Assembly (NCBI RefSeq): GCF_025562455.1
Contig: NZ_JAHPRO010000017.1
Location: 1-64,000, forward strand
Direction: 5' to 3'
DNA: 64,000 nt
From: Acinetobacter sp. WU_MDCI_Axc73
GTDB lineage: Bacteria; Pseudomonadota; Gammaproteobacteria; Pseudomonadales; Moraxellaceae
The notes beneath the pieces were generated by a model. The model searched no databases, was not told where the DNA came from, and saw nothing but the letters and a program-made list of their open reading frames with translations. The first letter of the stretch is position 1. The number at the start of each line of letters is the position of its first letter. Below, piece by piece: positions 1-64,000 of this stretch. The translations under genes and the position numbers were made by a program.

Positions 1-69
1 AAAACACTAGGTTGGTATACACCGAGTGAAGTTATGGCTGGTTTTTATACTGTTGCACTTGCCGCTTGA
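1..69 (+). mobile_element. C-terminal tail of an IS30-family transposase (partial, runs off the left edge)
   Basis: Reading from base 1 gives 22 codons and a TGA stop at 67-69: KTLGWYTPSEV followed by MAGFYTVALAA. The (R)KTLGWxTPxEV block and a short tail ending in VALxx are what I know from the extreme C-terminus of IS30-family (DDE) transposases, after the catalytic E. Everything before it lies outside the window. The right inverted repeat should lie just after the stop, about 70-95, but I cannot fix the boundary. It sits directly in front of a barrel gene with no proper beginning, which suggests that the element inserted into that gene. The short match makes this moderately sure only. Confidence 0.6.
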
Positions 70-87
70 ATCCGCCAAGAAAAAAAT

Positions 88-663
88 ATGTGGATCGCAA
101 GATTAACTAAAAAAATTGAATTAGATGAACGTCATCAGCTAGGGACAGAGCTAGGGACATCTTTTTGGTATTCAGAGATTGAAAATAAACGCACTCATCG
201 CGATGGACATCGTAACACATGGAATATTTTTGCTACGACCCATTTAGGTCAGTGGCAATGGCTCAGTTTATATGGTCAGCAGAAGGTTAATAATCAGGAC
301 GATATGTTCCCAGAGAGCTCAACCATGGGTGCTTTCGATAGCAATTATCAACTTGCAAACAAAGGACGCTATTTGGTCAATGAAGTTAATTATACCTTTG
401 ACCAACCTTATTTTCACTTAGAAAATATTAAGCCATATTTATCGCACAGTCGTTTCTTTAAAGATGAATCAGGTTATAAAGATTCAGAGCGTTTAATTGG
501 TGGTGTAGCATTTAATTATAAAGCCATTGGTGTTCAGGCTGAATATCTTATGAGTCGCAATGATCCGATGAACGGAGGGGATATGGAGAGTCTGGCACAG
601 GGTAATCAAACTCGAAATGGTTGGGATAAAATGTTCTATCTCGCGTTAGGCTATTATTTCTGA
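88..663 (+). pseudogene. Outer-membrane beta-barrel (porin-like) protein, 5' end missing
   Basis: The 191 codons read like the C-terminal half of an outer-membrane barrel: alternating polar/aromatic strands (for example LGTELGTSFWYSEIE, YLVNEVNYTF, FNYKAIGVQAEYLMS) and a terminal aromatic (LALGYYF), the BAM signal of outer-membrane proteins. It has no signal peptide; the ATG at 88 is simply the first one after the transposase stop and has no ribosome-binding site. Known porins of this kind are usually 350-450 residues, so about half is missing. I infer that an IS30-type insertion just upstream cut off the promoter and N-terminus. The exact porin family is not clear. An unrelated short barrel gene is possible but unlikely without a leader. 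Confidence 0.6.
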
Positions 664-671
664 TAATCAGA

Positions 672-707
672 TTTGGGCTTAATGCAGTGAAAAGGCATGA
701 GCCCAAA
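672..707. terminator. Hairpin between convergent genes
   Basis: TTTGGGCT (672-679) pairs with AGCCCAAA (700-707) around a 20-base loop. It lies between the convergent ends of the porin fragment and the 710-1774 gene. There is no long T run, so termination is only likely. Confidence 0.4.
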
Positions 708-709
708 GT

Positions 710-1774
710 TTAATGTTGATTCAAGTGTTTGGAAATCACATTGAGCGTATCTGCGCGAAAATAAAATGGTTTCAATAGATTAAAGATCAAAGGCTCTAAT
801 AAATTCTGTTCATCTAATGCCTGAATCGCCTTAGGATAAAAACGTAAAGCTTCTGTGTGTATATCTTGTTCGGTTAAACCAATTCCAAACAGTAAATCTT
901 GCAAGGTTTCATCTTCATAAAAACGATAAAACACTTCAACTCCATGTAAAATCAGGTTTTGCATTAAAGGCGATTGGCGTAACTCTTTCCAATATTCGTA
1001 AATTAAAACAAAAAACTCTTCAATATCAATGGGTTTTAGCTGAGAAGCGTATTGGTAGATTGTTTTTTCTTTGACGTCATCCCAAATATCACGGATGAGA
1101 ATTTCCAAATCTTCATTACTTAAAATGCTTAACCCAGCAAGTTGCTGCTGAATAAACTCAGCTAGATAATCTTCCAGTTTTTGCTCAAGACGTTGCTGCT
1201 GAATGCTCGAAAACTGAAGTAATTTACGTCTCCATTCAGATCCAGTTCGTTCTGATAAGTGACTTTTGGAGTTTAAGGTCGTAAATAATACAGGAAGCTT
1301 ATTCTGTAAAACTGTAGTAGCAATAAACTGGCATAACTGCCGAATCGCAGGACTACTTTTCAAAAATTGGTTTAAATAAACCCGTACATTATCGAGTTCT
1401 AGAAATTTGGATAACCAGATTTCAAATTGATAATCAGAAACCAAGTCATTGACAGTGGCGGTAGACTGAAGCGTATATAAATAAATTTTTTGCGCAATTT
1501 CGCCAATAAACTCAAGCAAACCAGCGCCAAGCTGCATTTCTAAGGCATAGCGTTTGACGACATCTTGTAATTGCTCAAGGCTCACCACTTGACCGAGTGT
1601 CAAATGTTGCGAGGTATTAAAAATGAGATGCGTAATATACTGTAAATATTCTGGTGAATGTTCACCAGTAAGCTGCTGTTTAAAATAATTCACTTGCTCA
1701 AGCAAAAGTGCTTGAGCAAGTTGTTCGCTAGGCGATAATGTCTGATCCGTGACAATTTGATCCTTAGATGTCAT
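710..1774 (-). CDS. Conserved protein of unknown function, all-helical, partner of nadE
   Basis: I do not recognise the family by name. The protein has about 354 residues, is rich in L, Q and E, looks all-alpha, and has no signal peptide or membrane segment, so it is probably cytoplasmic. The C-terminal half (from about residue 200) has a run of helices with conserved-looking aromatics (IRDIWDDVKEK, FYRFYEDETLQDLL, NLLKPFYFRAD) that resembles the 43378-44373 protein of this window. Start choice: the ATG at 1774 has GGAG five bases upstream; an in-frame ATG at 1789 lacks such a site. Either start overlaps the 3' end of nadE, which points to translational coupling in one operon. A link with NAD metabolism is inference from position only. 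Confidence 0.75.
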   Translation of the reverse strand: MTSKDQIVTDQTLSPSEQLAQALLLEQVNYFKQQLTGEHSPEYLQYITHLIFNTSQHLTLGQVVSLEQLQDVVKRYALEMQLGAGLLEFIGEIAQKIYLYTLQSTATVNDLVSDYQFEIWLSKFLELDNVRVYLNQFLKSSPAIRQLCQFIATTVLQNKLPVLFTTLNSKSHLSERTGSEWRRKLLQFSSIQQQRLEQKLEDYLAEFIQQQLAGLSILSNEDLEILIRDIWDDVKEKTIYQYASQLKPIDIEEFFVLIYEYWKELRQSPLMQNLILHGVEVFYRFYEDETLQDLLFGIGLTEQDIHTEALRFYPKAIQALDEQNLLEPLIFNLLKPFYFRADTLNVISKHLNQH

Positions 1775-3392
1775 CTGGTCTCCAACCATTTACGATAGGG
1801 TAGCGGCGTTCGCGACTAAAAGCACGTGAGCTGATACGCGGTCCAATCGCACCTTGACGACGTTTGTATTCATTTCGATCTACAAGACCAATGACTTTTT
1901 CAACCACTGCTTTATCAAAACCTTTGGCAATGATATCGGCCTGACTTTGATCTTCTTCAATATAAGCATACAGAATTGCATCCAGAATATCATAAGCAGG
2001 TAATGAGTCCTGATCTTTTTGGTCTGGACGTAATTCCGCTGACGGTGGTCGAGTGATCACACGTTCGGGAATAACAGGCGTATCACTTAAACTATTACGA
2101 TACTTCGCCAGTTCAAAGACGATGGTTTTATACACATCTTTTAATACCGCGAATCCACCGACCATATCACCATAAAGTGTACAATATCCGACTGCCAGTT
2201 CAGATTTATTTCCCGTTGAGAGAACGAGATTACCAAATTTATTAGATAAACCCATCAATAGTGTGCCACGTGCACGAGCTTGCAGATTTTCTTCAGTGGC
2301 ATCGGCTGGGCTGTTGCCAAAAAATGGATATAGTGTTTGCATAAAGCTATTCACAATATTGTGAATTTCAGCAATACCAAAGGTTATCCCCATACGTTTT
2401 GCTTGTTCAGCGGCGTCTTCAACACTAATTTGCGCAGTATAAGTATAAGGCATCATCACTGCCTGAACTTTATCTGGGCCTAGAGCATCCACCGCGATAG
2501 CAAGGGTGAGTGCTGAATCGATCCCACCAGATAAACCTAAAATTACGCCTGGAAAACCAGAACGTTGGACATAGTCACGAGTCGCCATGACTAAACCTTG
2601 ATAGATTTCAGCAATCGCATCCAGATTTGGTGATGGATCGGCTACATTAAACTTTTTATCTTCTGGATTAAAATCTGTGAAATAAAGAGCTTCCTTAAAG
2701 CTAGGGGCTTTGAGTGCAAGACTGCTGTCATGATTGATGATAAAACTACTTCCATCAAAAATCAGATCATCTTGTCCACCGACTTGATTGACATAAATCA
2801 AATTCACATTAAATTGTTTAGACAATTCTGTCAGCGTTTGTACACGATGTTGTGGCTTACCCACTTCATAAGGAGATGCATTTAAAATAACAATACTATC
2901 TACATTGAGCTGTGCGACTTGCTTAACCGTATTGATCGACCAGATGTCTTCACAAATCAAAACGCCAAATTTATGACCTAAATATTCAAAAATGAGATGC
3001 TGATGACCTTCATTAAAATAACGTTTTTCATCAAACACACCGTAGTTAGGTAGATTGTGTTTGTTATAAATTCCCAGTACTTGACCGTCTTTCATCACTG
3101 CTGCTGAGTTATAACGCTGACCTTCTTCGGTCAAATGTACAAAGCCAAATACCATGACGATATCTTTGACTTCAGCAAGCTGTTTAAAGGCTTTTTCGAT
3201 ACGTTTAGCAAGTGCTGGACGTAACAATAAGTCTTCAGATGGATAACCGATCACTGAAAGTTCTGGGAAAATAATTAGATCAGCATTTTGTTTTTTTGCT
3301 TCAAGCGCCTGCTCAATCATTTTTTGAGCATTTGCATCTATATTGCCAATATGCGGTGAAAATTGGGCCAGGGCAATTTTAAAACTTTTCAT
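1764..3392 (-). CDS. nadE: Glutamine-dependent NAD+ synthetase
   Basis: Converts nicotinic acid adenine dinucleotide to NAD+ with ATP and ammonia drawn from glutamine, the last step of NAD synthesis, in the cytoplasm. The 542 residues hold an N-terminal carbon-nitrogen hydrolase (glutaminase) domain with the triad E44 (FPELS), K111 (NKHNLPNYGVFDE) and C147 (LICEDIW), then a synthetase domain with the ATP pyrophosphatase loop SGGIDS at 288-293. Length and order match the glutamine-using bacterial enzymes, not the short ammonia-only NadE. A gene of unknown function overlaps its stop codon. PnuC, encoded at 15.1 kb, feeds the same cofactor pool. Confidence 0.96.
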   Translation of the reverse strand: MKSFKIALAQFSPHIGNIDANAQKMIEQALEAKKQNADLIIFPELSVIGYPSEDLLLRPALAKRIEKAFKQLAEVKDIVMVFGFVHLTEEGQRYNSAAVMKDGQVLGIYNKHNLPNYGVFDEKRYFNEGHQHLIFEYLGHKFGVLICEDIWSINTVKQVAQLNVDSIVILNASPYEVGKPQHRVQTLTELSKQFNVNLIYVNQVGGQDDLIFDGSSFIINHDSSLALKAPSFKEALYFTDFNPEDKKFNVADPSPNLDAIAEIYQGLVMATRDYVQRSGFPGVILGLSGGIDSALTLAIAVDALGPDKVQAVMMPYTYTAQISVEDAAEQAKRMGITFGIAEIHNIVNSFMQTLYPFFGNSPADATEENLQARARGTLLMGLSNKFGNLVLSTGNKSELAVGYCTLYGDMVGGFAVLKDVYKTIVFELAKYRNSLSDTPVIPERVITRPPSAELRPDQKDQDSLPAYDILDAILYAYIEEDQSQADIIAKGFDKAVVEKVIGLVDRNEYKRRQGAIGPRISSRAFSRERRYPIVNGWRPDDI

Positions 3393-3658
3393 CCAAACCT
3401 AATCCTAGATTAAATATATAGATATACACAACATGTTGATTTATCATTTTTTTTGTTCAACTTTGCGTATGAGGTAACAAAGTAAAGTAACGTATAACGT
3501 AAAAGCGCAAGGTGGATAATATATACCAATCCAGTGTTTTTCGGCGTAAAAAATGACAAGTTTTTGCATATTATTATGGAATACTTACAAATTGACATTT
3601 TTTAAGCAACATCATCATAGCATTATATTAAGCAAATAATGATTTGTTTAGAAATAAG

Positions 3659-4117
3659 ATGATATACGGTTTAAACAAGTATTTAATGCTTCAAAAACGC
3701 TTGCTGACAGATGCTGAAAAGCAACTGGCAATGAGTGTGTTTGGCACCTCCATTGATCTTAAGCATGTTCAAATTGTGGCGCATCGATTGGTTTTAAAAC
3801 ACTATGCAATTAGTCCCAATGGAAATATTTATTTTCATCCAGCAAATTGGTGTGAGGACTTTACTCAAGATACAATTTTAAAGCAGTCGTGGCTTATTCA
3901 TGAACTGGTACATGTTTGGCAGTATCAGCAAGGTGTTAAGCTGATTCGTACAGCTCTTTTTGATCGTAAATATAATTATGTGTTACAGCAGGGAAAACAG
4001 TTTTTTCATTACGGTATTGAACAACAAGCGCAGATGGTACAGGACTATTTTATTCGCTTGCACACAGGACAACCCTGTCAAGATCTTGCTAAATGTATTC
4101 CATTTATTCCGAAATGA
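3659..4117 (+). CDS. Putative zinc metallopeptidase-like protein, Vgr-related family
   Basis: The protein has 152 residues with a single HExxH motif, HELVHVWQYQQG, where the two H and the E could bind zinc and act as base. The preceding block (LTDAEKQLAMSVFG, then SPNGNIYFHP) follows the pattern I know from proteins annotated as Vgr-related proteins in Proteobacteria, which share the HExxHxxQ core with DUF4157-type domains. No signal peptide is visible and no type VI secretion gene is nearby, so the Vgr name says little about its job. A TTG at 3644 would extend it by five codons; the ATG at 3659 is preferred, though its ribosome site is weak. Substrate unknown. Confidence 0.65.
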   Translation: MIYGLNKYLMLQKRLLTDAEKQLAMSVFGTSIDLKHVQIVAHRLVLKHYAISPNGNIYFHPANWCEDFTQDTILKQSWLIHELVHVWQYQQGVKLIRTALFDRKYNYVLQQGKQFFHYGIEQQAQMVQDYFIRLHTGQPCQDLAKCIPFIPK

Positions 4118-4194
4118 TACTTAGACCTATTGTGGATGTGGGTGTCAATAAAAACGGAAGATTAACGTTCATGAAAGAAAGTATCTAAAAGCGT

Positions 4195-4228
4195 CAGAGG
4201 TCAAATCGCAGCAATGATTTAACCTCTG
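4195..4228. terminator. Hairpin between convergent genes
   Basis: CAGAGGTCAAATC (4195-4207) and GATTTAACCTCTG (4216-4228) form a 13-base stem with one mismatch and an 8-base loop, in the gap between the HExxH gene and the small secreted protein. No clear T tract on either strand, so a terminator role is tentative. Confidence 0.4.
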
Positions 4229-4291
4229 TCACTTGGTCTAAACTGGGAAATTTAAACCTAAATAAATGCTGTTATTGAGAGAGGCTCTATA

Positions 4292-4525
4292 TTATTGAGC
4301 TGGTTGTGTTGGTTGAGCCTGTCCTTGAGTTTCAGCAGCATTTTCAGAGCCAGGTTGGGCTGAGGTCGGCTGACCAGCAGCTGATTCAGGTGTAGCTGTG
4401 TTTGGAGATTCTTGAGTTGATACGACTACTTTTTCTTGTTCTTGAGCATGATCTGCTTTTGCAGCAAAAGTAGTAGCAGCAGCTAAAGTAAGTGATGAAG
4501 CAAGAAGAATTTTAACGAGTTTCAT
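4292..4525 (-). CDS. Small secreted Ala/Gln/Pro-rich protein
   Basis: About 77 residues: a signal peptide (MKLVKILLASSLTLAAATTFA) with cleavage likely after TFA, then a low-complexity mature part rich in Q, A, P, E, S and T (SAAGQPTSAQPGSE, QAQPTQPAQ). No cysteine follows the leader, so it is not a lipoprotein. The start at 4525 has AGGA eight bases upstream; the upstream in-frame ATG at 4534 overlaps that site and is less likely. No fold or function can be read from it. It probably stays disordered in the periplasm or outside the cell. Confidence 0.65.
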   Translation of the reverse strand: MKLVKILLASSLTLAAATTFAAKADHAQEQEKVVVSTQESPNTATPESAAGQPTSAQPGSENAAETQGQAQPTQPAQ

Positions 4526-5022
4526 TGGAGGCATCCTTTATTTAAATTAAAAAAAGCGATCAGTGAATGATTTTGAATTGAGTAATCAAACCACTTCGCT
4601 TGAACATCATGCTAGAAGTTCTGTTGACAGGCAGCAATCAATGCAACAATGCTTAACGAGCAGATTTACACAAAAATTACAATGGGTCGTGTACTGTATT
4701 TTTATTGTAAAAACCATGCAATTTAATCCTATAAAAAGTGTATGGAATTATTTCGTGGTGGTTAAAAATAAACCAATATTATTACTCATATTTACATAGA
4801 TGAGAAAAAAATAAGAAAAGTTAAATTGGATATTTCACTTAATAAATTTGTTTTAATTATTTTATTGGATATGTAGTGTGATTTTTGTCACATAATTACT
4901 TCAAATTAATATCTTAAGAAAGAGCTATGTATTTTTAAAAGATCCATAATAAGATAGATCAAGTCGATATTAAGACGCCCAAAAAACCAAAATGCTCCCA
5001 TGATTGATAAGCTGAGTTTAAC
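4526..5022. other. Intergenic region of about 500 bp with a CRP-like site
   Basis: AT-rich, between divergent genes. It holds a perfect CRP-type palindrome (see 4877-4892). A 78-codon open frame at 4563-4799 has no ribosome site and no recognisable protein character, and I do not treat it as a gene. Promoters of both flanking genes must lie here. Confidence 0.5.
4877..4892. promoter_or_regulatory. CRP/Vfr-type binding site
   Basis: TGTGA-TTTTTG-TCACA is an exact match to the consensus half sites TGTGA and TCACA with the standard 6-base spacer. It lies 130 bases before the GTG of the COG0523 GTPase gene and about 350 bases from the divergent secreted-protein gene. Acinetobacter has a CRP/Vfr-type regulator (established knowledge); which gene is controlled is not shown by sequence. 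Confidence 0.5.
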
Positions 5023-6021
5023 GTGAAAATTATTAATTCAACATCTGTTCCCACTCATATTCTTTCAGGATTTTTAGGGGCAGGTAAAACGACTTTGCTG
5101 CAACATTTATTGCAACAAAAGCCTGAACATGAAGTCTGGGCAGTACTTATGAATGAATTTGGTCAAATCGGTGTGGATCAACAGCTTTTACCGCAGCAGC
5201 AGGGGTTTGAAATCAAAGAGCTGCTGGGCGGTTGTATGTGTTGCAGTAGTCAATTGCCTTTGCATATCGCTTTGGCTCGTTTGCTTTCTGAGTCAAAACC
5301 AGATCGTTTATTTATAGAACCAACAGGACTAGGGCATCCTGCACAATTAATGGAACAACTGACTGAGCCGCATTGGCAGAGTAGTCTAGATATGCGTGCA
5401 TTGGTTACTGTAGTAGATGGCAGTCGATTACATGAAAGTGATTGGGTCAAACAAAATCTCTATGAAGATCAGATAAAGGCCGCTGAAATCATCGTAATTT
5501 CGCATACCGATGTGATGACATTTGACGATGATCAAGCATTGTTGCAACTTCAGCAAGAATATCAGGTTTACCAACAGCATTGGTTGAAGGCTGCACATGG
5601 GGAGCTTCAGCTAGAACAGATTGATCTGGCACATGTTATCCATGAACGTAAAATCCAGCCTTTACTGATCCAGCAAAGACAACAGTCGACTGCGAAACAA
5701 GCAAGCGAAATCAAAGAATTACCTTACCATTATGTAGAACACGCGCAGGGTTATATGGTTGCAGGTTGGAAATTTCCACGTCGATGGGTTTTTAATTTTG
5801 ACCAATTACTGGATGTTTTATGTGAACAGCAGGATTGGTTGCGTATAAAAGCCATTTTTCATACTCATCAGGGCTGGATGTATTTTAATTGCAACCCGAA
5901 TCAGTTTAATTATAAAACGGGCGAAGAAAATATAGATAACCGCATCGAAATGATTAGCCAGCATGAGCACAACTGGCTCAAACTGGAAACTGATTTATTG
6001 GCAGCGAGAATAGAAACCTGA
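5023..6021 (+). CDS. COG0523 (CobW/YjiA-type) metal-binding GTPase
   Basis: G3E-family P-loop GTPase, likely a metallochaperone or metal-insertion factor in the cytoplasm. It shows the Walker A motif GFLGAGKTT (16-24), the family metal-binding CxCC as CMCC (71-74) after ELLGG, and IEPTGLGHP before the second half. The C-terminal CobW_C domain is present but short; 332 residues is close to E. coli YjiA/YeiR and shorter than Acinetobacter ZigA-type proteins. No His-rich loop is seen, so the metal (zinc is most usual) cannot be decided. GTG start; weak ribosome site. A CRP-like palindrome lies 130 bases upstream. No Zur-type box was recognised. Confidence 0.85.
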   Translation: MKIINSTSVPTHILSGFLGAGKTTLLQHLLQQKPEHEVWAVLMNEFGQIGVDQQLLPQQQGFEIKELLGGCMCCSSQLPLHIALARLLSESKPDRLFIEPTGLGHPAQLMEQLTEPHWQSSLDMRALVTVVDGSRLHESDWVKQNLYEDQIKAAEIIVISHTDVMTFDDDQALLQLQQEYQVYQQHWLKAAHGELQLEQIDLAHVIHERKIQPLLIQQRQQSTAKQASEIKELPYHYVEHAQGYMVAGWKFPRRWVFNFDQLLDVLCEQQDWLRIKAIFHTHQGWMYFNCNPNQFNYKTGEENIDNRIEMISQHEHNWLKLETDLLAARIET

Positions 6022-6036
6022 TCAGGTTTCTATTCT
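6007..6036. terminator. Perfect 30-base palindrome over the stop codon, likely two-way terminator
   Basis: AGAATAGAAACCTGA (6007-6021) and TCAGGTTTCTATTCT (6022-6036) are exact reverse complements with no spacer. The TGA stop of the COG0523 gene is within the left arm. It lies between two convergent genes (ends 6021 and 6069), fitting a bidirectional terminator, though neither side has a long T run. Confidence 0.55.
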
Positions 6037-6068
6037 ATATCAAGACTATGTAAGGTTTATAAATAGAT

Positions 6069-7328
6069 TTATTTTTGATCCAATACTGCTTTGGCTTGTG
6101 CATGATCAATGTCTTTTTCCCAATGGGCGATGACAACAGTCGCAACACAGTTGCCGATGAGGTTGGTACAAGCACGTACAATTCCAATAAACCAATCCAC
6201 CGAAAGAAGAAGTACTAGACCAATTGCAGGTAAGCTTGGAATAACGGATAAAGTCGCGGCTAAAATCACCAAAGCTGAGCCTGGAATACCGTGTGCACCT
6301 TTAGAGGTCACCAGTGAAACTAATAAAATAGCCAGTAGATCATGCATGGAAAGATCGATATTGCAGGCTTGTGCAATGAAAATAACGCCCAAAGTTAAGT
6401 AGATAGAAAATCCATCCAGATTAAAAGAATAACCCGTTGGAATCACCAAACCGACCGTTGAATCTTTAATACCAAGCGCTCTTAGCTTTTTCATGATTTG
6501 TGGCAAAACTGAATCTGAAGACGCGGTCCCTAAAACAATCGACAGTTCATCTTTAAAGTAGTTTAAAAATTTGAAAATATTTAAACCTGCAAGTTTAAGG
6601 ATAGAACCTAAAATCACTACCACAAAGACAATACAAGTCAAATAAAACAAAATCACCAGATAGCCCAGTTGCATGAGCGAGTCCAGTCCAAATTTTGCGG
6701 TGGTATAGGCCACCGAGCCTAAAACGCCTAAAGGTGCGAGACGAATAATAAGTCCCATCATTTTGAATAAAACTTCAGAAAAAGCTTCGATGGATTGACA
6801 GACCAATGATGAAAACTGTTTAGGAATTAGCAGCAGACTGACACCAAATAAAATTGCAATCAGTAAGACTTGAAGAATGTCTCCATCTGTAAAGGCACCA
6901 AATAACGTTTTCGGAATAATATGTAAAATAAAATCCGAACCTGAACTAATCGTGTGTGCACGTTCGGTATAGGTGCTTAAGTCTTTGCTGTCTAGCTTGG
7001 TGATATCAATATTCATTCCGACACCAGGCTTGAAGATATAAGCGACGGCAATGCCCAATATAAGTGCAATAGTCGTGACTACTTCAAAATAGAAAATAGT
7101 TTTCGCACCAACTTTTCCCATTTTTTTAATATCACTTGCACCATATATACCCAACACCACAACACAAAACACAATAGGGGCGATGAGCATTTTGATCAAA
7201 GAAATGAAACCATCACCCAATGGCTTTAAATTTAAAGAGAAATCATGAAAACTTAGACCAATTGCGATTCCCAAAATCAATGCAATAATGACTTGAAGAA
7301 AAAGACTGGATTTAATTTTTTGCCACAT
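6069..7328 (-). CDS. dctA: C4-dicarboxylate:cation symporter, DctA-like (DAACS family)
   Basis: Inner-membrane carrier of the dicarboxylate/amino acid:cation symporter family, expected to take up succinate, fumarate, malate or related acids with H+ or Na+. The 419 residues are mostly membrane segments, with the family core PTGYSFNLDG, the serine-containing SSDSVLPQ hairpin, the TSKGAHGIPGSALVILAATL segment and RACTNLIGNCVATVVIAHWE near the C-terminus. FYFEVVTTIAL and the NLIGN block are closer to DctA than to the glutamate carrier GltP, so dctA is my choice, but aspartate/glutamate transport cannot be excluded. No dctB/dctD-type sensor pair is adjacent. It stands alone between convergent and divergent neighbours. 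Confidence 0.85.
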   Translation of the reverse strand: MWQKIKSSLFLQVIIALILGIAIGLSFHDFSLNLKPLGDGFISLIKMLIAPIVFCVVVLGIYGASDIKKMGKVGAKTIFYFEVVTTIALILGIAVAYIFKPGVGMNIDITKLDSKDLSTYTERAHTISSGSDFILHIIPKTLFGAFTDGDILQVLLIAILFGVSLLLIPKQFSSLVCQSIEAFSEVLFKMMGLIIRLAPLGVLGSVAYTTAKFGLDSLMQLGYLVILFYLTCIVFVVVILGSILKLAGLNIFKFLNYFKDELSIVLGTASSDSVLPQIMKKLRALGIKDSTVGLVIPTGYSFNLDGFSIYLTLGVIFIAQACNIDLSMHDLLAILLVSLVTSKGAHGIPGSALVILAATLSVIPSLPAIGLVLLLSVDWFIGIVRACTNLIGNCVATVVIAHWEKDIDHAQAKAVLDQK

Positions 7329-7464
7329 TGTACAGGTTCATCATCGAGAATTTACTCAAACATTGCAAAAAGCTCGCCAGTTTTAGAGTGAGCAATCAAA
7401 AAAATTAAAGATCAATGATTGCTGCATTGTCAGGAAATTTGAACAGATGAAAACGATGACTACA

Positions 7465-7485
7465 ACCTGATTGCTAAAATCAGGT
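7465..7485. promoter_or_regulatory. Inverted repeat between divergent genes, possible operator
   Basis: ACCTGATT and AATCAGGT form a perfect 8-base inverted repeat with a 5-base spacer. It lies 35 bases before yaeQ and about 140 bases before the divergent dctA gene, overlapping a TATGCT that could be the yaeQ -10. It may be an operator or a short hairpin. The regulator is unknown. Confidence 0.3.
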
Positions 7486-7519
7486 ATGCTAGCGCCCATC
7501 AAAAATGGACAGTTTCATT

Positions 7520-8056
7520 ATGGCGCTCAAAGCAACAATCTATAAAGCAGACTTAAATATTGCAGATATGGATCAGCATCAATATGGTGATTATCAACTT
7601 ACATTGGCACTCCATCCTTCTGAAACTTTAGAGCGTTTGATGGTTCGTATTGTGGCTTTTGCACGTTATGCAGATGAACAACTTGAATTTACCAAAGATT
7701 TATTTGAAACCGATGAACCCGCTTTATGGAAAAAAGACTTAACAGGTTTACTTGAGCAGTGGATTGAAGTGGGTTTGCCGTCTGAAGATAAAGTCAAAAA
7801 AGCGGCTGCGCGTTGTAAACAGGTTGCTGTGATTGCTTATGGATCACAAGTCGATGACTGGTGGAAACGAAATTCTAAAATTAAAACTCTGGAAAATGTG
7901 GAAGTTTGGCAAATTTCATCAGAGAGTTCATCGCAACTTGAGCAACTTTGTCAGCGTACGATGCAATTACAACTGAACGTGATGGATGGTGAGTGGACAC
8001 TCATCGGTGATCAGGCACAAGTTGTAATTCAATGGACACAGTTACAGGCGTTATAA
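7520..8056 (+). CDS. yaeQ: YaeQ family protein
   Basis: Conserved cytoplasmic protein with a PD-(D/E)XK nuclease-like fold in known structures; its cellular role is not established. The sequence follows E. coli YaeQ nearly along its length: MALKATIYKADLNIADMD, then LHPSETLERLMVRIVAF, DEPALWKKD, WIEVGLPSEDKVKKA and the C-terminal LQLNVMDGEWTL block. Family alignment decides the start: MALKATIYKA begins at 7520, so the in-frame TTG/ATG codons from 7505 are not needed. 178 residues, close to the usual 180. Followed after 44 bases by an FKBP gene on the same strand, perhaps co-transcribed. Confidence 0.92.
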   Translation: MALKATIYKADLNIADMDQHQYGDYQLTLALHPSETLERLMVRIVAFARYADEQLEFTKDLFETDEPALWKKDLTGLLEQWIEVGLPSEDKVKKAAARCKQVAVIAYGSQVDDWWKRNSKIKTLENVEVWQISSESSSQLEQLCQRTMQLQLNVMDGEWTLIGDQAQVVIQWTQLQAL

Positions 8057-8100
8057 TCTTAGCAAGATAAGCCAACTTATTTGATCTGGAGAAATGTATC

Positions 8101-8442
8101 ATGACCGCAGAACTAGAAATTATTGATTTGAAAGTGGGAGAGGGTAAAGAAGCCGTTAAAGGAGCCTTAATTACCACACATTATACAGGTTGGCTTGAAG
8201 ATGGTACCAAGTTTGATTCTTCACTGGATCGTGGCAATTACTTTGAATGTGTCATTGGCACCGGCCGTGTGATTAAAGGTTGGGATCAGGGCATTATGGG
8301 GATGAAAGTGGGCGGCAAACGTAAATTGATCGTTCCTTCGCACCTTGCTTATGGTGAGCGCAAGATGGGCAAGATTATTCCTGCGAATTCAAACCTTATC
8401 TTTGAAATTGAATTGTTCGATGTCAAAACTCGTGATGATTAA
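8101..8442 (+). CDS. FKBP-type peptidyl-prolyl cis-trans isomerase, small cytoplasmic form
   Basis: Catalyses proline cis-trans isomerisation during protein folding. The 113 residues are one FKBP domain without a leader: VKGALITTHYTGWLEDGTKFDSS, then GRVIKGWDQGIMGMKVGGKRKLIVP, LAYGER and the closing NLIFEIELFDV. The active-site Y, F, D, V/I and W residues of FKBP12 have clear counterparts. No IF loop of SlyD type and no dimerisation domain of FkpA are present, so it is the minimal FKBP12-like type. A strong site (GGAGA) precedes the ATG. A 13-base hairpin closes the transcript. Confidence 0.93.
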   Translation: MTAELEIIDLKVGEGKEAVKGALITTHYTGWLEDGTKFDSSLDRGNYFECVIGTGRVIKGWDQGIMGMKVGGKRKLIVPSHLAYGERKMGKIIPANSNLIFEIELFDVKTRDD

Positions 8443-8457
8443 GTTTTAAATTATCTA

Positions 8458-8501
8458 ACACATCGAATCTTTGATTTCTATTATGTGTAGATTCGATGTG
8501 T
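8458..8501 (+). terminator. 13-base perfect hairpin after the FKBP gene
   Basis: ACACATCGAATCT (8458-8470) and AGATTCGATGTGT (8489-8501) pair perfectly around 18 bases. It starts 16 bases after the FKBP stop. No T tract follows, so it may act as an mRNA-stabilising end or need another factor. Confidence 0.45.
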
Positions 8502-9010
8502 GAGCTATTGATTGCATATTTAAAAATATGAGGTTTGAGGGAATGAAAATCAATATATTTTAAATTTTTAACATCATAAAAATGGATGATCGGCGCTAAA
8601 CCTCAGCGTAGTCAAAATAGGTTTACTAGTTTAAATGGATGGGATGTAATAGTAAATTCAACGATTAAGTTGTGTTGATCTGCTCTAAAAGACGTTATCA
8701 AATGAAGTTAACGTAGAGAAATATAACTCATAAAAATAAAATATGTTCTTTTACGGAAGGAATTAGTCAAATCTTGGACACATATTTTTCCAGAATACTC
8801 TAAGGGGTGAGTCAAAATTTAAATAAATTTACAACAATTTTATGTGACTTATTTGACTTTTGTTTATGTAAAATTAGATCAATGTGCAAAATACAGCTGA
8901 ATGTTATAATTGCTGTAAGAAGCTCGAAGCCAAAAGTTTTCTAATAAACTTTGACAATTTGGCTTTATATAAAGTCTAAAATAAAAGTAACAATAAGAGA
9001 GACCACGACG
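8502..9010. other. Intergenic region of about 500 bp
   Basis: AT-rich, with no open frame that looks like a protein. A TTGACA at 8951-8956 followed about 20 bases later by TAAAAT (8977-8982) is a possible promoter for the 9011 gene, though the spacing is long. I see nothing else I can support. Confidence 0.4.
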
Positions 9011-9403
9011 ATGAATGATTATTCTGATTTAACAGTGACAGAGCTTTTAAAAGAACTACACCACTTTTTTATGATTGATACCACTGAGGATCAGCATGCT
9101 GGATTGTGGGTGCAAGAAAAAGTTAATTTTGATAAGCATTATTGGCTGGATGAGGATTATAAAGTTGAATTGATTAAAGAGACATTATCGATGCATCCGC
9201 ATCAGTCTGCAAATTATCGTATCACTTTATTTCAAGAAGGCGAGCCGATCACTTTATTGGATTATGATGGGGTCAATAAAAAAATCAAAATTTTCCGCCG
9301 TGGACAGTGGATTAATCGCTTATATAAATATTTGTATCAAAAAGAACGTTATTATCTGGAACAAATGGCTGAAAATCCTAATTTTGCAATCATTGAATAT
9401 TAG
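9011..9403 (+). CDS. Conserved hypothetical protein
   Basis: Not recognised. 130 residues, acidic and rich in aromatics, with no signal peptide or membrane span: LTVTELLKELHHFFMID, then YWLDEDYKVELIKETL and YRITLFQEGEPITLLDYDGV, ending in a basic stretch (KIKIFRRGQWINRLYKYLYQK). The pattern suggests an alpha/beta cytoplasmic protein. The ATG at 9011 is preceded by AGAGA; the frame is open further upstream to 8951, but that part overlaps a likely promoter and gives no protein-like sequence. The stop is followed at once by the first copy of the dispersed hairpin repeat. Its position before pgaB is where pgaA would be expected, but it is not PgaA. Confidence 0.65.
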   Translation: MNDYSDLTVTELLKELHHFFMIDTTEDQHAGLWVQEKVNFDKHYWLDEDYKVELIKETLSMHPHQSANYRITLFQEGEPITLLDYDGVNKKIKIFRRGQWINRLYKYLYQKERYYLEQMAENPNFAIIEY

Positions 9404-9407
9404 ATTT

Positions 9408-9485
9408 CTTGGATCATTGTTTGAACCCTCTTTTTATTTTTCTCCCATAGAGAAATAAAAGAAAGTGATGTAAGAAGTCGATTAA
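9408..9485 (+). repeat. Dispersed hairpin repeat, copy 1
   Basis: About 75 bases shared with copies at 18123-18200 and 18603-18678. Core pattern: ATCATTGTTT, a short variable step, CTTTTTATTTTTCTCC, a 3-base loop, then AGAGAAATAAAA, and a tail GATGTAAGAAGTCGATT. The centre folds into an A/T-rich hairpin. It starts five bases after the stop of the 9011 gene. Confidence 0.65.
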
Positions 9486-9874
9486 GTGGTGATATTAAAA
9501 TTTTCTCTTATTTTTAAGAAAAACCAAGTTGAGTGATTATATTTTATTGTAATTTCCTTATAAGAAAGCGGGTAGTTTTGCCGTCTTTTTTTTTGCAAAA
9601 TAATCAATTGATTTTAATAATAATGAGTGTTTTTTGTACAAAAACAAATGGTTGAATATTCACCTAAAAATTTTTTATCACTTGCAATATGACTGTAAAG
9701 TTAAGAAAAACCTACAAAAATTTTTAAGTTTGTTTTCAGATTTGCTGAGTATAACTGCTATTGTTAAAAGCCTGATGGATTTCTGTCAAAAGCAATGGAT
9801 TGTAGATAGAAAAAAGACATTTTCGATCAGACAAAGCCTTTAGAAAATAACCCGAATTGAAAGATGATATTTCT
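9486..9874. other. Intergenic region before pgaB
   Basis: About 390 bases, AT-rich. A 69-codon frame at 9634-9843 has no ribosome site and is not similar to PgaA or any family I know. The pga promoter must lie here. I cannot point to a convincing -35/-10 pair. Confidence 0.4.
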
Positions 9875-11950
9875 ATGCCAACACGCTTTCCCTTGCAATC
9901 TTTAACTCTGAGCATTTCATTATTATTTGGTTCTATAGGAGTCAGTTCTGTTTATGCAGAAACCCCTGCAACAGCAGATCTTCCTACAGCAGCGGAGATC
10001 CCAGCTGTGACTGATCCACATACAGGTGAAGCACCCGTAGAAGAACCACAAATCGATGTGTCGACTCTAACAATTATTGGTTATCATGAAATAACATCTA
10101 AGGATGCGGTTATTCCAGACTATGCTGTGACACCACAGCGTTTTGAAATGCATCTGGATTGGCTCATTAAAAATGGTTATCACTTTATTAGTGTAGATCA
10201 ACTGATAAAAGCCAATGAGGGTAAACTCAAACTTCCACCCAAACCTGTTTTAATCACTGTGGATGATGGCTATCAATCATTTTATCAATATGCCTATCCG
10301 ATTTTAAAAGCCCGTAAAATCCCAGCAGTATTAGCAGTCGTTGGGAAATGGCTAGAAGTTAAGCCAAATAAGATGGTGCAGTTTGGAGATGAGAAACTTG
10401 AACGCAGCAAATTATTAAGCTGGAAAGAAATTAAAGAAATGCAGGACAGTGGTTTAATCGAAATAGGTAGCCACAGTTATGATTTGCATCATGGTGTGAT
10501 GGGGAATCCACAAGGCAACTCTGAACCTGCGGCAACTACACGTATTTATGATGCAAAAACAAAAACTTATGAATCTGATCGTGCCTATGAAAAACGCATT
10601 ACTGATGATTTAAAGAAAAATATCGACACATTTAAAGCCAATGGTATTCGTGCACCCCGTGTCATGGTCTGGCCTTATGGTCGATATAACATGGAAACTG
10701 TGCGTATTGCCAAAAAATTAGGCATGCCAATTACCGTCACTTTAGACGATGGTCCAGATCATGTGACCAAATCTTTAGGACACCTCAGTCGCATTTTAGT
10801 AATGAAAGGCGAAAGTACTGATGATTTGGCGCAAGACATTTTAACGCGTCAAATGAACCTAACGGATAATAATCGTCCGCAAAAAATCATGCATATCGAT
10901 CTGGATTATATCTATGATCCTGATCCTGCACAGATTGAGCGTAACTTGGGTCATTTGCTTGATCGAATTCGTGCCTCTGGAGTTAATACCGTTTATCTTC
11001 AAGCTTTTTCTGATCCGGATGCCAATGGTTCTGCCGATATGGTGTATTTCCCAAATCGTTATGTTCCAATGCGCGCTGATTTGTTTAATCGTGTCGCGTG
11101 GCAGATTTCAACGCGTACAGGTGTAAATCGTGTTTATGCGTGGATGCCTTTGATGGCTTGGGAATTGCCGAAAAATAATCCAGTCTCTAAAAAACTGGTG
11201 GTGACGCAACAGCCTAAAGACAGTGATCATTTGAATATGGGATATATTCGTTTAAGTCCTTATTCACCTGAAGCACGTAAAGTGATCGAAGGAATTTATA
11301 CCGACTTGGCAAAATATTCCACATTTGATGGTATACTGTTCCATGACGATGCCACGTTATCTGATTATGAGGATGCGAGTCCTGATGCATTGAAAGCCTA
11401 TGCCAAAGCAGGGTTGCCAACTGATCTGGAAAAAATCCGAAATAATGATGCTTTGTTATCTAAATGGACTGATTTTAAAATCAAGACTATAGATAACTTT
11501 GCCATGAAGCTTGCTTCTGATGTGCGTTATTATCAGCCTTATTTGATGACCGCCCGTAATTTGTATGCGCAAGTCGCATTATCTCCTTATGCAGAAAACT
11601 GGTACTCACAGTCTCTGGAGCAGTCACTCAACCGCTATGATTTTACTGCAATTATGGCCATGCCGTACATGGAACAAGCAAAAGATCCGACCAAGTTCTA
11701 TCAGGATATTGTGAAACGTGTCAAACAATATCCAAACGGAATCAAGAAAACCGTATTTGAGCTACAGGCGACTAACTGGCGCACCAATCAACCTGTGCCA
11801 TCGCAAGAACTCGTTGATACGATTCGTTCCCTGTACAGTCAGGGAGTTATGCACGTTGGATATTATCCAGATGATCCGTTTAAAGATCATCCAAATACCC
11901 AAATGTTGCATGACGTATTTGCGACTAAACCTTCAAAGTTAGTCCCGTAG
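9875..11950 (+). CDS. pgaB: Poly-beta-1,6-N-acetyl-D-glucosamine N-deacetylase PgaB
   Basis: Periplasmic enzyme that partly deacetylates poly-N-acetylglucosamine (PNAG) so that it can be exported for biofilm. 691 residues: a signal peptide ending at VYA (26-28), a polysaccharide-deacetylase (CE4) domain with IIGYHEI, the metal/catalytic pair in TVDDGYQSF and the HxxxH-type site SHSYDLHH, and MVWPYGRYN, then a second domain (from about 330) of the PgaB glycoside-hydrolase type beginning IMHIDLDYIYDPDPAQIERNL. Unlike E. coli PgaB no lipobox cysteine follows the leader, so it is probably a soluble periplasmic form. The ATG at 9875 is used; a TTG at 9857 is in frame. First gene of pgaBCD; no pgaA precedes it. 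Confidence 0.95.
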   Translation: MPTRFPLQSLTLSISLLFGSIGVSSVYAETPATADLPTAAEIPAVTDPHTGEAPVEEPQIDVSTLTIIGYHEITSKDAVIPDYAVTPQRFEMHLDWLIKNGYHFISVDQLIKANEGKLKLPPKPVLITVDDGYQSFYQYAYPILKARKIPAVLAVVGKWLEVKPNKMVQFGDEKLERSKLLSWKEIKEMQDSGLIEIGSHSYDLHHGVMGNPQGNSEPAATTRIYDAKTKTYESDRAYEKRITDDLKKNIDTFKANGIRAPRVMVWPYGRYNMETVRIAKKLGMPITVTLDDGPDHVTKSLGHLSRILVMKGESTDDLAQDILTRQMNLTDNNRPQKIMHIDLDYIYDPDPAQIERNLGHLLDRIRASGVNTVYLQAFSDPDANGSADMVYFPNRYVPMRADLFNRVAWQISTRTGVNRVYAWMPLMAWELPKNNPVSKKLVVTQQPKDSDHLNMGYIRLSPYSPEARKVIEGIYTDLAKYSTFDGILFHDDATLSDYEDASPDALKAYAKAGLPTDLEKIRNNDALLSKWTDFKIKTIDNFAMKLASDVRYYQPYLMTARNLYAQVALSPYAENWYSQSLEQSLNRYDFTAIMAMPYMEQAKDPTKFYQDIVKRVKQYPNGIKKTVFELQATNWRTNQPVPSQELVDTIRSLYSQGVMHVGYYPDDPFKDHPNTQMLHDVFATKPSKLVP

Positions 11951-11962
11951 CAGGAATTGACC

Positions 11963-13225
11963 ATGTCAACAACCTTACAGCATTTATGGCATTCAGCACT
12001 GAACTTTGTATTCTATTATCCGCTGTTTATGTCATATTTGTGGATGATGGGTGCGCTGATCTTTTATTGGAAAGAGCGTAAAGAGCCCCCATATCAACAA
12101 CCAGCAGAATTGGATGTTTATCCAATGGTGGCTGTGCTGATTCCTTGCTTTAATGAAGGGGATAATGCAGAAGAAACCATTAGCCATGCGCTCAGTCTCG
12201 ATTATCCTAACTTTGAAGTGATTGCGATTAATGATGGGAGCTCAGATAATACAGCTGAAGTGCTGGATCGTCTGGCTGAACGATTTGAAAAGTTACGTGT
12301 GGTTCATTTGGCGCAAAATCAAGGCAAGGCTGTGGCTTTACAAGCGGGTAGCTTATTGACTCAAGCTGAGTTTTTGATTGGAATTGACGGTGATGCGTTG
12401 TTAGATCCACATGCAGCCAAATGGATGATTCGTCATTTTCTGCAAGATCGAACTGTAGCGGCTGTGACAGGGAATCCTCGTATTCGAACTCGTTCTACTT
12501 TATTGGGACGGATTCAGGTCGGTGAGTTTTCCTCGATTGTCGGTATGATCAAACGTGCGCAGCGTAGTTTCGGGCGATTATTCACTGTTTCAGGTGTGAT
12601 TACTGCCTTTCGTAAGAGTGCGGTACATGAAGTCGGTTATTGGTCGCCGAATATGTTGACTGAAGATATCGACATCACTTGGAAATTACAACGCGCTGGT
12701 TGGGATATTCGGTTTGAACCTAATGCGTTGGTCTGGATTTTAATGCCTGAAACTTTAACTGGTTTATGGAAACAGCGTTTGCGCTGGGCAATGGGAGGCG
12801 CACAGGTTTTAGTCAAAAATCTGGATGTGTTCTTTAAGCCAAAATTGAATTTTTTATGGCCGTTGATGTTTGAGCTATGTCTGACATTGGTCTGGTCATA
12901 TTTGATGCTTGTTATGGCAATTCTCTGGCTATTACATTTTGTAGTACCGCTTGGAGAACTGTCTGGAATCAGCTCGCCATTTTTACCTTATGGCAGCGGA
13001 ATATTGTTAGGTGCGACTTGTTTGCTTCAGTTTGCTTTAAGCAAATGGATGGATAGTCGTTATGAACCTAATCTAGGTAAAAACTACTACTGGATGATTT
13101 GGTACCCGTTTGTGTTTTGGTTAATTACCATTACTGCTACAATCGTGGCCTTTCCAAAAGTCCTGCTTCGTGGTGATGAAAAACGCGCGCGCTGGGTCAG
13201 TCCTGACCGTGGCATGCGCATGTAG
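11963..13225 (+). CDS. pgaC: PNAG synthase, processive glycosyltransferase PgaC
   Basis: Inner-membrane family 2 glycosyltransferase that polymerises GlcNAc from UDP-GlcNAc into PNAG and, with PgaD, moves the chain across the membrane. About 420 residues: one N-terminal membrane span, the GT2 domain with VLIPCFNEGDN, AINDGSSDNT, the metal-binding GIDGDALLDP, the base motif MLTEDIDITWKL and the processive motif QRLRWAMGG, then several C-terminal membrane spans. ATG at 11963 with AGGA eight bases upstream, 12 bases after the pgaB stop. Activity in E. coli depends on cyclic di-GMP through PgaC/PgaD; the same is likely here by homology. Confidence 0.96.
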   Translation: MSTTLQHLWHSALNFVFYYPLFMSYLWMMGALIFYWKERKEPPYQQPAELDVYPMVAVLIPCFNEGDNAEETISHALSLDYPNFEVIAINDGSSDNTAEVLDRLAERFEKLRVVHLAQNQGKAVALQAGSLLTQAEFLIGIDGDALLDPHAAKWMIRHFLQDRTVAAVTGNPRIRTRSTLLGRIQVGEFSSIVGMIKRAQRSFGRLFTVSGVITAFRKSAVHEVGYWSPNMLTEDIDITWKLQRAGWDIRFEPNALVWILMPETLTGLWKQRLRWAMGGAQVLVKNLDVFFKPKLNFLWPLMFELCLTLVWSYLMLVMAILWLLHFVVPLGELSGISSPFLPYGSGILLGATCLLQFALSKWMDSRYEPNLGKNYYWMIWYPFVFWLITITATIVAFPKVLLRGDEKRARWVSPDRGMRM

Positions 13226-13254
13226 ATATTAAGCATGTTTTTCGAGAAAATCTC

Positions 13255-13668
13255 ATGAAATCTAACAATTTGATTATCGACGTGCGCCATCAGTTGCCAT
13301 GGCACAGACGTTATGTATCAAATACTTCTACAATGATGATGTGGGGCGCATGGCTACTCTTGTGGCGTCCATTTCTTCTGGTTTGGGCACTTGTCGAGCT
13401 AGAAAAAAGCCACCTAATTCATCAGATTTTCCATGCCCTTAGTTCGGGTCTGGAACACGGCATCACTTCATTGATTGCCTGTGCTGTTGCGTTGTTGCTG
13501 TGGAGTAATTATGTCCCTGCAAAAAGTGTAAAGCGAACGCATGAAAAGGATGTAAACGATTATGCACGCTATTTTGAATTGGATGAAACCCAGATTCATC
13601 AGGGACGTGCGCAAAAAATCAGTGTCGTGCATCATGATGAAACGGGGCGCATCACGCATATTGATTAA
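13255..13668 (+). CDS. pgaD: PNAG biosynthesis accessory membrane protein PgaD
   Basis: Small partner of PgaC required for PNAG synthesis; in E. coli the pair binds cyclic di-GMP together. 137 residues with two membrane spans (about 28-48 and 68-88) and a charged C-terminal cytoplasmic tail with a DDETQIHQGRAQK-like region. The family varies a lot in sequence, so the call rests on size, topology and its place 29 bases after pgaC. GAGAA precedes the ATG. A strong hairpin at 13696 ends the operon. Confidence 0.9.
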   Translation: MKSNNLIIDVRHQLPWHRRYVSNTSTMMMWGAWLLLWRPFLLVWALVELEKSHLIHQIFHALSSGLEHGITSLIACAVALLLWSNYVPAKSVKRTHEKDVNDYARYFELDETQIHQGRAQKISVVHHDETGRITHID

Positions 13669-13695
13669 GTGCATTCTCACTTGTTGCTCATTGCA

Positions 13696-13728
13696 AAATG
13701 CCAGCTTGTTACAAACAAGCTGGCATTT
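13696..13728 (+). terminator. Terminator of the pga operon
   Basis: AAATGCCAGCTTGTT (13696-13710) pairs perfectly with AACAAGCTGGCATTT (13714-13728) around the 3-base loop ACA. A 15-base stem 27 bases after pgaD. Confidence 0.75.
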
Positions 13729-13886
13729 ACATTAGGTATTTGGATTTACGAGGAAATAGTGGATTTCAAATGACAAAAGAGACTGATTGCAACTCATGGA
13801 TTGATCATAGGGCTAGGTTATAGATAGGAGATCAGTGATATACCTGTCTGAATAAAGGGATTGAGTGAGGAACGCGCAATTGAAAG

Positions 13887-15035
13887 ATGAAGATGACTCA
13901 TATGGATAAGTCCATCAAACTTAATGCAGTTGAAAGTATTCGCGGGTTGGCTTGTCTGGCTGTGGTATTTTCACACTTGAGCTTAAGTTTCTACCCTTAT
14001 TTACATCATTTTGGTGAACATGAAGTTGCCAGCAATGCATGGGTACGTTTTATTCACCATTCACCTTTTGCCTTTTGGTATTCTGGTACGGCTGCGGTCT
14101 ATGTTTTTTTTGTATTAAGCGGTTTTATTTTATCTTACGTGATTTGTAATAGTCGTAATATGCAAGCAAAGCTAAAATCGATGATGGTGAAACGTTATCC
14201 ACGTTTAGCGATTCCTGCTTTAGGTTCATGTCTCTTATTATGGGCAGCATTACAGTTTAGTGATATTGACAGCTCTCATGTACAATATTGGCTAAAAGCT
14301 TTAGCGACCCAAGACATCGGTTTTTCTCAAGCGATTTATGAGGGAACGATTGGATCATTTTTATTTGCAGAATCTAGTCTCAATTGGGTACTTTGGACGA
14401 TGCAGGTGGAGTTGCTTGGATCATTTTTGTTATTTGGATTGTTATATATTTACAGTCTGGATAAGCGACTTTTTTTACCGCTGATTCTACTATTTCCGAC
14501 GACCTCAATTTTCTTTCAGAGCCAAGAGTTGTATCTGGGGTTGATGTGTTTTCTCATTGGTTCGCTGATATTTTTATATGGTCGTGTCATTCGTTCATCA
14601 CTAGTTGCACTATTATTATTGTTATTTGGACTTTATTTGGCTGGCGCGCACAATACCAGTCTGGCGTATCACTGGATTTATGTTTTGGTGGGCGAGCGAA
14701 CTTACGAGTATTGCAACTTTATCGCAGGGATTTTGATTGTGTATAGCATCCTAATGAATCCGATGCTATCGCGAAAGCTGGATAATTCCATTTGTGTGTA
14801 TTTGGGTAAATTGTCATTTTCAATTTATTTATTGCATTTACTGCTCATGTACTGTGTTTGTCTACCTGTTTTTAACTTTTTTATCGTATCAGGTTGGGGG
14901 TACGATTCTGCTGTGATTTGTTCGATTTTAATATTTTTTGTCGCTTTGATCATCTCTGCCGATCTTTATAGTCGTTATGTCGATACTTTAGCAATTAATT
15001 TGAGCAATCGTTTATCCGACTGGGTTTTAAAATAA
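13887..15035 (+). CDS. Acyltransferase 3 family membrane protein (OafA-like)
   Basis: Multi-span inner-membrane protein of the acyltransferase-3 family, which O-acylates surface sugars. 382 residues with the family signature near the N-terminus, NAVESIRGLACLAVVFSHL (H in the first span), then FVLSGFILSYVI and, further on, the arginine-containing KRYPRLAIPAL. About ten hydrophobic spans; no C-terminal SGNH domain. Start is uncertain: ATGs at 13887, 13893 and 13902 are in frame. It lies after the pga terminator with its own start, so a role in decorating PNAG (like IcaC, a distant relative) is only possible. The acceptor is unknown. Confidence 0.85.
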   Translation: MKMTHMDKSIKLNAVESIRGLACLAVVFSHLSLSFYPYLHHFGEHEVASNAWVRFIHHSPFAFWYSGTAAVYVFFVLSGFILSYVICNSRNMQAKLKSMMVKRYPRLAIPALGSCLLLWAALQFSDIDSSHVQYWLKALATQDIGFSQAIYEGTIGSFLFAESSLNWVLWTMQVELLGSFLLFGLLYIYSLDKRLFLPLILLFPTTSIFFQSQELYLGLMCFLIGSLIFLYGRVIRSSLVALLLLLFGLYLAGAHNTSLAYHWIYVLVGERTYEYCNFIAGILIVYSILMNPMLSRKLDNSICVYLGKLSFSIYLLHLLLMYCVCLPVFNFFIVSGWGYDSAVICSILIFFVALIISADLYSRYVDTLAINLSNRLSDWVLK

Positions 15036-15115
15036 TTGACATAGCGAATAGAAATCATTTGTGTATAGTCAGAATCATTTCATAATAGCACTTTCCATTT
15101 TTTGATGCATAGAAC

Positions 15116-15694
15116 ATGTCTCCACTTGAGATTGTTGCCGTGATAATTAGCGTGATTGGTGTTGGTCTCACCATTAAGCGAAATATGTGGTGCTGGTGGT
15201 TTAACTTTTTGGCTTTTGTTTTATATGCCTATTTATTTTTCACTTTTAAGCTATACGGTGAAACCATCCTACAATTTTTCTTTATGGTGGTGAACTTTTA
15301 TGGTTTTTATCACTGGCTCAAAGGTAAACAGATTGATCATGATATTCGGATAGAACCGATTAGTCTTAAGCTCATCATCATACAAATGTTGGTGGCAGCA
15401 GTGGGTGGAGTGGTTTTTGGTCTCGCCTTAAAATATTTTACCGATGCTGCTGTGCCGATGCTAGATTCTCAACTGGCTGCCTTTAGCCTACTGGCAACGT
15501 ATTGGACCAGTCGTAAGCACATTGCCACATGGGTTTTATGGGTATTTGTCGATATTGTGTATGTGGGCATGTTTGTTTATAAAGACTTATATTTGACGGC
15601 AGGCTTATATGCCGCCTTTGTCCTTATGGCTGCCTTCGGTTGGTGGCAGTGGGAGCAGGTTAAGCGTAAACAACAGACAAAATTCATGATATGA
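15116..15694 (+). CDS. pnuC: Nicotinamide riboside transporter PnuC
   Basis: Inner-membrane facilitator for nicotinamide riboside, a NAD precursor that is trapped by phosphorylation inside. 192 residues, about seven membrane spans, with the PnuC pattern of tryptophans: TIKRNMWCWWFNFLAF, FFFMVVNFYGFYHW and TYWTSRKHIATWVLW(V)FVD. Length is a little shorter than E. coli PnuC (239) but typical for the family. The next gene starts within its stop codon (ATGA overlap). No NadR kinase gene is adjacent, although a small unknown gene and an esterase follow. Confidence 0.92.
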   Translation: MSPLEIVAVIISVIGVGLTIKRNMWCWWFNFLAFVLYAYLFFTFKLYGETILQFFFMVVNFYGFYHWLKGKQIDHDIRIEPISLKLIIIQMLVAAVGGVVFGLALKYFTDAAVPMLDSQLAAFSLLATYWTSRKHIATWVLWVFVDIVYVGMFVYKDLYLTAGLYAAFVLMAAFGWWQWEQVKRKQQTKFMI

Positions 15695-16005
15695 CAATAT
15701 TGGATCTGCAACAGTATAAGCAGCAATGCTTTGATCAATTGGCTGAAAAAATTTGCCAATCACCAGAGAATTATCTGGATTTTGATTCTGTTTCAGATGT
15801 TTATAAAGCCAAGTGGCTGCAAGATTTTCCAAAAGGGACAACTTGGGCCGTTTCTGGATTAGATGACGGTGCAGATGAATTTTATATTTTGATCCAATAT
15901 CAAACGCGATACAAAATAAAAAAATTAAGCATCGAAATGAAGCAAGGGCATTACAAGATTGATATGAATGTATTAAGCATTGGTGACGAGAGCGAATTAA
16001 GATAG
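15691..16005 (+). CDS. Conserved hypothetical protein, translationally coupled to pnuC
   Basis: Not recognised. 104 residues, soluble, with an all-helical start (LDLQQYKQQCFDQLAEKI) followed by a probable beta part (TTWAVSGLDDGADEFYILIQYQTRYKIKKLSIEMK). Its ATG overlaps the pnuC stop by four bases, which is strong evidence for an operon and for a real gene. No catalytic motif is visible. A role near NAD precursor uptake is inference from position only. Confidence 0.65.
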   Translation: MTILDLQQYKQQCFDQLAEKICQSPENYLDFDSVSDVYKAKWLQDFPKGTTWAVSGLDDGADEFYILIQYQTRYKIKKLSIEMKQGHYKIDMNVLSIGDESELR

Positions 16006-16034
16006 ATGATATTGAAGATTGGAGATGCGATCAG

Positions 16035-16634
16035 ATGACGGATAAACTAGTAATCATGTTTCATGGGGTCGGTAGCAATGGGCGTGACCTATTGTCGATT
16101 GCACAATATTGGCAGCGTCAGATTGAAGATTTAAGTATTGCATCGCCTAATGCACCTTTTCCATTTATGCATAGCCATGAAGTGTTTGAATGGTTTAGTC
16201 TGACTGGAATTACCGAAGAAAATCGCTTTGAACGTATTCAACTGGCACGTGAGTATTTCGACCAAACAGTACAGCGGATACTGGATGAGCAAGGTTTTGC
16301 TGATCGGCTTAATCAAGTCATTTTTTGTGGATTTTCACAAGGAACCATAATGTCGCTGGATGCAGTTGCTTCTGGTCGTTGGCCAATTGCAGCAGTCATT
16401 GGCTTTTCTGGACGTTTGGCTTCACCGATTGAAGCCAATGCTAACAATACCGCAAAAGTTAGTCTAATGCATGGTGAAGCAGATGAGGTGATTCCTGTGT
16501 ATGAAAGTCAGGATGCTTTTAAGGCGCTACGTGCCGCGGGTTTTAATGTCGAACTCGAAACTTATAAAGGTTTAGGACATTCAATCAACGAACTTGAGCT
16601 TAAACGTGGCTTGGAATTTTTAAAAACACTTTAA
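16035..16634 (+). CDS. Phospholipase/carboxylesterase-type alpha/beta hydrolase
   Basis: Cytoplasmic serine esterase, 199 residues, of the carboxylesterase/YpfH group. Visible features: oxyanion segment MFHGVGSNGRDLL near the N-terminus, nucleophile elbow FCGFSQGTIM (serine about residue 102), acid in MHGEADEVIPV and the histidine in YKGLGHSINE. The substrate cannot be deduced. GGAG is ten bases before the ATG and the gene lies 29 bases after the small pnuC-linked gene, so the three may form one transcript, closed by hairpins at 16641-16678. Confidence 0.88.
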   Translation: MTDKLVIMFHGVGSNGRDLLSIAQYWQRQIEDLSIASPNAPFPFMHSHEVFEWFSLTGITEENRFERIQLAREYFDQTVQRILDEQGFADRLNQVIFCGFSQGTIMSLDAVASGRWPIAAVIGFSGRLASPIEANANNTAKVSLMHGEADEVIPVYESQDAFKALRAAGFNVELETYKGLGHSINELELKRGLEFLKTL

Positions 16635-16640
16635 TGCATC

Positions 16641-16678
16641 AAAGCTCGTGATGATAAATCGTTACGAGCTTTATCATC
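16641..16678. terminator. Two overlapping alternative hairpins between convergent genes
   Basis: AAAGCTCGT (16641-16649) pairs with ACGAGCTTT (16664-16672); GATGATAAA (16650-16658) pairs with TTTATCATC (16670-16678). The two stems share bases and exclude each other. Probable terminators for the esterase (+) and the MFS gene (-). Confidence 0.5.
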
Positions 16679-16681
16679 AGT

Positions 16682-17977
16682 TTAAATGACATGCTTAAAG
16701 CTGTTTGAGGATTCAAATTTCCTCTTAAAGATGACGGCTGTAAGACACGCCATTATGGCTAAAGCAACGATATAATACATTGCTCCAATGTCACTGTATT
16801 GGCTTAAAATTTGAATGAGTGGCAAGGTTAAACCGCCCACAACCGCATAAGACACATTATACGAAAATGAAATCCCTGAAAAACGAATAGGCGCAGGAAA
16901 CATTTTCACCATACTGCATGACACCATGCCCACAGTTCCTGAGCATAAACCCAGTAACATGTATAGCATGAAAATAGTCATATGACTGGCATGCCCCAAA
17001 CTGTGATAAAAAATCGCAGCCACAACGGCTAGGGCTGTTGCACCTACCATCATCACTTTGGCACAGCCAAAACGATCAGCCAAGGTTCCTGCTAAAATAC
17101 AGCCCAACATTTGCATAATAATTGCTGCACTTTGCATTTTAAACGCACTAGCACGATCGAAGCCAAAAACAGTGGTAAGCAAATTAGGCATGGCTAAAAT
17201 GATCACGACTACACAAGCCGTTAAAAACCATGTAAACAACATGCCAATAATAACTGCTGCTTTATGATTGACCAAAACCTGTTTAATTGGTAAATCTTTG
17301 GATAGTTGTTTACGGGCTTGCATGGCTTTAAATACAGATGTTTCTTTCAAGTAACTACGTAAATATAGTGCAAATAATCCAAAAATCCCCCCTGCGATAA
17401 AGGCAATTCGCCACGCCCAGTCATGTATCGCCGTTTCAGTAAACTGCAATGAAATCCACAAAGACATCAGTGAGCCCAGCAAGATTCCTAAGGATAAACC
17501 TGCGGTTAATAGACCGTTAGCAAGTCCAATGCGTTGTTCTGGGACGTGTTCTGAAACGAATGTCCAGGCCGCGGGAATTTCTCCACCAATAGCGATGCCT
17601 TGTATCACGCGCATCAACAATAATAAAAGTGGTGCTAAATAACCAATCGATTCAAAAGTGGGTAGTATTCCAATCATTAAAGTAGGCAGCGACATCAATA
17701 AAATCGACAGTGAAAATAATCGTTTACGTCCGACCAAATCACCAAAATGTGCCATCACCACACCACCTAACGGCCGAAAAAAATAGCCTGCTGCAAAAAT
17801 GCCATAAGTATTCAGCATCGCCCAAAAAGAATTTAGAGTACTTGGAAAAAATAAGTCTGAAATGATCTTGGCGTAAAAGACATAGATGACAAAATCGTAA
17901 AATTCTAATGCACCACCGAGTGAGGAAAGAGCAAGAGTCCGTTTAACCTGAGTCGAGAGGTGAGGAGTAGCATCCAT
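16682..17977 (-). CDS. MFS transporter of the metabolite:H+ symporter (MHS, ProP-like) family
   Basis: Twelve-span inner-membrane symporter, about 431 residues. The MHS marks are clear: SSLGGALEFYDFVIYVFYA in span 1, RPLGGVVMAHFGDLVGRKR in the loop 2-3 region, MRVIQGIAIGGEIPAA(W) in span 4 and the loop after it (FVSEHVPEQRIGLANG). Substrates of this family are organic acids, osmolytes or amino acids; none can be named here. The ATG at 17977 is chosen; a TTG at 17992 is in frame. Neither has a strong ribosome site. It stands alone, without catabolic genes. Confidence 0.85.
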   Translation of the reverse strand: MDATPHLSTQVKRTLALSSLGGALEFYDFVIYVFYAKIISDLFFPSTLNSFWAMLNTYGIFAAGYFFRPLGGVVMAHFGDLVGRKRLFSLSILLMSLPTLMIGILPTFESIGYLAPLLLLLMRVIQGIAIGGEIPAAWTFVSEHVPEQRIGLANGLLTAGLSLGILLGSLMSLWISLQFTETAIHDWAWRIAFIAGGIFGLFALYLRSYLKETSVFKAMQARKQLSKDLPIKQVLVNHKAAVIIGMLFTWFLTACVVVIILAMPNLLTTVFGFDRASAFKMQSAAIIMQMLGCILAGTLADRFGCAKVMMVGATALAVVAAIFYHSLGHASHMTIFMLYMLLGLCSGTVGMVSCSMVKMFPAPIRFSGISFSYNVSYAVVGGLTLPLIQILSQYSDIGAMYYIVALAIMACLTAVIFKRKFESSNSFKHVI

Positions 17978-18122
17978 GCTGTCATGATTCAAACGTAAAA
18001 TGATGAGCTTGATATTACTTGAAATTTAAATTAAAAGTAAGGCAGTTTTACGCTACACTACTCGGTAGAATGGAACAAATAAACAATCAATTCAATCTTA
18101 TTGAAATCAGCCTAATCGACTT

Positions 18123-18200
18123 CTTTCATCATTGTTTAGACTCTTTTTATTTTTCTCCAGTGGAAAAATAAAAAATGGGCTTATGAAAAAAGTGCATTGT
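18123..18200 (+). repeat. Dispersed hairpin repeat, copy 2
   Basis: CTTTCATCATTGTTTAGA, then CTCTTTTTATTTTTCTCC, loop AGT, GGAAAAATAAAAAA, and tail TTATGAAAAAAGTGCATTG. Same orientation as copies 1 and 3. It lies upstream of the MFS gene and downstream of the 67-residue membrane protein. Confidence 0.7.
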
Positions 18201-18219
18201 TGAACATAAATGATTCAAA

Positions 18220-18423
18220 TTATAGACGTATAAAATAAGGAATAATCGAGAGTAAAATTCCAATCACACTGAGGAAAGTGACATTTTCAATAAAGTAAGG
18301 AAAAATCATCAGAACTAGACCGCATACCAATGGCACAATTACTTTTTGCTTTTTGCCATACATAAAATAGCCTAAGCCAATACAGCTAAAGATTAATCCC
18401 AAGAAAAGCTGCGTAGTGTTCAT
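18220..18423 (-). CDS. Small two/three-span membrane protein
   Basis: 67 residues, almost entirely hydrophobic: LFLGLIFSCIGLGYFMYGKK, then VPLVCGLVLMIFPYFI and SVIGILLSIIPYFIRL. The GLGYFxYGKKQ and GLVLMIFPYFI pattern is one I know from small proteins widespread in Gammaproteobacteria and loosely named amino acid transport protein without evidence, so the gene is probably real. Function unknown. The gene sits exactly between copies 2 and 3 of the dispersed repeat, so this unit could move or be lost by recombination between them. Confidence 0.7.
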   Translation of the reverse strand: MNTTQLFLGLIFSCIGLGYFMYGKKQKVIVPLVCGLVLMIFPYFIENVTFLSVIGILLSIIPYFIRL

Positions 18424-18602
18424 GAGTTTAAAATTCGATTTGTTTTTGTGTCATTGAGCATAGGAACAAAAGCTGAAGATAAGATTAAAAGTAAACATAA
18501 TCCTCTATTTAAACAGGCTTGACTCAGCCTAAGAACTTGATCAGCCCATGTATTATCAGTTCATAAAACGGTGATCTCCTGATAGGATCATCATAAATAG
18601 AA

Positions 18603-18678
18603 CTTTCATCATGCTTTAGATTCTTTTTATTTTTTCCATTAAGGAGAAATAAAAATGTGTATGAAATAAGCCGATTGA
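18603..18678 (+). repeat. Dispersed hairpin repeat, copy 3
   Basis: CTTTCATCATGCTTTAGA, then TTCTTTTTATTTTTTCC, loop ATTAA, GGAGAAATAAAAA, tail ATGAAATAAGCCGATTG. It fills much of the 300-base gap 18424-18724, in which I see no gene. It lies about 45 bases before the HAD phosphatase gene. Confidence 0.7.
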
Positions 18679-18724
18679 AAGAAACCAGATGTAAGATCAA
18701 TGATTATCAAGATACGAGGTTTAA

Positions 18725-19561
18725 ATGCCAGTCAAGCTTATTGCTGTTGATATGGATGGAACGTTTTTAAATTCAGAGAAGAAATACGACAAACCCCGAT
18801 TTTTGCAACAATATTCGCAGCTTCAACAGCGTGGAATTCATTTTGTTGCCGCCAGTGGCAATCCACTGTACACCTTAAAAGCCTATTTCCCAGAAATAGC
18901 CAATGATATGGCATTTGTGGCTGAAAATGGAGCTTATGTGGTTGATCGGGGACAAACTTTAAACTACGATTATTTTAGTCCAGTGATTTTGCAACAAATT
19001 TTACAAGATTTAACGCCTGACTATGCCCAAAATTTAATTTTATGTGCCAAAGACTGCGCTTATATTCAGCACGGTGTCAGTGAAAAAACTCAGCAAAAAC
19101 TACACATTTATTTTAAGCAACTTCGACAGGTTGATGATCTGTCACAGGTGCATGATCAGATTTGTAAGGTCACCCTAACAACCACCCAAGATAATAATCG
19201 ACAAATTTTGGATGATTTGTCTGAAAAGCCTTATATTCAACACCCAGCTGCAAAAATGGTCTCCAGCGGTTTTGGTTTTATCGATCTTATTATTCCAAAC
19301 TGCCATAAAGCCTATGGTTTACAGTTTTTACAACAAAAATGGGGTATTGCCAATCAGGAGGTTTTGGCAATAGGGGATAATTACAATGATCAAGAAATGA
19401 TTGAAATGGCAGGATATGGTTTTGCTATGGCAAATGCTGTACCAGAACTCAAACAAACCGCGCAATATTTTGCCCCAAGTAATGAACAGCAAGGTGTATT
19501 AGAGGTGATTGATGCTGTACTAAAAACCTCATCATTGCAATGCTATAGAAAAAATGAATAA
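18725..19561 (+). CDS. HAD-superfamily (Cof-type) phosphatase
   Basis: Cytoplasmic sugar-phosphate-type phosphatase, 278 residues. Motif I is AVDMDGTFLNS (nucleophile D and acid D of DxD), motif II is in FVAASGNP, the motif III lysine lies near the conserved KMVSS region and motif IV is AIGDNYNDQEMIEMAG. The large cap between motifs II and III (about 80-200) puts it with Cof/YbiV/SupH proteins of subclass IIB. Substrate cannot be read from sequence. GAGG lies six bases before the ATG. Confidence 0.88.
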   Translation: MPVKLIAVDMDGTFLNSEKKYDKPRFLQQYSQLQQRGIHFVAASGNPLYTLKAYFPEIANDMAFVAENGAYVVDRGQTLNYDYFSPVILQQILQDLTPDYAQNLILCAKDCAYIQHGVSEKTQQKLHIYFKQLRQVDDLSQVHDQICKVTLTTTQDNNRQILDDLSEKPYIQHPAAKMVSSGFGFIDLIIPNCHKAYGLQFLQQKWGIANQEVLAIGDNYNDQEMIEMAGYGFAMANAVPELKQTAQYFAPSNEQQGVLEVIDAVLKTSSLQCYRKNE

Positions 19562-19747
19562 TTTTTGCAAAAGAATGACGCATCATTTTAAGTTGGTTCA
19601 TTGGTTGAATTTTAGTCTCAACTGATTGGAAGGATTGATTGAAAAAACATGTGACATAAAGCGTTGACCTATTGAGCTGATTATTTGACTTGTCACAGCG
19701 AAATTTCAAACGCAAAATAAACATGACATGATCATAGGTCTATTCAA

Positions 19748-20230
19748 ATGGCTACCATTTTACCTATTGCCCAGCGTGGTGAAGCAATCTTGAAACTTGA
19801 GGCTGCACCTGTGGCTCAATCTGAGTTGAATAGTGAATGGCTATTACAACTCGCTGCTGCCATGCAGGCGACTATGCTTGAGCGTAATGGTGTAGGTATT
19901 GCGGCACCACAGGTGTATATTTCCAAAAGAATTATTATTGTGGCTTCACGTCCAAATCCTCGTTATCCCGACGCACCTGAAATGGATGCTGTCGTCATGG
20001 TGAATCCTGAAATTTTGGAATTATCCACAAATACGTGTGTAGGTGAAGAAGGCTGTTTAAGTGTGCCAAACGAACGAGGTGAGGTCGAACGAGCTCATTC
20101 TATTCGAGTGGGTTATCAGTCTTTGTATGGTGAAGTCATTGAAACCACTTTTGAAGGTTTTCCGGCTCGCATTGTTCAACATGAAGTAGATCATTTAAAT
20201 GGAGTGTTATTTGTGGAACGCTTAAACTGA
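19748..20230 (+). CDS. def: Peptide deformylase
   Basis: Removes the formyl group from the N-terminal methionine of new proteins at the ribosome. 160 residues with all three motifs: GVGIAAPQ (48-55), EGCLSVP (101-107, metal-binding C103) and QHEVDHLNG (144-152, H145 and H149 bind the metal, E146 is the base). It is not beside fmt, where the main def usually sits, so this is probably the second deformylase that Acinetobacter genomes tend to carry; I cannot test that here. Confidence 0.95.
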   Translation: MATILPIAQRGEAILKLEAAPVAQSELNSEWLLQLAAAMQATMLERNGVGIAAPQVYISKRIIIVASRPNPRYPDAPEMDAVVMVNPEILELSTNTCVGEEGCLSVPNERGEVERAHSIRVGYQSLYGEVIETTFEGFPARIVQHEVDHLNGVLFVERLN

Positions 20231-20450
20231 TCTGGTTTACGCATTGTAGATATGATTCATTTTAAAATGTCACTGGTATTGATTAAGGTGCTTATATCTA
20301 GATGGTTGGATGATTTACCACCACATGACACAGTGAATCGAATTAACAAGATAGGACTAAAAATCATTACAAAAGATATAAATTTAAGATTATCAATACC
20401 CTGTACCATCAAAATTAAATAGAAAATAATGAATAGAATAGGTTGTTTGT

Positions 20451-21734
20451 ATGAAAACTCCTTTACCAGATTATCTGGAACATGTGCTTGATGAGTGTGA
20501 TGGTGACGATATTGGACATCTGGCTGATTATATTCCAGAGTTGGCGAATGCTAATCCGCATCGCTTGGCCTTAGCCATGTCGACCGTCGATGGTGAGATT
20601 TATTCAGTTGGTGATGATGACGTTGAGTTTACCATCCAGTCGATGTCTAAACCTTTTACTTATGCGTATGTATTACAACAAATCGGTATTGATGAGGTAT
20701 TAGAAAAAGTCGGTGTTGAACCCTCTGGAGAGGCTTTTAATGAAATTTCATTGGGAAAAGATGGTCGTCCTAAAAATCCAATGATTAATTCAGGTGCAAT
20801 CACTACGCATTCTCTGATTCCAGTTAAAGAAAATGTATCTAGTGCAGAAATTTTACGTCAGTTTATGAGCGACCTCGCAGGACGAGAATTGTGTTTTGAC
20901 GATTCAGTGTATCGTTCAGAAATTAAAACGGCTTATCGAAATCTATCAATTGGTTACATGCTTAGAACCGTTGGGATTTTGGAAAAAGATCCTGTGGATA
21001 TTGTGAATGGTTATATTCGTCAATGTTCAATTTTGGTGACGGTAAAAGATTTAGTGCGTATGGGCAGCGTACTCGCCAATGGAGGAGTGGATGCTAAGAC
21101 TGGAAAACGGTTATTGAATCGTTCCGTGGTGCGCCAAGTGCTCAGTGTGATGATGAGTTGCGGTATGTATGATGCCGCAGGTGACTGGCTGACCACAGTC
21201 GGTATTCCTGCAAAGAGTGGCGTGGCGGGCGGTATCTTGGGCGTATTGCCGGGGCAAGTGAGTATCGCAGCCTTTTCACCCAAACTGGATGAACATGGTA
21301 ATAGTGTCCGTGGGATTGACATGATGGAACGGTTGAGTCGTGATATGGGGCTGCATCTGATGGAAGGGACACCTTCAGCACAAACCATTGTCCAGAGTCA
21401 TTATCGGACTGGAAAAGATGCCTCCCTGAGTGTTTATGTATTACGCGGAGTCTTGAAGTTTACTGAAGCTGAAATGTTGTTGCGTATTTTTCAGCGCGAA
21501 CCTGTTAATCAAAGTACCATTATTATCGATTTAACCCAGATTTCATTGATCCACGATGTCGGTAAACGTATGTTTTTAGAAGGTGTTGATCGTTTGATCG
21601 ATGATGGTCATAGCTTGCTTTTGGTCGATCCTGAACAACGCTTGGATCACGCTCGCACACATCAGGATCGGGTATTACATGTGTATCAGGATTTAGATGA
21701 TTTACTTGAACAAGAAAAAGGTCATCATAATTAA
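20451..21734 (+). CDS. glsA: Glutaminase A with C-terminal STAS domain
   Basis: Hydrolyses glutamine to glutamate and ammonia. Residues 1-300 are the serine-dependent beta-lactamase-like glutaminase, with the S-M-S-K motif (S64, K67) in TIQSMSKPFTYAY, NPMINSGAI, and the loop SGVAGGILGVLPGQ. From about 335 the sequence (ILRGVLKFTEAEMLLRIF, then IDLTQISLIHDVGKRMF) is a STAS domain, absent from E. coli GlsA but known in some bacterial glutaminases, probably regulatory. 427 residues. AGG lies eight bases before the ATG. The end overlaps the convergent AraC gene by four bases. Confidence 0.93.
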   Translation: MKTPLPDYLEHVLDECDGDDIGHLADYIPELANANPHRLALAMSTVDGEIYSVGDDDVEFTIQSMSKPFTYAYVLQQIGIDEVLEKVGVEPSGEAFNEISLGKDGRPKNPMINSGAITTHSLIPVKENVSSAEILRQFMSDLAGRELCFDDSVYRSEIKTAYRNLSIGYMLRTVGILEKDPVDIVNGYIRQCSILVTVKDLVRMGSVLANGGVDAKTGKRLLNRSVVRQVLSVMMSCGMYDAAGDWLTTVGIPAKSGVAGGILGVLPGQVSIAAFSPKLDEHGNSVRGIDMMERLSRDMGLHLMEGTPSAQTIVQSHYRTGKDASLSVYVLRGVLKFTEAEMLLRIFQREPVNQSTIIIDLTQISLIHDVGKRMFLEGVDRLIDDGHSLLLVDPEQRLDHARTHQDRVLHVYQDLDDLLEQEKGHHN

Positions 21735-22519
21735 ATCAATGGAGTTGATATCGTTTCAGTTTTAAAGTGTTGCGGTGTTCTGCCTAAATGCCGCTTGAAC
21801 ATCGCGCTAAAAGCACTGGCATTGGTATATCCCAAAGATTCTGAAATCTGACTTATTGATAAGCCTTCTGCAATTTTACTTAAAGCTAAAGCAATGTGCA
21901 TTTGTTGAATCCATGCCCGATATGAAAGTCCTGTTTCTTTTTGGAACATTCGCATGAGTGTGCGGGAACTGGTGCCAATTTCATCTGCCCAAGTATTTAA
22001 ATCTTTTAATTGATCGGGTGATTGCAATAAACTTTCGCAAATCTTGATCAGGCGTTTGTCATTTGGCCACGGAATTTGTACTGCTAAAGAATGAGCCCTC
22101 TGGATTTCATCAAAAATAATAAGTTGTAAGGCGTGGGAAAGCGTTTGAAAGGTAGCAGAATCATTTTTTCTAAGCTGATCTAGTTCATTAAAGCGAATGA
22201 GTAATTCATGTAATAAATTACTGACCCGAATCAAAAAACAAGTTTGACCCATTGCTAGAGCGGCATTTTGTTCTACCAAGGCAGTGTTTAACTGTACATG
22301 ACTTAAAGAAATCACACTGTGTTCAACTCGCGGGGGAATCCATAATGCACACATGGGTGGCATAATCCAGACTTGATCATGGGTTAAAACTTGAATAGTT
22401 CCTTTGGATGCATAAAGTAATTGTGCCTGCACGTGTGCATGGGCATAGGTCACTTCTCGATAACGATGCTCAGAGGAAAGACCGATCATTAATTCAGGTT
22501 GCGGATGTGATAGCGTCAT
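21731..22519 (-). CDS. AraC-family transcriptional regulator
   Basis: 262 residues: an N-terminal cupin sensor (HAHVQAQLLYASKGTIQVLT, then MPPMCALWIPPRVEHSV) and a C-terminal double helix-turn-helix (about 160-255) with LNTWADEIGTSSRTLMRMFQKETGLSYRAWIQ and ISQISESLGYTNASAFSAMFKRHLGRTP. It is divergent from the Fsr-like efflux gene that begins 140 bases away, the usual layout for a regulator and its target, so it probably controls that pump. Ligand unknown. Confidence 0.9.
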   Translation of the reverse strand: MTLSHPQPELMIGLSSEHRYREVTYAHAHVQAQLLYASKGTIQVLTHDQVWIMPPMCALWIPPRVEHSVISLSHVQLNTALVEQNAALAMGQTCFLIRVSNLLHELLIRFNELDQLRKNDSATFQTLSHALQLIIFDEIQRAHSLAVQIPWPNDKRLIKICESLLQSPDQLKDLNTWADEIGTSSRTLMRMFQKETGLSYRAWIQQMHIALALSKIAEGLSISQISESLGYTNASAFSAMFKRHLGRTPQHFKTETISTPLI

Positions 22520-22657
22520 GATGAGACTAAAATTGTCACTTATGCAATGATTATTGGAAGATAGCTGTATAAACGACAGATTACAATAGCAAGCTCAGTT
22601 AAATAATGATTGGAGTTTCTTGGGATGACGTCTTCAATACCGTTGAAAGAAAATATC

Positions 22658-23842
22658 ATGGAAAATACAAATATATATACACAGCCACAAGTGATGATCG
22701 TTAAAGTGGTCGGTGCTGTCGCGATTGCACATCTACTCAACGATTTGATTCAGGCGGTACTGCCTGCCATTTATCCCATGCTCAAAGCCAACTTTGCTTT
22801 AAGTTTTACTCAAGTCGGATTGATTTCTCTGGTCTATCAGGTGACGGCATCCTTACTACAACCGTGGATTGGGCTATATACTGATAAACATCCCAAACCA
22901 TATTTGCTGCCATTGGGAATGTGTGTGACGTTTCTGGGAATTTTGTTACTCGCATTTTCGCCTACCTTTACGGTGTTGTTAATTGCTTCGGCTTTGATTG
23001 GAGTGGGTTCTTCGACCTTCCACCCAGAGGCTTCAAGGGTTGCACGTATGGCATCGGGCGGGCGTTTTGGTACAGCACAATCTACCTTTCAGGTTGGTGG
23101 GAATACGGGAACGGCAATCGGACCTTTATTGGCGGCATTAATTATTGTGCCATTTGGACAACATGCAGTTGCTTGGTTAGTGGTTTTTGCATTATTAGCG
23201 ATCTGGATATTAACTCGCGTCAGTCAATGGACCATTCGTCATGCCAAAACGCAAGCTGTTTCACGTATTGTAAATACCAGTAGTAAATTGCATGGTCGTC
23301 AATTAACCTTGGCAATCGGCACGATTTGCGTGTTGATGTTTGCTAAATTTACCTATATCGCTAGTATTAGTAACTATTTTACTTTTTACTTGATCCATAA
23401 ATTTCATGTCAGTTTAGCGACTGCACAACTGCATCTATTCGTTTTCTTGGCTGCGGTTGCAGTGGGAACATTTGCAGGGGGGCCAATTGGTGACAAGATT
23501 GGACGTAAAGCGGTGATTTGGGTATCTTTTGTTGGCATGGCGCCTTTTGCCCTGATGATGCCGTATGCAGATTTATTCTGGACGACCATTCTTTCCGTTA
23601 TCGCAGGTTTGGTGTTGTCATCAGCTTTTGCTGCTATGGTGGTTTATGCCCAAGAAGCTGTTCCAGGACGAGTGGGTATGATCTCAGGACTCATGTTTGG
23701 TTTAATGTTTGGTGTCAGTGGGATTGCCGCAGCAGGACTTGGGCATTTAGCTGATCTCAATGGAATTGAATGGGTCTTTAGACTATGTTCATATTTGCCA
23801 TTACTGGGTTTAGCAACGTTCTTTCTACCTAAAACAAAATAA
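22658..23842 (+). CDS. fsr: MFS efflux transporter, fosmidomycin-resistance (Fsr) type
   Basis: Inner-membrane drug:H+ antiporter, 394 residues, twelve spans. It follows E. coli Fsr closely: IAHLLNDLIQAVLPAIYPMLK, FTQVGLISLVYQVTASLLQP, GVGSSTFHPEASRVARMASGGR and FQVGGNTGTAIGPLLAALI. The start is by alignment with the family; ATGs at 22610 and 22625 would add up to 16 residues. The divergent AraC regulator is the likely controller. E. coli Fsr exports fosmidomycin; the natural substrate is not known. A strong terminator follows. Confidence 0.88.
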   Translation: MENTNIYTQPQVMIVKVVGAVAIAHLLNDLIQAVLPAIYPMLKANFALSFTQVGLISLVYQVTASLLQPWIGLYTDKHPKPYLLPLGMCVTFLGILLLAFSPTFTVLLIASALIGVGSSTFHPEASRVARMASGGRFGTAQSTFQVGGNTGTAIGPLLAALIIVPFGQHAVAWLVVFALLAIWILTRVSQWTIRHAKTQAVSRIVNTSSKLHGRQLTLAIGTICVLMFAKFTYIASISNYFTFYLIHKFHVSLATAQLHLFVFLAAVAVGTFAGGPIGDKIGRKAVIWVSFVGMAPFALMMPYADLFWTTILSVIAGLVLSSAFAAMVVYAQEAVPGRVGMISGLMFGLMFGVSGIAAAGLGHLADLNGIEWVFRLCSYLPLLGLATFFLPKTK

Positions 23843-23856
23843 ACATACCACCCTAA

Positions 23857-23907
23857 AGCACCCGATTGGCTCATCTTGTTTAGAGCAGATTGGGTGCTTT
23901 TTTTATA
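23857..23907 (+). terminator. Rho-independent terminator after fsr
   Basis: AAAGCACCC (23857-23865) pairs with GGGTGCTTT (23894-23902), with inner pairing GCTC/GAGC, followed by TTTTT. Typical intrinsic terminator. Confidence 0.85.
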
Positions 23908-23989
23908 TTTAAAATTCTACAATTTTTTATGGTTCGTTGTTTTATAAAAAAATAGCAGTTCTAAAGAGGATCAAATATAGAAAATATTT

Positions 23990-24008
23990 GATAATGATTA
24001 TTGTTAAT
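23990..24008. promoter_or_regulatory. Fur box before the siderophore receptor gene
   Basis: GATAATGATTATTGTTAAT matches 14 of 19 positions of the Fur consensus (GATAATGAT followed by AATCATTATC). It lies 46 bases before the start codon, in promoter position. Indicates repression by Fur when iron is plentiful. Confidence 0.75.
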
Positions 24009-24054
24009 TTTTTCATTGTTAATATAATTAGTTTTATTTCACGGGTGGTTAGAA

Positions 24055-26154
24055 TTGTTTAGAATAAGTTTTCAATACATATGCCTAATTTCAGTAGGAA
24101 TGTATAGCCAAATTCATGCTCAAGATCAAATAAATCAACTGCCTGTGATCAAGTTACAGTCTATGAGTGATGATTCAAATTCTTACCATTCGCGAATCTC
24201 TAGCTCAGCTACTCGCACTGAAACCTCATTACAGGATACGCCGCAGTCAATTACCGTGATTAGTCCAGCGATATTGAAAGATATTAGTCCCACACGATTG
24301 ACTGAGGCATTGGATTTAGCAGGAGTGGGGAGAGGAAATAACTTTGGTGGACAAGGTTTAACCAATTATACAGTGCGAGGTTTTACCAGTGCAGAATATT
24401 TCCGCAATGGTTTTCCCATCAATCGTGGTTATCCCAACGCTCCCGATAGTTATAATGTTGAGCGCATTGATGTATTGAGAGGGCCAGCATCAAGCCTGTA
24501 TGGACGTACAGATCCGGGCGGAACTTTTAATATTATCAGTAAAGCTCCAGAGCCAGAGCGTAAAACTGTGATTGGTGCAAATCTGGACAGTGAAGGTCTA
24601 TATCAGGCGACATTAGATACGACAGGCGCGATAAATTCAGACAATACCTTAACATACCGTTTAAATCTGAAGGGTGAAAATGGTGATGCCTTTCGTGATC
24701 ATGTTGAATCAAAACGATTGAGTATCGCGCCTGTGATTCAATGGACACCATCTGACCAGACGAAATTGACTTTTGAAGCAGATATACTTCGTAATCAACA
24801 TGTTTTGGATCGTGGTTTTACGCGTTATCCAAATCAGCAAGTAACTCAATTTGATTCAAAAGAATACTGGTGGGAAACAGGTAAAGAAAGAAACAGACTT
24901 TATAACAATAATGATATGTTGCAGTTACGACTTGAACATCAGTTAGATGATAACTGGAAGCTCAATCTTGGAGGGCAATATCTCAATGGCGAATTGTATG
25001 GTTATGCTGTAGAAGCCAGTGGTTTAAAACCCGATACAAATGGATCAATCATTAAACGCAACTATAATTGGCGCCAACTTGACTGGATTGATAAAAATAT
25101 TCAGGCCAATGTTCAGGGCAAATTTAATCTTTTTAACCTGCAACATACATTAGTCACAGGAATTGAAGCCGAACAGTACGATTATAAATCTTACATTATT
25201 CGCTCATCTGGAGACAATTTTGATCTGAATATTATCCATCCAATTTATGGCGCGCCGTTACCCGCTTTAAATAAACCTGCGCTGGATGATCGTGAAGAAC
25301 TACGAAGTTTAGCTTATTTTATTCAAGATCAAATCGATCTGAATGATCAACTTAAAGCACTCATTGGTGTACGCTACGAGCATTATCAGCACGAATATAA
25401 AAACCATTTGAATCAAAGTCAGTGGTCAAAAGACTTTGATTCATTCGTGCCGAGAGTCGGATTGGTCTATTCTTTAACAGATCAGTGGAATGTCTACGGA
25501 AATATCAGTCAGTCATTTAAACCAAATACGGGTTCCGACCGTTTTGGACAAGGTTTTGATCCAGAAAAAGGCACATCTTATGAAATTGGTTCTAAAACGC
25601 AATTTTTTGATGATCGCTTATCTCTGGATAGTGCCGTATTTTTTGTGAAGAAGAAAAATATTCTGACGCCTGATCCCGTCAATGTGAATAAATCAGTAGC
25701 AGCAGGTGAGGTTGAAAGTAAAGGATTTGAGATTAATCTATCTGGAAGCATTACACCCCAGTGGAAAGCGATTGCGAATTATACCTATTCAGATACAGAG
25801 GTGGTGAAAGACAATACGTTGTTAAAAGGGACACGATTGGCAAATATTCCTAAAAATACATTCAATTTATTTAGTGTTTATGAGTTTGATTCTGGTCCGT
25901 TAGATGGATTGGGTTTGGGAGTTAACCAGCGTTATATTTCAGATCGTAAAGGTCAGACAGCCAATACAACCTACAACATGAAAGGCTATGCTGTCACAGA
26001 CTTAATCGCGTATTACAATGTTTCTAAAGCTTTACGCATAAATGCCAATGTGAAAAATATTTTTAATAAAAATTATGATGACAGTGCATTTTTAAACTAT
26101 GTTTATCCAGGACAGAGCCGTTTATTACAGGTAGGTTTAACTTATCAGTTCTAA
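24055..26154 (+). CDS. TonB-dependent siderophore receptor (FhuE/FpvA type)
   Basis: Outer-membrane transporter for a ferric siderophore driven by TonB-ExbB-ExbD. 699 residues: leader ending at IHAQ, plug domain with SLQDTPQSITVISPAIL, YTVRGFTS and the NVERIDVLRGPASSLYGRTDPGGTFNIISK signature of TonB-dependent siderophore receptors, then a 22-strand barrel ending in YPGQSRLLQVGLTYQF (terminal F). No extra N-terminal signalling domain is seen, so it does not look like a FecA/FpvA transducer. Start is TTG at 24055 with GGTGG upstream. The ligand (hydroxamate type likely from the family) is inference. No siderophore synthesis genes are near. Confidence 0.92.
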   Translation: MFRISFQYICLISVGMYSQIHAQDQINQLPVIKLQSMSDDSNSYHSRISSSATRTETSLQDTPQSITVISPAILKDISPTRLTEALDLAGVGRGNNFGGQGLTNYTVRGFTSAEYFRNGFPINRGYPNAPDSYNVERIDVLRGPASSLYGRTDPGGTFNIISKAPEPERKTVIGANLDSEGLYQATLDTTGAINSDNTLTYRLNLKGENGDAFRDHVESKRLSIAPVIQWTPSDQTKLTFEADILRNQHVLDRGFTRYPNQQVTQFDSKEYWWETGKERNRLYNNNDMLQLRLEHQLDDNWKLNLGGQYLNGELYGYAVEASGLKPDTNGSIIKRNYNWRQLDWIDKNIQANVQGKFNLFNLQHTLVTGIEAEQYDYKSYIIRSSGDNFDLNIIHPIYGAPLPALNKPALDDREELRSLAYFIQDQIDLNDQLKALIGVRYEHYQHEYKNHLNQSQWSKDFDSFVPRVGLVYSLTDQWNVYGNISQSFKPNTGSDRFGQGFDPEKGTSYEIGSKTQFFDDRLSLDSAVFFVKKKNILTPDPVNVNKSVAAGEVESKGFEINLSGSITPQWKAIANYTYSDTEVVKDNTLLKGTRLANIPKNTFNLFSVYEFDSGPLDGLGLGVNQRYISDRKGQTANTTYNMKGYAVTDLIAYYNVSKALRINANVKNIFNKNYDDSAFLNYVYPGQSRLLQVGLTYQF

Positions 26155-26175
26155 AAGGACTTGATTGTGTTTTTT

Positions 26176-26205
26176 AAAGCGTATCTTTCACGGTGCGCTT
26201 TTTCT
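26176..26205 (+). terminator. Likely terminator after the siderophore receptor
   Basis: AAAGCG (26176-26181) pairs with CGCTTT (26196-26201), followed by TTTC. Short stem, in the right place 22 bases after the stop. Confidence 0.5.
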
Positions 26206-26323
26206 ATCATTTTTACTTGGACATCACTCATTTATGATGAAATAGTTAAAATTTGGGTATTTCTCTTTAATTGATAAAGATTACGGTATAATTAGAAATT
26301 ATGTAATGTGATAGGCAATCTCC

Positions 26324-26617
26324 ATGAAGTCTGAATTTTATCAGGGAAAAGTTAAACAATATGATGCCAAGAAAGGTTTTGGATTTATTGGTGGCCTAGA
26401 ACAAGATATTTTTTTTCATATTTCAGATTTTCCGCTTGAAGATGGCGAGCCTAAGCGTAATGAACGCGTGAAATTTATGGTGGTCGAAAATAACGGTAAG
26501 TATAAAGCCGTGAAAATTCAGAGAGTGGTTGATCAGTCTGCAAAAGCCAAAAAATCAAGAGCTGTAGAAAATAATACTTCGATTACATCTGCATTATTAG
26601 ACAGTTTTAGAAAGTAG
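26324..26617 (+). CDS. Cold-shock-domain protein with C-terminal extension
   Basis: 97 residues. An OB-fold cold-shock domain fills 1-70, with RNP1 as KGFGFIGG and RNP2 as DIFFHISDF, so it should bind single-stranded RNA or DNA. After it comes a basic tail of about 27 residues (SAKAKKSRAVENN, then SITSALLDSFRK) that ordinary 70-residue Csp proteins lack. The gene lies 60 bases before a RelA/SpoT-domain gene on the same strand, which suggests a two-gene unit. It may be a regulator or RNA chaperone; its tail may contact a partner. Domain call sure, role open. Confidence 0.85.
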   Translation: MKSEFYQGKVKQYDAKKGFGFIGGLEQDIFFHISDFPLEDGEPKRNERVKFMVVENNGKYKAVKIQRVVDQSAKAKKSRAVENNTSITSALLDSFRK

Positions 26618-26677
26618 ATAGATTCAGTCTAAAAAAAATCAGGTAATTTTTAAATCATTTAGATATTGAGAAGAAAT

Positions 26678-27250
26678 ATGAGTGAAAATATTTTGGATAA
26701 AGTTGAATTAATGATTGGAACGATTAATAAAATTCACGCTGATTTTTCTCAGGATTATTTTGAAACGGGGCGTATCGAAAAGATCAATTTATCGAAAACG
26801 ATTGCTCGTGTACCTTATCAACATATTTCTAAATATCGTTTAAATCTACATGAAAGTATCAATGATTATCTGATTAAAAATAAAACAGGATTTTTATTGC
26901 AATATTATTATCGAGTTAAAACTTTAGAAAGTATTGATGACAAGATTAATCGATATTCACTCAATACAGATCAATATCCAGTGAATAACTGGTTAAATGA
27001 TATTTTTGGTGCAAGAATTATTTTAAATACACAGGAAGTTGAAGAAATTATTGAACTGCTGGATGGATGGCAAGAAAAATTTGGTTTAAAAAACTGGTAT
27101 TTTCGGGACAAAGATGGATATCGAGGGATACACATCTACTTTAAAAATAAATCAAATTTTTACTTCCCTTGGGAGTTACAAATTTGGGATGAAAAAGATG
27201 AACTTACTAATATTGAAAATCATGAAAAATATAAACGGACGTTTGTGTAA
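26678..27250 (+). CDS. Small alarmone synthetase-like protein (RelA/SpoT synthetase domain)
   Basis: 190 residues containing only a RelA/SpoT nucleotidyltransferase domain, which transfers pyrophosphate from ATP to GDP/GTP (pppGpp) or, in toxic relatives, to other targets. Motifs: R79-x-K81-xxx-S85-xxx-K89 in YYYRVKTLESIDDK, NDIFGARIIL (D108, R113), GYRGIHIYF (147-155), and WELQIW (E166, Q168) with NHEKYKR (H182). All catalytic positions I can place are kept, so it is probably active. No hydrolase, TGS or ACT domains, unlike RelA and SpoT. ATG at 26678 with GAGAA upstream; TTG at 26666 is an alternative. It follows a cold-shock-domain gene. No zinc-finger antitoxin of known toxSAS type is adjacent. 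Confidence 0.8.
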   Translation: MSENILDKVELMIGTINKIHADFSQDYFETGRIEKINLSKTIARVPYQHISKYRLNLHESINDYLIKNKTGFLLQYYYRVKTLESIDDKINRYSLNTDQYPVNNWLNDIFGARIILNTQEVEEIIELLDGWQEKFGLKNWYFRDKDGYRGIHIYFKNKSNFYFPWELQIWDEKDELTNIENHEKYKRTFV

Positions 27251-27284
27251 ATTTTATATATCCATCTGATATTAAATGCTGTGG

Positions 27285-27728
27285 TTAGAGCAAATTTGAA
27301 CCATTACGCATTTGTACGGGTGAAATCCGCTTGAGATGCTCAAAAGCTAATCTATAACTTTGCATATCCCACTTCCAAGCCTCAGCTATAGAATAATCTG
27401 AATTATAAGATATCCAAAGTAGATAATCCCATTCATAATTTTTAGCTGATGGGACTTTAGTGATTTTACTACCTTTTTTACCACTTGGACGTGTGCCTTT
27501 AACCTGATATTTTAGACCTTGATAAATAAAATCATGCCCTCTTTGTACACTGGTCGAATTTTGCATGATTTGGCTATAAGTAATATCATCAATACCCAGT
27601 AATTGGGCGGCATCATATTCAGATATTACTGGTGTAATAGAGGGAGCATTGCCAAATGCTTGCTCCCATTCTAATGCTATTTTGATTAAACGCTGCCGAA
27701 GAGTCTGTATATTACCCAATCGAATCAT
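27285..27728 (-). CDS. Conserved hypothetical protein, possibly PD-(D/E)XK nuclease-like
   Basis: 147 residues. A helical start ([19 protein letters not shown]), [11 protein letters not shown], then a beta-rich core [20 protein letters not shown] and [13 protein letters not shown], ending [15 protein letters not shown] and [10 protein letters not shown]. The pattern matches a widespread proteobacterial protein of unknown function that I recall but cannot name. The QVK in a beta hairpin followed by a Lys/Gly loop and a hydrophobic strand recalls the (D/E/Q)xK half-motif of restriction-type nucleases; this is inference. Its start lies 17 bases inside the 3' end of metH on the same strand, and it faces the RelA/SpoT-domain gene tail to tail with a 34-base gap. 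Confidence 0.65.
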
Positions 27729-30700
27729 CCAAATTCGGCGCTAACCAACGCTTCGCTTCATCCAGTGTCCAGCCTTTACGTTTGGCATAATCCTCAAGCT
27801 GATCTTGAGAAATCTTACCGACATTAAAGTATTCACTTTGAGGATGTGAATAATAGAAACCGCTGACACTCGAAGGTGGCATCATGGCAAAATGCTCAGT
27901 TAACTTTGTACCAATTTTTTCCTCAGAACCTAACCAATCAAATAACACCGCTTTTTCAGAATGCTCTGGACAAGCAGGGTAGCCTGGCGCAGGACGAATA
28001 CCGACATACTTCTCTTTGATCAGTGCTTCATTGTCCAAAGTTTCATCGGCTTTATAGCCCCAGAATTCTTTACGGATGCGCTCATGCAAATGCTCGGCAA
28101 ACGCCTCAGCAAAACGATCAGCCAAAGACTGAACCAAGATGGCAGAATAATCATCACCCTTGGCTTTGTATTCATTTACCAGTTCTTCAGCACCAAAGAT
28201 CGATACGGTAAAACCACCCAAATAATCTTGCTGAGTCGTTGTCGGCTTAATATAGTCTGCTAAAGATAAATTTGGTTTACCTGAGACTTTGTCAGATTGT
28301 TGACGTACATGCTCGAAAGTATGAGTGATACTTTGACCATTTTCATCAAACACGCTGACGCTATCCGCACCTGTACGCTGTGCAGGGTATAAACCAAACA
28401 CGGCACGTGCATCGAAACGCTTATTCTCGATGATGTCTGTAAGCATGACTTGCGCTTGGTTATACAAATCAGTTGCCGCTTCGCCTACCACATCATCTGT
28501 CAGGATTTTCGGAAATTTACCCGCCAAACTCCAAGAGATAAAGAATGGTGTCCAGTCAAAATACGGTACTAACGTCTCGAGTGGATAGTTTTTGATGACT
28601 TGTGTACCCAAAGCATTTGGCTTAGGTGGCATATAGTGTTCATCGATTTTAAAACCATTCTCGATAGATTCAGCATAAGAAAGTTTGGCAGCTTTAGGTT
28701 GTTTATTGGCAAGACGCTCACGGATCTTGGCATACTCAGCACGATGTTCTGCAATAAAGTTGCCGCGCATTTCTTTAGAAAGCAGGGTCGTTGCCACACC
28801 CACTGCACGTGAAGCATCGGCGACATAAATCACTGCATCATTTTGATACTGAGGATCAATCTTCACCGCAGTATGTGCTTTAGATGTAGTTGCACCACCA
28901 ATGAGTAAAGGAATATTAAAGCCTTTACGCTGCATTTCTTTGGCAACAAACACCATCTCATCTAGGCTTGGGGTAATTAGACCAGACAGGCCAATGATGT
29001 CACATTTTTCATCAATTGCAGTTTGCAGAATTTTTCCCGCAGGCACCATTACGCCAAGATCAACGATGTCATAACCATTACAGCCCAAGACCACACCCAC
29101 AATATTTTTACCAATATCGTGAACATCGCCTTTTACGGTTGCCATCAACACTTTACCTTTAGACTGGCTACCTGTTTTTTCAGCTTCGATGTATGGGTTT
29201 AACCATGCAACCGCCTGTTTCATCACACGGGCAGATTTGACCACTTGCGGCAGGAACATTTTGCCTGAGCCAAATAAATCACCGACCACGTTCATGCCAT
29301 CCATCAAGGCGCCTTCAATCACGTCAAGTGGACGTGTGGCTTTTAATCGGGCTTCTTCGGTATCTTCATCAATATAAGTGGTGATACCTTTGACTAAGGC
29401 ATACTCCAGACGTTTTTCAACAGACTCATTACGCCATTCGAGGTTTTCAGCTTCTTTGGCTGCACCAGTATGACCACGATATTTCTCCGCTACTTCTAGA
29501 AGTTTCTCGGTAGCTTCCTGACCACTGACGCCTTGATTTTGATTCAGGACAACATCTTCAACCGCATCTTTGAGTTCTTTGGGAATATCGTCATAAATTG
29601 CCATTTGACCTGCATTTACGATTCCCATCGTCATGCCTTGCTTAATGGCATGGTAAAGGAACACGGAGTGAATTGCTTCACGCACAGGTTCATTACCACG
29701 GAATGAGAAAGAGACGTTCGACACACCACCTGAAATCATGGCATGTGGCAAGTTTTGTTTAATCCAGCCCGTTGCTTCAATAAAGTCAACGCCGTAGTTA
29801 TTATGTTCTTCAATCCCTGTTGCAACAGCAAATACGTTAGGGTCAAAAATAATATCTTCAGCAGGGAAGCCGACTTCATTCACCAAAACATCATAAGAAC
29901 GTTTACAGATTTCACGCTTACGTGCAGCAGTATCGGCCTGACCTGTTTCATCAAATGCCATGACGATGATCGCAGCACCATATTGACGGCATAAACGTGC
30001 TTTTTCGACAAACTCGTCATAACCTTCTTTTAAAGAGATTGAGTTAACGACCGGTTTGCCTTGTACACATTTTAAACCTGCTTCAATGATGTCCCATTTG
30101 GATGAGTCAATCATGATCGGTACGCGAGAAATATCAGGTTCCGATGCGACGAGATTGAGGAAATGTACCATCGCATTTTGCGAATCAAGCATTCCTTCAT
30201 CCATGTTGATGTCGATGATTTGTGCGCCAGCTTCAACTTGTTGTTGTGCCACCTCTAAAGCTTCGGCAAAATTTTCTTCACGGATTAAACGCAGGAATTT
30301 TTTTGAGCCTGTGACGTTGGTACGTTCTCCGACGTTAACGAATAATGAATCATCATAGATGTTAAACGGTTCTAAACCACTGAGGCGACAAGCAGGTCTC
30401 GTTTCAGGGATTTGGCGTGGTTGAATATCTTTAACGGCATTGGCAATGGCACGGATATGATCGGGGGTGGTACCACAACAACCGCCTGTGATATTAATCA
30501 GACCACTTTCGGCAAATTCTTTTAAGAAGGCTGCAGTTTGTTCTGGAGTTTCATCATATTCACCAAAGGCATTGGGTAAGCCTGCATTGGGATGCGCTGA
30601 AACAAAAGTATCTGCTACATCACTAATGGTCTTAACGTGCGGACGCATCGCATCTGCACCCAAGGCACAGTTAAAGCCAATCGAGAGTAAATCACCATGA

Positions 30701-31398
30701 CGAACCGAGTTCCAAAAGGCTTCTGCGGTTTGACCTGTTAAGGTACGACCAGAAGCGTCGGTAATGGTTCCTGAAATCATTAGCGGAAGTTCATGACCAA
30801 TTTGCTTAAACACTTCTTTTACCGCAAAAATTGCGGCTTTACAGTTAAGTGTATCGAACACCGTTTCAATCAAAAGGATATCTGCACCACCTTCGATGAG
30901 TGCATGTGTCGCTTCAATATAGTTTTCTTTTAATTCATCAAAGGTAATATTACGGAATGCTGGATCATTGACATTTGGTGAAATTGAACATGTGCGTGAT
31001 GTTGGACCAAGCACCCCTGCCACAAAACGTGGTTTTTCTGGGGTTGAATATTTATCACATGCCGCCCGCGCTAAACGTGCTGCTTCACGGTTGATTTCTG
31101 GAACCAGATCTTCCATGTGATAATCTGACATGGAAACACGTGTGCCGTTAAAACTATTGGTTTCAATAATGTCTGCGCCTGCATCCAGATAGGCTTCATG
31201 AATGCCCTGAATAATCTGCGGTTGAGTTAAAACCAACAAATCATTATTACCTTTTAGGTCAGACGCCCAGTCTGCAAAACGTTCACCACGATAATCTTCT
31301 TCTTCGAGTTTATGGCGTTGAATCATCGTTCCCATTGCACCATCAATAATCAGGATACGTTGAGCAAGAAGTGATTTCAGGGTGGCAAGCGTGGACAT
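27712..31398 (-). CDS. metH: Cobalamin-dependent methionine synthase
   Basis: Transfers a methyl group from methyl-tetrahydrofolate to homocysteine through B12. 1228 residues with the four modules in order: homocysteine-binding ([12 protein letters not shown] at the start; zinc cysteines in [10 protein letters not shown] about 306), pterin-binding ([16 protein letters not shown]), B12-binding with the DVHDIGKN loop (axial His about 760), and the SAM-binding activation domain ([14 protein letters not shown]). The start [11 protein letters not shown] at 31398 follows a GGGG-type site; the frame is open further but only into the leader. The last codons overlap a small unknown gene. I see no cobalamin riboswitch upstream. 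Confidence 0.97.
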
Positions 31399-31767
31399 AA
31401 GAACCCCAGATAGATTTAAAAGGCGCGTTATTGTAACAGAATCCCCCACAATAAGTGGCTTTGATTGATCACCAAGACGGTCAAAGGCAGATTCATACTA
31501 TTCAGTATTGAAATGGTGACGATTTCATCAAAATGCAATATTCCTGTTTCAATATAGCTGTGCATGAAATGTGATATTCGAAATGTGACCAGTTGTCATA
31601 ATTTCATCATATTTGCTTCAAAATACAACAATCGAATGTCATGATGGATTTTGTGTTTTAAGTTTTTGTATTTATTTGTTTTTGTTGATTGTATTGGCAT
31701 AAAATTAAACTAAAAAAAGCCTTTTATGAAGTCAAGTGTTTAAAAAATGACTTCATTAGACCCCTAT
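31399..31767. other. Intergenic promoter region between metH and pit
   Basis: About 370 bases without a gene, AT-rich, holding the divergent promoters. Besides the Pho box at 31768, a weaker pair TTGTCAT-AATT-TCATCAT (31593-31610) has the same geometry with 5 of 7 matches in the second half. No riboswitch fold was recognised. Confidence 0.4.
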
Positions 31768-31785
31768 TTGTCATATAATTGTCAT
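31768..31785. promoter_or_regulatory. Pho box before the phosphate transporter
   Basis: Two exact direct repeats TTGTCAT separated by ATAA, the 7-4-7 layout bound by PhoB (consensus half CTGTCAT). It lies 50 bases before the ATG of pit. Suggests that pit belongs to the phosphate-starvation regulon here. Confidence 0.7.
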
Positions 31786-31835
31786 AATTTAATTTAAGAA
31801 TATGGGGATTTTAACGATCCTCTCGAACCGTCTAC

Positions 31836-33467
31836 ATGAATTCAAATCTTCCTCCCGTTTCGGATTCAAATCATGTCGAAGCTGGACATGTTCAATCGAC
31901 GAATGTACATGTACCTACACCGAAGTTTTTTATGCCGGTGTTTCTTACGGTTATTATTGCAACCCTGATTTACATCGCTGTACAAGTGAATGCAGATTTG
32001 GCACACGTGCCTGCACTAAGTTTATATTCCGTGATCTTGCTGGCAACAGCGCTTTTTATTGCTTTGGGATTTGAGTTTGTAAACGGTTTTCATGACACAG
32101 CAAATGCAGTAGCAACGGTTATTTATACCAATGCCTTGCCTGCACCTGTCGCTGTAATGTGGGCAGGTTTTTGTAACTTTCTGGGTGTCATGGTCGCAAG
32201 CGGGGCAGTGGCCTACGGTATTATTGCATTATTACCTGTTGAATTAATTATGAATGTCAGCAGTGGTGCTGGCTTTGCCATGGTTTTCGCTTTGCTCATT
32301 GCTGCGATTATCTGGAACTTGGGAACCTGGTTTTTAGGGATTCCTGCTTCAAGTTCACATACTTTAATCGGTTCGATTTTAGGTGTGGGCATTATGAATC
32401 ATCTGATTAATGCTGCAACGGGTAGTACCAGTGGCATCGATATGGATCAGGTGATTAAAGTGGGTAAAGCTTTACTATTTTCGCCGCTAATCGGTTTTGC
32501 ATTTGCTGCTATTTTATTCCTATTGGTAAAAAAAGTATTTAAACGCCAGCTTGAACTGTTTCAGCCACCTGAAGGCAATAAGCCACCACCACCTATCATT
32601 CGTGCGATTCTGATTTTTACCTGTACTGGTGTGAGCTTTGCGCACGGTTCGAATGATGGTCAAAAAGGAATGGGCTTAATCATGTTAGTGCTGATAGGTC
32701 TGGTTCCTATGGCATATTCATTAAATAAAAGTCTGGATGCTCAGCAGTTGCAAACCTTTGAACAATTATCTGGTGAAACTTCTTCTGTTCTTTATACTCA
32801 GCATACAGACATACAAGATGAAAAAGCACGTGTCATTTTGACCAAATATATTCAAACCAAACAACAAACAGCTGAAGTCGTTCCTGCACTAGCTAGTTTG
32901 ACCGATCATTTGGGTCAACGTGTGGGCAGTTATGGGAGTCTGAAAGATATTCCTGAAGATGCGATTGGTAATATTCGTAATGATATGTACTTGAGCACCA
33001 CAACATTTAAGCGTTTGGATAAAGCTGAAGCACTTCCTGCGATGACAGTCGATCAGCAAAAAGTGGTTAAGCAGTACCGAGATAGTCTGGATTCTTTCCT
33101 ACAGTATATTCCAACTTGGGTCAAAGTCGCTGTGGCGCTGGCACTTGGTCTGGGAACAATGGTGGGTTGGAAACGAATTGTGGTGACTGTTGGTGAGCGT
33201 ATTGGTAAACATCATATGACTTATGGTCAAGGGATGTCTGCCGAGTTGGTTGCAATGAGTACCATTGCAGCAGCAGATGGTCTTGGAATGCCGGTCTCCA
33301 CTACGCATGTTCTTAATAGTGCTGTGGCAGGGACAATGGTTGCCAATAAATCTGGTCTTAACTTTAATACCATCAAAACGATTTTATCTGCTTGGGTCTT
33401 TACTTTACCTGCAACCATTTGTTTATCGGGTGGTCTGTACTGGTTATTTCTTCAATTTGTTGGATAA
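31836..33467 (+). CDS. pitA: Inorganic phosphate transporter, PiT family
   Basis: Inner-membrane phosphate (metal-phosphate):H+ symporter. 543 residues; both PiT signature repeats are present: FVNGFHDTANAVATVIYT near 80 and, after the loop, FAHGSNDGQKGMGLIMLVLIG near 270. GIPASSSHTLIGSILGVG and GMPVSTTHVLNSAVAG are the matching second motifs of each half. A long soluble loop (about 300-425) separates the last spans. The upstream Pho box suggests induction when phosphate is scarce, which is unusual for the E. coli-type PitA that is mostly constitutive. It ends at a hairpin before dsdA. Confidence 0.92.
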   Translation: MNSNLPPVSDSNHVEAGHVQSTNVHVPTPKFFMPVFLTVIIATLIYIAVQVNADLAHVPALSLYSVILLATALFIALGFEFVNGFHDTANAVATVIYTNALPAPVAVMWAGFCNFLGVMVASGAVAYGIIALLPVELIMNVSSGAGFAMVFALLIAAIIWNLGTWFLGIPASSSHTLIGSILGVGIMNHLINAATGSTSGIDMDQVIKVGKALLFSPLIGFAFAAILFLLVKKVFKRQLELFQPPEGNKPPPPIIRAILIFTCTGVSFAHGSNDGQKGMGLIMLVLIGLVPMAYSLNKSLDAQQLQTFEQLSGETSSVLYTQHTDIQDEKARVILTKYIQTKQQTAEVVPALASLTDHLGQRVGSYGSLKDIPEDAIGNIRNDMYLSTTTFKRLDKAEALPAMTVDQQKVVKQYRDSLDSFLQYIPTWVKVAVALALGLGTMVGWKRIVVTVGERIGKHHMTYGQGMSAELVAMSTIAAADGLGMPVSTTHVLNSAVAGTMVANKSGLNFNTIKTILSAWVFTLPATICLSGGLYWLFLQFVG

Positions 33468-33501
33468 AAACCGAGCTTTTACAATTGAATGTGTAGAGTT
33501 G

Positions 33502-33527
33502 AAAAGGTCACGTCAGTGGCCTTTTTT
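33502..33527 (+). terminator. Terminator after pit
   Basis: AAAAGGTCAC and GTGGCCTTTT pair (one G-T) around GTCA, followed by further T residues. Intrinsic terminator 35 bases after the stop. Confidence 0.8.
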
Positions 33528-33614
33528 ATCCTCTAAAATTTTATGTGAATATCGCTTTCTTTTTAGGGAATATTTGCTACCTTGTGATGAAAACCCATGT
33601 TGAAACCAATCATA

Positions 33615-34943
33615 ATGACTGCTTTAAATTTAGATCAATTACAACAAGACTCATTGATTCAAACATTACAACAATACCAACCTGTGTTTTGGTTTCCACC
33701 AGAAAACGTACCATTAAAACAAGCGCTACAGCATGTTGGTCTAACTCGAGCGGATATTGAGGATGCAGAAGCTCGCTTACAGCGTTTTGCCTCATTTATT
33801 GCTCAAGTTTTTCCAGAAACTCAAAAACAGCAAGGCATCATTGAATCCGATTTGGTTCGTATTACACAGATGCAACAGTGCCTTTCAGAGCAATGGAAAA
33901 TCCCATTACAGGGACAATGGTGGCTGAAAAAAGATAGCCATTTACCTATATCTGGTTCGATTAAAGCGCGTGGTGGTATTTATGAAGTGCTTGCCCATGC
34001 TGAAACGTTAGCTTTGGCTGCTGGGCTTATCTCATTAAAAGATGATTATCGAAAATTCGATTCGGATGAGTTTAGAGCTTTTTTTCATAATTATCAGATT
34101 GCTGTTGGCTCTACAGGAAATCTGGGACTTTCAATTGGGATCATGAGTGCCAAACTGGGTTTTCGAGTGTCTGTACATATGTCAGCGGATGCTCGTCAAT
34201 GGAAGAAAGATAAACTGCGTGCTTTAGGCGTTCATGTGGTTGAATATGCTAGCGATTATGGTGTAGCAGTAGACCAGGGACGCAAAGCGGCTGAATCAGA
34301 TCCGAACTGTTTCTTTATTGATGATGAAAATTCAACAACGTTATTTCTTGGCTATGCTGTAGCAGGCCGAAGATTAAAACAGCAGCTTGCCGAAAAAAAT
34401 ATCAGAGTCGATGTAGAACATCCTTTATTTGTATATTTGCCTTGTGGGGTAGGCGGCGGCCCAGGTGGTGTAAGTTTTGGTCTGAAACATGCATTTGGTG
34501 AACATGTACATTGTATTTTTGCAGAACCTACGCATTCACCGTGTATGTTATTAGGCGTATATACAGGTTTGCATGATCAGATTAGTGTCAATGATATTGG
34601 CTTAGACAATATCACTGCGGCAGATGGACTTGCAGTTGGGCGGCCTTCTGGTTTTGTTGGACGTGCTATGCAGGGATTAATAGATGCTTATTATAGCGTT
34701 GCAGACCCAACTTTATTTCAGCTGATTTTTAAGTTAAATCAGATGGAACAGATTCAGCTTGAACCGTCGGCAGCTGCGGGTTTGAGGGGGCCATATTATG
34801 TGGCTACGCAACCACAATATCAGCAACTTCATCACTTCACACCATCTCAGCTAGACCATGCAACACATATCATTTGGGCAACAGGCGGTGGTATGGTTCC
34901 GCAGCCAGAAATGCAACAGTATTTATTTAAGGAGTGTGAGTAG
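33615..34943 (+). CDS. dsdA: D-serine ammonia-lyase (D-serine dehydratase)
   Basis: PLP enzyme that turns D-serine into pyruvate and ammonia. From the ATG at 33615 it has 442 residues, the length of E. coli DsdA, and the PLP lysine falls at K117 in [14 protein letters not shown]; a start at 33597 would add six residues. Other marks: [13 protein letters not shown], the phosphate-binding [10 protein letters not shown], and [13 protein letters not shown]. The usual partners dsdX (transporter) and dsdC (regulator) are absent on both sides, so it probably serves as a stand-alone detoxifying enzyme. Confidence 0.95.
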
Positions 34944-34967
34944 ATTTAAATGGAATGTTTTTGAATG

Positions 34968-34989
34968 AAAAAAACCAAGGATGGTTTTT
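34968..34989. terminator. Hairpin between convergent dsdA and DUF1090 genes
   Basis: An AAAAACC/GGTTTTT stem with loop AAGGAT, A/T-flanked on both strands. Serves dsdA and probably the DUF1090 gene. Confidence 0.6.
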
Positions 34990-34991
34990 CT

Positions 34992-35363
34992 CTAATTCTG
35001 ACTCTGCAAATGCTTTAATTTGACATATTCTCGATTAAGTTGAACCTGCTTTTGATTCGCGGTTTTATGATCACCTTTTTTCTCGGCAGCCTGTATTTGC
35101 TGTTCTAAACGATCAATTTTGTGCTGAATTTTGAGCTGCTGCGACTGCGTTGGTGTTTTATTATTGACACAATTCCGATCAACGCGATCGATTGCTGCTT
35201 GTAAAGATGCGATACGGTTAGTGTTATTGTATTTCTGTGCATAAGCCAATTGATTTTCAAGTTCTTGCTTTTTAAGATCGCAGCTTTGTGCTGCATAAGC
35301 CAATGAAATGGAAACAGTTGTTAAAATAGAAGCCGACAATAAAAATTTGACCGATTGGAGCAT
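34992..35363 (-). CDS. DUF1090 family periplasmic protein (YqjC-like)
   Basis: 123 residues. A signal peptide (MLQSVKFLLSASILTTVSISLAYA) is followed by the DUF1090 pattern: two cysteines spaced as in SCDLKKQELENQLAYAQ and VDRNC, with NTNRIASLQAAIDRV between, then a long charged helix likely to form a coiled coil (KIQHKIDRLEQQIQAAEKKG). The two cysteines probably form a disulfide in the periplasm. Function unknown; no partner gene nearby. Confidence 0.8.
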   Translation of the reverse strand: MLQSVKFLLSASILTTVSISLAYAAQSCDLKKQELENQLAYAQKYNNTNRIASLQAAIDRVDRNCVNNKTPTQSQQLKIQHKIDRLEQQIQAAEKKGDHKTANQKQVQLNREYVKLKHLQSQN

Positions 35364-35416
35364 AAGACACCTAAGTTTTTGATAAATACACGCTTCAGTC
35401 TATATGACTTTTAATC

Positions 35417-35438
35417 AGCCAATCATACTTGATTGGCT
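35417..35438. terminator. Hairpin downstream of the 509-residue unknown gene
   Basis: AGCCAATCA (35417-35425) pairs with TGATTGGCT (35430-35438) around TACT, 64 bases after the minus-strand stop and before the DUF1090 promoter. Confidence 0.5.
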
Positions 35439-35501
35439 TTATCTCTGATGTAAAAAATATTAATCTTTTGGTGTTCACAGGCAACACTATGAGCGGATGA
35501 A

Positions 35502-37031
35502 TTATTTCTTTAATGGTAATTTATCTGAAACAAAACCATATAATGCTGCAAAAGGTAGAGCGGTTCTTGCGAGATAAGCCACGCGCCATAATCCACCATG
35601 ATTAGCACCTTCCATCATCAATTCTAAAGGATGCTCAAGTGGTGTTTCTGGATTGGCGAGAGCATGATCATTTCTTAAGTCATGAACCCAAAGTGCCGCC
35701 ATAATCGCATTGGTCGTTTCTGGACTGAAGGCTTCGACATTGAATAAATCCGCTCCATTAAACGCAGCTTTTAACAGCGGATTCTTGGTCACAGAATGGG
35801 TGGTGGTTGAAGGGGCAATGTTAATACTGACACGTTGTCCTTGATGACGCGCCAATATTGCACGCCATTGCTGAATCCGCTTTGCCAATGCATAGTTTGG
35901 CCCTTGTTCAATTACTAAACAGTCTGCAATTCCATATTTTTTCCCATTATCAGAAGTGATGAGACTTGAATCATTGGTTTTAAAGAAATGCTTGAGTGAA
36001 AGAGTCGAAATCCCTTTGGTCAGTAACTTTTGTAGTGTAGAGCGATCCAGAGATTTTTGCTGTGCTGCCGAAACAACCTCTTTAGGTACCGCATAGACAT
36101 CGGTTGGTGTGCACATAAACATCAGACTGGTGTTGGCTTTGCGTTCACTTACCAAGCTCATAATCGTATCCATTGCCATCGAAACACGTACATGTTTTTC
36201 ACCGTCAAGATAGGCAATCGCAGCTAAATCCAGACTTTGTTCAAATTTGATCAGCCATTCAGCAATTTCGGGTAATTGTGTCAGGAGATTTGCACCCAGT
36301 TTGTTCTTAAGGTCATAAGAGGGGGTTGTATCATGTACAGGATCTAGGCTTGGTGCAATGAGAGTGGCGTTACCTTGCTGAATTGTGGATAATATTTTTT
36401 CCCAAACTTTGGCATTGGGTAAATCAACCGCAACAATATTCGCTTTCCATTTTGCAAGCCATGTGAGTGGTCCCGCTTCAGATGCCGCCCCAAAAAGCAC
36501 CATAGTACGATCTGACAAATCGAACCATTCAGGATGAGCATGAACTTTCCTTAATGCGGTTGCATGACTTGGCTCAATAATTCCACGTTGTTCCCAGTTT
36601 GAAATTTGATCAAGCAGCGCTTGTCCTTGTAGTTTTTGACCATGATACGGTACATACCATTCAGGTTTTTCCTGACTTTCACCCTTTATGATTACTGTAT
36701 TAAACTCAGCAATATTGGGTATCTGGATTACATCTTTGAGTAAGTATTGTTCACCATCACGATAAAACTCAAAACTATGATGTGCTTTATGTAAGCCCTG
36801 TTTTGCAATGGTAATCGGGTTGACTGTTTTTTCGATACCCAGTTTGACTAAAGCCTTAAAATAGGTGGGATAATTTTTACGCCAGTCTTTTTCTTTTACA
36901 GCCTGTTGAGAAATTTTATGATCCACTAGAGACAATGCTTCCGAGACAATTGCCTTGCCCGTGAAAGAAGTACTTGGCTTCTGAGTTGCAGGATTGACTG
37001 GGAACTGCAAACCTTCAATTGGACTGGACAT
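35502..37031 (-). CDS. Large conserved protein of unknown function
   Basis: Not recognised. 509 residues, soluble, without a signal peptide. A middle segment (LSDRTMVLFGAASEAGPLTWLAKWKANIVAVDLP, about 170-205; glycine pattern GAASEAG) looks like the nucleotide-binding start of a Rossmann fold, with VAVDLP as the second strand ending in an acid. The C-terminus has a helical segment (YLARTALPFAALYGF) that might touch a membrane. The gene is single, with its own hairpin downstream. I can offer an NAD(P)- or SAM-using oxidoreductase/transferase-like fold, at low confidence, and no function. Confidence 0.6.
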   Translation of the reverse strand: MSSPIEGLQFPVNPATQKPSTSFTGKAIVSEALSLVDHKISQQAVKEKDWRKNYPTYFKALVKLGIEKTVNPITIAKQGLHKAHHSFEFYRDGEQYLLKDVIQIPNIAEFNTVIIKGESQEKPEWYVPYHGQKLQGQALLDQISNWEQRGIIEPSHATALRKVHAHPEWFDLSDRTMVLFGAASEAGPLTWLAKWKANIVAVDLPNAKVWEKILSTIQQGNATLIAPSLDPVHDTTPSYDLKNKLGANLLTQLPEIAEWLIKFEQSLDLAAIAYLDGEKHVRVSMAMDTIMSLVSERKANTSLMFMCTPTDVYAVPKEVVSAAQQKSLDRSTLQKLLTKGISTLSLKHFFKTNDSSLITSDNGKKYGIADCLVIEQGPNYALAKRIQQWRAILARHQGQRVSINIAPSTTTHSVTKNPLLKAAFNGADLFNVEAFSPETTNAIMAALWVHDLRNDHALANPETPLEHPLELMMEGANHGGLWRVAYLARTALPFAALYGFVSDKLPLKK

Positions 37032-37241
37032 GAAAAAAAACTCACTTTAAATAGCATTAATATACAGATGTAAACATTATCTATGCCAACTCCCTTTCAG
37101 AGATGGCATTAACTACCAAAATTGAAAAAAAGCGTTAAATCTGGTGTCTAGTCGTAAACAAACTTCAGCGCTAAAGTGTATTTTTTATCTTAAAAAAGTT
37201 TTGCCATGAATTGGAAATTAAATTTTTCATTAAGAGTAGAG

Positions 37242-37266
37242 CAAAAAAAAAGCCCCGAAGGGCTTT
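37242..37266 (-). terminator. Terminator after the rhomboid gene
   Basis: On the minus strand AAAGCCC-TTCG-GGGCTTT followed by a T run: a textbook stem with a UUCG tetraloop, 38 bases after the rhomboid stop. Confidence 0.85.
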
Positions 37267-37303
37267 AAAAAGATAGAAATCAAATTAAAAAAGAGAGATC
37301 ACA

Positions 37304-37984
37304 TCAAAAAGGCAATTGAGTCAGCTTATTTAAGAAATGCTGAATTAGACGGGGTTCTAATATAATGGTCATCACTACACCATAAGCCGCTCCCCACAAA
37401 TGCGCGCTATGATTAATATTACTGTTACCACGTTTACCTGACCAAACACTATATCCCACATATAAAACTGCAAAAATAATAGCAGGCACAGGTATAAAAA
37501 ATACGAGAATCAATTTCCATGGTTCAAACAGAATATAGGCAAATAGCACTGCTGAAACCGCACCCGATGCACCCAAGCTTGCCCAGTGAGTATCATTCTT
37601 ATGTTTTAAATAACTTGGAAAAATTGCAAAAATCAGACCGCCCAGATAAAACAGCACAAAGCCGAGATCGTAAAAATACTGACGATAAAAACTTTCGATG
37701 ACACTGCCAAAGAAAAACAGCGTAATCATATTAAACAATAAATGAGTCCCATCGGCATGTACAAAACCATGAGTAATAAAGCGATCATATTGTCCACGCT
37801 GCATGGCTGGCGGCCAGAAAATCAGACGATTCATGATATTCTGGTTTGAAAAGGCCATAAGGGAGACAATTACAGTAATCGCGATAAGGGTAATCGTATG
37901 ATTAAATGGTAAATGAAACATAGTGAAATTTATAAATAATATGAACGTTAGCTGCCATAATGCCACTAAAAAACAAGAGAGCAC
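37304..37984 (-). CDS. Rhomboid family intramembrane serine protease
   Basis: Six-span inner-membrane protease of 226 residues that cleaves membrane-spanning segments. The core marks are HGFVHADGTHLLFNM (loop and span 2), the catalytic serine in SLGASGAVSAVLF and the catalytic histidine in NHSAHLWGAAYG. A GTG at 37984 with AGGA six bases upstream is the preferred start; a TTG at 38011 would add nine residues. A second rhomboid gene lies at 50.8 kb; the two are not close copies. Substrate unknown. Faces nfuA head to head. Confidence 0.85.
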   Translation of the reverse strand: MLSCFLVALWQLTFILFINFTMFHLPFNHTITLIAITVIVSLMAFSNQNIMNRLIFWPPAMQRGQYDRFITHGFVHADGTHLLFNMITLFFFGSVIESFYRQYFYDLGFVLFYLGGLIFAIFPSYLKHKNDTHWASLGASGAVSAVLFAYILFEPWKLILVFFIPVPAIIFAVLYVGYSVWSGKRGNSNINHSAHLWGAAYGVVMTIILEPRLIQHFLNKLTQLPF

Positions 37985-38082
37985 ATATTTTCCTATGAAT
38001 AAATCCGACAATTTTGGTTGATTTTTTTTAATTCTCCCGCATCTTCAGTTAAAATAAGCGCTTCAGCTTGAGGATCATGATT

Positions 38083-38721
38083 ATGTCGACTGAGAATACC
38101 AACACCGTGGTTGCAGAAGAAATTCCCAACCTTTTGATTACTCCAACTGCGCAAGAGTATTTAAGTGACTTGTTGGACAAACAAAATACTCCAGGGATTG
38201 GCGTTCGTATTTTTGTTGAGCATCCGGGTACTCCACGTGCTGAATGTTGTATGGCCTATAGCGCGCCTGATGAAGTGGTACCGACTGACTACAAACAAGA
38301 TTATGCCGCATTTCCTGCTTATATCGATCAGCCATCTATTCCTTATTTATTAGATGCAGTGATTGACTACAACAAAGACCGTTTTGGTGGTCAATTGACT
38401 TTCCGTGCGCCTAACTCAAAAGTGCCGCGTGTCGGGCCTGATGCATCGATTGAAGAGCGTATTACTTATATCCTTCAGTCTGAGATTAATCCAAGTTTGG
38501 AAGGACATGGGGGCAATTGTGCTTTAGTAGAAGTCCAAAATGATCCTGAAAAAGGTTTAACTGCTGTGCTTAAATTTGGTGGTGGTTGTCAGGGGTGTTC
38601 AGCAATTGATGTAACCTTGAAACAAGGAGTGGAAACGACTTTACGCCAGCATATTCCTGAGTTGCAGCGTGTTGTGGATCAAACTGACCATTCACAGACG
38701 GAAGGTGCATATTTCAAATAA
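38083..38721 (+). CDS. nfuA: Fe-S biogenesis protein NfuA
   Basis: Carrier that delivers [4Fe-4S] clusters to target enzymes, important under oxidative stress or low iron. About 212 residues: an N-terminal degenerate A-type (IscA-like) domain (ITPTAQEYLSDLLDKQ) whose cluster cysteines are mostly lost, and a C-terminal NifU domain (about 115-205) with the cluster-binding CxxC in GGGCQGCSAIDVTLK. Two such monomers hold one cluster. ATG at 38083 with GAGG upstream; earlier in-frame TTG/ATG codons are closer to that site. A terminator follows. Confidence 0.94.
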   Translation: MSTENTNTVVAEEIPNLLITPTAQEYLSDLLDKQNTPGIGVRIFVEHPGTPRAECCMAYSAPDEVVPTDYKQDYAAFPAYIDQPSIPYLLDAVIDYNKDRFGGQLTFRAPNSKVPRVGPDASIEERITYILQSEINPSLEGHGGNCALVEVQNDPEKGLTAVLKFGGGCQGCSAIDVTLKQGVETTLRQHIPELQRVVDQTDHSQTEGAYFK

Positions 38722-38741
38722 TCACGAAATATGACCTGAAG

Positions 38742-38770
38742 ACCTCTAGTTTAACTAGAGGTTTTTTTTT
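38742..38770 (+). terminator. Terminator after nfuA
   Basis: ACCTCTAGT-TTA-ACTAGAGGT followed by eight or more T residues. Intrinsic terminator. Confidence 0.88.
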
Positions 38771-38807
38771 GCCTAGAAATCGGAATTTTAAATAAAATAT
38801 GTAGAAA

Positions 38808-38828
38808 TAATGATAATTATTATCATTA
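38808..38828. promoter_or_regulatory. Perfect Fur box before the first catecholate-type receptor
   Basis: AATGATAAT-T-ATTATCATT is an exact palindrome (extended by one base on each side) and fits the Fur consensus. It lies about 100 bases before the receptor start codon. Confidence 0.85.
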
Positions 38829-38910
38829 GTATTGTTTTTTATATGTGGATTGTTACAATGCAGTCCTTCTTTTAAGTTTTTTTTAATATTTCCTAAAATA
38901 GGGGATGAAA

Positions 38911-41056
38911 ATGTCTCAACCTATATTACGCACAGTTCTCTCAGCTGCCATTGCAGCGACACTCTTTTCAATGGTTCATGCAGCAGAAGATGACACGTTA
39001 AATGCTGAACAAAGCACCACACAAACAGATTCAGCAAAATTAGAAAAAATTGTCTTAACCGCTAGTGGTCAGGCTGTCGATTTAAAAGAGGCTCCGGCTT
39101 CTATTTCTGTGATTACTGCTGAGGAGATAGAGAAACGTCCAGTTTCAAGTCTGGCCGATTTATTAAAACGTGTGCCAGGCGTAACAGGTGGTTTAAGTAC
39201 AAATGGCGACGGATCAAAAATAAAATTACGTGGCTTACCAGATAATTACACGCTGATATTGATAGATGGTAAGAGAATTGGTTCATCGCGTGATACTAAT
39301 TATCGTCCAGATTTAGGAAGACAGGATCTAAACTGGATTACTCCAGAGATGATTGAGCGAATTGAGGTGGTGCGCGGACCGATGTCCTCTCTGTATGGTT
39401 CAGATGCCATGGGTGGTGTAATCAATATCATTACTAAAAAAATTCAGGATCATTGGACAGGAAGTGCAACTTATAATTATACCCAGCCGACAACCTCAGA
39501 AGATAGAGGTCGTACCTTTCAAACTGGTGCTGTGGTCAGTGGACCATTAGCCGATAATGTCGGACTGCGTTTAAATGCGAGTCAGATTCGTCGTGAATCT
39601 GATAAAGGTTACACAATAACTAGCCCTCCTAGAGGTGGTGATGCAAATTTAAATAATGTTGAAGGTACTACTGGGTATGTTAATAATAACTTTGGCAGCC
39701 AACTAAACTTTCGATTAAATGAAAATCATGATTTATCATTGGAGGCGACCTACGGTATCGAAAAGAATTTAAAAGCCAAAGGAGTGACGACCCAAAATGG
39801 AGCAACAGGAGCAATCACGGGTCAAAATACAAACCAGAGTTGGGGCGCTGATAAATTAGAAAAACAAGGTTATGTGGCATCTTGGGATGGTAAATGGGGA
39901 CATGAAATTACCTCAAAATTATCTGCCTATTATAATGATTACGATCAATCAGGTGATGGCTTAACCGCAAAATCAAATGAATCAATTGTTGAAGGACAGG
40001 TCAATTTACCTTTTAACCTCATTGTGCCGAATAAGTTGACTGTGGGCGGACAATGGCGTCGATCAGAGCTTAATAATACAGATACAATTGGTACACCGAT
40101 TAAAGATGCAAATGGTAACGTAGTCCCTAGCTATGATGGTGTGGATTATGCTGGTAATGCTAAGCTCGAAGGTAAGACATGGGCTGTATTCATTGAAGAT
40201 ACTTTAGATTTAAGTGATCAACTGAAATTAACCCTTGGAAACCGCTATGACCACGATGATAAGTTTGGAGATCATAATAGTCCAAGAGCTTATCTGGTCT
40301 ATTTACCAAGTGAAGATTGGGCGATTAAGGGCGGGGTGGCAAGTGGTTTTCGTGCACCTACCATTAAAGAAAGTACAGCAGGAGCAGCAACTCGATCAGG
40401 TGGAAATGGTTGTACGTCTTTAGCTTCAATGGGATATCGTTCTGGCGGATGTTATATGGCGGGCAATGCTGATTTGCAACCAGAAAAAAGCACAAACTAT
40501 GAAATTGGCGTGAATTATACAGGCTTCGGTACAGATATTAATCTGACTTATTTCTATACTGACTTTGAAAATAAAATTGAATATGCAGCATTGGGTGAAT
40601 TTTAATGGTGTTTGGTGGACTCAGCTAAGAAATATACAAAAAGCAAGAACGGAAGGTCTGGAGTTTAGTGCATCAATTCCTATGACCGATCAACTTAAAT
40701 GGACCAATAGTGCAACGTACTTCTTCGAAGCAAAGAATCTTGATACAGGCGCAGCCTTAATTAATACGCCTGAATTAACAGCAACTTCTTCTTTGGATTA
40801 TCTTGTAAATGATGCATGGTCAGTGAATTTATTAGCGGAATATGTAGATAAGCAGTATTCAACCAATGTGACTAAAGGGACTACTTTGCAAAAAGCACAT
40901 ACTGTTTTTGGTTTAGCTACAAATTATGATGTCAATGATGATCTTACCATCCGTGCGGGTATGAATAATGTATTAAATAAAAAACTTGCTCGGAGTACGT
41001 CGAGTTATTATCTAGAAGGGCAATCAGCCTTTGTAGGAATGACTTATCGATTCTAA
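38911..41056 (+). pseudogene. TonB-dependent receptor (FepA/CirA type), interrupted by a one-base frameshift
   Basis: Outer-membrane receptor for a ferric siderophore, probably catecholate, about 715 residues if read through. Leader to VHAA, TonB box region KIVLTASG, plug with IKLRGLPDNYTLILIDGKRIG and MIERIEVVRGPMSSLYGSDAMGGVINIITKK, then barrel strands. At 40600-40603 a run of four T shifts the frame: the first part stops at 40603-40605 (AALGEF-stop) and the second frame continues with NGVWWTQLRNIQKARTEG to the terminal FVGMTYRF. Three T would restore one frame. It may be a true mutation, phase variation at a very short run (unlikely), or a sequencing error. ATG at 38911 has AGGGG at good spacing. 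Confidence 0.9.
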
Positions 41057-41072
41057 GAATCAACTTAATCTT

Positions 41073-41098
41073 AAAAGACGCCTCGTGCGTCTTTTTTT
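41073..41098 (+). terminator. Terminator after the first receptor
   Basis: AAAAGACGC-CTCGT-GCGTCTTTT followed by TTT. Separates the two receptor genes. Confidence 0.85.
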
Positions 41099-41139
41099 AT
41101 CTAAAATTTAATGAATAAAACTTTCTAAATAATTTAATC

Positions 41140-41158
41140 GTTAATAATAATAATTCTC
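41140..41158. promoter_or_regulatory. Fur box before the second receptor
   Basis: GTTAATAATAATAATTCTC matches 15 of 19 positions of the Fur consensus. It lies 90 bases before the ATG of the second receptor. Confidence 0.6.
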
Positions 41159-41247
41159 GTTTTTGTTGAATTTTACATTTTTTTTGCTAAAATGCCTGCA
41201 AGTTTTAAGCTTATTTTAAGTTTTTAAGAAATCATAAGGGGTGGGTA

Positions 41248-43317
41248 ATGATTCGGCGTTCAATTTTAGCGGCATCAATTTTGACCAGTATGGCAGCAAA
41301 TGCAAATACTGCAGTTGAGAAAAATAGCAATGTTAGCGACAAACAAGCTGAACAAGTAAAACTTGAAACAATTGTTGTTACTGCTACAGGTTACGAACAG
41401 GATGTTTCTAAAGCACCTGCATCCGTGACCGTCATTAGCCGTGAAGAGCTCAATAAACGTGAATATAACGATATAACTGATGTACTTAGAAATACGCCAG
41501 GGGTGGTTATTTCGGGCTCAGGTTCTGCTCAGACCGTTAGTATTCGTGGTATGTCCTCCAATTACACGCTCTTTTTAGTTGATGGTAAACGTCAATATTC
41601 TAAGGATATCAATCCAAACGGCGATGATAATGGTTTTGAAAAAAATATTTTGCCACCAATAGCTGCAATAGAACGTATTGAAATTATTCGAGGACCTGCG
41701 TCAACGTTGTATGGTACAGATGCAATGGGTGGTGTTATCAATATCATTACTAAGAAAGTAAGTGATGAATGGACAGGTACAGTTGAGTTAGGTACGGTCA
41801 TTCAGGATCAAGGCGATGCTGGAGATATTAAAAATGGATCGGTTTATCTGGCAGGGCCACTTATTCCAAATAAATTAGGTTTACAACTTAATGTTAATAA
41901 ACAAAAACGCGAAGAAGATCATTATATTGGTGGTTTTCGTGGTAATGAACGAGAAAGTTTAAATACACGTTTAACCTATTTGATTAGTGATGATCATGAC
42001 CTTGCTTTAGATGCTAATTTTGTTAAGCAAGAAAGTGAGTCGACAGTTGGGAAAACAGTAGAAGCTGTAGCCAATGCAGCTGATTCATCTTCACGTAATT
42101 ATCGCGATGTTTATTCGATTACACACAATGGCCGTTACACAGACAATCTGAATAGTACGACCTATTTACAATACGAAAATTCTAAAAACCCTGACCGTGA
42201 AAATACTACATTAGATACTAAAGGTATAAAATTAGAGACTTGGACCTTCAATAACCAATGGAACTGGACTTTAGCCGATCATGTTTTATCTTTTGGTGCT
42301 TACTATAAAGATGAATCATTAAATGATAAGGCGACTAACCGTAACCCCAATATTCCAACTTTTAGTGAACTGACGCGCTGGTCTGCTGCGGTATTTTTAG
42401 AAGATACTTGGAGTATGACAGATCGTTTTAATCTCACAGGTGGTTTACGTTATGATTATGATGAAAACTACAAAGGAAATCTTTCACCGCGTCTATATGG
42501 TGTGTATAGCTTCAATGATAACTTAACATTCAAAGGTGGCGTCTCTACGGGATATAAACAACCTGACATTCGTTCAGCCACGGAAGGTTTCTATAGTGTA
42601 ACAGGTGGGGGCGGTTCTCCAACACCTACAGGACGCGGCATCATTCGAGCCAACCCAGAGCTTGATCCAGAAAGTAGTGTATCTTCTGAATTTGGAATTA
42701 ACTGGAAAAATGATTATTTGAGAGCATCACTAACGGGCTATATCACTCAGTTTAAAGATAAAATCACAGAAGTTCGTACCTGTGAAACAGATACAGATGG
42801 CTCCACAACCAATAGAAATAATGTGGCTGCATGGAAATGTGCTGAAGGTGCCATACCATTCTACTTTATTAGCGACCGTATCAATGTTGATAAAGCAGAA
42901 CTTAAGGGGATCGAAGCGACTGTAGAAGCAGATGTAAACGAATATATGACTGTGAGTGCAAACTATACTTTCACAGATACAGAAATCAAATCTGGTGAGT
43001 TTAAAGGTCTTCCTTTAAACGAAATGCCTGAACATATATTTAATATTACGGTTGATTACGACATTAATGATGCTTTAAATATCTGGTCACGTTTGCATTA
43101 TCGTGGCGAAACTTCCGCATACTTAAGCCGTACATCAATGTCTAATCCAAATCCTGGCTATGAGTTTTTAGATATTGGTTTTAACTATCAATTTACCTCA
43201 AATCTGAAAGGTAAATTTGGTGTATATAACCTGTTAAATGAAAAAGCAGAAAATTCTGATGGTGATCAGTTGCTTGATGGTCGTCGTTATGGCATTAGTT
43301 TCGTAGCCAACTTTTAA
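41248..43317 (+). CDS. TonB-dependent receptor (FepA/CirA type)
   Basis: Outer-membrane ferric siderophore receptor, 689 residues, intact. Leader to ANANT, TonB box LETIVVTATG, plug with VSIRGMSSNYTLFLVDGKRQ and IERIEIIRGPASTLYGTDAMGGVINIITKK, barrel, and last strand RYGISFVANF. The plug is clearly akin to that of the preceding receptor, so the pair came from a duplication, but loops differ (for example a two-cysteine loop at CETDTDGS...KCAEG), so ligands probably differ. A GGGGTGGG-like site precedes the ATG. The catecholate ligand is inference from family. Confidence 0.92.
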   Translation: MIRRSILAASILTSMAANANTAVEKNSNVSDKQAEQVKLETIVVTATGYEQDVSKAPASVTVISREELNKREYNDITDVLRNTPGVVISGSGSAQTVSIRGMSSNYTLFLVDGKRQYSKDINPNGDDNGFEKNILPPIAAIERIEIIRGPASTLYGTDAMGGVINIITKKVSDEWTGTVELGTVIQDQGDAGDIKNGSVYLAGPLIPNKLGLQLNVNKQKREEDHYIGGFRGNERESLNTRLTYLISDDHDLALDANFVKQESESTVGKTVEAVANAADSSSRNYRDVYSITHNGRYTDNLNSTTYLQYENSKNPDRENTTLDTKGIKLETWTFNNQWNWTLADHVLSFGAYYKDESLNDKATNRNPNIPTFSELTRWSAAVFLEDTWSMTDRFNLTGGLRYDYDENYKGNLSPRLYGVYSFNDNLTFKGGVSTGYKQPDIRSATEGFYSVTGGGGSPTPTGRGIIRANPELDPESSVSSEFGINWKNDYLRASLTGYITQFKDKITEVRTCETDTDGSTTNRNNVAAWKCAEGAIPFYFISDRINVDKAELKGIEATVEADVNEYMTVSANYTFTDTEIKSGEFKGLPLNEMPEHIFNITVDYDINDALNIWSRLHYRGETSAYLSRTSMSNPNPGYEFLDIGFNYQFTSNLKGKFGVYNLLNEKAENSDGDQLLDGRRYGISFVANF

Positions 43318-43348
43318 CCATTGTATCCAAGTCTTGTCATAACCAATT

Positions 43349-43374
43349 AAAAAAGCCGCATAAGCGGCTTTTTT
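43349..43374. terminator. Two-way terminator between receptor and convergent gene
   Basis: AAAAAAGCCGC-ATAA-GCGGCTTTTTT, with A runs on one side and T runs on the other, so it serves both strands. Confidence 0.88.
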
Positions 43375-43377
43375 AAT

Positions 43378-44373
43378 TTAATTCAGAATATTCTTAACCT
43401 GTTCAGAATAATAAAACTTTTCCAGATAATGTCGTGCACGTTTACGCAAATGCTTGGATTGAATCAATTCTTGAATAATCGGGGTTAATAATTCAGTCAG
43501 TTGATTCTGAATCAGTTCTTCATTGATATTTATATCGCTCAACAACAAATCAAAAGAACGTTCCTGATTACGTGCGTACCATGCATAGACACCATCATGC
43601 ACTTGCTGTTTTAGATAATCGGTCTGGCGAATGTGTTCCCAGATTTCATGTCCCATTCCCACGGTTTTTGGTAAATCATTGACTTCGATATATTGACGAA
43701 TAACATTCACAGGTAATTTTTTAATTTTATGCCATAAATTGGCCTGAAATTGATAAAGCTTTTCATCATTAAAATGTTGATTCAGTACTGTTTCACTGAG
43801 CTGACTGAGCTTAATAATATTTTTTTGTAAATAATTAGCGACTGTATCATCAAGATTGGAGTCTGTCACAGATTCAAGTACAGATTTTCCCATTTTCATA
43901 AAACGTCCAACACCGGGAACTTTTTTACTCATGAGGGAATTATCCAGATAATCCTGAATGGAGTGTTGAATAAGTTGAGTCACCATGGTTGAAAATGCAG
44001 GATTATTGGTCATACGTTTAATGAGAGCCTTGCGATGTTCGCTTTTGCTGGCAACGTATTGGGCAATATGGTCAATTGTTGCTACAGGGATAATGTCTTC
44101 AATCGTCGTATGATCATTGTTTGGATGAATTAAGGCAAAACGAATATGTTCAGTAATTTGCTCAATTAAAAAGGGACTCGCAGCATGATCTAAAATTTGC
44201 GTTTGAATCAAATGATAAATTTGTTCAAATGACCATAAATCTTTTAATTGTTGTTTTCTAAACCAGTGATAAAATTCAGAAAACTCAGACTGAATGGTTG
44301 TTTTTTGAGAAAACTGCTGATCCAGAAAATCAAGCTGTGCTTCTATTAATTGGTCAATGATCGCGTTGCTCAT
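43378..44373 (-). CDS. Conserved all-helical protein of unknown function
   Basis: Not recognised. 331 residues, rich in Q, I, L and H, mostly helix, no signal peptide or membrane span. One internal segment looks like the DUF445-type or helical-repeat proteins (MSKKVPGVGRFMKMGKSVLES). The C-terminal half (IWEHIRQTDYLKQQVHDGVYAWYARN, then ELLTPIIQELIQSK, YLEKFYYSEQVK) aligns by eye with the C-terminal half of the 710-1774 protein. The gene lies 96 bases after a lipase-like gene on the same strand. Its size fits a lipase chaperone, but it lacks the membrane anchor and Lif motif, so that was rejected. Confidence 0.65.
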   Translation of the reverse strand: MSNAIIDQLIEAQLDFLDQQFSQKTTIQSEFSEFYHWFRKQQLKDLWSFEQIYHLIQTQILDHAASPFLIEQITEHIRFALIHPNNDHTTIEDIIPVATIDHIAQYVASKSEHRKALIKRMTNNPAFSTMVTQLIQHSIQDYLDNSLMSKKVPGVGRFMKMGKSVLESVTDSNLDDTVANYLQKNIIKLSQLSETVLNQHFNDEKLYQFQANLWHKIKKLPVNVIRQYIEVNDLPKTVGMGHEIWEHIRQTDYLKQQVHDGVYAWYARNQERSFDLLLSDININEELIQNQLTELLTPIIQELIQSKHLRKRARHYLEKFYYSEQVKNILN

Positions 44374-44469
44374 AATCTCTCTAAATTTAAAGTCTGAGTT
44401 TTAAACACTTTACATTAAATGTTATCTCTGCATATTTAACTTTTAATGTGTAGTGATTCATCTCTTGTT

Positions 44470-45516
44470 TTAATCGGATACTGAATGTCTACCTAAGGAC
44501 ACCAACGGATCGATTAGTGGATTTTTTTGTTTTTGGGTTTTTTCCAAAAAAGGCAAATAGTATTGAATAACCAGTTGATCTGCTTCCAGTATTGGCATAT
44601 GTCCGACATGATTTAAAATAATCGGCGCTTCGGCGCGTTTCAACATTTTCTTTAATTCACCTGCCGCTTCTACATTGACAATCTTATCCTGTGCGCCCCA
44701 TAAAATTAAGGTGGGTGCTTCAATTGATCGAGCTAAAACTGAAAATGTATCTGGGGTATAAAGTCGCTTTAACGCCACCAATTGATCAACAATTTTACTG
44801 GTTTCTTGCGCATGTATGATTAGATTTTGCTCCATGGCATCTTTGTAGGCACTGGATAAAAAAGGCTGTTGGTACATGACTTGACCCAACACATAATTTA
44901 AATCGCCTTTTTTAGAAACAATTAGTTGTTTCAGATAGGTTGGATCTTTTAAATAGATTGTATTTGCGGAATAATAAACCCCAGCACTACTGATTAAAAA
45001 TAAACTTTGGGTGTCGAAAGCATATTGAGATGCATAAAGCATCGCAATTGCTCCACCTACTGAATGCCCGACAATATTGACTTGGTTGGATAAATGCGCA
45101 GCTTCGGTAAAGCGTCGAAGTTTTTCAGTGACGTTGGGTACAGATAAATCAAAATCCTTTGGAACAATAGTGTCACCTGCCATAGGCAGATCAGGAATGA
45201 TTACGTGATAATAAGGAGTTAATGCTTTTGCGATAGAATTCCAGTTATCACGGCTTCCTGCTAAACCATGAATTAGTAAAATCGTCGGTTTATTTGACAT
45301 TCCACCTTCACTATAAACCCATGTAATATCATCTACTTTTAAGCTTTTGGTTTTTAAGCCTGCCCAGTTACGTTGCTGTTGAAGTTCATCATGTAAATTA
45401 AACTGGCAGTCTGCGGCTTGAACATTTTGTAAACTTCCTCCAAATAGTCCTATACATATACACATAGCCAATGCCCATGTATAGAAAAAGCTAATTTGAG
45501 GAATACGGAAAGTCAT
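44470..45516 (-). CDS. Secreted lipase/esterase-like alpha/beta hydrolase
   Basis: 348 residues with a leader or anchor (TWALAMCICIGLFGGSLQNVQA), cleavage likely after QAA. The alpha/beta-hydrolase core shows the oxyanion strand ILLIHGLAGSRDNW, the nucleophile elbow NIVGHSVGGAIA (catalytic S), the acid in LILWGAQDKIVN and the histidine in NHVGHMPIL. The lipase type with HGxxxxRDNW is common in Acinetobacter and Moraxella esterases. One cysteine lies just after the leader (ADCQF), not placed as a lipobox. Likely acts on esters or lipids outside the inner membrane. Confidence 0.87.
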   Translation of the reverse strand: MTFRIPQISFFYTWALAMCICIGLFGGSLQNVQAADCQFNLHDELQQQRNWAGLKTKSLKVDDITWVYSEGGMSNKPTILLIHGLAGSRDNWNSIAKALTPYYHVIIPDLPMAGDTIVPKDFDLSVPNVTEKLRRFTEAAHLSNQVNIVGHSVGGAIAMLYASQYAFDTQSLFLISSAGVYYSANTIYLKDPTYLKQLIVSKKGDLNYVLGQVMYQQPFLSSAYKDAMEQNLIIHAQETSKIVDQLVALKRLYTPDTFSVLARSIEAPTLILWGAQDKIVNVEAAGELKKMLKRAEAPIILNHVGHMPILEADQLVIQYYLPFLEKTQKQKNPLIDPLVSLGRHSVSD

Positions 45517-45824
45517 TTAACTTCTTCCTTGAAAGTTGATGACGTTTTAAGTCTTTATATTATGAGATAAAGGCTTGATATCCGTCATTTGCTGGTAAAA
45601 AAAATCTAGGAGAATTATAGTCAATTTGGTCATGCGCTCAGACAAAAAAAATGTTAAATAGGTCGTATTATTATGAAAATAAAATGTAAATAAATTTATA
45701 GACAACAAGTCATTATCTTAAATTGATTAAAAAAATATCAAAATGGAGAAAGATTGTCATAGTTTAGTTTTTGTCAGTGACTTTCAGAGTTTAGCTTATT
45801 ACACTATTTTGAATTTATTATTTG
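45517..45824. other. Intergenic region of about 300 bp
   Basis: AT-rich, between divergent lipase and carbonic anhydrase genes. No open frame or strong repeat; promoters expected. I see nothing else in it. Confidence 0.4.
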
Positions 45825-46451
45825 ATGGCAAAACAAATGATCACTGCTCAGGAAGCACTTGAACGTCTTAAAGCGGGTAATAAGCGATTTGCAACAGGTG
45901 AGGTGACTCACCGCAAATTATTATCACATCAAGAACGTACCGATATGGCTCAAGACCAAAATCCATTTGCCATTATTCTGGGATGTTCTGATTCGCGTGT
46001 TCCTGCTGAAATTGTCTTTGATCAAGGGCTAGGTGATTTGTTCGTGATCCGTGTGGCAGGTAATATTGTTGCACCGTCACAAGTGGGAAGTGTGGAGTTC
46101 GCTGCTGAACGTTATGATTGTGCTGTGGTGGTGGTTCTTGGTCATAGCCACTGTGGGGCAATTCAGGCCACAGTTGATACTTTGATGAATCCTGATCACC
46201 CGCCTTCTGACAATTTAATGTCAATTGTCAATCGAGTACGCCCTTCTGTTGAAATTTTGCTGCAAACCGATTTAAAGCATGATCATGCAAAGTTATGTAT
46301 GCATGCCGTACGTTCAAATGTATTTGCTTCGGTGAATCAGTTACGTCACGGCTCTGCTGTACTTGAAAACCTGATTGAAAAGGGCAAAATGATTGTAGTC
46401 GGGGCAGAATATTCGCTGGAAACAGGTGAAGTGACTTTTTTTGATTTTTAA
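45825..46451 (+). CDS. Beta-class carbonic anhydrase
   Basis: Interconverts CO2 and bicarbonate in the cytoplasm, supplying bicarbonate to carboxylases such as CarAB. 208 residues with the zinc ligands C54 and D56/R58 in ILGCSDSRVPAE, and H107 and C110 in LGHSHCGAI. Those four positions are the beta-class signature. ATG at 45825; the TTG just before it is not needed. The next gene starts eight bases after the stop, so the two may share a transcript. Confidence 0.93.
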   Translation: MAKQMITAQEALERLKAGNKRFATGEVTHRKLLSHQERTDMAQDQNPFAIILGCSDSRVPAEIVFDQGLGDLFVIRVAGNIVAPSQVGSVEFAAERYDCAVVVVLGHSHCGAIQATVDTLMNPDHPPSDNLMSIVNRVRPSVEILLQTDLKHDHAKLCMHAVRSNVFASVNQLRHGSAVLENLIEKGKMIVVGAEYSLETGEVTFFDF

Positions 46452-46459
46452 TTTACCTG

Positions 46460-46897
46460 ATGTATAAAATCATTGAAATTTCAGAAAAATACCAATCACA
46501 ATGGCTGTTTCTAAGGCAGCTAATGTGGCCTCGCGATGATGCAGATCATTGGGTTGAAATGCATGCTTTATTAAAAAGACCACAGGTTTGTTTGCTTCTT
46601 GCATTTGATGGAAATATTGAAATTGGTTTCTTAGAAGCATCAATTCGTTATGACTATGTGAATGGAACGAAGACCTCACCTGTTGCCTTTCTAGAAGGAG
46701 TTTTTGTCCAACCATCACAACGCAAGTTGGGTATTGCCAAAGCATTAATCAACAAAGCAGAAGCTTGGGCAGTGGATCAAAATTGTAAAGAATTAGCATC
46801 GGATACTTCTTTAGAAAATATTCAAAGTCAAAAAGTCCATCTTGCTTTAGGGTTTCAAGAAACTGAAAGAGTTGTATATTTTTCAAAGCAACTCTGA
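46460..46897 (+). CDS. aac(6'): Aminoglycoside 6'-N-acetyltransferase, AAC(6')-I family
   Basis: GNAT enzyme of 145 residues that acetylates the 6'-amino group of aminoglycosides with acetyl-CoA. It follows the chromosomal AAC(6')-Ig/Ih/Ij-type enzymes of Acinetobacter: LRQLMWPRDDADHWVEMHALL, LEASIRYDYVNGTKTSPVAFLEG, the acetyl-CoA loop VQPSQRKLGIAKALI, LASDTSLENI and the ending LGFQETERVVYFSKQL. In that genus such genes are intrinsic and species-specific. No integron or IS is beside it, and base use is like its neighbours. Whether it is expressed enough to confer resistance cannot be told. Confidence 0.87.
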   Translation: MYKIIEISEKYQSQWLFLRQLMWPRDDADHWVEMHALLKRPQVCLLLAFDGNIEIGFLEASIRYDYVNGTKTSPVAFLEGVFVQPSQRKLGIAKALINKAEAWAVDQNCKELASDTSLENIQSQKVHLALGFQETERVVYFSKQL

Positions 46898-46907
46898 TCA
46901 TCATGAT

Positions 46908-47543
46908 TTATAACGCGCCTTTAATATAGGGATAGGCATTATTTAATAAAATACTTTGTGCTTTGGCATTTGGATGAATCTGATCATTTTGCATCAGATC
47001 TTTATGTCCAGCAATGCCTTGCATAAAGAAAGGCAGTAATTTGATTTTGTATTGTTGGCTGATCACTTTGTAATTGTTTTCAAAGGCTTGGCTGTAAGCC
47101 GTTCCATAGTTAGGCGGAATTTTCATACCAAATAAAAGCACATTTGCTTTGGCTTTCTGACTCTGTTGTACCAGTTGTCCCAAATTTTTTTCGATCATTT
47201 GAGGCGGTTGACCTCTTAAAGCATCATTGCCGCCCAATTCGATGACGACCACATCAGGTTTATAACTTTGTAGTAATTTCGGCATTCGAGCCAGAGCACC
47301 GCTGGTAGTTTCACCGCTTACACTTGCATTGACCACTTTATGCTGTTTCGGATACTGTTGATCTAGACGTTTTTGTAGTAACTGAACCCAACCTTGTTCA
47401 GGATTGATTCCATAACCTGCACTGATGCTATCTCCCACAATTAGAATTGTTTTTGCATCGACTGCAAAAGGGATCAGGCTGAGCGTAGCAACCATGTAGT
47501 ATTTTACAGTTTTAGGTTTGAACAAGCGTTTTAAAATTTGCAT
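46908..47543 (-). CDS. tesA: Thioesterase I / lysophospholipase L1-like esterase (SGNH)
   Basis: Periplasmic GDSL esterase, 211 residues. Leader to VDA, then ILIVGDSISAGYG (catalytic S39), VVNASVSGETTSGALARM (G of block II), VIELGGNDALRG (N of block III) and the block V pair in NDQIHPNAKAQ (D and H). In E. coli the enzyme hydrolyses acyl-CoA, lysophospholipid and esters. It is divergent from the ybbA-ybbP ABC genes with a 36-base gap, the same order as in E. coli, which supports the naming. Confidence 0.93.
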   Translation of the reverse strand: MQILKRLFKPKTVKYYMVATLSLIPFAVDAKTILIVGDSISAGYGINPEQGWVQLLQKRLDQQYPKQHKVVNASVSGETTSGALARMPKLLQSYKPDVVVIELGGNDALRGQPPQMIEKNLGQLVQQSQKAKANVLLFGMKIPPNYGTAYSQAFENNYKVISQQYKIKLLPFFMQGIAGHKDLMQNDQIHPNAKAQSILLNNAYPYIKGAL

Positions 47544-47579
47544 ATTAAAAAATGACCGATCATTGCATCAGATAGGATA

Positions 47580-48326
47580 ATGACCATCATGCCACAACCA
47601 ATTATTTCTGCCCACCAACTGACACAATCTATTCAATTTAATAACAAAGTCTTCACTATTTTAAATGATATCAATCTCGATATTTATGCAGGTGAGCAAG
47701 TGGCAATTACTGGGCGTTCGGGATCAGGAAAATCTACCCTTTTAGGGATATTGGCAACACTGGATCAGCCTAGTTCAGGTGAGGTATGGGTTTGTCAGCA
47801 AGCGGTACATCAACTTAGTGAAGAAGCAAGAGCAAAAGTCCGCTTAGAAAATATCGGTTTTATATTTCAGTCTTTTCAACTGCTACCCCATTTGAGTGCG
47901 CTAGAAAATGTGATGCTGCCTTTGAGATTACAGACGCATTTTGAATATCGGGAAGCTGAACAAAAAGCCTTGTCTTGGCTAAAACGAGTAGGATTGGAAC
48001 GCCAAGCAATGCAAACACCGAAAGTCTTATCGGGTGGTGAGCAGCAACGCGTGGCAATTGCCCGTGCTTTGATTGCATCACCTAAAATTATTTTTGCCGA
48101 TGAACCCACAGGAAATCTGGATGGTCAAACCGCACAAGACATTGAGCACCTATTATTTGAACTGAATCGTGAATTAGGCACGACCCTGATTTTGGTCACG
48201 CACGACCCTAAACTGTCAGCAATGTGTCAGCGCCGTTTGCAACTGATTGATGGTAAATTATTTGAAGATCAAATCCCCGTCTACGAATCTTCTCATCCTG
48301 TTGATCAGGTGGAGGATGGGACATGA
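47580..48326 (+). CDS. ybbA: ABC transporter ATP-binding protein YbbA (LolD-like)
   Basis: Cytoplasmic ATPase of an MacB/LolD-type exporter, 248 residues. Walker [13 protein letters not shown]-loop [18 protein letters not shown], signature [15 protein letters not shown], Walker [13 protein letters not shown], and switch His in LVTHDPKLS. The LSGG...GNLD pattern is that of the LolD group. ATG at 47580 with AGGA upstream. The permease gene overlaps its stop by four bases (ATGA), so the two subunits are made together. Confidence 0.92.
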
Positions 48327-50788
48327 GTGCATTGTTTAAACCTTTATTTATCCAAAGTTTTCGTACAGGCGGTATGTATTTACTCATTATTGCCTTGTCA
48401 CTTGCCATTAGCGCAACGACTGCACTTAAATTTAGTAATGATCAGATCCAAAATGCTGTGACGTTACAAGCTGCGGAAATGTTAGCAGCCGATTTAGTGC
48501 TTTCTGACAATGAACCTATTGCTGATACATGGAGACAACAAGCAACTACTGAAAACTTTAAACAATCCAATGTGACTGTTTTTAGCTCCATGGCACGAAC
48601 GAATGATCAATTTGTTATGGTCAATGTCAAAGCAATTGATAGACACTTTCCGTTACGTGGAAAATTACAGATTGAACCCGAGGTCAAGCAGATTAAGTCT
48701 GGTGAGATATGGTTAAGTCCACGCGCGATGGATTTACTCAAGGTCAAATTGGGTGAGCAAGTTTTTATCGCGGATGGTGCATTTAAAGTCACGGGCATCA
48801 TTAGGCATGATTCCAATCAGGAATTAGGATTTTCTGGATTCTCACCCACGGTCATGATTAACCAATCAGATATTGCCAAAACGAATGCAATACAAGTTGG
48901 AAGCCGAATTGAATATCGATTGTTAATGTCTGGTTCGCCTGAACATATTCAAAATTTTGAAAAGAAATTTAAACAGCACAATCATGTTAAGGATGATGCA
49001 GAGGCCGATCCAGAATCGAGCTTAAGACTGCGTGATGCTGCGCATGGCAATACGAGGTTGATGAAACCGATTGAAAATCTAGACACATTTTTACAGTTAG
49101 CTAATATTTTAACAATTTTGCTTTGTGGAATCGCCATCGCTTTAACCAGTCAACGCTATGTCCAACAAAATCAGGATCATATTGCTTTAATGCGTTGTCT
49201 TGGCGCAACTCGTGTACAGATCGTCTGGGCATATCTTGGGTTATTGGCTGTAGTGAGCCTCATTTCAATCTTGATTGGCACATTATTAGGCGTGGGACTT
49301 GGTTATGGTTTATTGCAACTCATGTTGCAGTTAATTCCACAACTAGAATTAAGTTTTTCAGTGATTGCATTTTTATTTGGTCCATTACCGATCGGAATAT
49401 TTACCAGTATCGTGGTGATGACAGGATTTATTTTGCCGAGTATCTGGGAGTTGTTGAATACACCGCCAATTCGGGTCATTCGTCAGCAAACGCGTTCCAA
49501 ACGATCATTTGCCTTTATGTTCTTAGCAGGTGTGTTGAGTTTAGCGGTGTTTAGTATAGTGCTGAGTGAAAATATTCAACTGAGTGGTGTGATGCTCGCT
49601 GCGATTTTATTACTCAGTAGCATTTTATATGGAGTCGTCTGGAGCCTATTAAAATTCTTTAAGCAACTCAAAAATAGATTTTCAGTCTATATACGGACAC
49701 CAGCGCACACCAGTTTACAAATCACAGCACTGGCTTTGGGCTTAAGTCTAATTACCGTATTAACTGTCTTACGCACCGATCTGTTACAGCGTTGGCAACA
49801 ACAATTACCAGAAGGCACGCCAAATCAATTTGTATATGGGTTGCCGCCTTTTGATATGCCTGAGTTTAAGCAACAGCTTGAGTACAATGGCTGGAAAAGC
49901 ACACCTTTATATCCCAATATTCGTGGAAGACTAGTTGCCAAAAATGATCAACCCTTTGCAGCCGACTTGATTCAACACAATAATTCATTACGCCGTGAGT
50001 TGAATCTGACTCAGGCAGAGACCTTACCAAAGGACAATGTGATTACTCAAGGTCAACCCTTATTTAATCAGGTCAATCAAGTCTCGGTTGAGGCTAAACT
50101 GGCTGGAGAACTTGGCATCAAAGTGGGAGATCAACTGACATTTAATTTACCAGAAGGGGCGTTATCTGCACGGGTAATTAACTTACGAAGTGTAGAATGG
50201 GAAAGTTTTAGTCCGAATTTCTTCTTTATTTTTTCGCCGCACAGCATGGATGAAAATGCAGGAAGCTATTTAGGTAGTTTTTTTGTTCCACCGCAGGATA
50301 AGAATCAATTGATTCAGGTAATTCAACGTTTTTCTAATACTGTATTTATCGATGTCAGTTTGATACTTGATGAAATTAAAAGGCTGGTCAGCGTATTGGT
50401 TCAAGTGATTACGATATTGGCAATATTGGTAGGGCTGTCGGGGATTTTGGTCTTAGTCGCGTGTTTAAATCTGCTTATGGATGAGCGACGCCGAGAAGTG
50501 GCATTGATGCGTTCTTTTGGATTATCCAAGTCGAAACTTAAACATATGCTGAGTTTGGAAATCGGCTTTATTGGTTTGATTGCAGGGATAGTATCCTGCT
50601 TTTTTGCTGAAATTATCAGCGCCATTGCCAGCTATAAAATGAACATAGCTGTACAATGGCATCCTGAAATCTGGCTGATTTTACCTATTGCCATGATGCT
50701 GATTTGTGCCTTGATTGGACGATATCGATTGAGTTATCTATGTGATATTCCACCTTTACAAAGTTTAAGAGAAATTAATCAATCTTAA
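48323..50788 (+). CDS. ybbP: ABC transporter permease YbbP (FtsX/MacB-like)
   Basis: Inner-membrane permease, 821 residues, partner of YbbA. Two FtsX-type halves: membrane span near the N-terminus (GGMYLLIIALSLAISATTAL), a large periplasmic domain, then spans with QDHIALMRCLGATRVQIVW, and near the C-terminus the repeat motif DERRREVALMRSFGLSKSKLKHM. E. coli YbbP has about 800 residues in the same order. The pair exports or extracts a substrate from the membrane, still unknown; a link to lipids is suggested by tesA next door (inference). Confidence 0.92.
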   Translation: MSALFKPLFIQSFRTGGMYLLIIALSLAISATTALKFSNDQIQNAVTLQAAEMLAADLVLSDNEPIADTWRQQATTENFKQSNVTVFSSMARTNDQFVMVNVKAIDRHFPLRGKLQIEPEVKQIKSGEIWLSPRAMDLLKVKLGEQVFIADGAFKVTGIIRHDSNQELGFSGFSPTVMINQSDIAKTNAIQVGSRIEYRLLMSGSPEHIQNFEKKFKQHNHVKDDAEADPESSLRLRDAAHGNTRLMKPIENLDTFLQLANILTILLCGIAIALTSQRYVQQNQDHIALMRCLGATRVQIVWAYLGLLAVVSLISILIGTLLGVGLGYGLLQLMLQLIPQLELSFSVIAFLFGPLPIGIFTSIVVMTGFILPSIWELLNTPPIRVIRQQTRSKRSFAFMFLAGVLSLAVFSIVLSENIQLSGVMLAAILLLSSILYGVVWSLLKFFKQLKNRFSVYIRTPAHTSLQITALALGLSLITVLTVLRTDLLQRWQQQLPEGTPNQFVYGLPPFDMPEFKQQLEYNGWKSTPLYPNIRGRLVAKNDQPFAADLIQHNNSLRRELNLTQAETLPKDNVITQGQPLFNQVNQVSVEAKLAGELGIKVGDQLTFNLPEGALSARVINLRSVEWESFSPNFFFIFSPHSMDENAGSYLGSFFVPPQDKNQLIQVIQRFSNTVFIDVSLILDEIKRLVSVLVQVITILAILVGLSGILVLVACLNLLMDERRREVALMRSFGLSKSKLKHMLSLEIGFIGLIAGIVSCFFAEIISAIASYKMNIAVQWHPEIWLILPIAMMLICALIGRYRLSYLCDIPPLQSLREINQS

Positions 50789-50811
50789 GCTTTATGTAAA
50801 ATCCAACTATA

Positions 50812-50841
50812 AAAAGCCGGCTATATACCAAGCTGGCTTTT
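50812..50841. terminator. Terminator between ybbP and the convergent rhomboid gene
   Basis: AAAAGCCGGCT (50812-50822) and AGCTGGCTTTT (50831-50841), one G-T pair, loop eight bases. It overlaps the stop codon of the rhomboid gene on the minus strand. Confidence 0.7.
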
Positions 50842-51633
50842 CATTTGCGCTAAAATTTCTTGCCAAAGTGGCTCAATCGGTGGAATCAGGCTGACACAGT
50901 ATTGATAAAATAAAGCACACAACACCGCCCCGATGATCAATCCAACCACTGCGCCTAGCTTTGCTTGATGTATCTTCTGGCTGAGATACCAAATAATTGC
51001 CAGTAAAGCACCCATGATCATCCCGCCAATATGCGCGGCATTATTAATTCCAGTTGCAATGAAACCAAAGGCAAGGTTAATTGCCATGACCATGACTAAA
51101 GATTTTTTATCTAAAATAAAACGTTGATGGGGCAAAGTAGGAAACAAGGCCAATATGGTGAGTGCTGCACCAAGTCCCATGACTGCACCAGAGGCACCTG
51201 CGCCAACATGAGGAAGTAAAGTTGGGTCAAAATGCTCAAGTAATGCATAGCTGTCACGAATCGTGACGTAACTGCTCAGCAAGCTGCCCATGAGTCCTGC
51301 CAGTAGATACAACCCGATAAAATAAAAACGTCCGAGCATTTGTTCCGCAATACTGCCAAAAATATATAGTGCCCACATATTGAGCATTAGATGTACCAGT
51401 CCAAAATGGAAGAACATACTGGTAAATAAACGTTGTGGTTGTTCAAGAAAAGTCAGGGGAGAAAAGTCTGCCCCCCAACGTATGGCATCGGCTGTTGTCG
51501 GACTGGTGGCATCGACACCTGACAGCATTTGCCAGCCATATAAACCAACATTCATGGCGATTAAAACTGCGGTGATCCACCACAGATTGATTTCAAGTTT
51601 ACGATTTATTTGAGGAGGACTATATTCAGACAT
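50821..51633 (-). CDS. Rhomboid family intramembrane serine protease
   Basis: 270 residues, six or seven spans. HFGLVHLMLNMWALYIFG carries the loop-1/span-2 HxxxxN motif, GAGASGAVMGLGAAL the catalytic serine, and INNAAHIGGMIMG the catalytic histidine. It has a short cytoplasmic N-tail (SEYSPPQINRKLEIN). It is distinct from the rhomboid at 37.3 kb and nearer the usual bacterial GlpG/YdcA type. Substrate unknown. The gene faces away from mtgA. Confidence 0.9.
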   Translation of the reverse strand: MSEYSPPQINRKLEINLWWITAVLIAMNVGLYGWQMLSGVDATSPTTADAIRWGADFSPLTFLEQPQRLFTSMFFHFGLVHLMLNMWALYIFGSIAEQMLGRFYFIGLYLLAGLMGSLLSSYVTIRDSYALLEHFDPTLLPHVGAGASGAVMGLGAALTILALFPTLPHQRFILDKKSLVMVMAINLAFGFIATGINNAAHIGGMIMGALLAIIWYLSQKIHQAKLGAVVGLIIGAVLCALFYQYCVSLIPPIEPLWQEILAQMKSQLGI

Positions 51634-51713
51634 GATATGCTTTTGTTATATATCAATAATGCTTGTATCAAGCTTAACATGAAATATGCTGATTTCTGGA
51701 GAACCCTACTGGC

Positions 51714-52388
51714 ATGAAGAAATTTATTGTTCGCGCTGTTTTAATTCTTGTCAGTTTTATTCTTCTGGTGCAGTTATGGATTTTTTGTAGTTTGGCTTGG
51801 TGGCGAACACATCCCGTTGAAACGACGATGTTTATGCGTATCGATTATTGGTCAGATCCTTCTGAGCCGTTGCATCATGAATGGCGTGACTATGACCATA
51901 TCAGCGATACATTTAAACGAGCCGTTGTTGCTGCAGAAGATGGTAAATTTTTACAACATCATGGCTTTGACTGGGATGGTATTCAATATGCACTTGAGAA
52001 AAATGAAAAATCAGGCGAAGTGGTGAATGGTGGTTCCACTATTTCGCAACAATTAGCAAAAAACTTATTTTTATATAATAAACGTTCGTTTATTCGCAAA
52101 GGTCAGGAAGCCGTGGCAACATGGATGATGGAACGTATGTGGTCAAAGCAACGTATTCTTGAAGTATACATGAACTCCGTTGAACTTGGAGATAATATCT
52201 ATGGTGTGGAAGCCGCTTCTCAATATTATTTTCATAAAAGCGCAAGAAGCTTGACCAATCAACAAGCTGCATTTTTGGCTGCATTATTGCCAAATCCAAA
52301 GGGTTATCAAGCCAATCGTAATGATCCAAAATTTAAGTTTAAGCAGCGTTTCACCTTAAAATATATGCGCTATAGTCAGATTCCGTAA
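51714..52388 (+). CDS. mtgA: Monofunctional peptidoglycan glycosyltransferase
   Basis: Inner-membrane enzyme that polymerises glycan strands from lipid II on the periplasmic side. 224 residues: one N-terminal span (about 5-29), then the GT51 domain with [20 protein letters not shown] (catalytic E75), [29 protein letters not shown] and the second glutamate in [20 protein letters not shown]. No transpeptidase domain follows, hence monofunctional. A terminator separates it from ppk. Confidence 0.94.
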
Positions 52389-52417
52389 ATATCTGTTTTT
52401 AAAGTGTGGTAATTTTT

Positions 52418-52446
52418 AAAAAAGCTTGTGAATACGGGCTTTTTTT
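52418..52446 (+). terminator. Terminator after mtgA
   Basis: AAAAAAGC...GCTTTTTT with inner G-T and G-C pairs and loop GAAT, followed by T. About 30 bases after the stop. Confidence 0.75.
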
Positions 52447-52452
52447 ATGAAA

Positions 52453-52470
52453 TTGTCATAATTTTGCAGC
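52453..52470. promoter_or_regulatory. Possible weak Pho box before ppk
   Basis: TTGTCAT-AATT-TTGCAGC: the first half site is exact and the second matches only in its first three bases. 57 bases before the ppk start. In E. coli ppk is in the Pho regulon, but this site alone is weak. Confidence 0.25.
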
Positions 52471-52526
52471 ATACTATTTAAAAGCCTTGTTTAGGCATCA
52501 AAAATTTATAATGTCAGGTTGAATGC

Positions 52527-54620
52527 ATGAATACCGCGATTACAACACCATCTGAAACTATGCCAACAGAAGCAGAGTATACTTATAATGATCGCTATAT
52601 TAACCGTGAGCTTTCAATTCTCGATTTTCATTTGCGAGTTTTGGAGCAGGCGGTTGATCCATTGCATCCTCTTTTGGAGCGCATGAATTTCCTGCTGATT
52701 TTTTCGCGCAATCTGGATGAATTTTTTGAAATCCGCGTGGCTGGTGTCATGGAGCAAATGTATTTGGGCAACGAAAGTCGCAGCCCAGATGGCTTAACCC
52801 CACGACAGGTTTTAGATCAAATTTCTAAAACAGCACATGCGGCTATTGAACGCCAATATCGGATTTTAAACGAAGAAATTTTGCCAAATCTTCGCGAAGA
52901 AGACATTTGTTTTTTACGTCGAGGTGAGCTGACACCTGCTCAGTCATCATGGATTAAAAAATATTTTCAGGAACAAGTTGCTCCAGTATTGACGCCGATT
53001 AGTCTGGATCCTGCACATCCATTTCCGCGCTTGGTTAATAAAAGCCTAAACTTCATTGTCACTTTAGAAGGCAAAGATGCTTTTGGACGTCAGATTGATC
53101 TGGCTGTGGTGCCTGCGCCGCGTTCATTACCGCGTGTAGTACGTTTGCCCAACGAATTAACTGGCGGTAAAGAACATCATGTCATGCTTTCGGCGATTAT
53201 TCACGAGCATATTTCTGACTTGTTCCCAGGAATGACGGCAACAGGATGTTATCAGTTCCGTGTGACGCGTAATGCTGATTTGGCTTTAAATGAAGATGTT
53301 GAAGATCTGGCCAAAGCTTTAAAAGGTGAGCTAAGTTCACGCCGTTTTGGTCGCGCAGTACGTTTGGAAGTCACTGAAAACTGTCCAAAGCATATCTATG
53401 AATATTTGCTAGATGAATTTGATCTGGATGAAGAACAACTTTATAAAGTCGATGGTCCAGTGAATCTTGCGCGGCTACTGTCTAATTTTAAACGCCCACA
53501 TTTGCGCTATGACTCCCATACGCCTGTTATCCCCAAAATTTTAAAAAAATCTGAGAATATTTTTGCAGCGATGCAGAAACAGGATATTTTACTGCATCAT
53601 CCGTTTGAATCTTTTGCACCCGTTATTAATTTACTACGTGAAGCAGCGCGTGATCCACAGGTTCTTGCGATTAAGCAGACTTTATATCGTAGTGGTGCGG
53701 ATTCTGAAATTGTACAAGTTTTGGCAGAAGCAGCGCGTAATGGTAAGGAAGTGACGGCGATTATTGAATTGCGCGCGCGTTTTGATGAAGAATCCAATAT
53801 TGAAGTAGCTAACTTGCTACAAGAGGCAGGTGCAGTAGTCGTCTATGGTATTGTGGGTTATAAAACTCACGCCAAAATGATCATGGTGGTGCGTCGTGAA
53901 AATAACAAATTGGTACGTTACGTGCATTTAGGCACAGGAAATTACCATGCAACGAATGCGCGTATTTATACCGATTATGGTTTACTGACCACAGATAAAG
54001 AACTTTGTGATGATGTGCATCGTATCTTTCAGGAATTGACAGGTATGGGTAAAATGGCAAAATTGAAGAAATTATTACATGCGCCATTTACTTTACATGC
54101 TCAACTAATCAATTTTATAGACGATGAAATTGCCAAAGCAAAAGCTGGAAAATCTGCTCAAATTATTGTCAAAGTGAATGCTCTAACTGAAATGCAATTA
54201 ATTAATAAATTGTATGAGGCATCACAGGCTGGCGTTAAAATTGATTTGATCATTCGTTCTATTTGTTGTTTGCGTCCAGGTCTGCCGGGTTTATCGGAAA
54301 ATATTCGTGTTCGATCAATTGTAGGCCGTTTCTTAGAACATACTCGCGTTTATTATTTTAGTAATAATGGCGATGCTCGGATTTATTGTTCAAGTGCCGA
54401 CTGGATGGATCGTAATTTATTTAATCGTGTGGAAGTGTGTTTTCCAATCGAGGATCCAGCGTTAAAGAAACGAATTTATCAGCAAGGTTTGGTGAATTAT
54501 TTGAAAGATAATCAGCAAGCGTGGTTGCTGCAAGGGGATGGTACATGGTTGCGTGCCCAACTCGCTGAAGGCGAAGAGCCTCATAATGCGCAGCAGACAC
54601 TATTGGAAATTTTTAAGTAA
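52527..54620 (+). CDS. ppk1: Polyphosphate kinase
   Basis: Makes polyphosphate from ATP reversibly, at the membrane. 697 residues: the N domain starts [17 protein letters not shown], the head domain follows, and two phospholipase-D-like catalytic domains carry the autophosphorylated histidine H467 in [19 protein letters not shown], and the second conserved block ending in [19 protein letters not shown]. Length fits PPK1. A terminator follows, and no ppx gene is adjacent, unlike the ppk-ppx pair of E. coli. Confidence 0.96.
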
Positions 54621-54634
54621 ATTGAATTTAAGTC

Positions 54635-54663
54635 AAAAGAGAATCGAATGATTCTCTTTTTTT
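54635..54663 (+). terminator. Terminator after ppk
   Basis: AAAAGAGAATC-GAAT-GATTCTCTTTT followed by TTT, 15 bases after the stop. Confidence 0.88.
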
Positions 54664-54817
54664 GTCTCTGTACATTCAAAGATTAATTTGATTTATAAGC
54701 TCGTGTAATACAGTTATAAAATAACATAATTAATAGGTAGCTTTGTCTGATCATACTAAAATCGAGTAGATTGATAATTTTATTCAACAAAAAGATGTTT
54801 ATGTGCGAGGGCTATAA

Positions 54818-55126
54818 ATGACCAAAGAGCTTCATATCCAGATACTCGAAGTGGTGGCTCTGATTCCTTATGGCAAAGTCGCCAGTTATGGACAAATTGC
54901 CCAAATGGCGGGACTTCCTAAACATGCTCGATTAGTGGGGTATGTCTTAAAACATCTTGATCCTGAAAGTGATTTACCGTGGCATCGTGTGATTAACGCT
55001 CAAGGTAAAATCAGCACTAGCCGATTAAATTCACGTGGAGAAAATATCCAGCAAATCAAACTACTTGAGGAAAATGTGGTGGTACTTGCTGGGAAAGTGA
55101 GTCTAAAAAAATACCAATGGAATTAA
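54818..55126 (+). CDS. ybaZ: Alkyltransferase-like protein (ATL)
   Basis: DNA-binding protein that recognises O6-alkylguanine and flags it for nucleotide excision repair. 102 residues, the MGMT C-terminal domain only: IPYGKVASYGQIAQMAG, KHARLVGYVLKHL and then PWHRVIN. In the repair methyltransferases this motif is PCHRV; here W55 replaces the acceptor cysteine, the defining mark of ATL proteins. GAGGG precedes the ATG. Convergent with uspA. Confidence 0.9.
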   Translation: MTKELHIQILEVVALIPYGKVASYGQIAQMAGLPKHARLVGYVLKHLDPESDLPWHRVINAQGKISTSRLNSRGENIQQIKLLEENVVVLAGKVSLKKYQWN

Positions 55127-55144
55127 ATTAGTTGAAAAAGTAAT

Positions 55145-55582
55145 CTATTTAGCAATGAGAACAGGTATTGGACTTTGAGCCAATACGGTTTGGGCTACAC
55201 TGCCCAAAACGAGCTTCTTTAAACCTGTACGTCCATGTGATCCCATTACCAGTAAATTAGCTTCAAGCTCTATGGCGGTCTGAATGATTGTCTCGGCAAT
55301 TGAGAGACCTTCACGATACTGAATGCTCAAGCTTAATTCATCTTCTGAATATTGGGCTTTAATTTTTTCTAGCGAAGTCAAGATGTAATCCTTTGCCCGA
55401 TCGATCAATACGTTACTTTGTCCCTTATTAACATAGTCCTCAGCAATCATCGGATCAAGTTCCAAAACCTCCAAGACCGCCACTCGACTACCTAAACTCT
55501 TGGCTAATTCTATGGCATGCTCTAGTGCCTTGAGAGAAGGGTCAGAATCATCTACACAAACAAGTATATGCTGATAGCTCAT
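55145..55582 (-). CDS. Universal stress protein, UspA family
   Basis: 145 residues, one Usp domain: HILVCVDDSDPSLKALEHAIEL at the start and the ATP-binding motif near the end, MGSHGRTGLKKLVLGSVAQTVL (G-x2-G-x9-G-S/T), so an ATP-binding type. Role in stress survival is general to the family. It is 224 bases downstream of greA behind a terminator, so it has its own promoter. Confidence 0.92.
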   Translation of the reverse strand: MSYQHILVCVDDSDPSLKALEHAIELAKSLGSRVAVLEVLELDPMIAEDYVNKGQSNVLIDRAKDYILTSLEKIKAQYSEDELSLSIQYREGLSIAETIIQTAIELEANLLVMGSHGRTGLKKLVLGSVAQTVLAQSPIPVLIAK

Positions 55583-55710
55583 TTTAAGATCTCAAATTAA
55601 ATTTGGGTATTCATTATGTGAATAAAGAGAATAAGCTTTAAGTCATATTTTTAGCGGAAAGAATAGATAGTTACAATGTGATTTTGTTAAAAATGAATAT
55701 GATATATTGA

Positions 55711-55757
55711 TAAAAATATCCAAACCTAGATCTTTGCAGATTTAGCGTTTGGATATT
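55711..55757 (-). terminator. Long hairpin terminator after greA
   Basis: On the minus strand about 19 bases from 55757 down pair with 55733-55715 (one bulge), loop GCAA, followed by TTTTTA. It lies about 50 bases after the greA stop. Confidence 0.8.
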
Positions 55758-55806
55758 AATGAGCACATTATGTCTACATGAAGCGAATAAACTCAAGTCT
55801 TAGCGT

Positions 55807-56283
55807 TTAGAGATACTCAACACTGACGACCTCATATTCGACTTCACCTTGTGGGGTGACAATTTTAGCTTCATCGCCTTCATTTTTGCCCAAAAGACCT
55901 CGTGCAATAGGAGAGTTCACGGAGATTTTATTGATTTTAAAATCAGCTTCATCATCACCTACAATTTTATAGGTCTTGCGTTCTTCAGTGTCCAGATTTT
56001 CAATGGTCACCGTTACCCCAAAAACCACGCGGCCATTTTTTTCAAGTTCATTAATATCAATGACTTGAGCTGCACCTAATTTGCCCTCGATGTCCTGAAT
56101 ACGACCTTCACAAAAACCTTGTTGCTCACGTGCAGCATGATATTCAGCATTTTCTTTCAAATCGCCATGTTCACGTGCTTCAGCAATCGCCTGAGTGATA
56201 CGTGGACGTTCCACAGTCTTTAGCTGGTGTAATTCTTTCTCAAGAGCTTCTTTGCCCTCTGGAGTCATTGGATAACGTTGCAT
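55807..56283 (-). CDS. greA: Transcription elongation factor GreA
   Basis: Rescues backtracked RNA polymerase by stimulating cleavage of the transcript. 158 residues, usual length: the N-terminal coiled coil has the acidic tip in [24 protein letters not shown] (the D and E of the tip are present) and the C-terminal FKBP-like domain includes [23 protein letters not shown] precedes the ATG. It follows carB on the same strand, after a hairpin. Confidence 0.96.
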
Positions 56284-56324
56284 TTTAGTCCCTCTAAATG
56301 AAATGGGAGTTGACCTTTTTAAAA

Positions 56325-56366
56325 AACAAAAAACCCGCCACCGATAAGGTGACGGGCTTATCGGTA
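56325..56366 (-). terminator. Terminator after carB
   Basis: On the minus strand a GC-rich hairpin CCCGTCACC/GGTGGCGGG followed by TTTTTTG, with an overlapping alternative stem ACCGATAAG/CTTATCGGT. Six bases after the carB stop. Confidence 0.75.
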
Positions 56367-56371
56367 ACGAA

Positions 56372-59300
56372 TTAACCTACAGTTTGTAAATCTTGCAAGC
56401 GATATACATCCATTGGTAATTGAATTGCAAAAGCTTGGCAAACTGCTTCAGCACCATTAATAGTCGTAGTGTAATACACTTTGCCTTGTAGGGCTGCACG
56501 ACGAATCATGGCTGAGTCATACTGAGCTTGTTTGCCTTCAGTGGTATTGACAATAAGGTGTATTTCACCATTTTTCAAGCGGTCAACAATATGTGGACGG
56601 CCTTCAGTTACTTTATTTACACGTTCGCATTCCAAACCTGCATCTTTAAGTACCTGATAAGTTCCACCTGTTGCAATCAGTTTGAAACCATAGTCCACGA
56701 GTTTTTTAGCAATATCAGCAATATATTTTTTATCTGACTCACGTACAGACAAGAACGCATGCTTGATTTCACCTTCAGTCGGTAAACCTGGTAAACGTTC
56801 ATTTGAGCCTAATACCGCTTTATAGAATGCTTCACCAAAGGTTTTACCCACACCCATGACTTCACCTGTCGATTTCATCTCAGGCCCAAGCATTGGATCA
56901 ACGCCTTGGAATTTGGCGAATGGGAAAACTGCTTCTTTCACAGCAAAGCGAGTTGGAATGATTTCTTTAGTAAAACCCTGAGCAGCAAGCGTTTGACCTG
57001 CCATACAGCGTGCCGCAACTTTGGCTAAAGATTCACCAATACATTTCGATACGAATGGAACCGTACGTGATGCACGTGGATTGACTTCAAGTACGTAAAC
57101 GTCCTCACCTTTGACTGCAAACTGAACGTTCATTAAGCCCACAACACCTAGCTCTTTTGCCATCGCGATGGTTTGACGACGCATTTCATTCTGAATTGAA
57201 TCAGAAAGAGAGTAAGGTGGGATTGAACATGCAGAGTCACCTGAGTGAATCCCCGCTTGTTCGATGTGCTGCATGATCCCGCCGATCACCACATCTTTAC
57301 CGTCAGATACACAGTCGACATCAACTTCCGTTGCATCATCCAAGAAATGGTCAAGCAGCACAGGTGCTTCATTGGATGCTTGAACTGCATCACGTAGGTA
57401 GCGCTTAAGTTCTTCATCATTGTAGACGATTTCCATGGCACGACCACCCAACACGTAAGATGGACGAACAACCAGTGGATAACCCACTTTAGACGCTTCT
57501 GCCATACCTTCTTCAGCAGATTTAACGATGCTGTTGTTAGGTTGACGAAGTTGTAAACGCTGAATCATTTGTTGGAAGCGTTCGCGGTCTTCTGCACGGT
57601 CAATTGCATCTGGAGATGTACCAATGATAGGCGTACCCGCTTCTTCTAGAGCACGAGCCAATTTCAAAGGTGTTTGACCACCGTACTGCACGATTACACC
57701 TTTAGGCTTCTCAGTACGTACGATTTCAAGTACATCTTCTAGCGTAACAGGTTCAAAGTACAAACGATCAGAAGTGTCGTAGTCTGTTGAAACAGTTTCA
57801 GGGTTACAGTTGACCATGATGGTTTCATAGCCATCTTCACGCATTGCAAGCGCTGCGTGTACACAGCAATAGTCAAACTCGATCCCTTGACCAATACGGT
57901 TTGGACCACCACCAATGACCATGATTTTGTCACGGTTTGATGGATTTGCTTCACACTCTTCATCGTAAGTTGAATACATGTAAGCCGTTGAAGATTCAAA
58001 TTCGGCTGCACATGTATCCACGCGTTTATAAACAGGATATACACCTAAATTCCAGCGTTGCTTACGGAATTGTTTTTGTGAAATACCCATGAGGTCAGCA
58101 ATACGTAGGTCAGATAAACCTTTACGCTTAAATGCACGAATATTATCGGCATTTAAGTCACCAAAGCCCAAGGTTTTCACTTGTTCTTCAGTTTTAATGA
58201 TGTCTTGAATCTGGATCAGGAACCAACGATCAATTTTGGTTGCATTGAATACGTCATCAAGACTAAAACCGTGACGGAACGCATCAGCAACATACCAGAT
58301 TCGTTCTGGGCCCGGAACATTCAGTTCATGCTGGATTTTCTCACGTGCACCTTCAGTCCCAATTTCGATTTTTTCATCAAAACCAGATACACCTACTTCA
58401 AGACCACGAAGTGCTTTTTGAACCGATTCTTGGAAGTTACGACCAATGGCCATGACTTCACCGACAGATTTCATCTGTGTCGTCAATACAGGTTCAGCTT
58501 GTGGGAATTTCTCAAAGTTAAAGCGAGGAATTTTGGTCACAACATAGTCAATTGATGGTTCAAATGATGCAGGTGTAGTACCACCTGTGATGTCATTTTT
58601 TAACTCATCAAGTGTGTAACCCACCGCCAGTTTCGCAGCGATTTTTGCAATTGGGAAACCTGTGGCTTTAGATGCAAGTGCAGATGAGCGAGATACACGT
58701 GGGTTCATCTCGATCACGACCATACGGCCATCTTTAGGATTGATACCAAACTGAACGTTTGAACCACCTGTTTCAACACCAATTTCACGAAGAACCGCAA
58801 TCGATGCATTACGCATGATTTGGTATTCTTTGTCAGTCAAAGTTTGTGCAGGTGCAACCGTGATTGAGTCACCTGTATGTACACCCATCGGGTCGAAGTT
58901 TTCAATGGCACAGACGATAATACAGTTGTCGTTTTTGTCACGAACAACTTCCATTTCGTACTCTTTCCAGCCAATTAATGATTCATCAATCAATAATTGG
59001 TGAGTAGGGGAAAGGTCAAAACCACGCTCACAAATTTCCATGAATTCTTCACGGTTGTAAGCAATACCGCCACCAGAACCCCCCATAGTAAATGACGGAC
59101 GAATGATGACTGGAAAACCGAATTTTGCCTGAATCTCCAACGCTTCTTGCATATTTTCAGCAATGGCAGCTTTAGGACATTCCAGACCAATTTTACGCAT
59201 GGCTTGGTCAAATAATTTACGGTCTTCGGCTTTTTCAATGGCGTCTTTCGTTGCGCCAATTAGCTCTACACCGTACTTTTCTAAAACACCATGTTCATCG

Positions 59301-59605
59301 AGTGCCAAGGCACAGTTAAGCGCAGTTTGACCGCCCATTGTAGGCAGAACTGCATCTGGACGTTCTTTTTCAATAATCGCTGCAACAGTTTGCCAAGTAA
59401 TTGGCTCGATATAGGTCGCATCCGCCATAGAGGGATCGGTCATAATCGTCGCAGGATTGGAGTTCACCAAAATAACGCGATAACCTTCTTCGCGAAGTGC
59501 TTTACATGCTTGCGCACCAGAATAGTCAAACTCACACGCCTGACCAATGACAATCGGACCAGCACCAATAATTAAGATGCTTTTAATATCCGTACGTTTA
59601 GGCAT
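56372..59605 (-). CDS. carB: Carbamoyl-phosphate synthase, large subunit
   Basis: Makes carbamoyl phosphate for pyrimidines and arginine from bicarbonate, ammonia and two ATP. 1077 residues: two ATP-grasp halves ([19 protein letters not shown] at the start of the first, [18 protein letters not shown] at the start of the second, with [11 protein letters not shown] and [12 protein letters not shown] as the matching loops) and a C-terminal methylglyoxal-synthase-like allosteric domain (about 940-1070; [11 protein letters not shown]). Starts 14 bases after carA. The upstream leader before carA suggests operon control, not clear. Confidence 0.98.
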
Positions 59606-59619
59606 TACTCGCTCCTTAA

Positions 59620-60759
59620 TTACTTCTTAGATGCTTCAATAAGTTCGATGAAATGATCGAACAATGGAGCGCAATCATGTGGGCCTGGGCTGGCTTCAGG
59701 GTGACCTTGGAAGCTGAATGCTGGTTTATCAGTACGGTGAATACCTTGGTTTGTACCATCAAACAATGAACGATGTGTCACTTTTAGGTTTGCAGGTAAG
59801 GTACTTTCGTCGACAGCAAAGCCGTGGTTTTGAGACGTAATCATCACTGTGCCTTGTTCAAGGTTCTGTACAGGATGATTCGCACCATGATGACCATGAT
59901 TCATTTTCATGGTTTTGGCGCCTGATGCGAGTGCTAAAATTTGATGACCTAAACAAATCCCGAAAATAGGTAGATTTGTCGTTTCAACAATAGTTTTAAC
60001 CGCTTCAATGGCATAATCGCAAGCCGCTGGGTCACCAGGACCATTGGACAAAAACACGCCATCCGGATTGAGTGCAAGCACTTGTTCAGCAGGTGTTTGA
60101 GCAGGAACAACAGTCAATTTACAGCCGCGGTCTGCAAGCATACGCAAGATGTTGGTTTTGACACCGTAATCGTATGCAACCACATGATATTTTAATTCAG
60201 GTTGACTAAAGCCTGTACCAAGCTCCCACGAACCTTCTGTCCACTCAAAGCCATCTGGGTCGCAGCATTCTTTCGCAAGGTCTAAACCATTTAAGCCGCC
60301 GAATGCTCTCGCTTTCGCAAGTGCTTCTTCTTCCGTAATATTTTCGCCCGCAAGGATACAGCCATTTTGTGCACCTTTATCACGCAAAATACGGGTCAAC
60401 TTACGTGTGTCAATATCGGCAATCGCTACGACATTATTTTGTTCTAAGTAGTCACCTAGGGATTGCTCTGCACGAAAATTACTATGGAGTAACGGAAGAT
60501 CACGAATGATTAAGCCATTTGCCCAAACTTTATGGATGCGACCTGATTCATTATCTTCACTATTGCATCCAGTGTTACCAATGTGAGGATAAGTTAGCGT
60601 CACCAGTTGTTGTGCATAACTTGGATCGGTCAGAATTTCTTGATAGCCAGTCATGGCTGTGTTAAAAACGACTTCACCAGTCGTTGATCCCGTTGCACCA
60701 ATAGACGTTCCTTTAAAGATCGTTCCATCAGCAAGGGCTAAAATGGCGGGGGTGCTCAA
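59620..60759 (-). CDS. carA: Carbamoyl-phosphate synthase, small subunit
   Basis: Class I glutamine amidotransferase that passes ammonia to CarB. 379 residues: N-terminal CPSase domain ([17 protein letters not shown]) and C-terminal GATase with nucleophile C in FGICLGHQ and H/E in [13 protein letters not shown]. The start is TTG at 60759, with AGGAG seven bases upstream and no better ATG. The first gene of carAB. DapB, often next to carA, is not here. Confidence 0.97.
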
Positions 60760-61079
60760 ACCAAAGCTCCTGAATTAAAACCACAAAAATAGGGCTGTAA
60801 AAAAGCGAGTAGACATAAAAAAAGGCCGGCTGTCTTAAAAAAACACGCCCTCCTTCTTGGTCTGCTCGCTTATAACTTAACAGCGCATTATACGCATGAA
60901 GTCTGTAAAAGTCTACGCATTTTGAAGCAAAACTCGACTTATTTAGAGAGGATAAATACTGATGGCCTTTTATCGGGATCAGTTTGTAAAATAAGTATTG
61001 TCTAACAATTTTACGTGATGGATAAATGTTGATCGATTTAAAATAAAACTGACATAATTTAAAAAAAGAGGGTATTCAC
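60760..61079. other. carA leader region and divergent promoter, about 320 bp
   Basis: No gene. On the minus strand, ahead of carA, lie a segment with AAGGAGGGC and then GCCGGCCTT followed by seven T, which could form an imperfect attenuator-like stem (about 60825-60865). No leader peptide that I can support. A promoter for the 61080 gene also lies here. Confidence 0.35.
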
Positions 61080-61505
61080 ATGCCAGCAAAAAAACCATTA
61101 AAGACCGTTGTTGAAGAGCATCAACAACAAGTTGAACAGTTATATACTGAAACGAGTGCTCAGGTAAAAGATGTTCTAACCGAGACACAGGGAAAAATTG
61201 AAGCCGAAGCAAAAGAATTGAATCAAACTATTCAAACCCAACTTTCGCATCTTAAGGAAGATGTATTACAGCGCGTTGATATTATTAAGTCACAATTTAA
61301 TAACTCGCAAGGTGATTTAACAGAACTCGGGGATGTCATTAAAAAAGAGTTTGGGACTTTGGTGGATGATCTAAGTAAAGTTGGGCGTGAAATTAAAGAA
61401 GATTTAAGCCAAGTCACTTTAAAGCATAAAGATACGTTAGCCGAAGTTTTAAAGCGTTCCAAAGAGCAGGCTGTCGAGGCTTGGAATAAAGTACGCGAAA
61501 GTTAA
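61080..61505 (+). CDS. Coiled-coil, apolipoprotein/phasin-like protein
   Basis: 141 residues, almost fully helical and charged, no leader, with heptad-like repeats from about 8 to 135 (EEHQQQVEQLYTETSAQVKD, GKIEAEAKELNQTI, IIKSQFNNSQGDLTELGD, REIKEDLSQVTLK). Amphipathic helices of this kind occur in phasins and in stress (LEA-like) proteins. No PHA genes are near, so it is not assigned to granules. AGAGG precedes the ATG. Cytoplasmic; function unknown. Confidence 0.7.
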   Translation: MPAKKPLKTVVEEHQQQVEQLYTETSAQVKDVLTETQGKIEAEAKELNQTIQTQLSHLKEDVLQRVDIIKSQFNNSQGDLTELGDVIKKEFGTLVDDLSKVGREIKEDLSQVTLKHKDTLAEVLKRSKEQAVEAWNKVRES

Positions 61506-61522
61506 AACTTTAAGATTAATAG

Positions 61523-61550
61523 CCAGTAAGAGTAGAAAGACTTTTACTGG
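61523..61550. terminator. Hairpin between convergent genes
   Basis: CCAGTAAGAG and CTTTTACTGG pair with one mismatch around an eight-base loop. No good T run. Confidence 0.45.
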
Positions 61551-61568
61551 TCAAATTGAAAAAAAAAG

Positions 61569-62105
61569 TTAAAACTCGTGTAGCCAATCGCGTTTATTGT
61601 GAAAATCAGCTTGAGGACTGCTATGTTGCATGGCATAGAAATGCATGCCTTGTGTGGTGTTAAGAACTGCGTTTAAACCGACATATAAATCAGACCATTT
61701 CAATTGATGTTTTTGCAAGAATTCTGTTAGGTCCAGACTGACGTTTAAACCGTAATGAGTATGTTTCAATTGATTAAGCTCAATATCATAAGCAGCAATA
61801 GGCGGCATGTTTTCAGGATAACGATATTCTTCAAACTGGTACGCTTGCCAAGCTTCAGAGGGAGATAAGTTAATTTCGCGATAAAAATCCTGATTTTTCA
61901 CACCGATGAAAATTTCAAAGCAGGTCTGTTCCCACAAAAAATCACGACGCGGATGGGCTGCAACTTGTTCAGGCCAAATCATCAAATGATTGGGGTCACG
62001 GAGCCAATAACCGACATTGAGTGTAAATGGAGATTGTTGTTCGATCGCTCCGACCAATGAAATGGAGTCAAAACGATCAAAGGACATCAATTCATAACTT
62101 GCCAT
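61569..62105 (-). CDS. DOMON-like domain protein
   Basis: 178 residues, beta-rich, no leader: FTLNVGYWLRDPNHLMIW, then RRDFLWEQTCFEIFIGV, YREINLSPSEAWQAYQFEEYR and the ending ADFHNKRDWLHEF. The WExTCFEIFI, YxEINLSPS and DFHN blocks are the marks of the DOMON-like family found in many Proteobacteria; related to carbohydrate or haem-binding DOMON folds, but no ligand is known. Thirteen bases after yhbY on the same strand, so probably co-transcribed. Confidence 0.85.
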   Translation of the reverse strand: MASYELMSFDRFDSISLVGAIEQQSPFTLNVGYWLRDPNHLMIWPEQVAAHPRRDFLWEQTCFEIFIGVKNQDFYREINLSPSEAWQAYQFEEYRYPENMPPIAAYDIELNQLKHTHYGLNVSLDLTEFLQKHQLKWSDLYVGLNAVLNTTQGMHFYAMQHSSPQADFHNKRDWLHEF

Positions 62106-62118
62106 AATGAAAATCGAT

Positions 62119-62442
62119 TTATTTGGCTAAATGAGCATGACGCACAAGATTGGACAAATTTGGATTTTGTTTAGGTGCTTTTTTGTAAAGCAATACAATT
62201 TTACCGATTTTTTGAACGGCTTCCGCACCAGTAGCTTGTGCAAGTTCATCAATCATCTGTGCACGAGCCTCACGGTCTTCACCCGCAATTTTTACTTTAA
62301 TCAATTCATGGTCGTTTAAAGCACGGTTGGTTTCTTCAATGACGTTTTCAGTTAAACCCTGTCCACCAATCATGACCACTGGATTCAGTGCATGTCCAAT
62401 TTGACGTAAACGTTTGCGCTCTTGGATAGATAAAGCCGCCAT
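62119..62442 (-). CDS. yhbY: Ribosome assembly RNA-binding protein YhbY (CRM domain)
   Basis: 107 residues: LSIQERKRLRQIGHALNPVVMIGGQGLTENV carries the CRM/YhbY motif GxxGxT and the rest follows the family, with LIKVKIAGEDREARAQMI and a basic loop. It binds pre-50S particles. ATG at 62442 with AGGT upstream; an upstream in-frame ATG would add 14 residues of no family character. Divergent from rlmE, as in E. coli where yhbY and rlmE are divergent; the gap here holds another small gene. Confidence 0.92.
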   Translation of the reverse strand: MAALSIQERKRLRQIGHALNPVVMIGGQGLTENVIEETNRALNDHELIKVKIAGEDREARAQMIDELAQATGAEAVQKIGKIVLLYKKAPKQNPNLSNLVRHAHLAK

Positions 62443-62650
62443 GAAAACTACCTGAATGTGAAAACGACCTAGTATAACTTGCATCCGGCATCTTAGATAG
62501 ATTTAACTCACAGACAACACAAGAAAATAAATTGTTGCGAAGTTCGTAGCGGGGTAGGTAAAACGATTCTGATACAGTATTTGATAGTACACGTCAGTTA
62601 AAAATCATAAGGATTTTAAATTCGATCCCGAGAATGTTTTATTCAAACAG

Positions 62651-62680
62651 AAAAAAATAATGCCAAGCTAAGCTTGGCAT
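62651..62680 (-). terminator. Terminator of the small secreted-protein gene
   Basis: ATGCCAAGCT-A-AGCTTGGCAT is a perfect 10-base inverted repeat; on the minus strand it is followed by TTATTTTTTT. 66 bases after the 62746 gene end. Confidence 0.8.
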
Positions 62681-62745
62681 ATACTCAAGAACTAGTCGAC
62701 AGATTTGGATACACCAAATCATACGGTCATAATTTACATTATGCT

Positions 62746-63090
62746 TTAAGAAGATTTGTTCGCTCTGATTTGTTGACTAACGTTATTTTCTTCATGATTA
62801 AGTTGATGCTTTTCTTGCATTGTAATATGTGAACCATTAACACGTGCATCAGCACGTTCTTCCGCACGAATTCCTCTATCTTGTTGATGTAAATTTTGAG
62901 CTTCATCACGGCTTATCGAACCATTGTGTATATCGTGGCGGATACGATGATTTTGATTTTCTAAACGATGATTGACTTCAACGCGTCTAGGGTGTGTATT
63001 TTGCCATTCTGATGCATGAGCAAAACTAATGCTACCTATCGCTAGAACATTGAGTAAGCTGATGACTAATAGACTTTTTTTGATGAACAT
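62746..63090 (-). CDS. Small secreted basic protein
   Basis: 114 residues: signal peptide ending at AHA (about 26), then a charged, Asn/His/Arg-rich helical repeat: VNHRLENQNHRIRHDIHNGSISRDEAQNLHQQ and RIRAEERADARVNGSHITMQEKHQLNHEENNVSQQI. The two GSIS/GSHIT-x-x-E turns make a double repeat with a pattern common to small periplasmic proteins that I know only as hypothetical. Function unknown. Confidence 0.7.
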   Translation of the reverse strand: MFIKKSLLVISLLNVLAIGSISFAHASEWQNTHPRRVEVNHRLENQNHRIRHDIHNGSISRDEAQNLHQQDRGIRAEERADARVNGSHITMQEKHQLNHEENNVSQQIRANKSS

Positions 63091-63516
63091 TATTGTTCTC
63101 CTTGAGTACTTAACAGCCGTGATATTTAGGCTGTAATCTCATTATGAGAGCCTGCTTAATGCTTCGTTGTAATGATGGGTGAGCATATGTTGATCAGATG
63201 CAAGTTATCTTAAAAAAACTTCAAAATTTATTCATAATTGAAGCTAGAAATGAAATTAATATTAATCTTATCAATAATATAAACCTTAAAAATAATGATC
63301 TATTTTTAGCTTGATCAAGTTAAAAGGCAATAATGGAGCAATCTCTTAGATAATTGCCCTGAATTAATTTGAACCATTGTGAGAGCTTCGGTTTATTCAA
63401 TGGTGATGATCGAAAAATAGATCAAAAACCGTAACTCTAGATACATATGAATACTGCAAAATTTGCATTTTTCACGTATAATTATGAGTTAGAAGTTTTT
63501 TAATATTTAGTGAGTT
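63091..63516. other. Intergenic region of about 425 bp before rlmE
   Basis: AT-rich with short inverted repeats (ACAGCC/GGCTGT near 63110-63130) but no gene. Promoters for the divergent small secreted protein and rlmE. I see nothing else I can support. Confidence 0.4.
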
Positions 63517-64000
63517 ATGGCGACACGCATTACCAATCAGAAGTTATCGAAGAGTAGTCGTGCGTGGATGCGAGAACATCTTGATGATCCTTTTGTAAAA
63601 AAGGCACAAAAGGAAGGTTACCGCGCACGTGCAGCATACAAGCTTCTTGAAATTCAGGAAAAATACAAACTGATCAAATCAGGTATGACAGTGGTTGATC
63701 TAGGCGCAGCTCCAGGCAGTTGGTCGCAAATTGCAGGAAAACTGGTGGGAAGCAAAGGGCTTGTCATTGCGTCTGATATTTTACCAATGGATGCACTTCC
63801 AGATGTTACCTTCCTACAGGGTGACTTTCGCGAAGAGGAAGTCTTCGAAAAATTGTTAAATATTTTAAATGGGCGTACTGTAGATATTGTAATTTCAGAT
63901 ATGGCCCCCAATACATCAGGTAACAGGGCTGTCGATCAACCTCGACAGATTTACTTGTGTGAACTAGCTCTCGATTTTGCCCAGAAAGTTCTCGGCCCAA
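63517..64000 (+). CDS. rlmE: 23S rRNA 2'-O-methyltransferase RlmE (FtsJ), cut by the window edge
   Basis: Methylates U2552 of 23S rRNA in the late 50S particle. The visible 161 residues start [21 protein letters not shown] and go on to [12 protein letters not shown] (the K of the K-D-K-E catalytic tetrad), SAM-binding [13 protein letters not shown] and [11 protein letters not shown] (catalytic D). The rest, with the second K and the E, is beyond base 64000. In E. coli ftsH follows. Opposite-strand open frames here are shadows. Confidence 0.95.

What the first reader, a model, noticed from the sequence alone, without database searches (positions are those of the whole stretch)
26324..27728. 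Candidate new stress or defence cassette: cold-shock-domain protein + RelA/SpoT synthetase + possible nuclease next to metH
Three small genes sit together: a Csp with an unusual 27-residue tail, 60 bases before a single-domain alarmone synthetase with its catalytic residues kept, tail to tail with a conserved unknown protein that may be PD-(D/E)XK-like. Single-domain RelA/SpoT proteins include growth-stopping toxins (toxSAS) usually paired with an antitoxin gene; the Csp could fill that place. The pairing and any defence role are inference. No known toxSAS antitoxin or phage gene is seen.
Basis: partly seen in the sequence, partly recalled or inferred. Interest (0 to 1): 0.6.

Follow-up and report, generated by a model that had tools for sequence, protein, structure and literature searches.

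The report
Mobile solo RelA/SpoT toxin-like gene
A small enzyme gene that looks like a tRNA-damaging toxin has landed beside an ordinary cold-shock gene in an Acinetobacter genome; its relatives in other bacteria sit, without an antitoxin gene, in the slot of DNA-restriction operons where a known phage-triggered tRNA-cutting enzyme (PrrC) often sits, which suggests a second kind of last-resort phage defence.

Summary
The three genes are real and correctly placed, but they are not a cassette. The cold-shock gene is near-universal in the genus sample: 111 of 119 genomes match it, 12 of 119 carry the synthetase, 102 have a csp match without the synthetase, and 3 synthetase genomes have no csp match. 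Synthetase and P3 lie between convergent csp and metH, a site that is empty or filled differently in relatives. P3 resembles endonucleases Eco15I/NhoI, solved with methylated DNA. The synthetase belongs to a mobile, catalytically intact family nearest in fold to the tRNA pyrophosphokinase FaRel2; no recurrent antitoxin gene was found. Its sister clade lies between hsdS and hsdR of type IC restriction operons; in the ten such Acinetobacter operons found, the slot holds the synthetase in 5 and the anticodon nuclease PrrC in 5. In viral contigs it follows a CI-type repressor gene in 31 of 32 loci. Best reading: a latent, antitoxin-less toxSAS for phage defence, of which the window gene is an orphan copy (no hsdR match in its genome). 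tRNA modification, toxicity and control by restriction are untested inference. New variant of a known kind.

The parts
26678..27250 (+). Solo single-domain RelA/SpoT synthetase (SAS), 190 aa, toxSAS-like; the core of the finding
   Evidence: PF04607 34.5 bits, phrog_4012 1.2e-65; nearest fold FaRel2 Z 14.5; active-site residues invariant in 65 of 65; dN/dS 0.046-0.080 for the window copy against five relatives
26324..26617 (+). Cold-shock-domain protein, 97 aa: near-universal gene of the genus, border of the insertion site, probably no part of the system
   Evidence: PF00313 47.5 bits; 111 of 119 genus genomes match
27285..27728 (-). P3: small PD-(D/E)XK-type nuclease, resembling Eco15I/NhoI; accessory
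   Evidence: PADLOC mREase_II 5.8e-5; Foldseek 9.4e-5 to the Eco15I N-terminal domain; 1 of 119 genus genomes, also in A. sedimenti L068
27712..31449 (-). metH, the other border of the insertion site
   Evidence: ORF; convergent csp-metH pair with no gene between in G036 and G019

Best explanation
The synthetase is an orphan copy of a mobile, antitoxin-less toxSAS family that serves phage defence. SHOWN by sequence: it is a single synthetase domain whose active-site residues are kept under purifying selection; its fold, N-terminal helix included, is nearest to FaRel2; close copies occur in several phyla and beside many different genes; its sister clade sits in the hsdS-hsdR slot of type IC restriction operons, where PrrC sits in others; phages carry it right behind CI-like repressor genes; csp and metH are borders of its insertion site here. 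[quoted passage not shown] because it is probably made together with CI in lysogens and with Hsd proteins in restriction operons, and no antitoxin gene recurs beside it, it must be latent and switched on by infection: in hsd operons perhaps when restriction is blocked (the PrrC logic), in orphans such as this one by a trigger of its own or a signal in trans.
For: Fold: model pLDDT 85.5; VIA Z 14.5 to FaRel2 8pu4_C over model residues 4-184, against 9.1 for RelQ (47-187) and 6.8 for CapRel (27-190); profile search E 5.8e-7 FaRel2 against 5.6e-4 YwaC. The site aligned with FaRel2 R29, whose change weakens toxicity and tRNA binding (PMC11559606, passages), is R/K/H in 65 of 65. Slot: hsdS within 500 bp upstream and/or hsdR within 500 bp downstream, whole or remnant, in 30 of 80 genome loci, all 30 in one clade of the tree that is close to the window's clade. 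In Acinetobacter type IC operons the slot holds SAS in 5 of 10 and PrrC in 5 of 10; PADLOC PrrC 431-483 bits in 8 of 8 slot proteins tested, three of them from operons ordered hsdS-prrC-SAS-hsdR. The hsdR is EcoR124I type, 1818 bits. Phage position: 31 of 32 viral loci behind a CI-like repressor. No recurrent partner gene in what was listed. Distant relatives (30-31%) in the two phages inspected are followed by GepA-like ORFs, the DUF4065 type that PMC8832971 (passages) reports as antitoxin of toxSAS PhRel2.
Against: No activity or toxicity has been measured. Many copies sit alone between housekeeping genes (parE-parC, ksgA, rfb-type and purine-phosphorylase neighbours), as a harmless alarmone enzyme might. 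The hsd link is essentially one clade (plus L115), so it may go back to one capture. In a class-wide sample 0 of 8 type IC operons carried SAS. The window genome has no hsdR match, so the PrrC logic cannot apply in cis here. K28 of FaRel2 aligns with a serine in most rows. A GTP/ppGpp enzyme is not excluded by the residues checked. dS is above 1 in many of the pairs, so those dN/dS values are rough.
Confidence: 0.5

Rival explanations
1. Ordinary small alarmone synthetase: it makes (p)ppGpp to tune growth, and its mobility and slots are those of any useful small gene.
For: Solo gene without antitoxin; present in prophage repressor operons and between housekeeping genes; active-site residues all kept; RelQ/RelP also match the fold.
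Against: Fold and sequence nearer to FaRel2 than to RelQ/RelP; NCBIfam GTP diphosphokinase YjbM only 22 bits against a cut-off of 320; the recurrent hsdS-hsdR and post-CI positions are typical of defence cargo; the own genome holds other RelA_SpoT proteins, among them frames of 771 and 706 aa.
Confidence: 0.22
2. (pp)pApp-type toxSAS (like FaRel or Tas1): it empties the ATP pool when triggered.
For: Same superfamily; the acceptor was not determined.
Against: Nearest solved fold is the tRNA-modifying FaRel2 (Z 14.5) rather than Tas1 (Z 5.6); basic residue at the FaRel2 R29 site.
Confidence: 0.1
3. One reading: csp is the antitoxin or regulator of the synthetase, with P3 as a nuclease arm.
For: Five of six members of the window's subclade lie beside csp; in A. 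sedimenti csp and SAS are 8 bases apart, with P3 and metH in the same order.
Against: csp mostly occurs without SAS (102 of 119); 3 of 12 SAS genomes have no csp match; order reversed in G014; P3 in 1 of 119.
Confidence: 0.05
4. Decaying selfish cargo without present function in this genome.
For: Broken by an insertion sequence in G115; only 2 of 398 genomes in the phylum sample carry it, the own one included.
Against: dN/dS 0.046-0.080 for the window copy against five relatives, open frame and invariant active site.
Confidence: 0.13

Closest known systems
FaRel2 / PhRel2 toxSAS (tRNA 3'-CCA pyrophosphokinases of toxin-antitoxin pairs)
   Same: Single synthetase domain, active-site residues, N-terminal helix, nearest fold and nearest solved sequence
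   Different: No antitoxin gene found beside it in the loci examined; about 24% identity to FaRel2; substrate untested; no PhRel2 reference sequence was compared
PrrC anticodon nuclease of type IC R-M operons (EcoprrI)
   Same: Same slot between hsdS and hsdR of EcoR124I-type operons in the sister clade; presumed tRNA target; no antitoxin gene
   Different: Unrelated protein; would modify the 3' end rather than cut the anticodon; the window copy is not linked to hsd; control by R-M untested
CapRel (fused toxSAS-antitoxin defence protein)
   Same: toxSAS-type domain, one-gene defence logic
   Different: No C-terminal antitoxin domain: the protein ends with the synthetase fold (190 aa); Z only 6.8
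Phrann Gp29 (PhRel, prophage superinfection exclusion; from PMC8832971 passages)
   Same: toxSAS gene carried by a temperate phage
   Different: Here the gene follows a CI-like repressor directly; no defence test done
Eco15I / NhoI endonucleases (for P3)
   Same: Foldseek 9.4e-5 to 6.6e-4; D66, Q75, K77, W100, D101 and E116 invariant in 12 rows
   Different: 147 aa, TM-scores of about 0.5 only; activity and methylation dependence untested

Membership tests
toxSAS toxin-antitoxin module | Single RelA/SpoT synthetase domain with intact active-site residues | tested here: met
   PF04607 over its cut-off, 190 aa; residues invariant in 65 of 65
toxSAS toxin-antitoxin module | Fold of the toxSYNTH type (FaRel2) rather than RelQ/RelP | tested here: met
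   Z 14.5 against 9.1; among the RelA/SpoT rows only FaRel2 is aligned from the N-terminal helix on
toxSAS toxin-antitoxin module | Cognate antitoxin gene next to it or fused | tested here: not met
   No recurrent partner among the families and clusters listed; two GepA-type queries gave a single hit at E 0.44. So not filed as a TA module. The lists were capped at 25, and an RNA antitoxin was not tested
toxSAS toxin-antitoxin module | Toxic on expression; pyrophosphorylates tRNA-CCA or makes (pp)pApp | not testable with these tools
   bench work needed
Housekeeping SAS (RelQ/RelP, YjbM) | NCBIfam GTP diphosphokinase YjbM equivalog score | tested here: not met
   22 bits against a cut-off of 320
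PrrC-like guardian of type IC R-M | Gene between hsdS and hsdR of a type IC operon | tested here: inconclusive
   Met by the sister clade (of 80 loci, 23 beside a long hsdS and/or hsdR frame and 7 beside scraps only); not met by the window gene, whose genome has no hsdR match
PrrC-like guardian of type IC R-M | Silenced by the R-M complex, released by anti-restriction | not testable with these tools
   none
PrrC (the protein family) | ABC-ATPase plus anticodon-nuclease domain | tested here: not met
   RelA/SpoT protein; no PrrC match in PADLOC
csp-SAS cassette | Co-occurrence across genomes | tested here: not met
   4 of 12 SAS genomes have csp alongside; 102 of 119 genomes have a csp match without SAS
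PD-(D/E)XK endonuclease of the Eco15I/NhoI type (P3) | PD-(D/E)XK core with the Eco15I/NhoI fold | tested here: met
   PADLOC mREase_II 5.8e-5; modest TM-scores

The most novel reading that the evidence does not exclude
Type IC restriction operons carry two interchangeable tRNA-disabling last-resort effectors in one slot: PrrC, which cuts the anticodon, or this toxSAS, which caps the 3'-CCA end. The Hsd complex itself is the antitoxin, and anti-restriction by a phage releases the toxin. The same enzyme escaped from the operon (leaving hsdS and hsdR scraps beside some orphan copies) and works elsewhere behind phage CI repressors and as lone genes such as the window's.
Probability: 0.3. Interest if true: 0.85.

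Novelty: new variant of a known kind. Interest (0 to 1): 0.6.

Why it matters
It would show that the PrrC strategy (restriction backed by tRNA sabotage when restriction is disarmed) is a general slot with swappable effectors, and that toxSAS enzymes can be held in check without a dedicated antitoxin. It is directly testable in laboratory E. coli. By inference, phage enzymes that repair PrrC cuts should not undo a 3'-CCA modification, which would explain why a cell gains from having both (three operons carry both).

Tried and rejected
Rejected: csp as antitoxin. Rejected: a common protein antitoxin beside SAS. Up to two genes of 75 aa or more on each side of the 52 loci then counted as non-hsd were scanned with Pfam: 101 upstream members matched 122 families, 100 downstream members 107, of which 25 each are listed. 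The commonest upstream were DUF1232 (6 of 101), Adenyl_transf (5) and Fic (5), downstream topoisomerase IV A (10 of 100) and PNP_UDP_1 (6); I read these as lineage-specific host genes, but rarer families were not shown. An all-against-all comparison of neighbour ORFs of 30 aa or more gave hsd, parE/parC, Fic-like and spurious antisense clusters among the 25 largest shown. Rejected: retron Se72 effector for csp (29.2 bits against 82). Led nowhere: NCBIfam on the slot proteins (0 families for the eight PrrC-like ones); phylum-wide survey (2 of 398).

Results against my reading: the class sample gave 0 SAS in 8 type IC operons of 75% identity or more, with PrrC matches in 6 of 8 (several only partly visible at the end of the fetched stretch, one split by a transposase-like frame); two further hits at 51% identity showed neither. 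On the tree the hsd label needs at least 13 changes of state, and the bootstrap had not settled.

Rows dropped: 3 of 80 genome loci had no SAS ORF in the non-overlapping list (L073, L095, L115; the last two proved hsd-linked), so rest on 77 loci less 24 hsd loci and one more without usable rows; L088 and L096 gave no upstream, L106 and L107 no downstream neighbour. The tree used all 80 plus the window and 10 others. In one search hits overlapping SAS (L107, L113, L114) were set aside as artefacts of an over-long hsdR frame. Two of the seven scraps are weakly backed (L117 one query, L084 two). The script printed 30 of 32; L218 was missed by a fixed coordinate although its CI frame ends at 2717 before a SAS match at 2719, hence 31; L238 is the exception.

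Paper searches: toxSAS + restriction-modification 5 papers, small alarmone synthetase + type I restriction 0, hsdR + alarmone synthetase 7, toxSAS + PrrC 1, GTP pyrophosphokinase + hsdS 4. By title and abstract start none of these describes a synthetase in an hsd operon; only open-licence PMC papers are held, so subscription papers (such as the original toxSAS survey, recalled) were not seen. One search asked for three of four terms on toxSAS and prophage repressors and listed 10 of 1,147; nothing relevant in the titles.

Full report
OBSERVATION. The csp-SAS gap is 60 bases without a terminator-like site in the scan, so co-transcription is possible. SAS has PF04607 over its cut-off; its best match in the libraries searched is phrog_4012, a phage protein family of unknown function, 1.2e-65.

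CSP IS NOT THE PARTNER. In a 119-genome sample of the window's genus (Acinetobacter by the named closest hits), csp has a match in 111 and SAS in 12. 102 genomes have a csp match and no SAS; G032, G076 and G091 have SAS and no csp match. Four of the 111 matches are weak (about 1e-4). Within the stretches fetched round SAS in the other 11 genomes (12 loci, 7.5-18 kb), csp appears in three: G094 and G115 (csp before SAS) and G014 (csp after SAS). The csp tail is of one type across the genus (29 of 30 loci printed). In G036 and G019 csp and metH are convergent with 39 and 56 bases between them: the empty site. In other relatives the same site holds a DUF559-like gene (G047), a small nuclease-like gene (G097) or a Fic-like gene (G078) (these names are by eye, but a DUF559 protein beside SAS in L067 was identified by Pfam). 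SAS and P3 are therefore cargo at a csp-metH site. A. sedimenti (L068) has the same csp-SAS-P3-metH order with csp and SAS 8 bases apart, and 5 of the 6 rows of the window's subclade touch csp.

P3. Found in 1 of 119 genus genomes, in A. sedimenti (82% identical) and, at 55% identity, on a Segatella copri plasmid; weak matches (23-33%) in 15 other genomes of the 369 in a class sample. Twelve aligned rows keep D66, Q75, K77, W100, D101 and E116. The model (pLDDT 80.4) matches Eco15I and NhoI, solved with methylated target DNA (PADLOC hint). TM-scores are about 0.5 and rmsd is large, so the fold class is credible and the exact function is not settled.

SAS AS A FAMILY. The genome scan gave 169 relatives, of which the best 80 were kept, at 60-91% identity, with record titles from Pseudomonadota, Bacillota, cyanobacteria, Fibrobacter-type and other MAGs. 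In the genus sample 12 of 119 genomes have it, in the phylum sample 2 of 398, own included: rare, patchy, mobile. Among ten close copies dN/dS runs from 0.025 to 0.138 (one pair undefined; dS above 1 in many pairs). Active-site residues are invariant in 65 of 65.

FOLD. AlphaFold2 gives pLDDT 85.5. By VIA-align the nearest chains are FaRel2 (Z 14.5, 2.8 A over 158 residues, model 4-184), then RelQ (9.1, from residue 47), SAS2/RelP (7.2-7.8), CapRel (6.8), Tas1 (5.6). FaRel2 is also first by Foldseek (4.6e-8) and by profile (5.8e-7). FaRel2 pyrophosphorylates tRNA-CCA ends, and K28A or R29A changes in its acceptor-stem patch weaken its toxicity (PMC11559606, passages). In the profile alignment R29 falls on window K40, which is R 36, K 18, H 11 of 65; K28 falls on S39 (S 58, K 6, A 1). 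This supports a tRNA substrate but does not prove it.

NO ANTITOXIN GENE SEEN. Neighbours differ from locus to locus; neither Pfam on 201 neighbours (25 families listed each) nor clustering (25 clusters shown) shows a recurrent small partner. Relatives at 30-31% identity in Geobacillus phage GBSV1 and Paenibacillus phage Callan (two inspected of 16 phage records below 60% identity) are followed within a few bases by ORFs of 249-251 aa, annotated GepA in GBSV1; PMC8832971 (passages) names a DUF4065 protein, the domain found in GepA, as the PhRel2 antitoxin. I ran no family search on those two ORFs. The close family thus seems to have dropped, or never had, such a partner.

THE PrrC SLOT. In G013, G024, G091, G109 and G073 SAS lies between hsdS and hsdR. 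The hsdR is EcoR124I type (1818 bits; that EcoR124I is type IC is recalled). Among genome-scan loci, 30 of 80 have hsdS within 500 bp upstream and/or hsdR within 500 bp downstream on the same strand: 23 beside a long hsdS and/or hsdR frame, 7 beside scraps only (hsdS tails of 23-41 residues in L084, L086, L100, L106, L110, L117; an hsdR head in L088). None of the 10 extra phage, plasmid and Moraxella-type loci has one. L115 and L138 have hsd genes further off. The tree puts all of these but L115 in one clade of 45 rows (98/93); the window's six-row clade joins it at 100/96, with two clostridial rows in between. So the hsd link is mainly one lineage, with the gene found both inside and outside the operon (at least 13 changes); the clade includes Acinetobacter, beta- and gammaproteobacteria, cyanobacteria and MAGs filed under Bacteroidia and Helicobacter (MAG labels may be wrong).

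The decisive comparison: the genus sample has ten full-length hsdR at 75% identity or more. Five have SAS in the slot, and the other five (G010, G047, G087, G064, G102) have in its place a 373-432 aa protein that PADLOC calls PrrC at 431-481 bits. None of these ten has both, but L090, L103 and L112 read hsdM - (another gene in two) - hsdS - prrC - SAS - hsdR. PrrC is reported as invariably linked to type Ic R-M, silenced by it and switched on by a phage anti-restriction peptide (PMC3874168 and PMC2610378, passages). PMC3506569 (passages) argues that immunity systems hold linked toxins in check. Outside the genus, a class sample of 369 genomes gave 8 such operons: PrrC matches in 6, SAS in none, and a RhuM-like gene (name recalled) in 6. 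So SAS is, in that sample, a minority occupant of a slot where PrrC prevails.

PHAGES. Of 26 phage records, 10 (Streptococcus phages and satellites) carry the close form; in Javan35 and Javan53 one base separates it from the CI-like repressor gene; in satellite Javan292 another gene lies between. In 31 of 32 viral loci a CI-like frame ends directly before SAS, with the CI proteins 28-100% identical to the Javan35 one (many contigs are near copies of one another). A gene behind cI is expected to be expressed in the lysogen, so SAS should be harmless until something triggers it: the main argument for latency, and an inference.

THE WINDOW COPY. Its genome has no hsdR match at E 0.001 or better (hsdM was not searched), and three other RelA_SpoT matches: frames of 771 and 357 aa, and one of 706 aa below the cut-off. 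It is an orphan: if it is a defence enzyme, its trigger is its own or acts in trans.

VERDICT. Observation confirmed; cassette rejected; the synthetase is a solo toxSAS-like gene of a mobile family with strong positional ties to defence. Mechanism (tRNA-CCA pyrophosphorylation, latency, release) is inferred, probability about 0.5 for the general form and 0.3 for the strong form in which R-M is the antitoxin.

Noticed in passing
window 27712-27728; L068:9026-9042: P3 starts inside the end of metH (17-base overlap) in both the window and A. sedimenti, so the nuclease-like gene may be translationally coupled to metH.
   Followed up: partly
L083:2052-2657, L094, L099, L104, L109, L118, L120: A 201-aa Fic protein (NCBIfam NmFic, over its cut-off for L083; the others by eye) recurs between hsdM and hsdS of the same type IC operons: a second cargo slot.
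   Followed up: partly
L182, L183, L184, L186, L187, L188: RhuM-like genes (name recalled) of 333-361 aa sit directly before hsdR in 6 of 8 type IC operons outside the genus.
   Followed up: no
L101 and L104, just after SAS: A duplicated head of hsdR (22 and 50 residues) follows SAS, with a complete hsdR further downstream, as if cargo had been inserted with a copy of the hsdR start.
   Followed up: no
L026:8713-10029 (G115): SAS is split by a 248-aa transposase-like frame and lacks its end; another insertion-sequence-like frame lies beside it in the csp-metH site.
   Followed up: no
L121, L122, L127, L139, L141, L143, L145: In streptococci the solo SAS lies before parC, in several next to a gyrB/parE-type gene: a repeated accessory-gene site.
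   Followed up: no
L061-L063, L064: Relatives on Streptococcus and Lactococcus plasmids, one about 1.6 kb from an AcrIIA9-family gene (L062), and a truncated copy next to a transposase-like frame on a Vibrio plasmid (L064).
   Followed up: no
L023 (G076), 9393-9803: A 136-aa S24-peptidase-like frame (CI/LexA type, by eye) directly follows SAS in a thiL-pgpA-like interval, recalling the phage CI-SAS pair.
   Followed up: no
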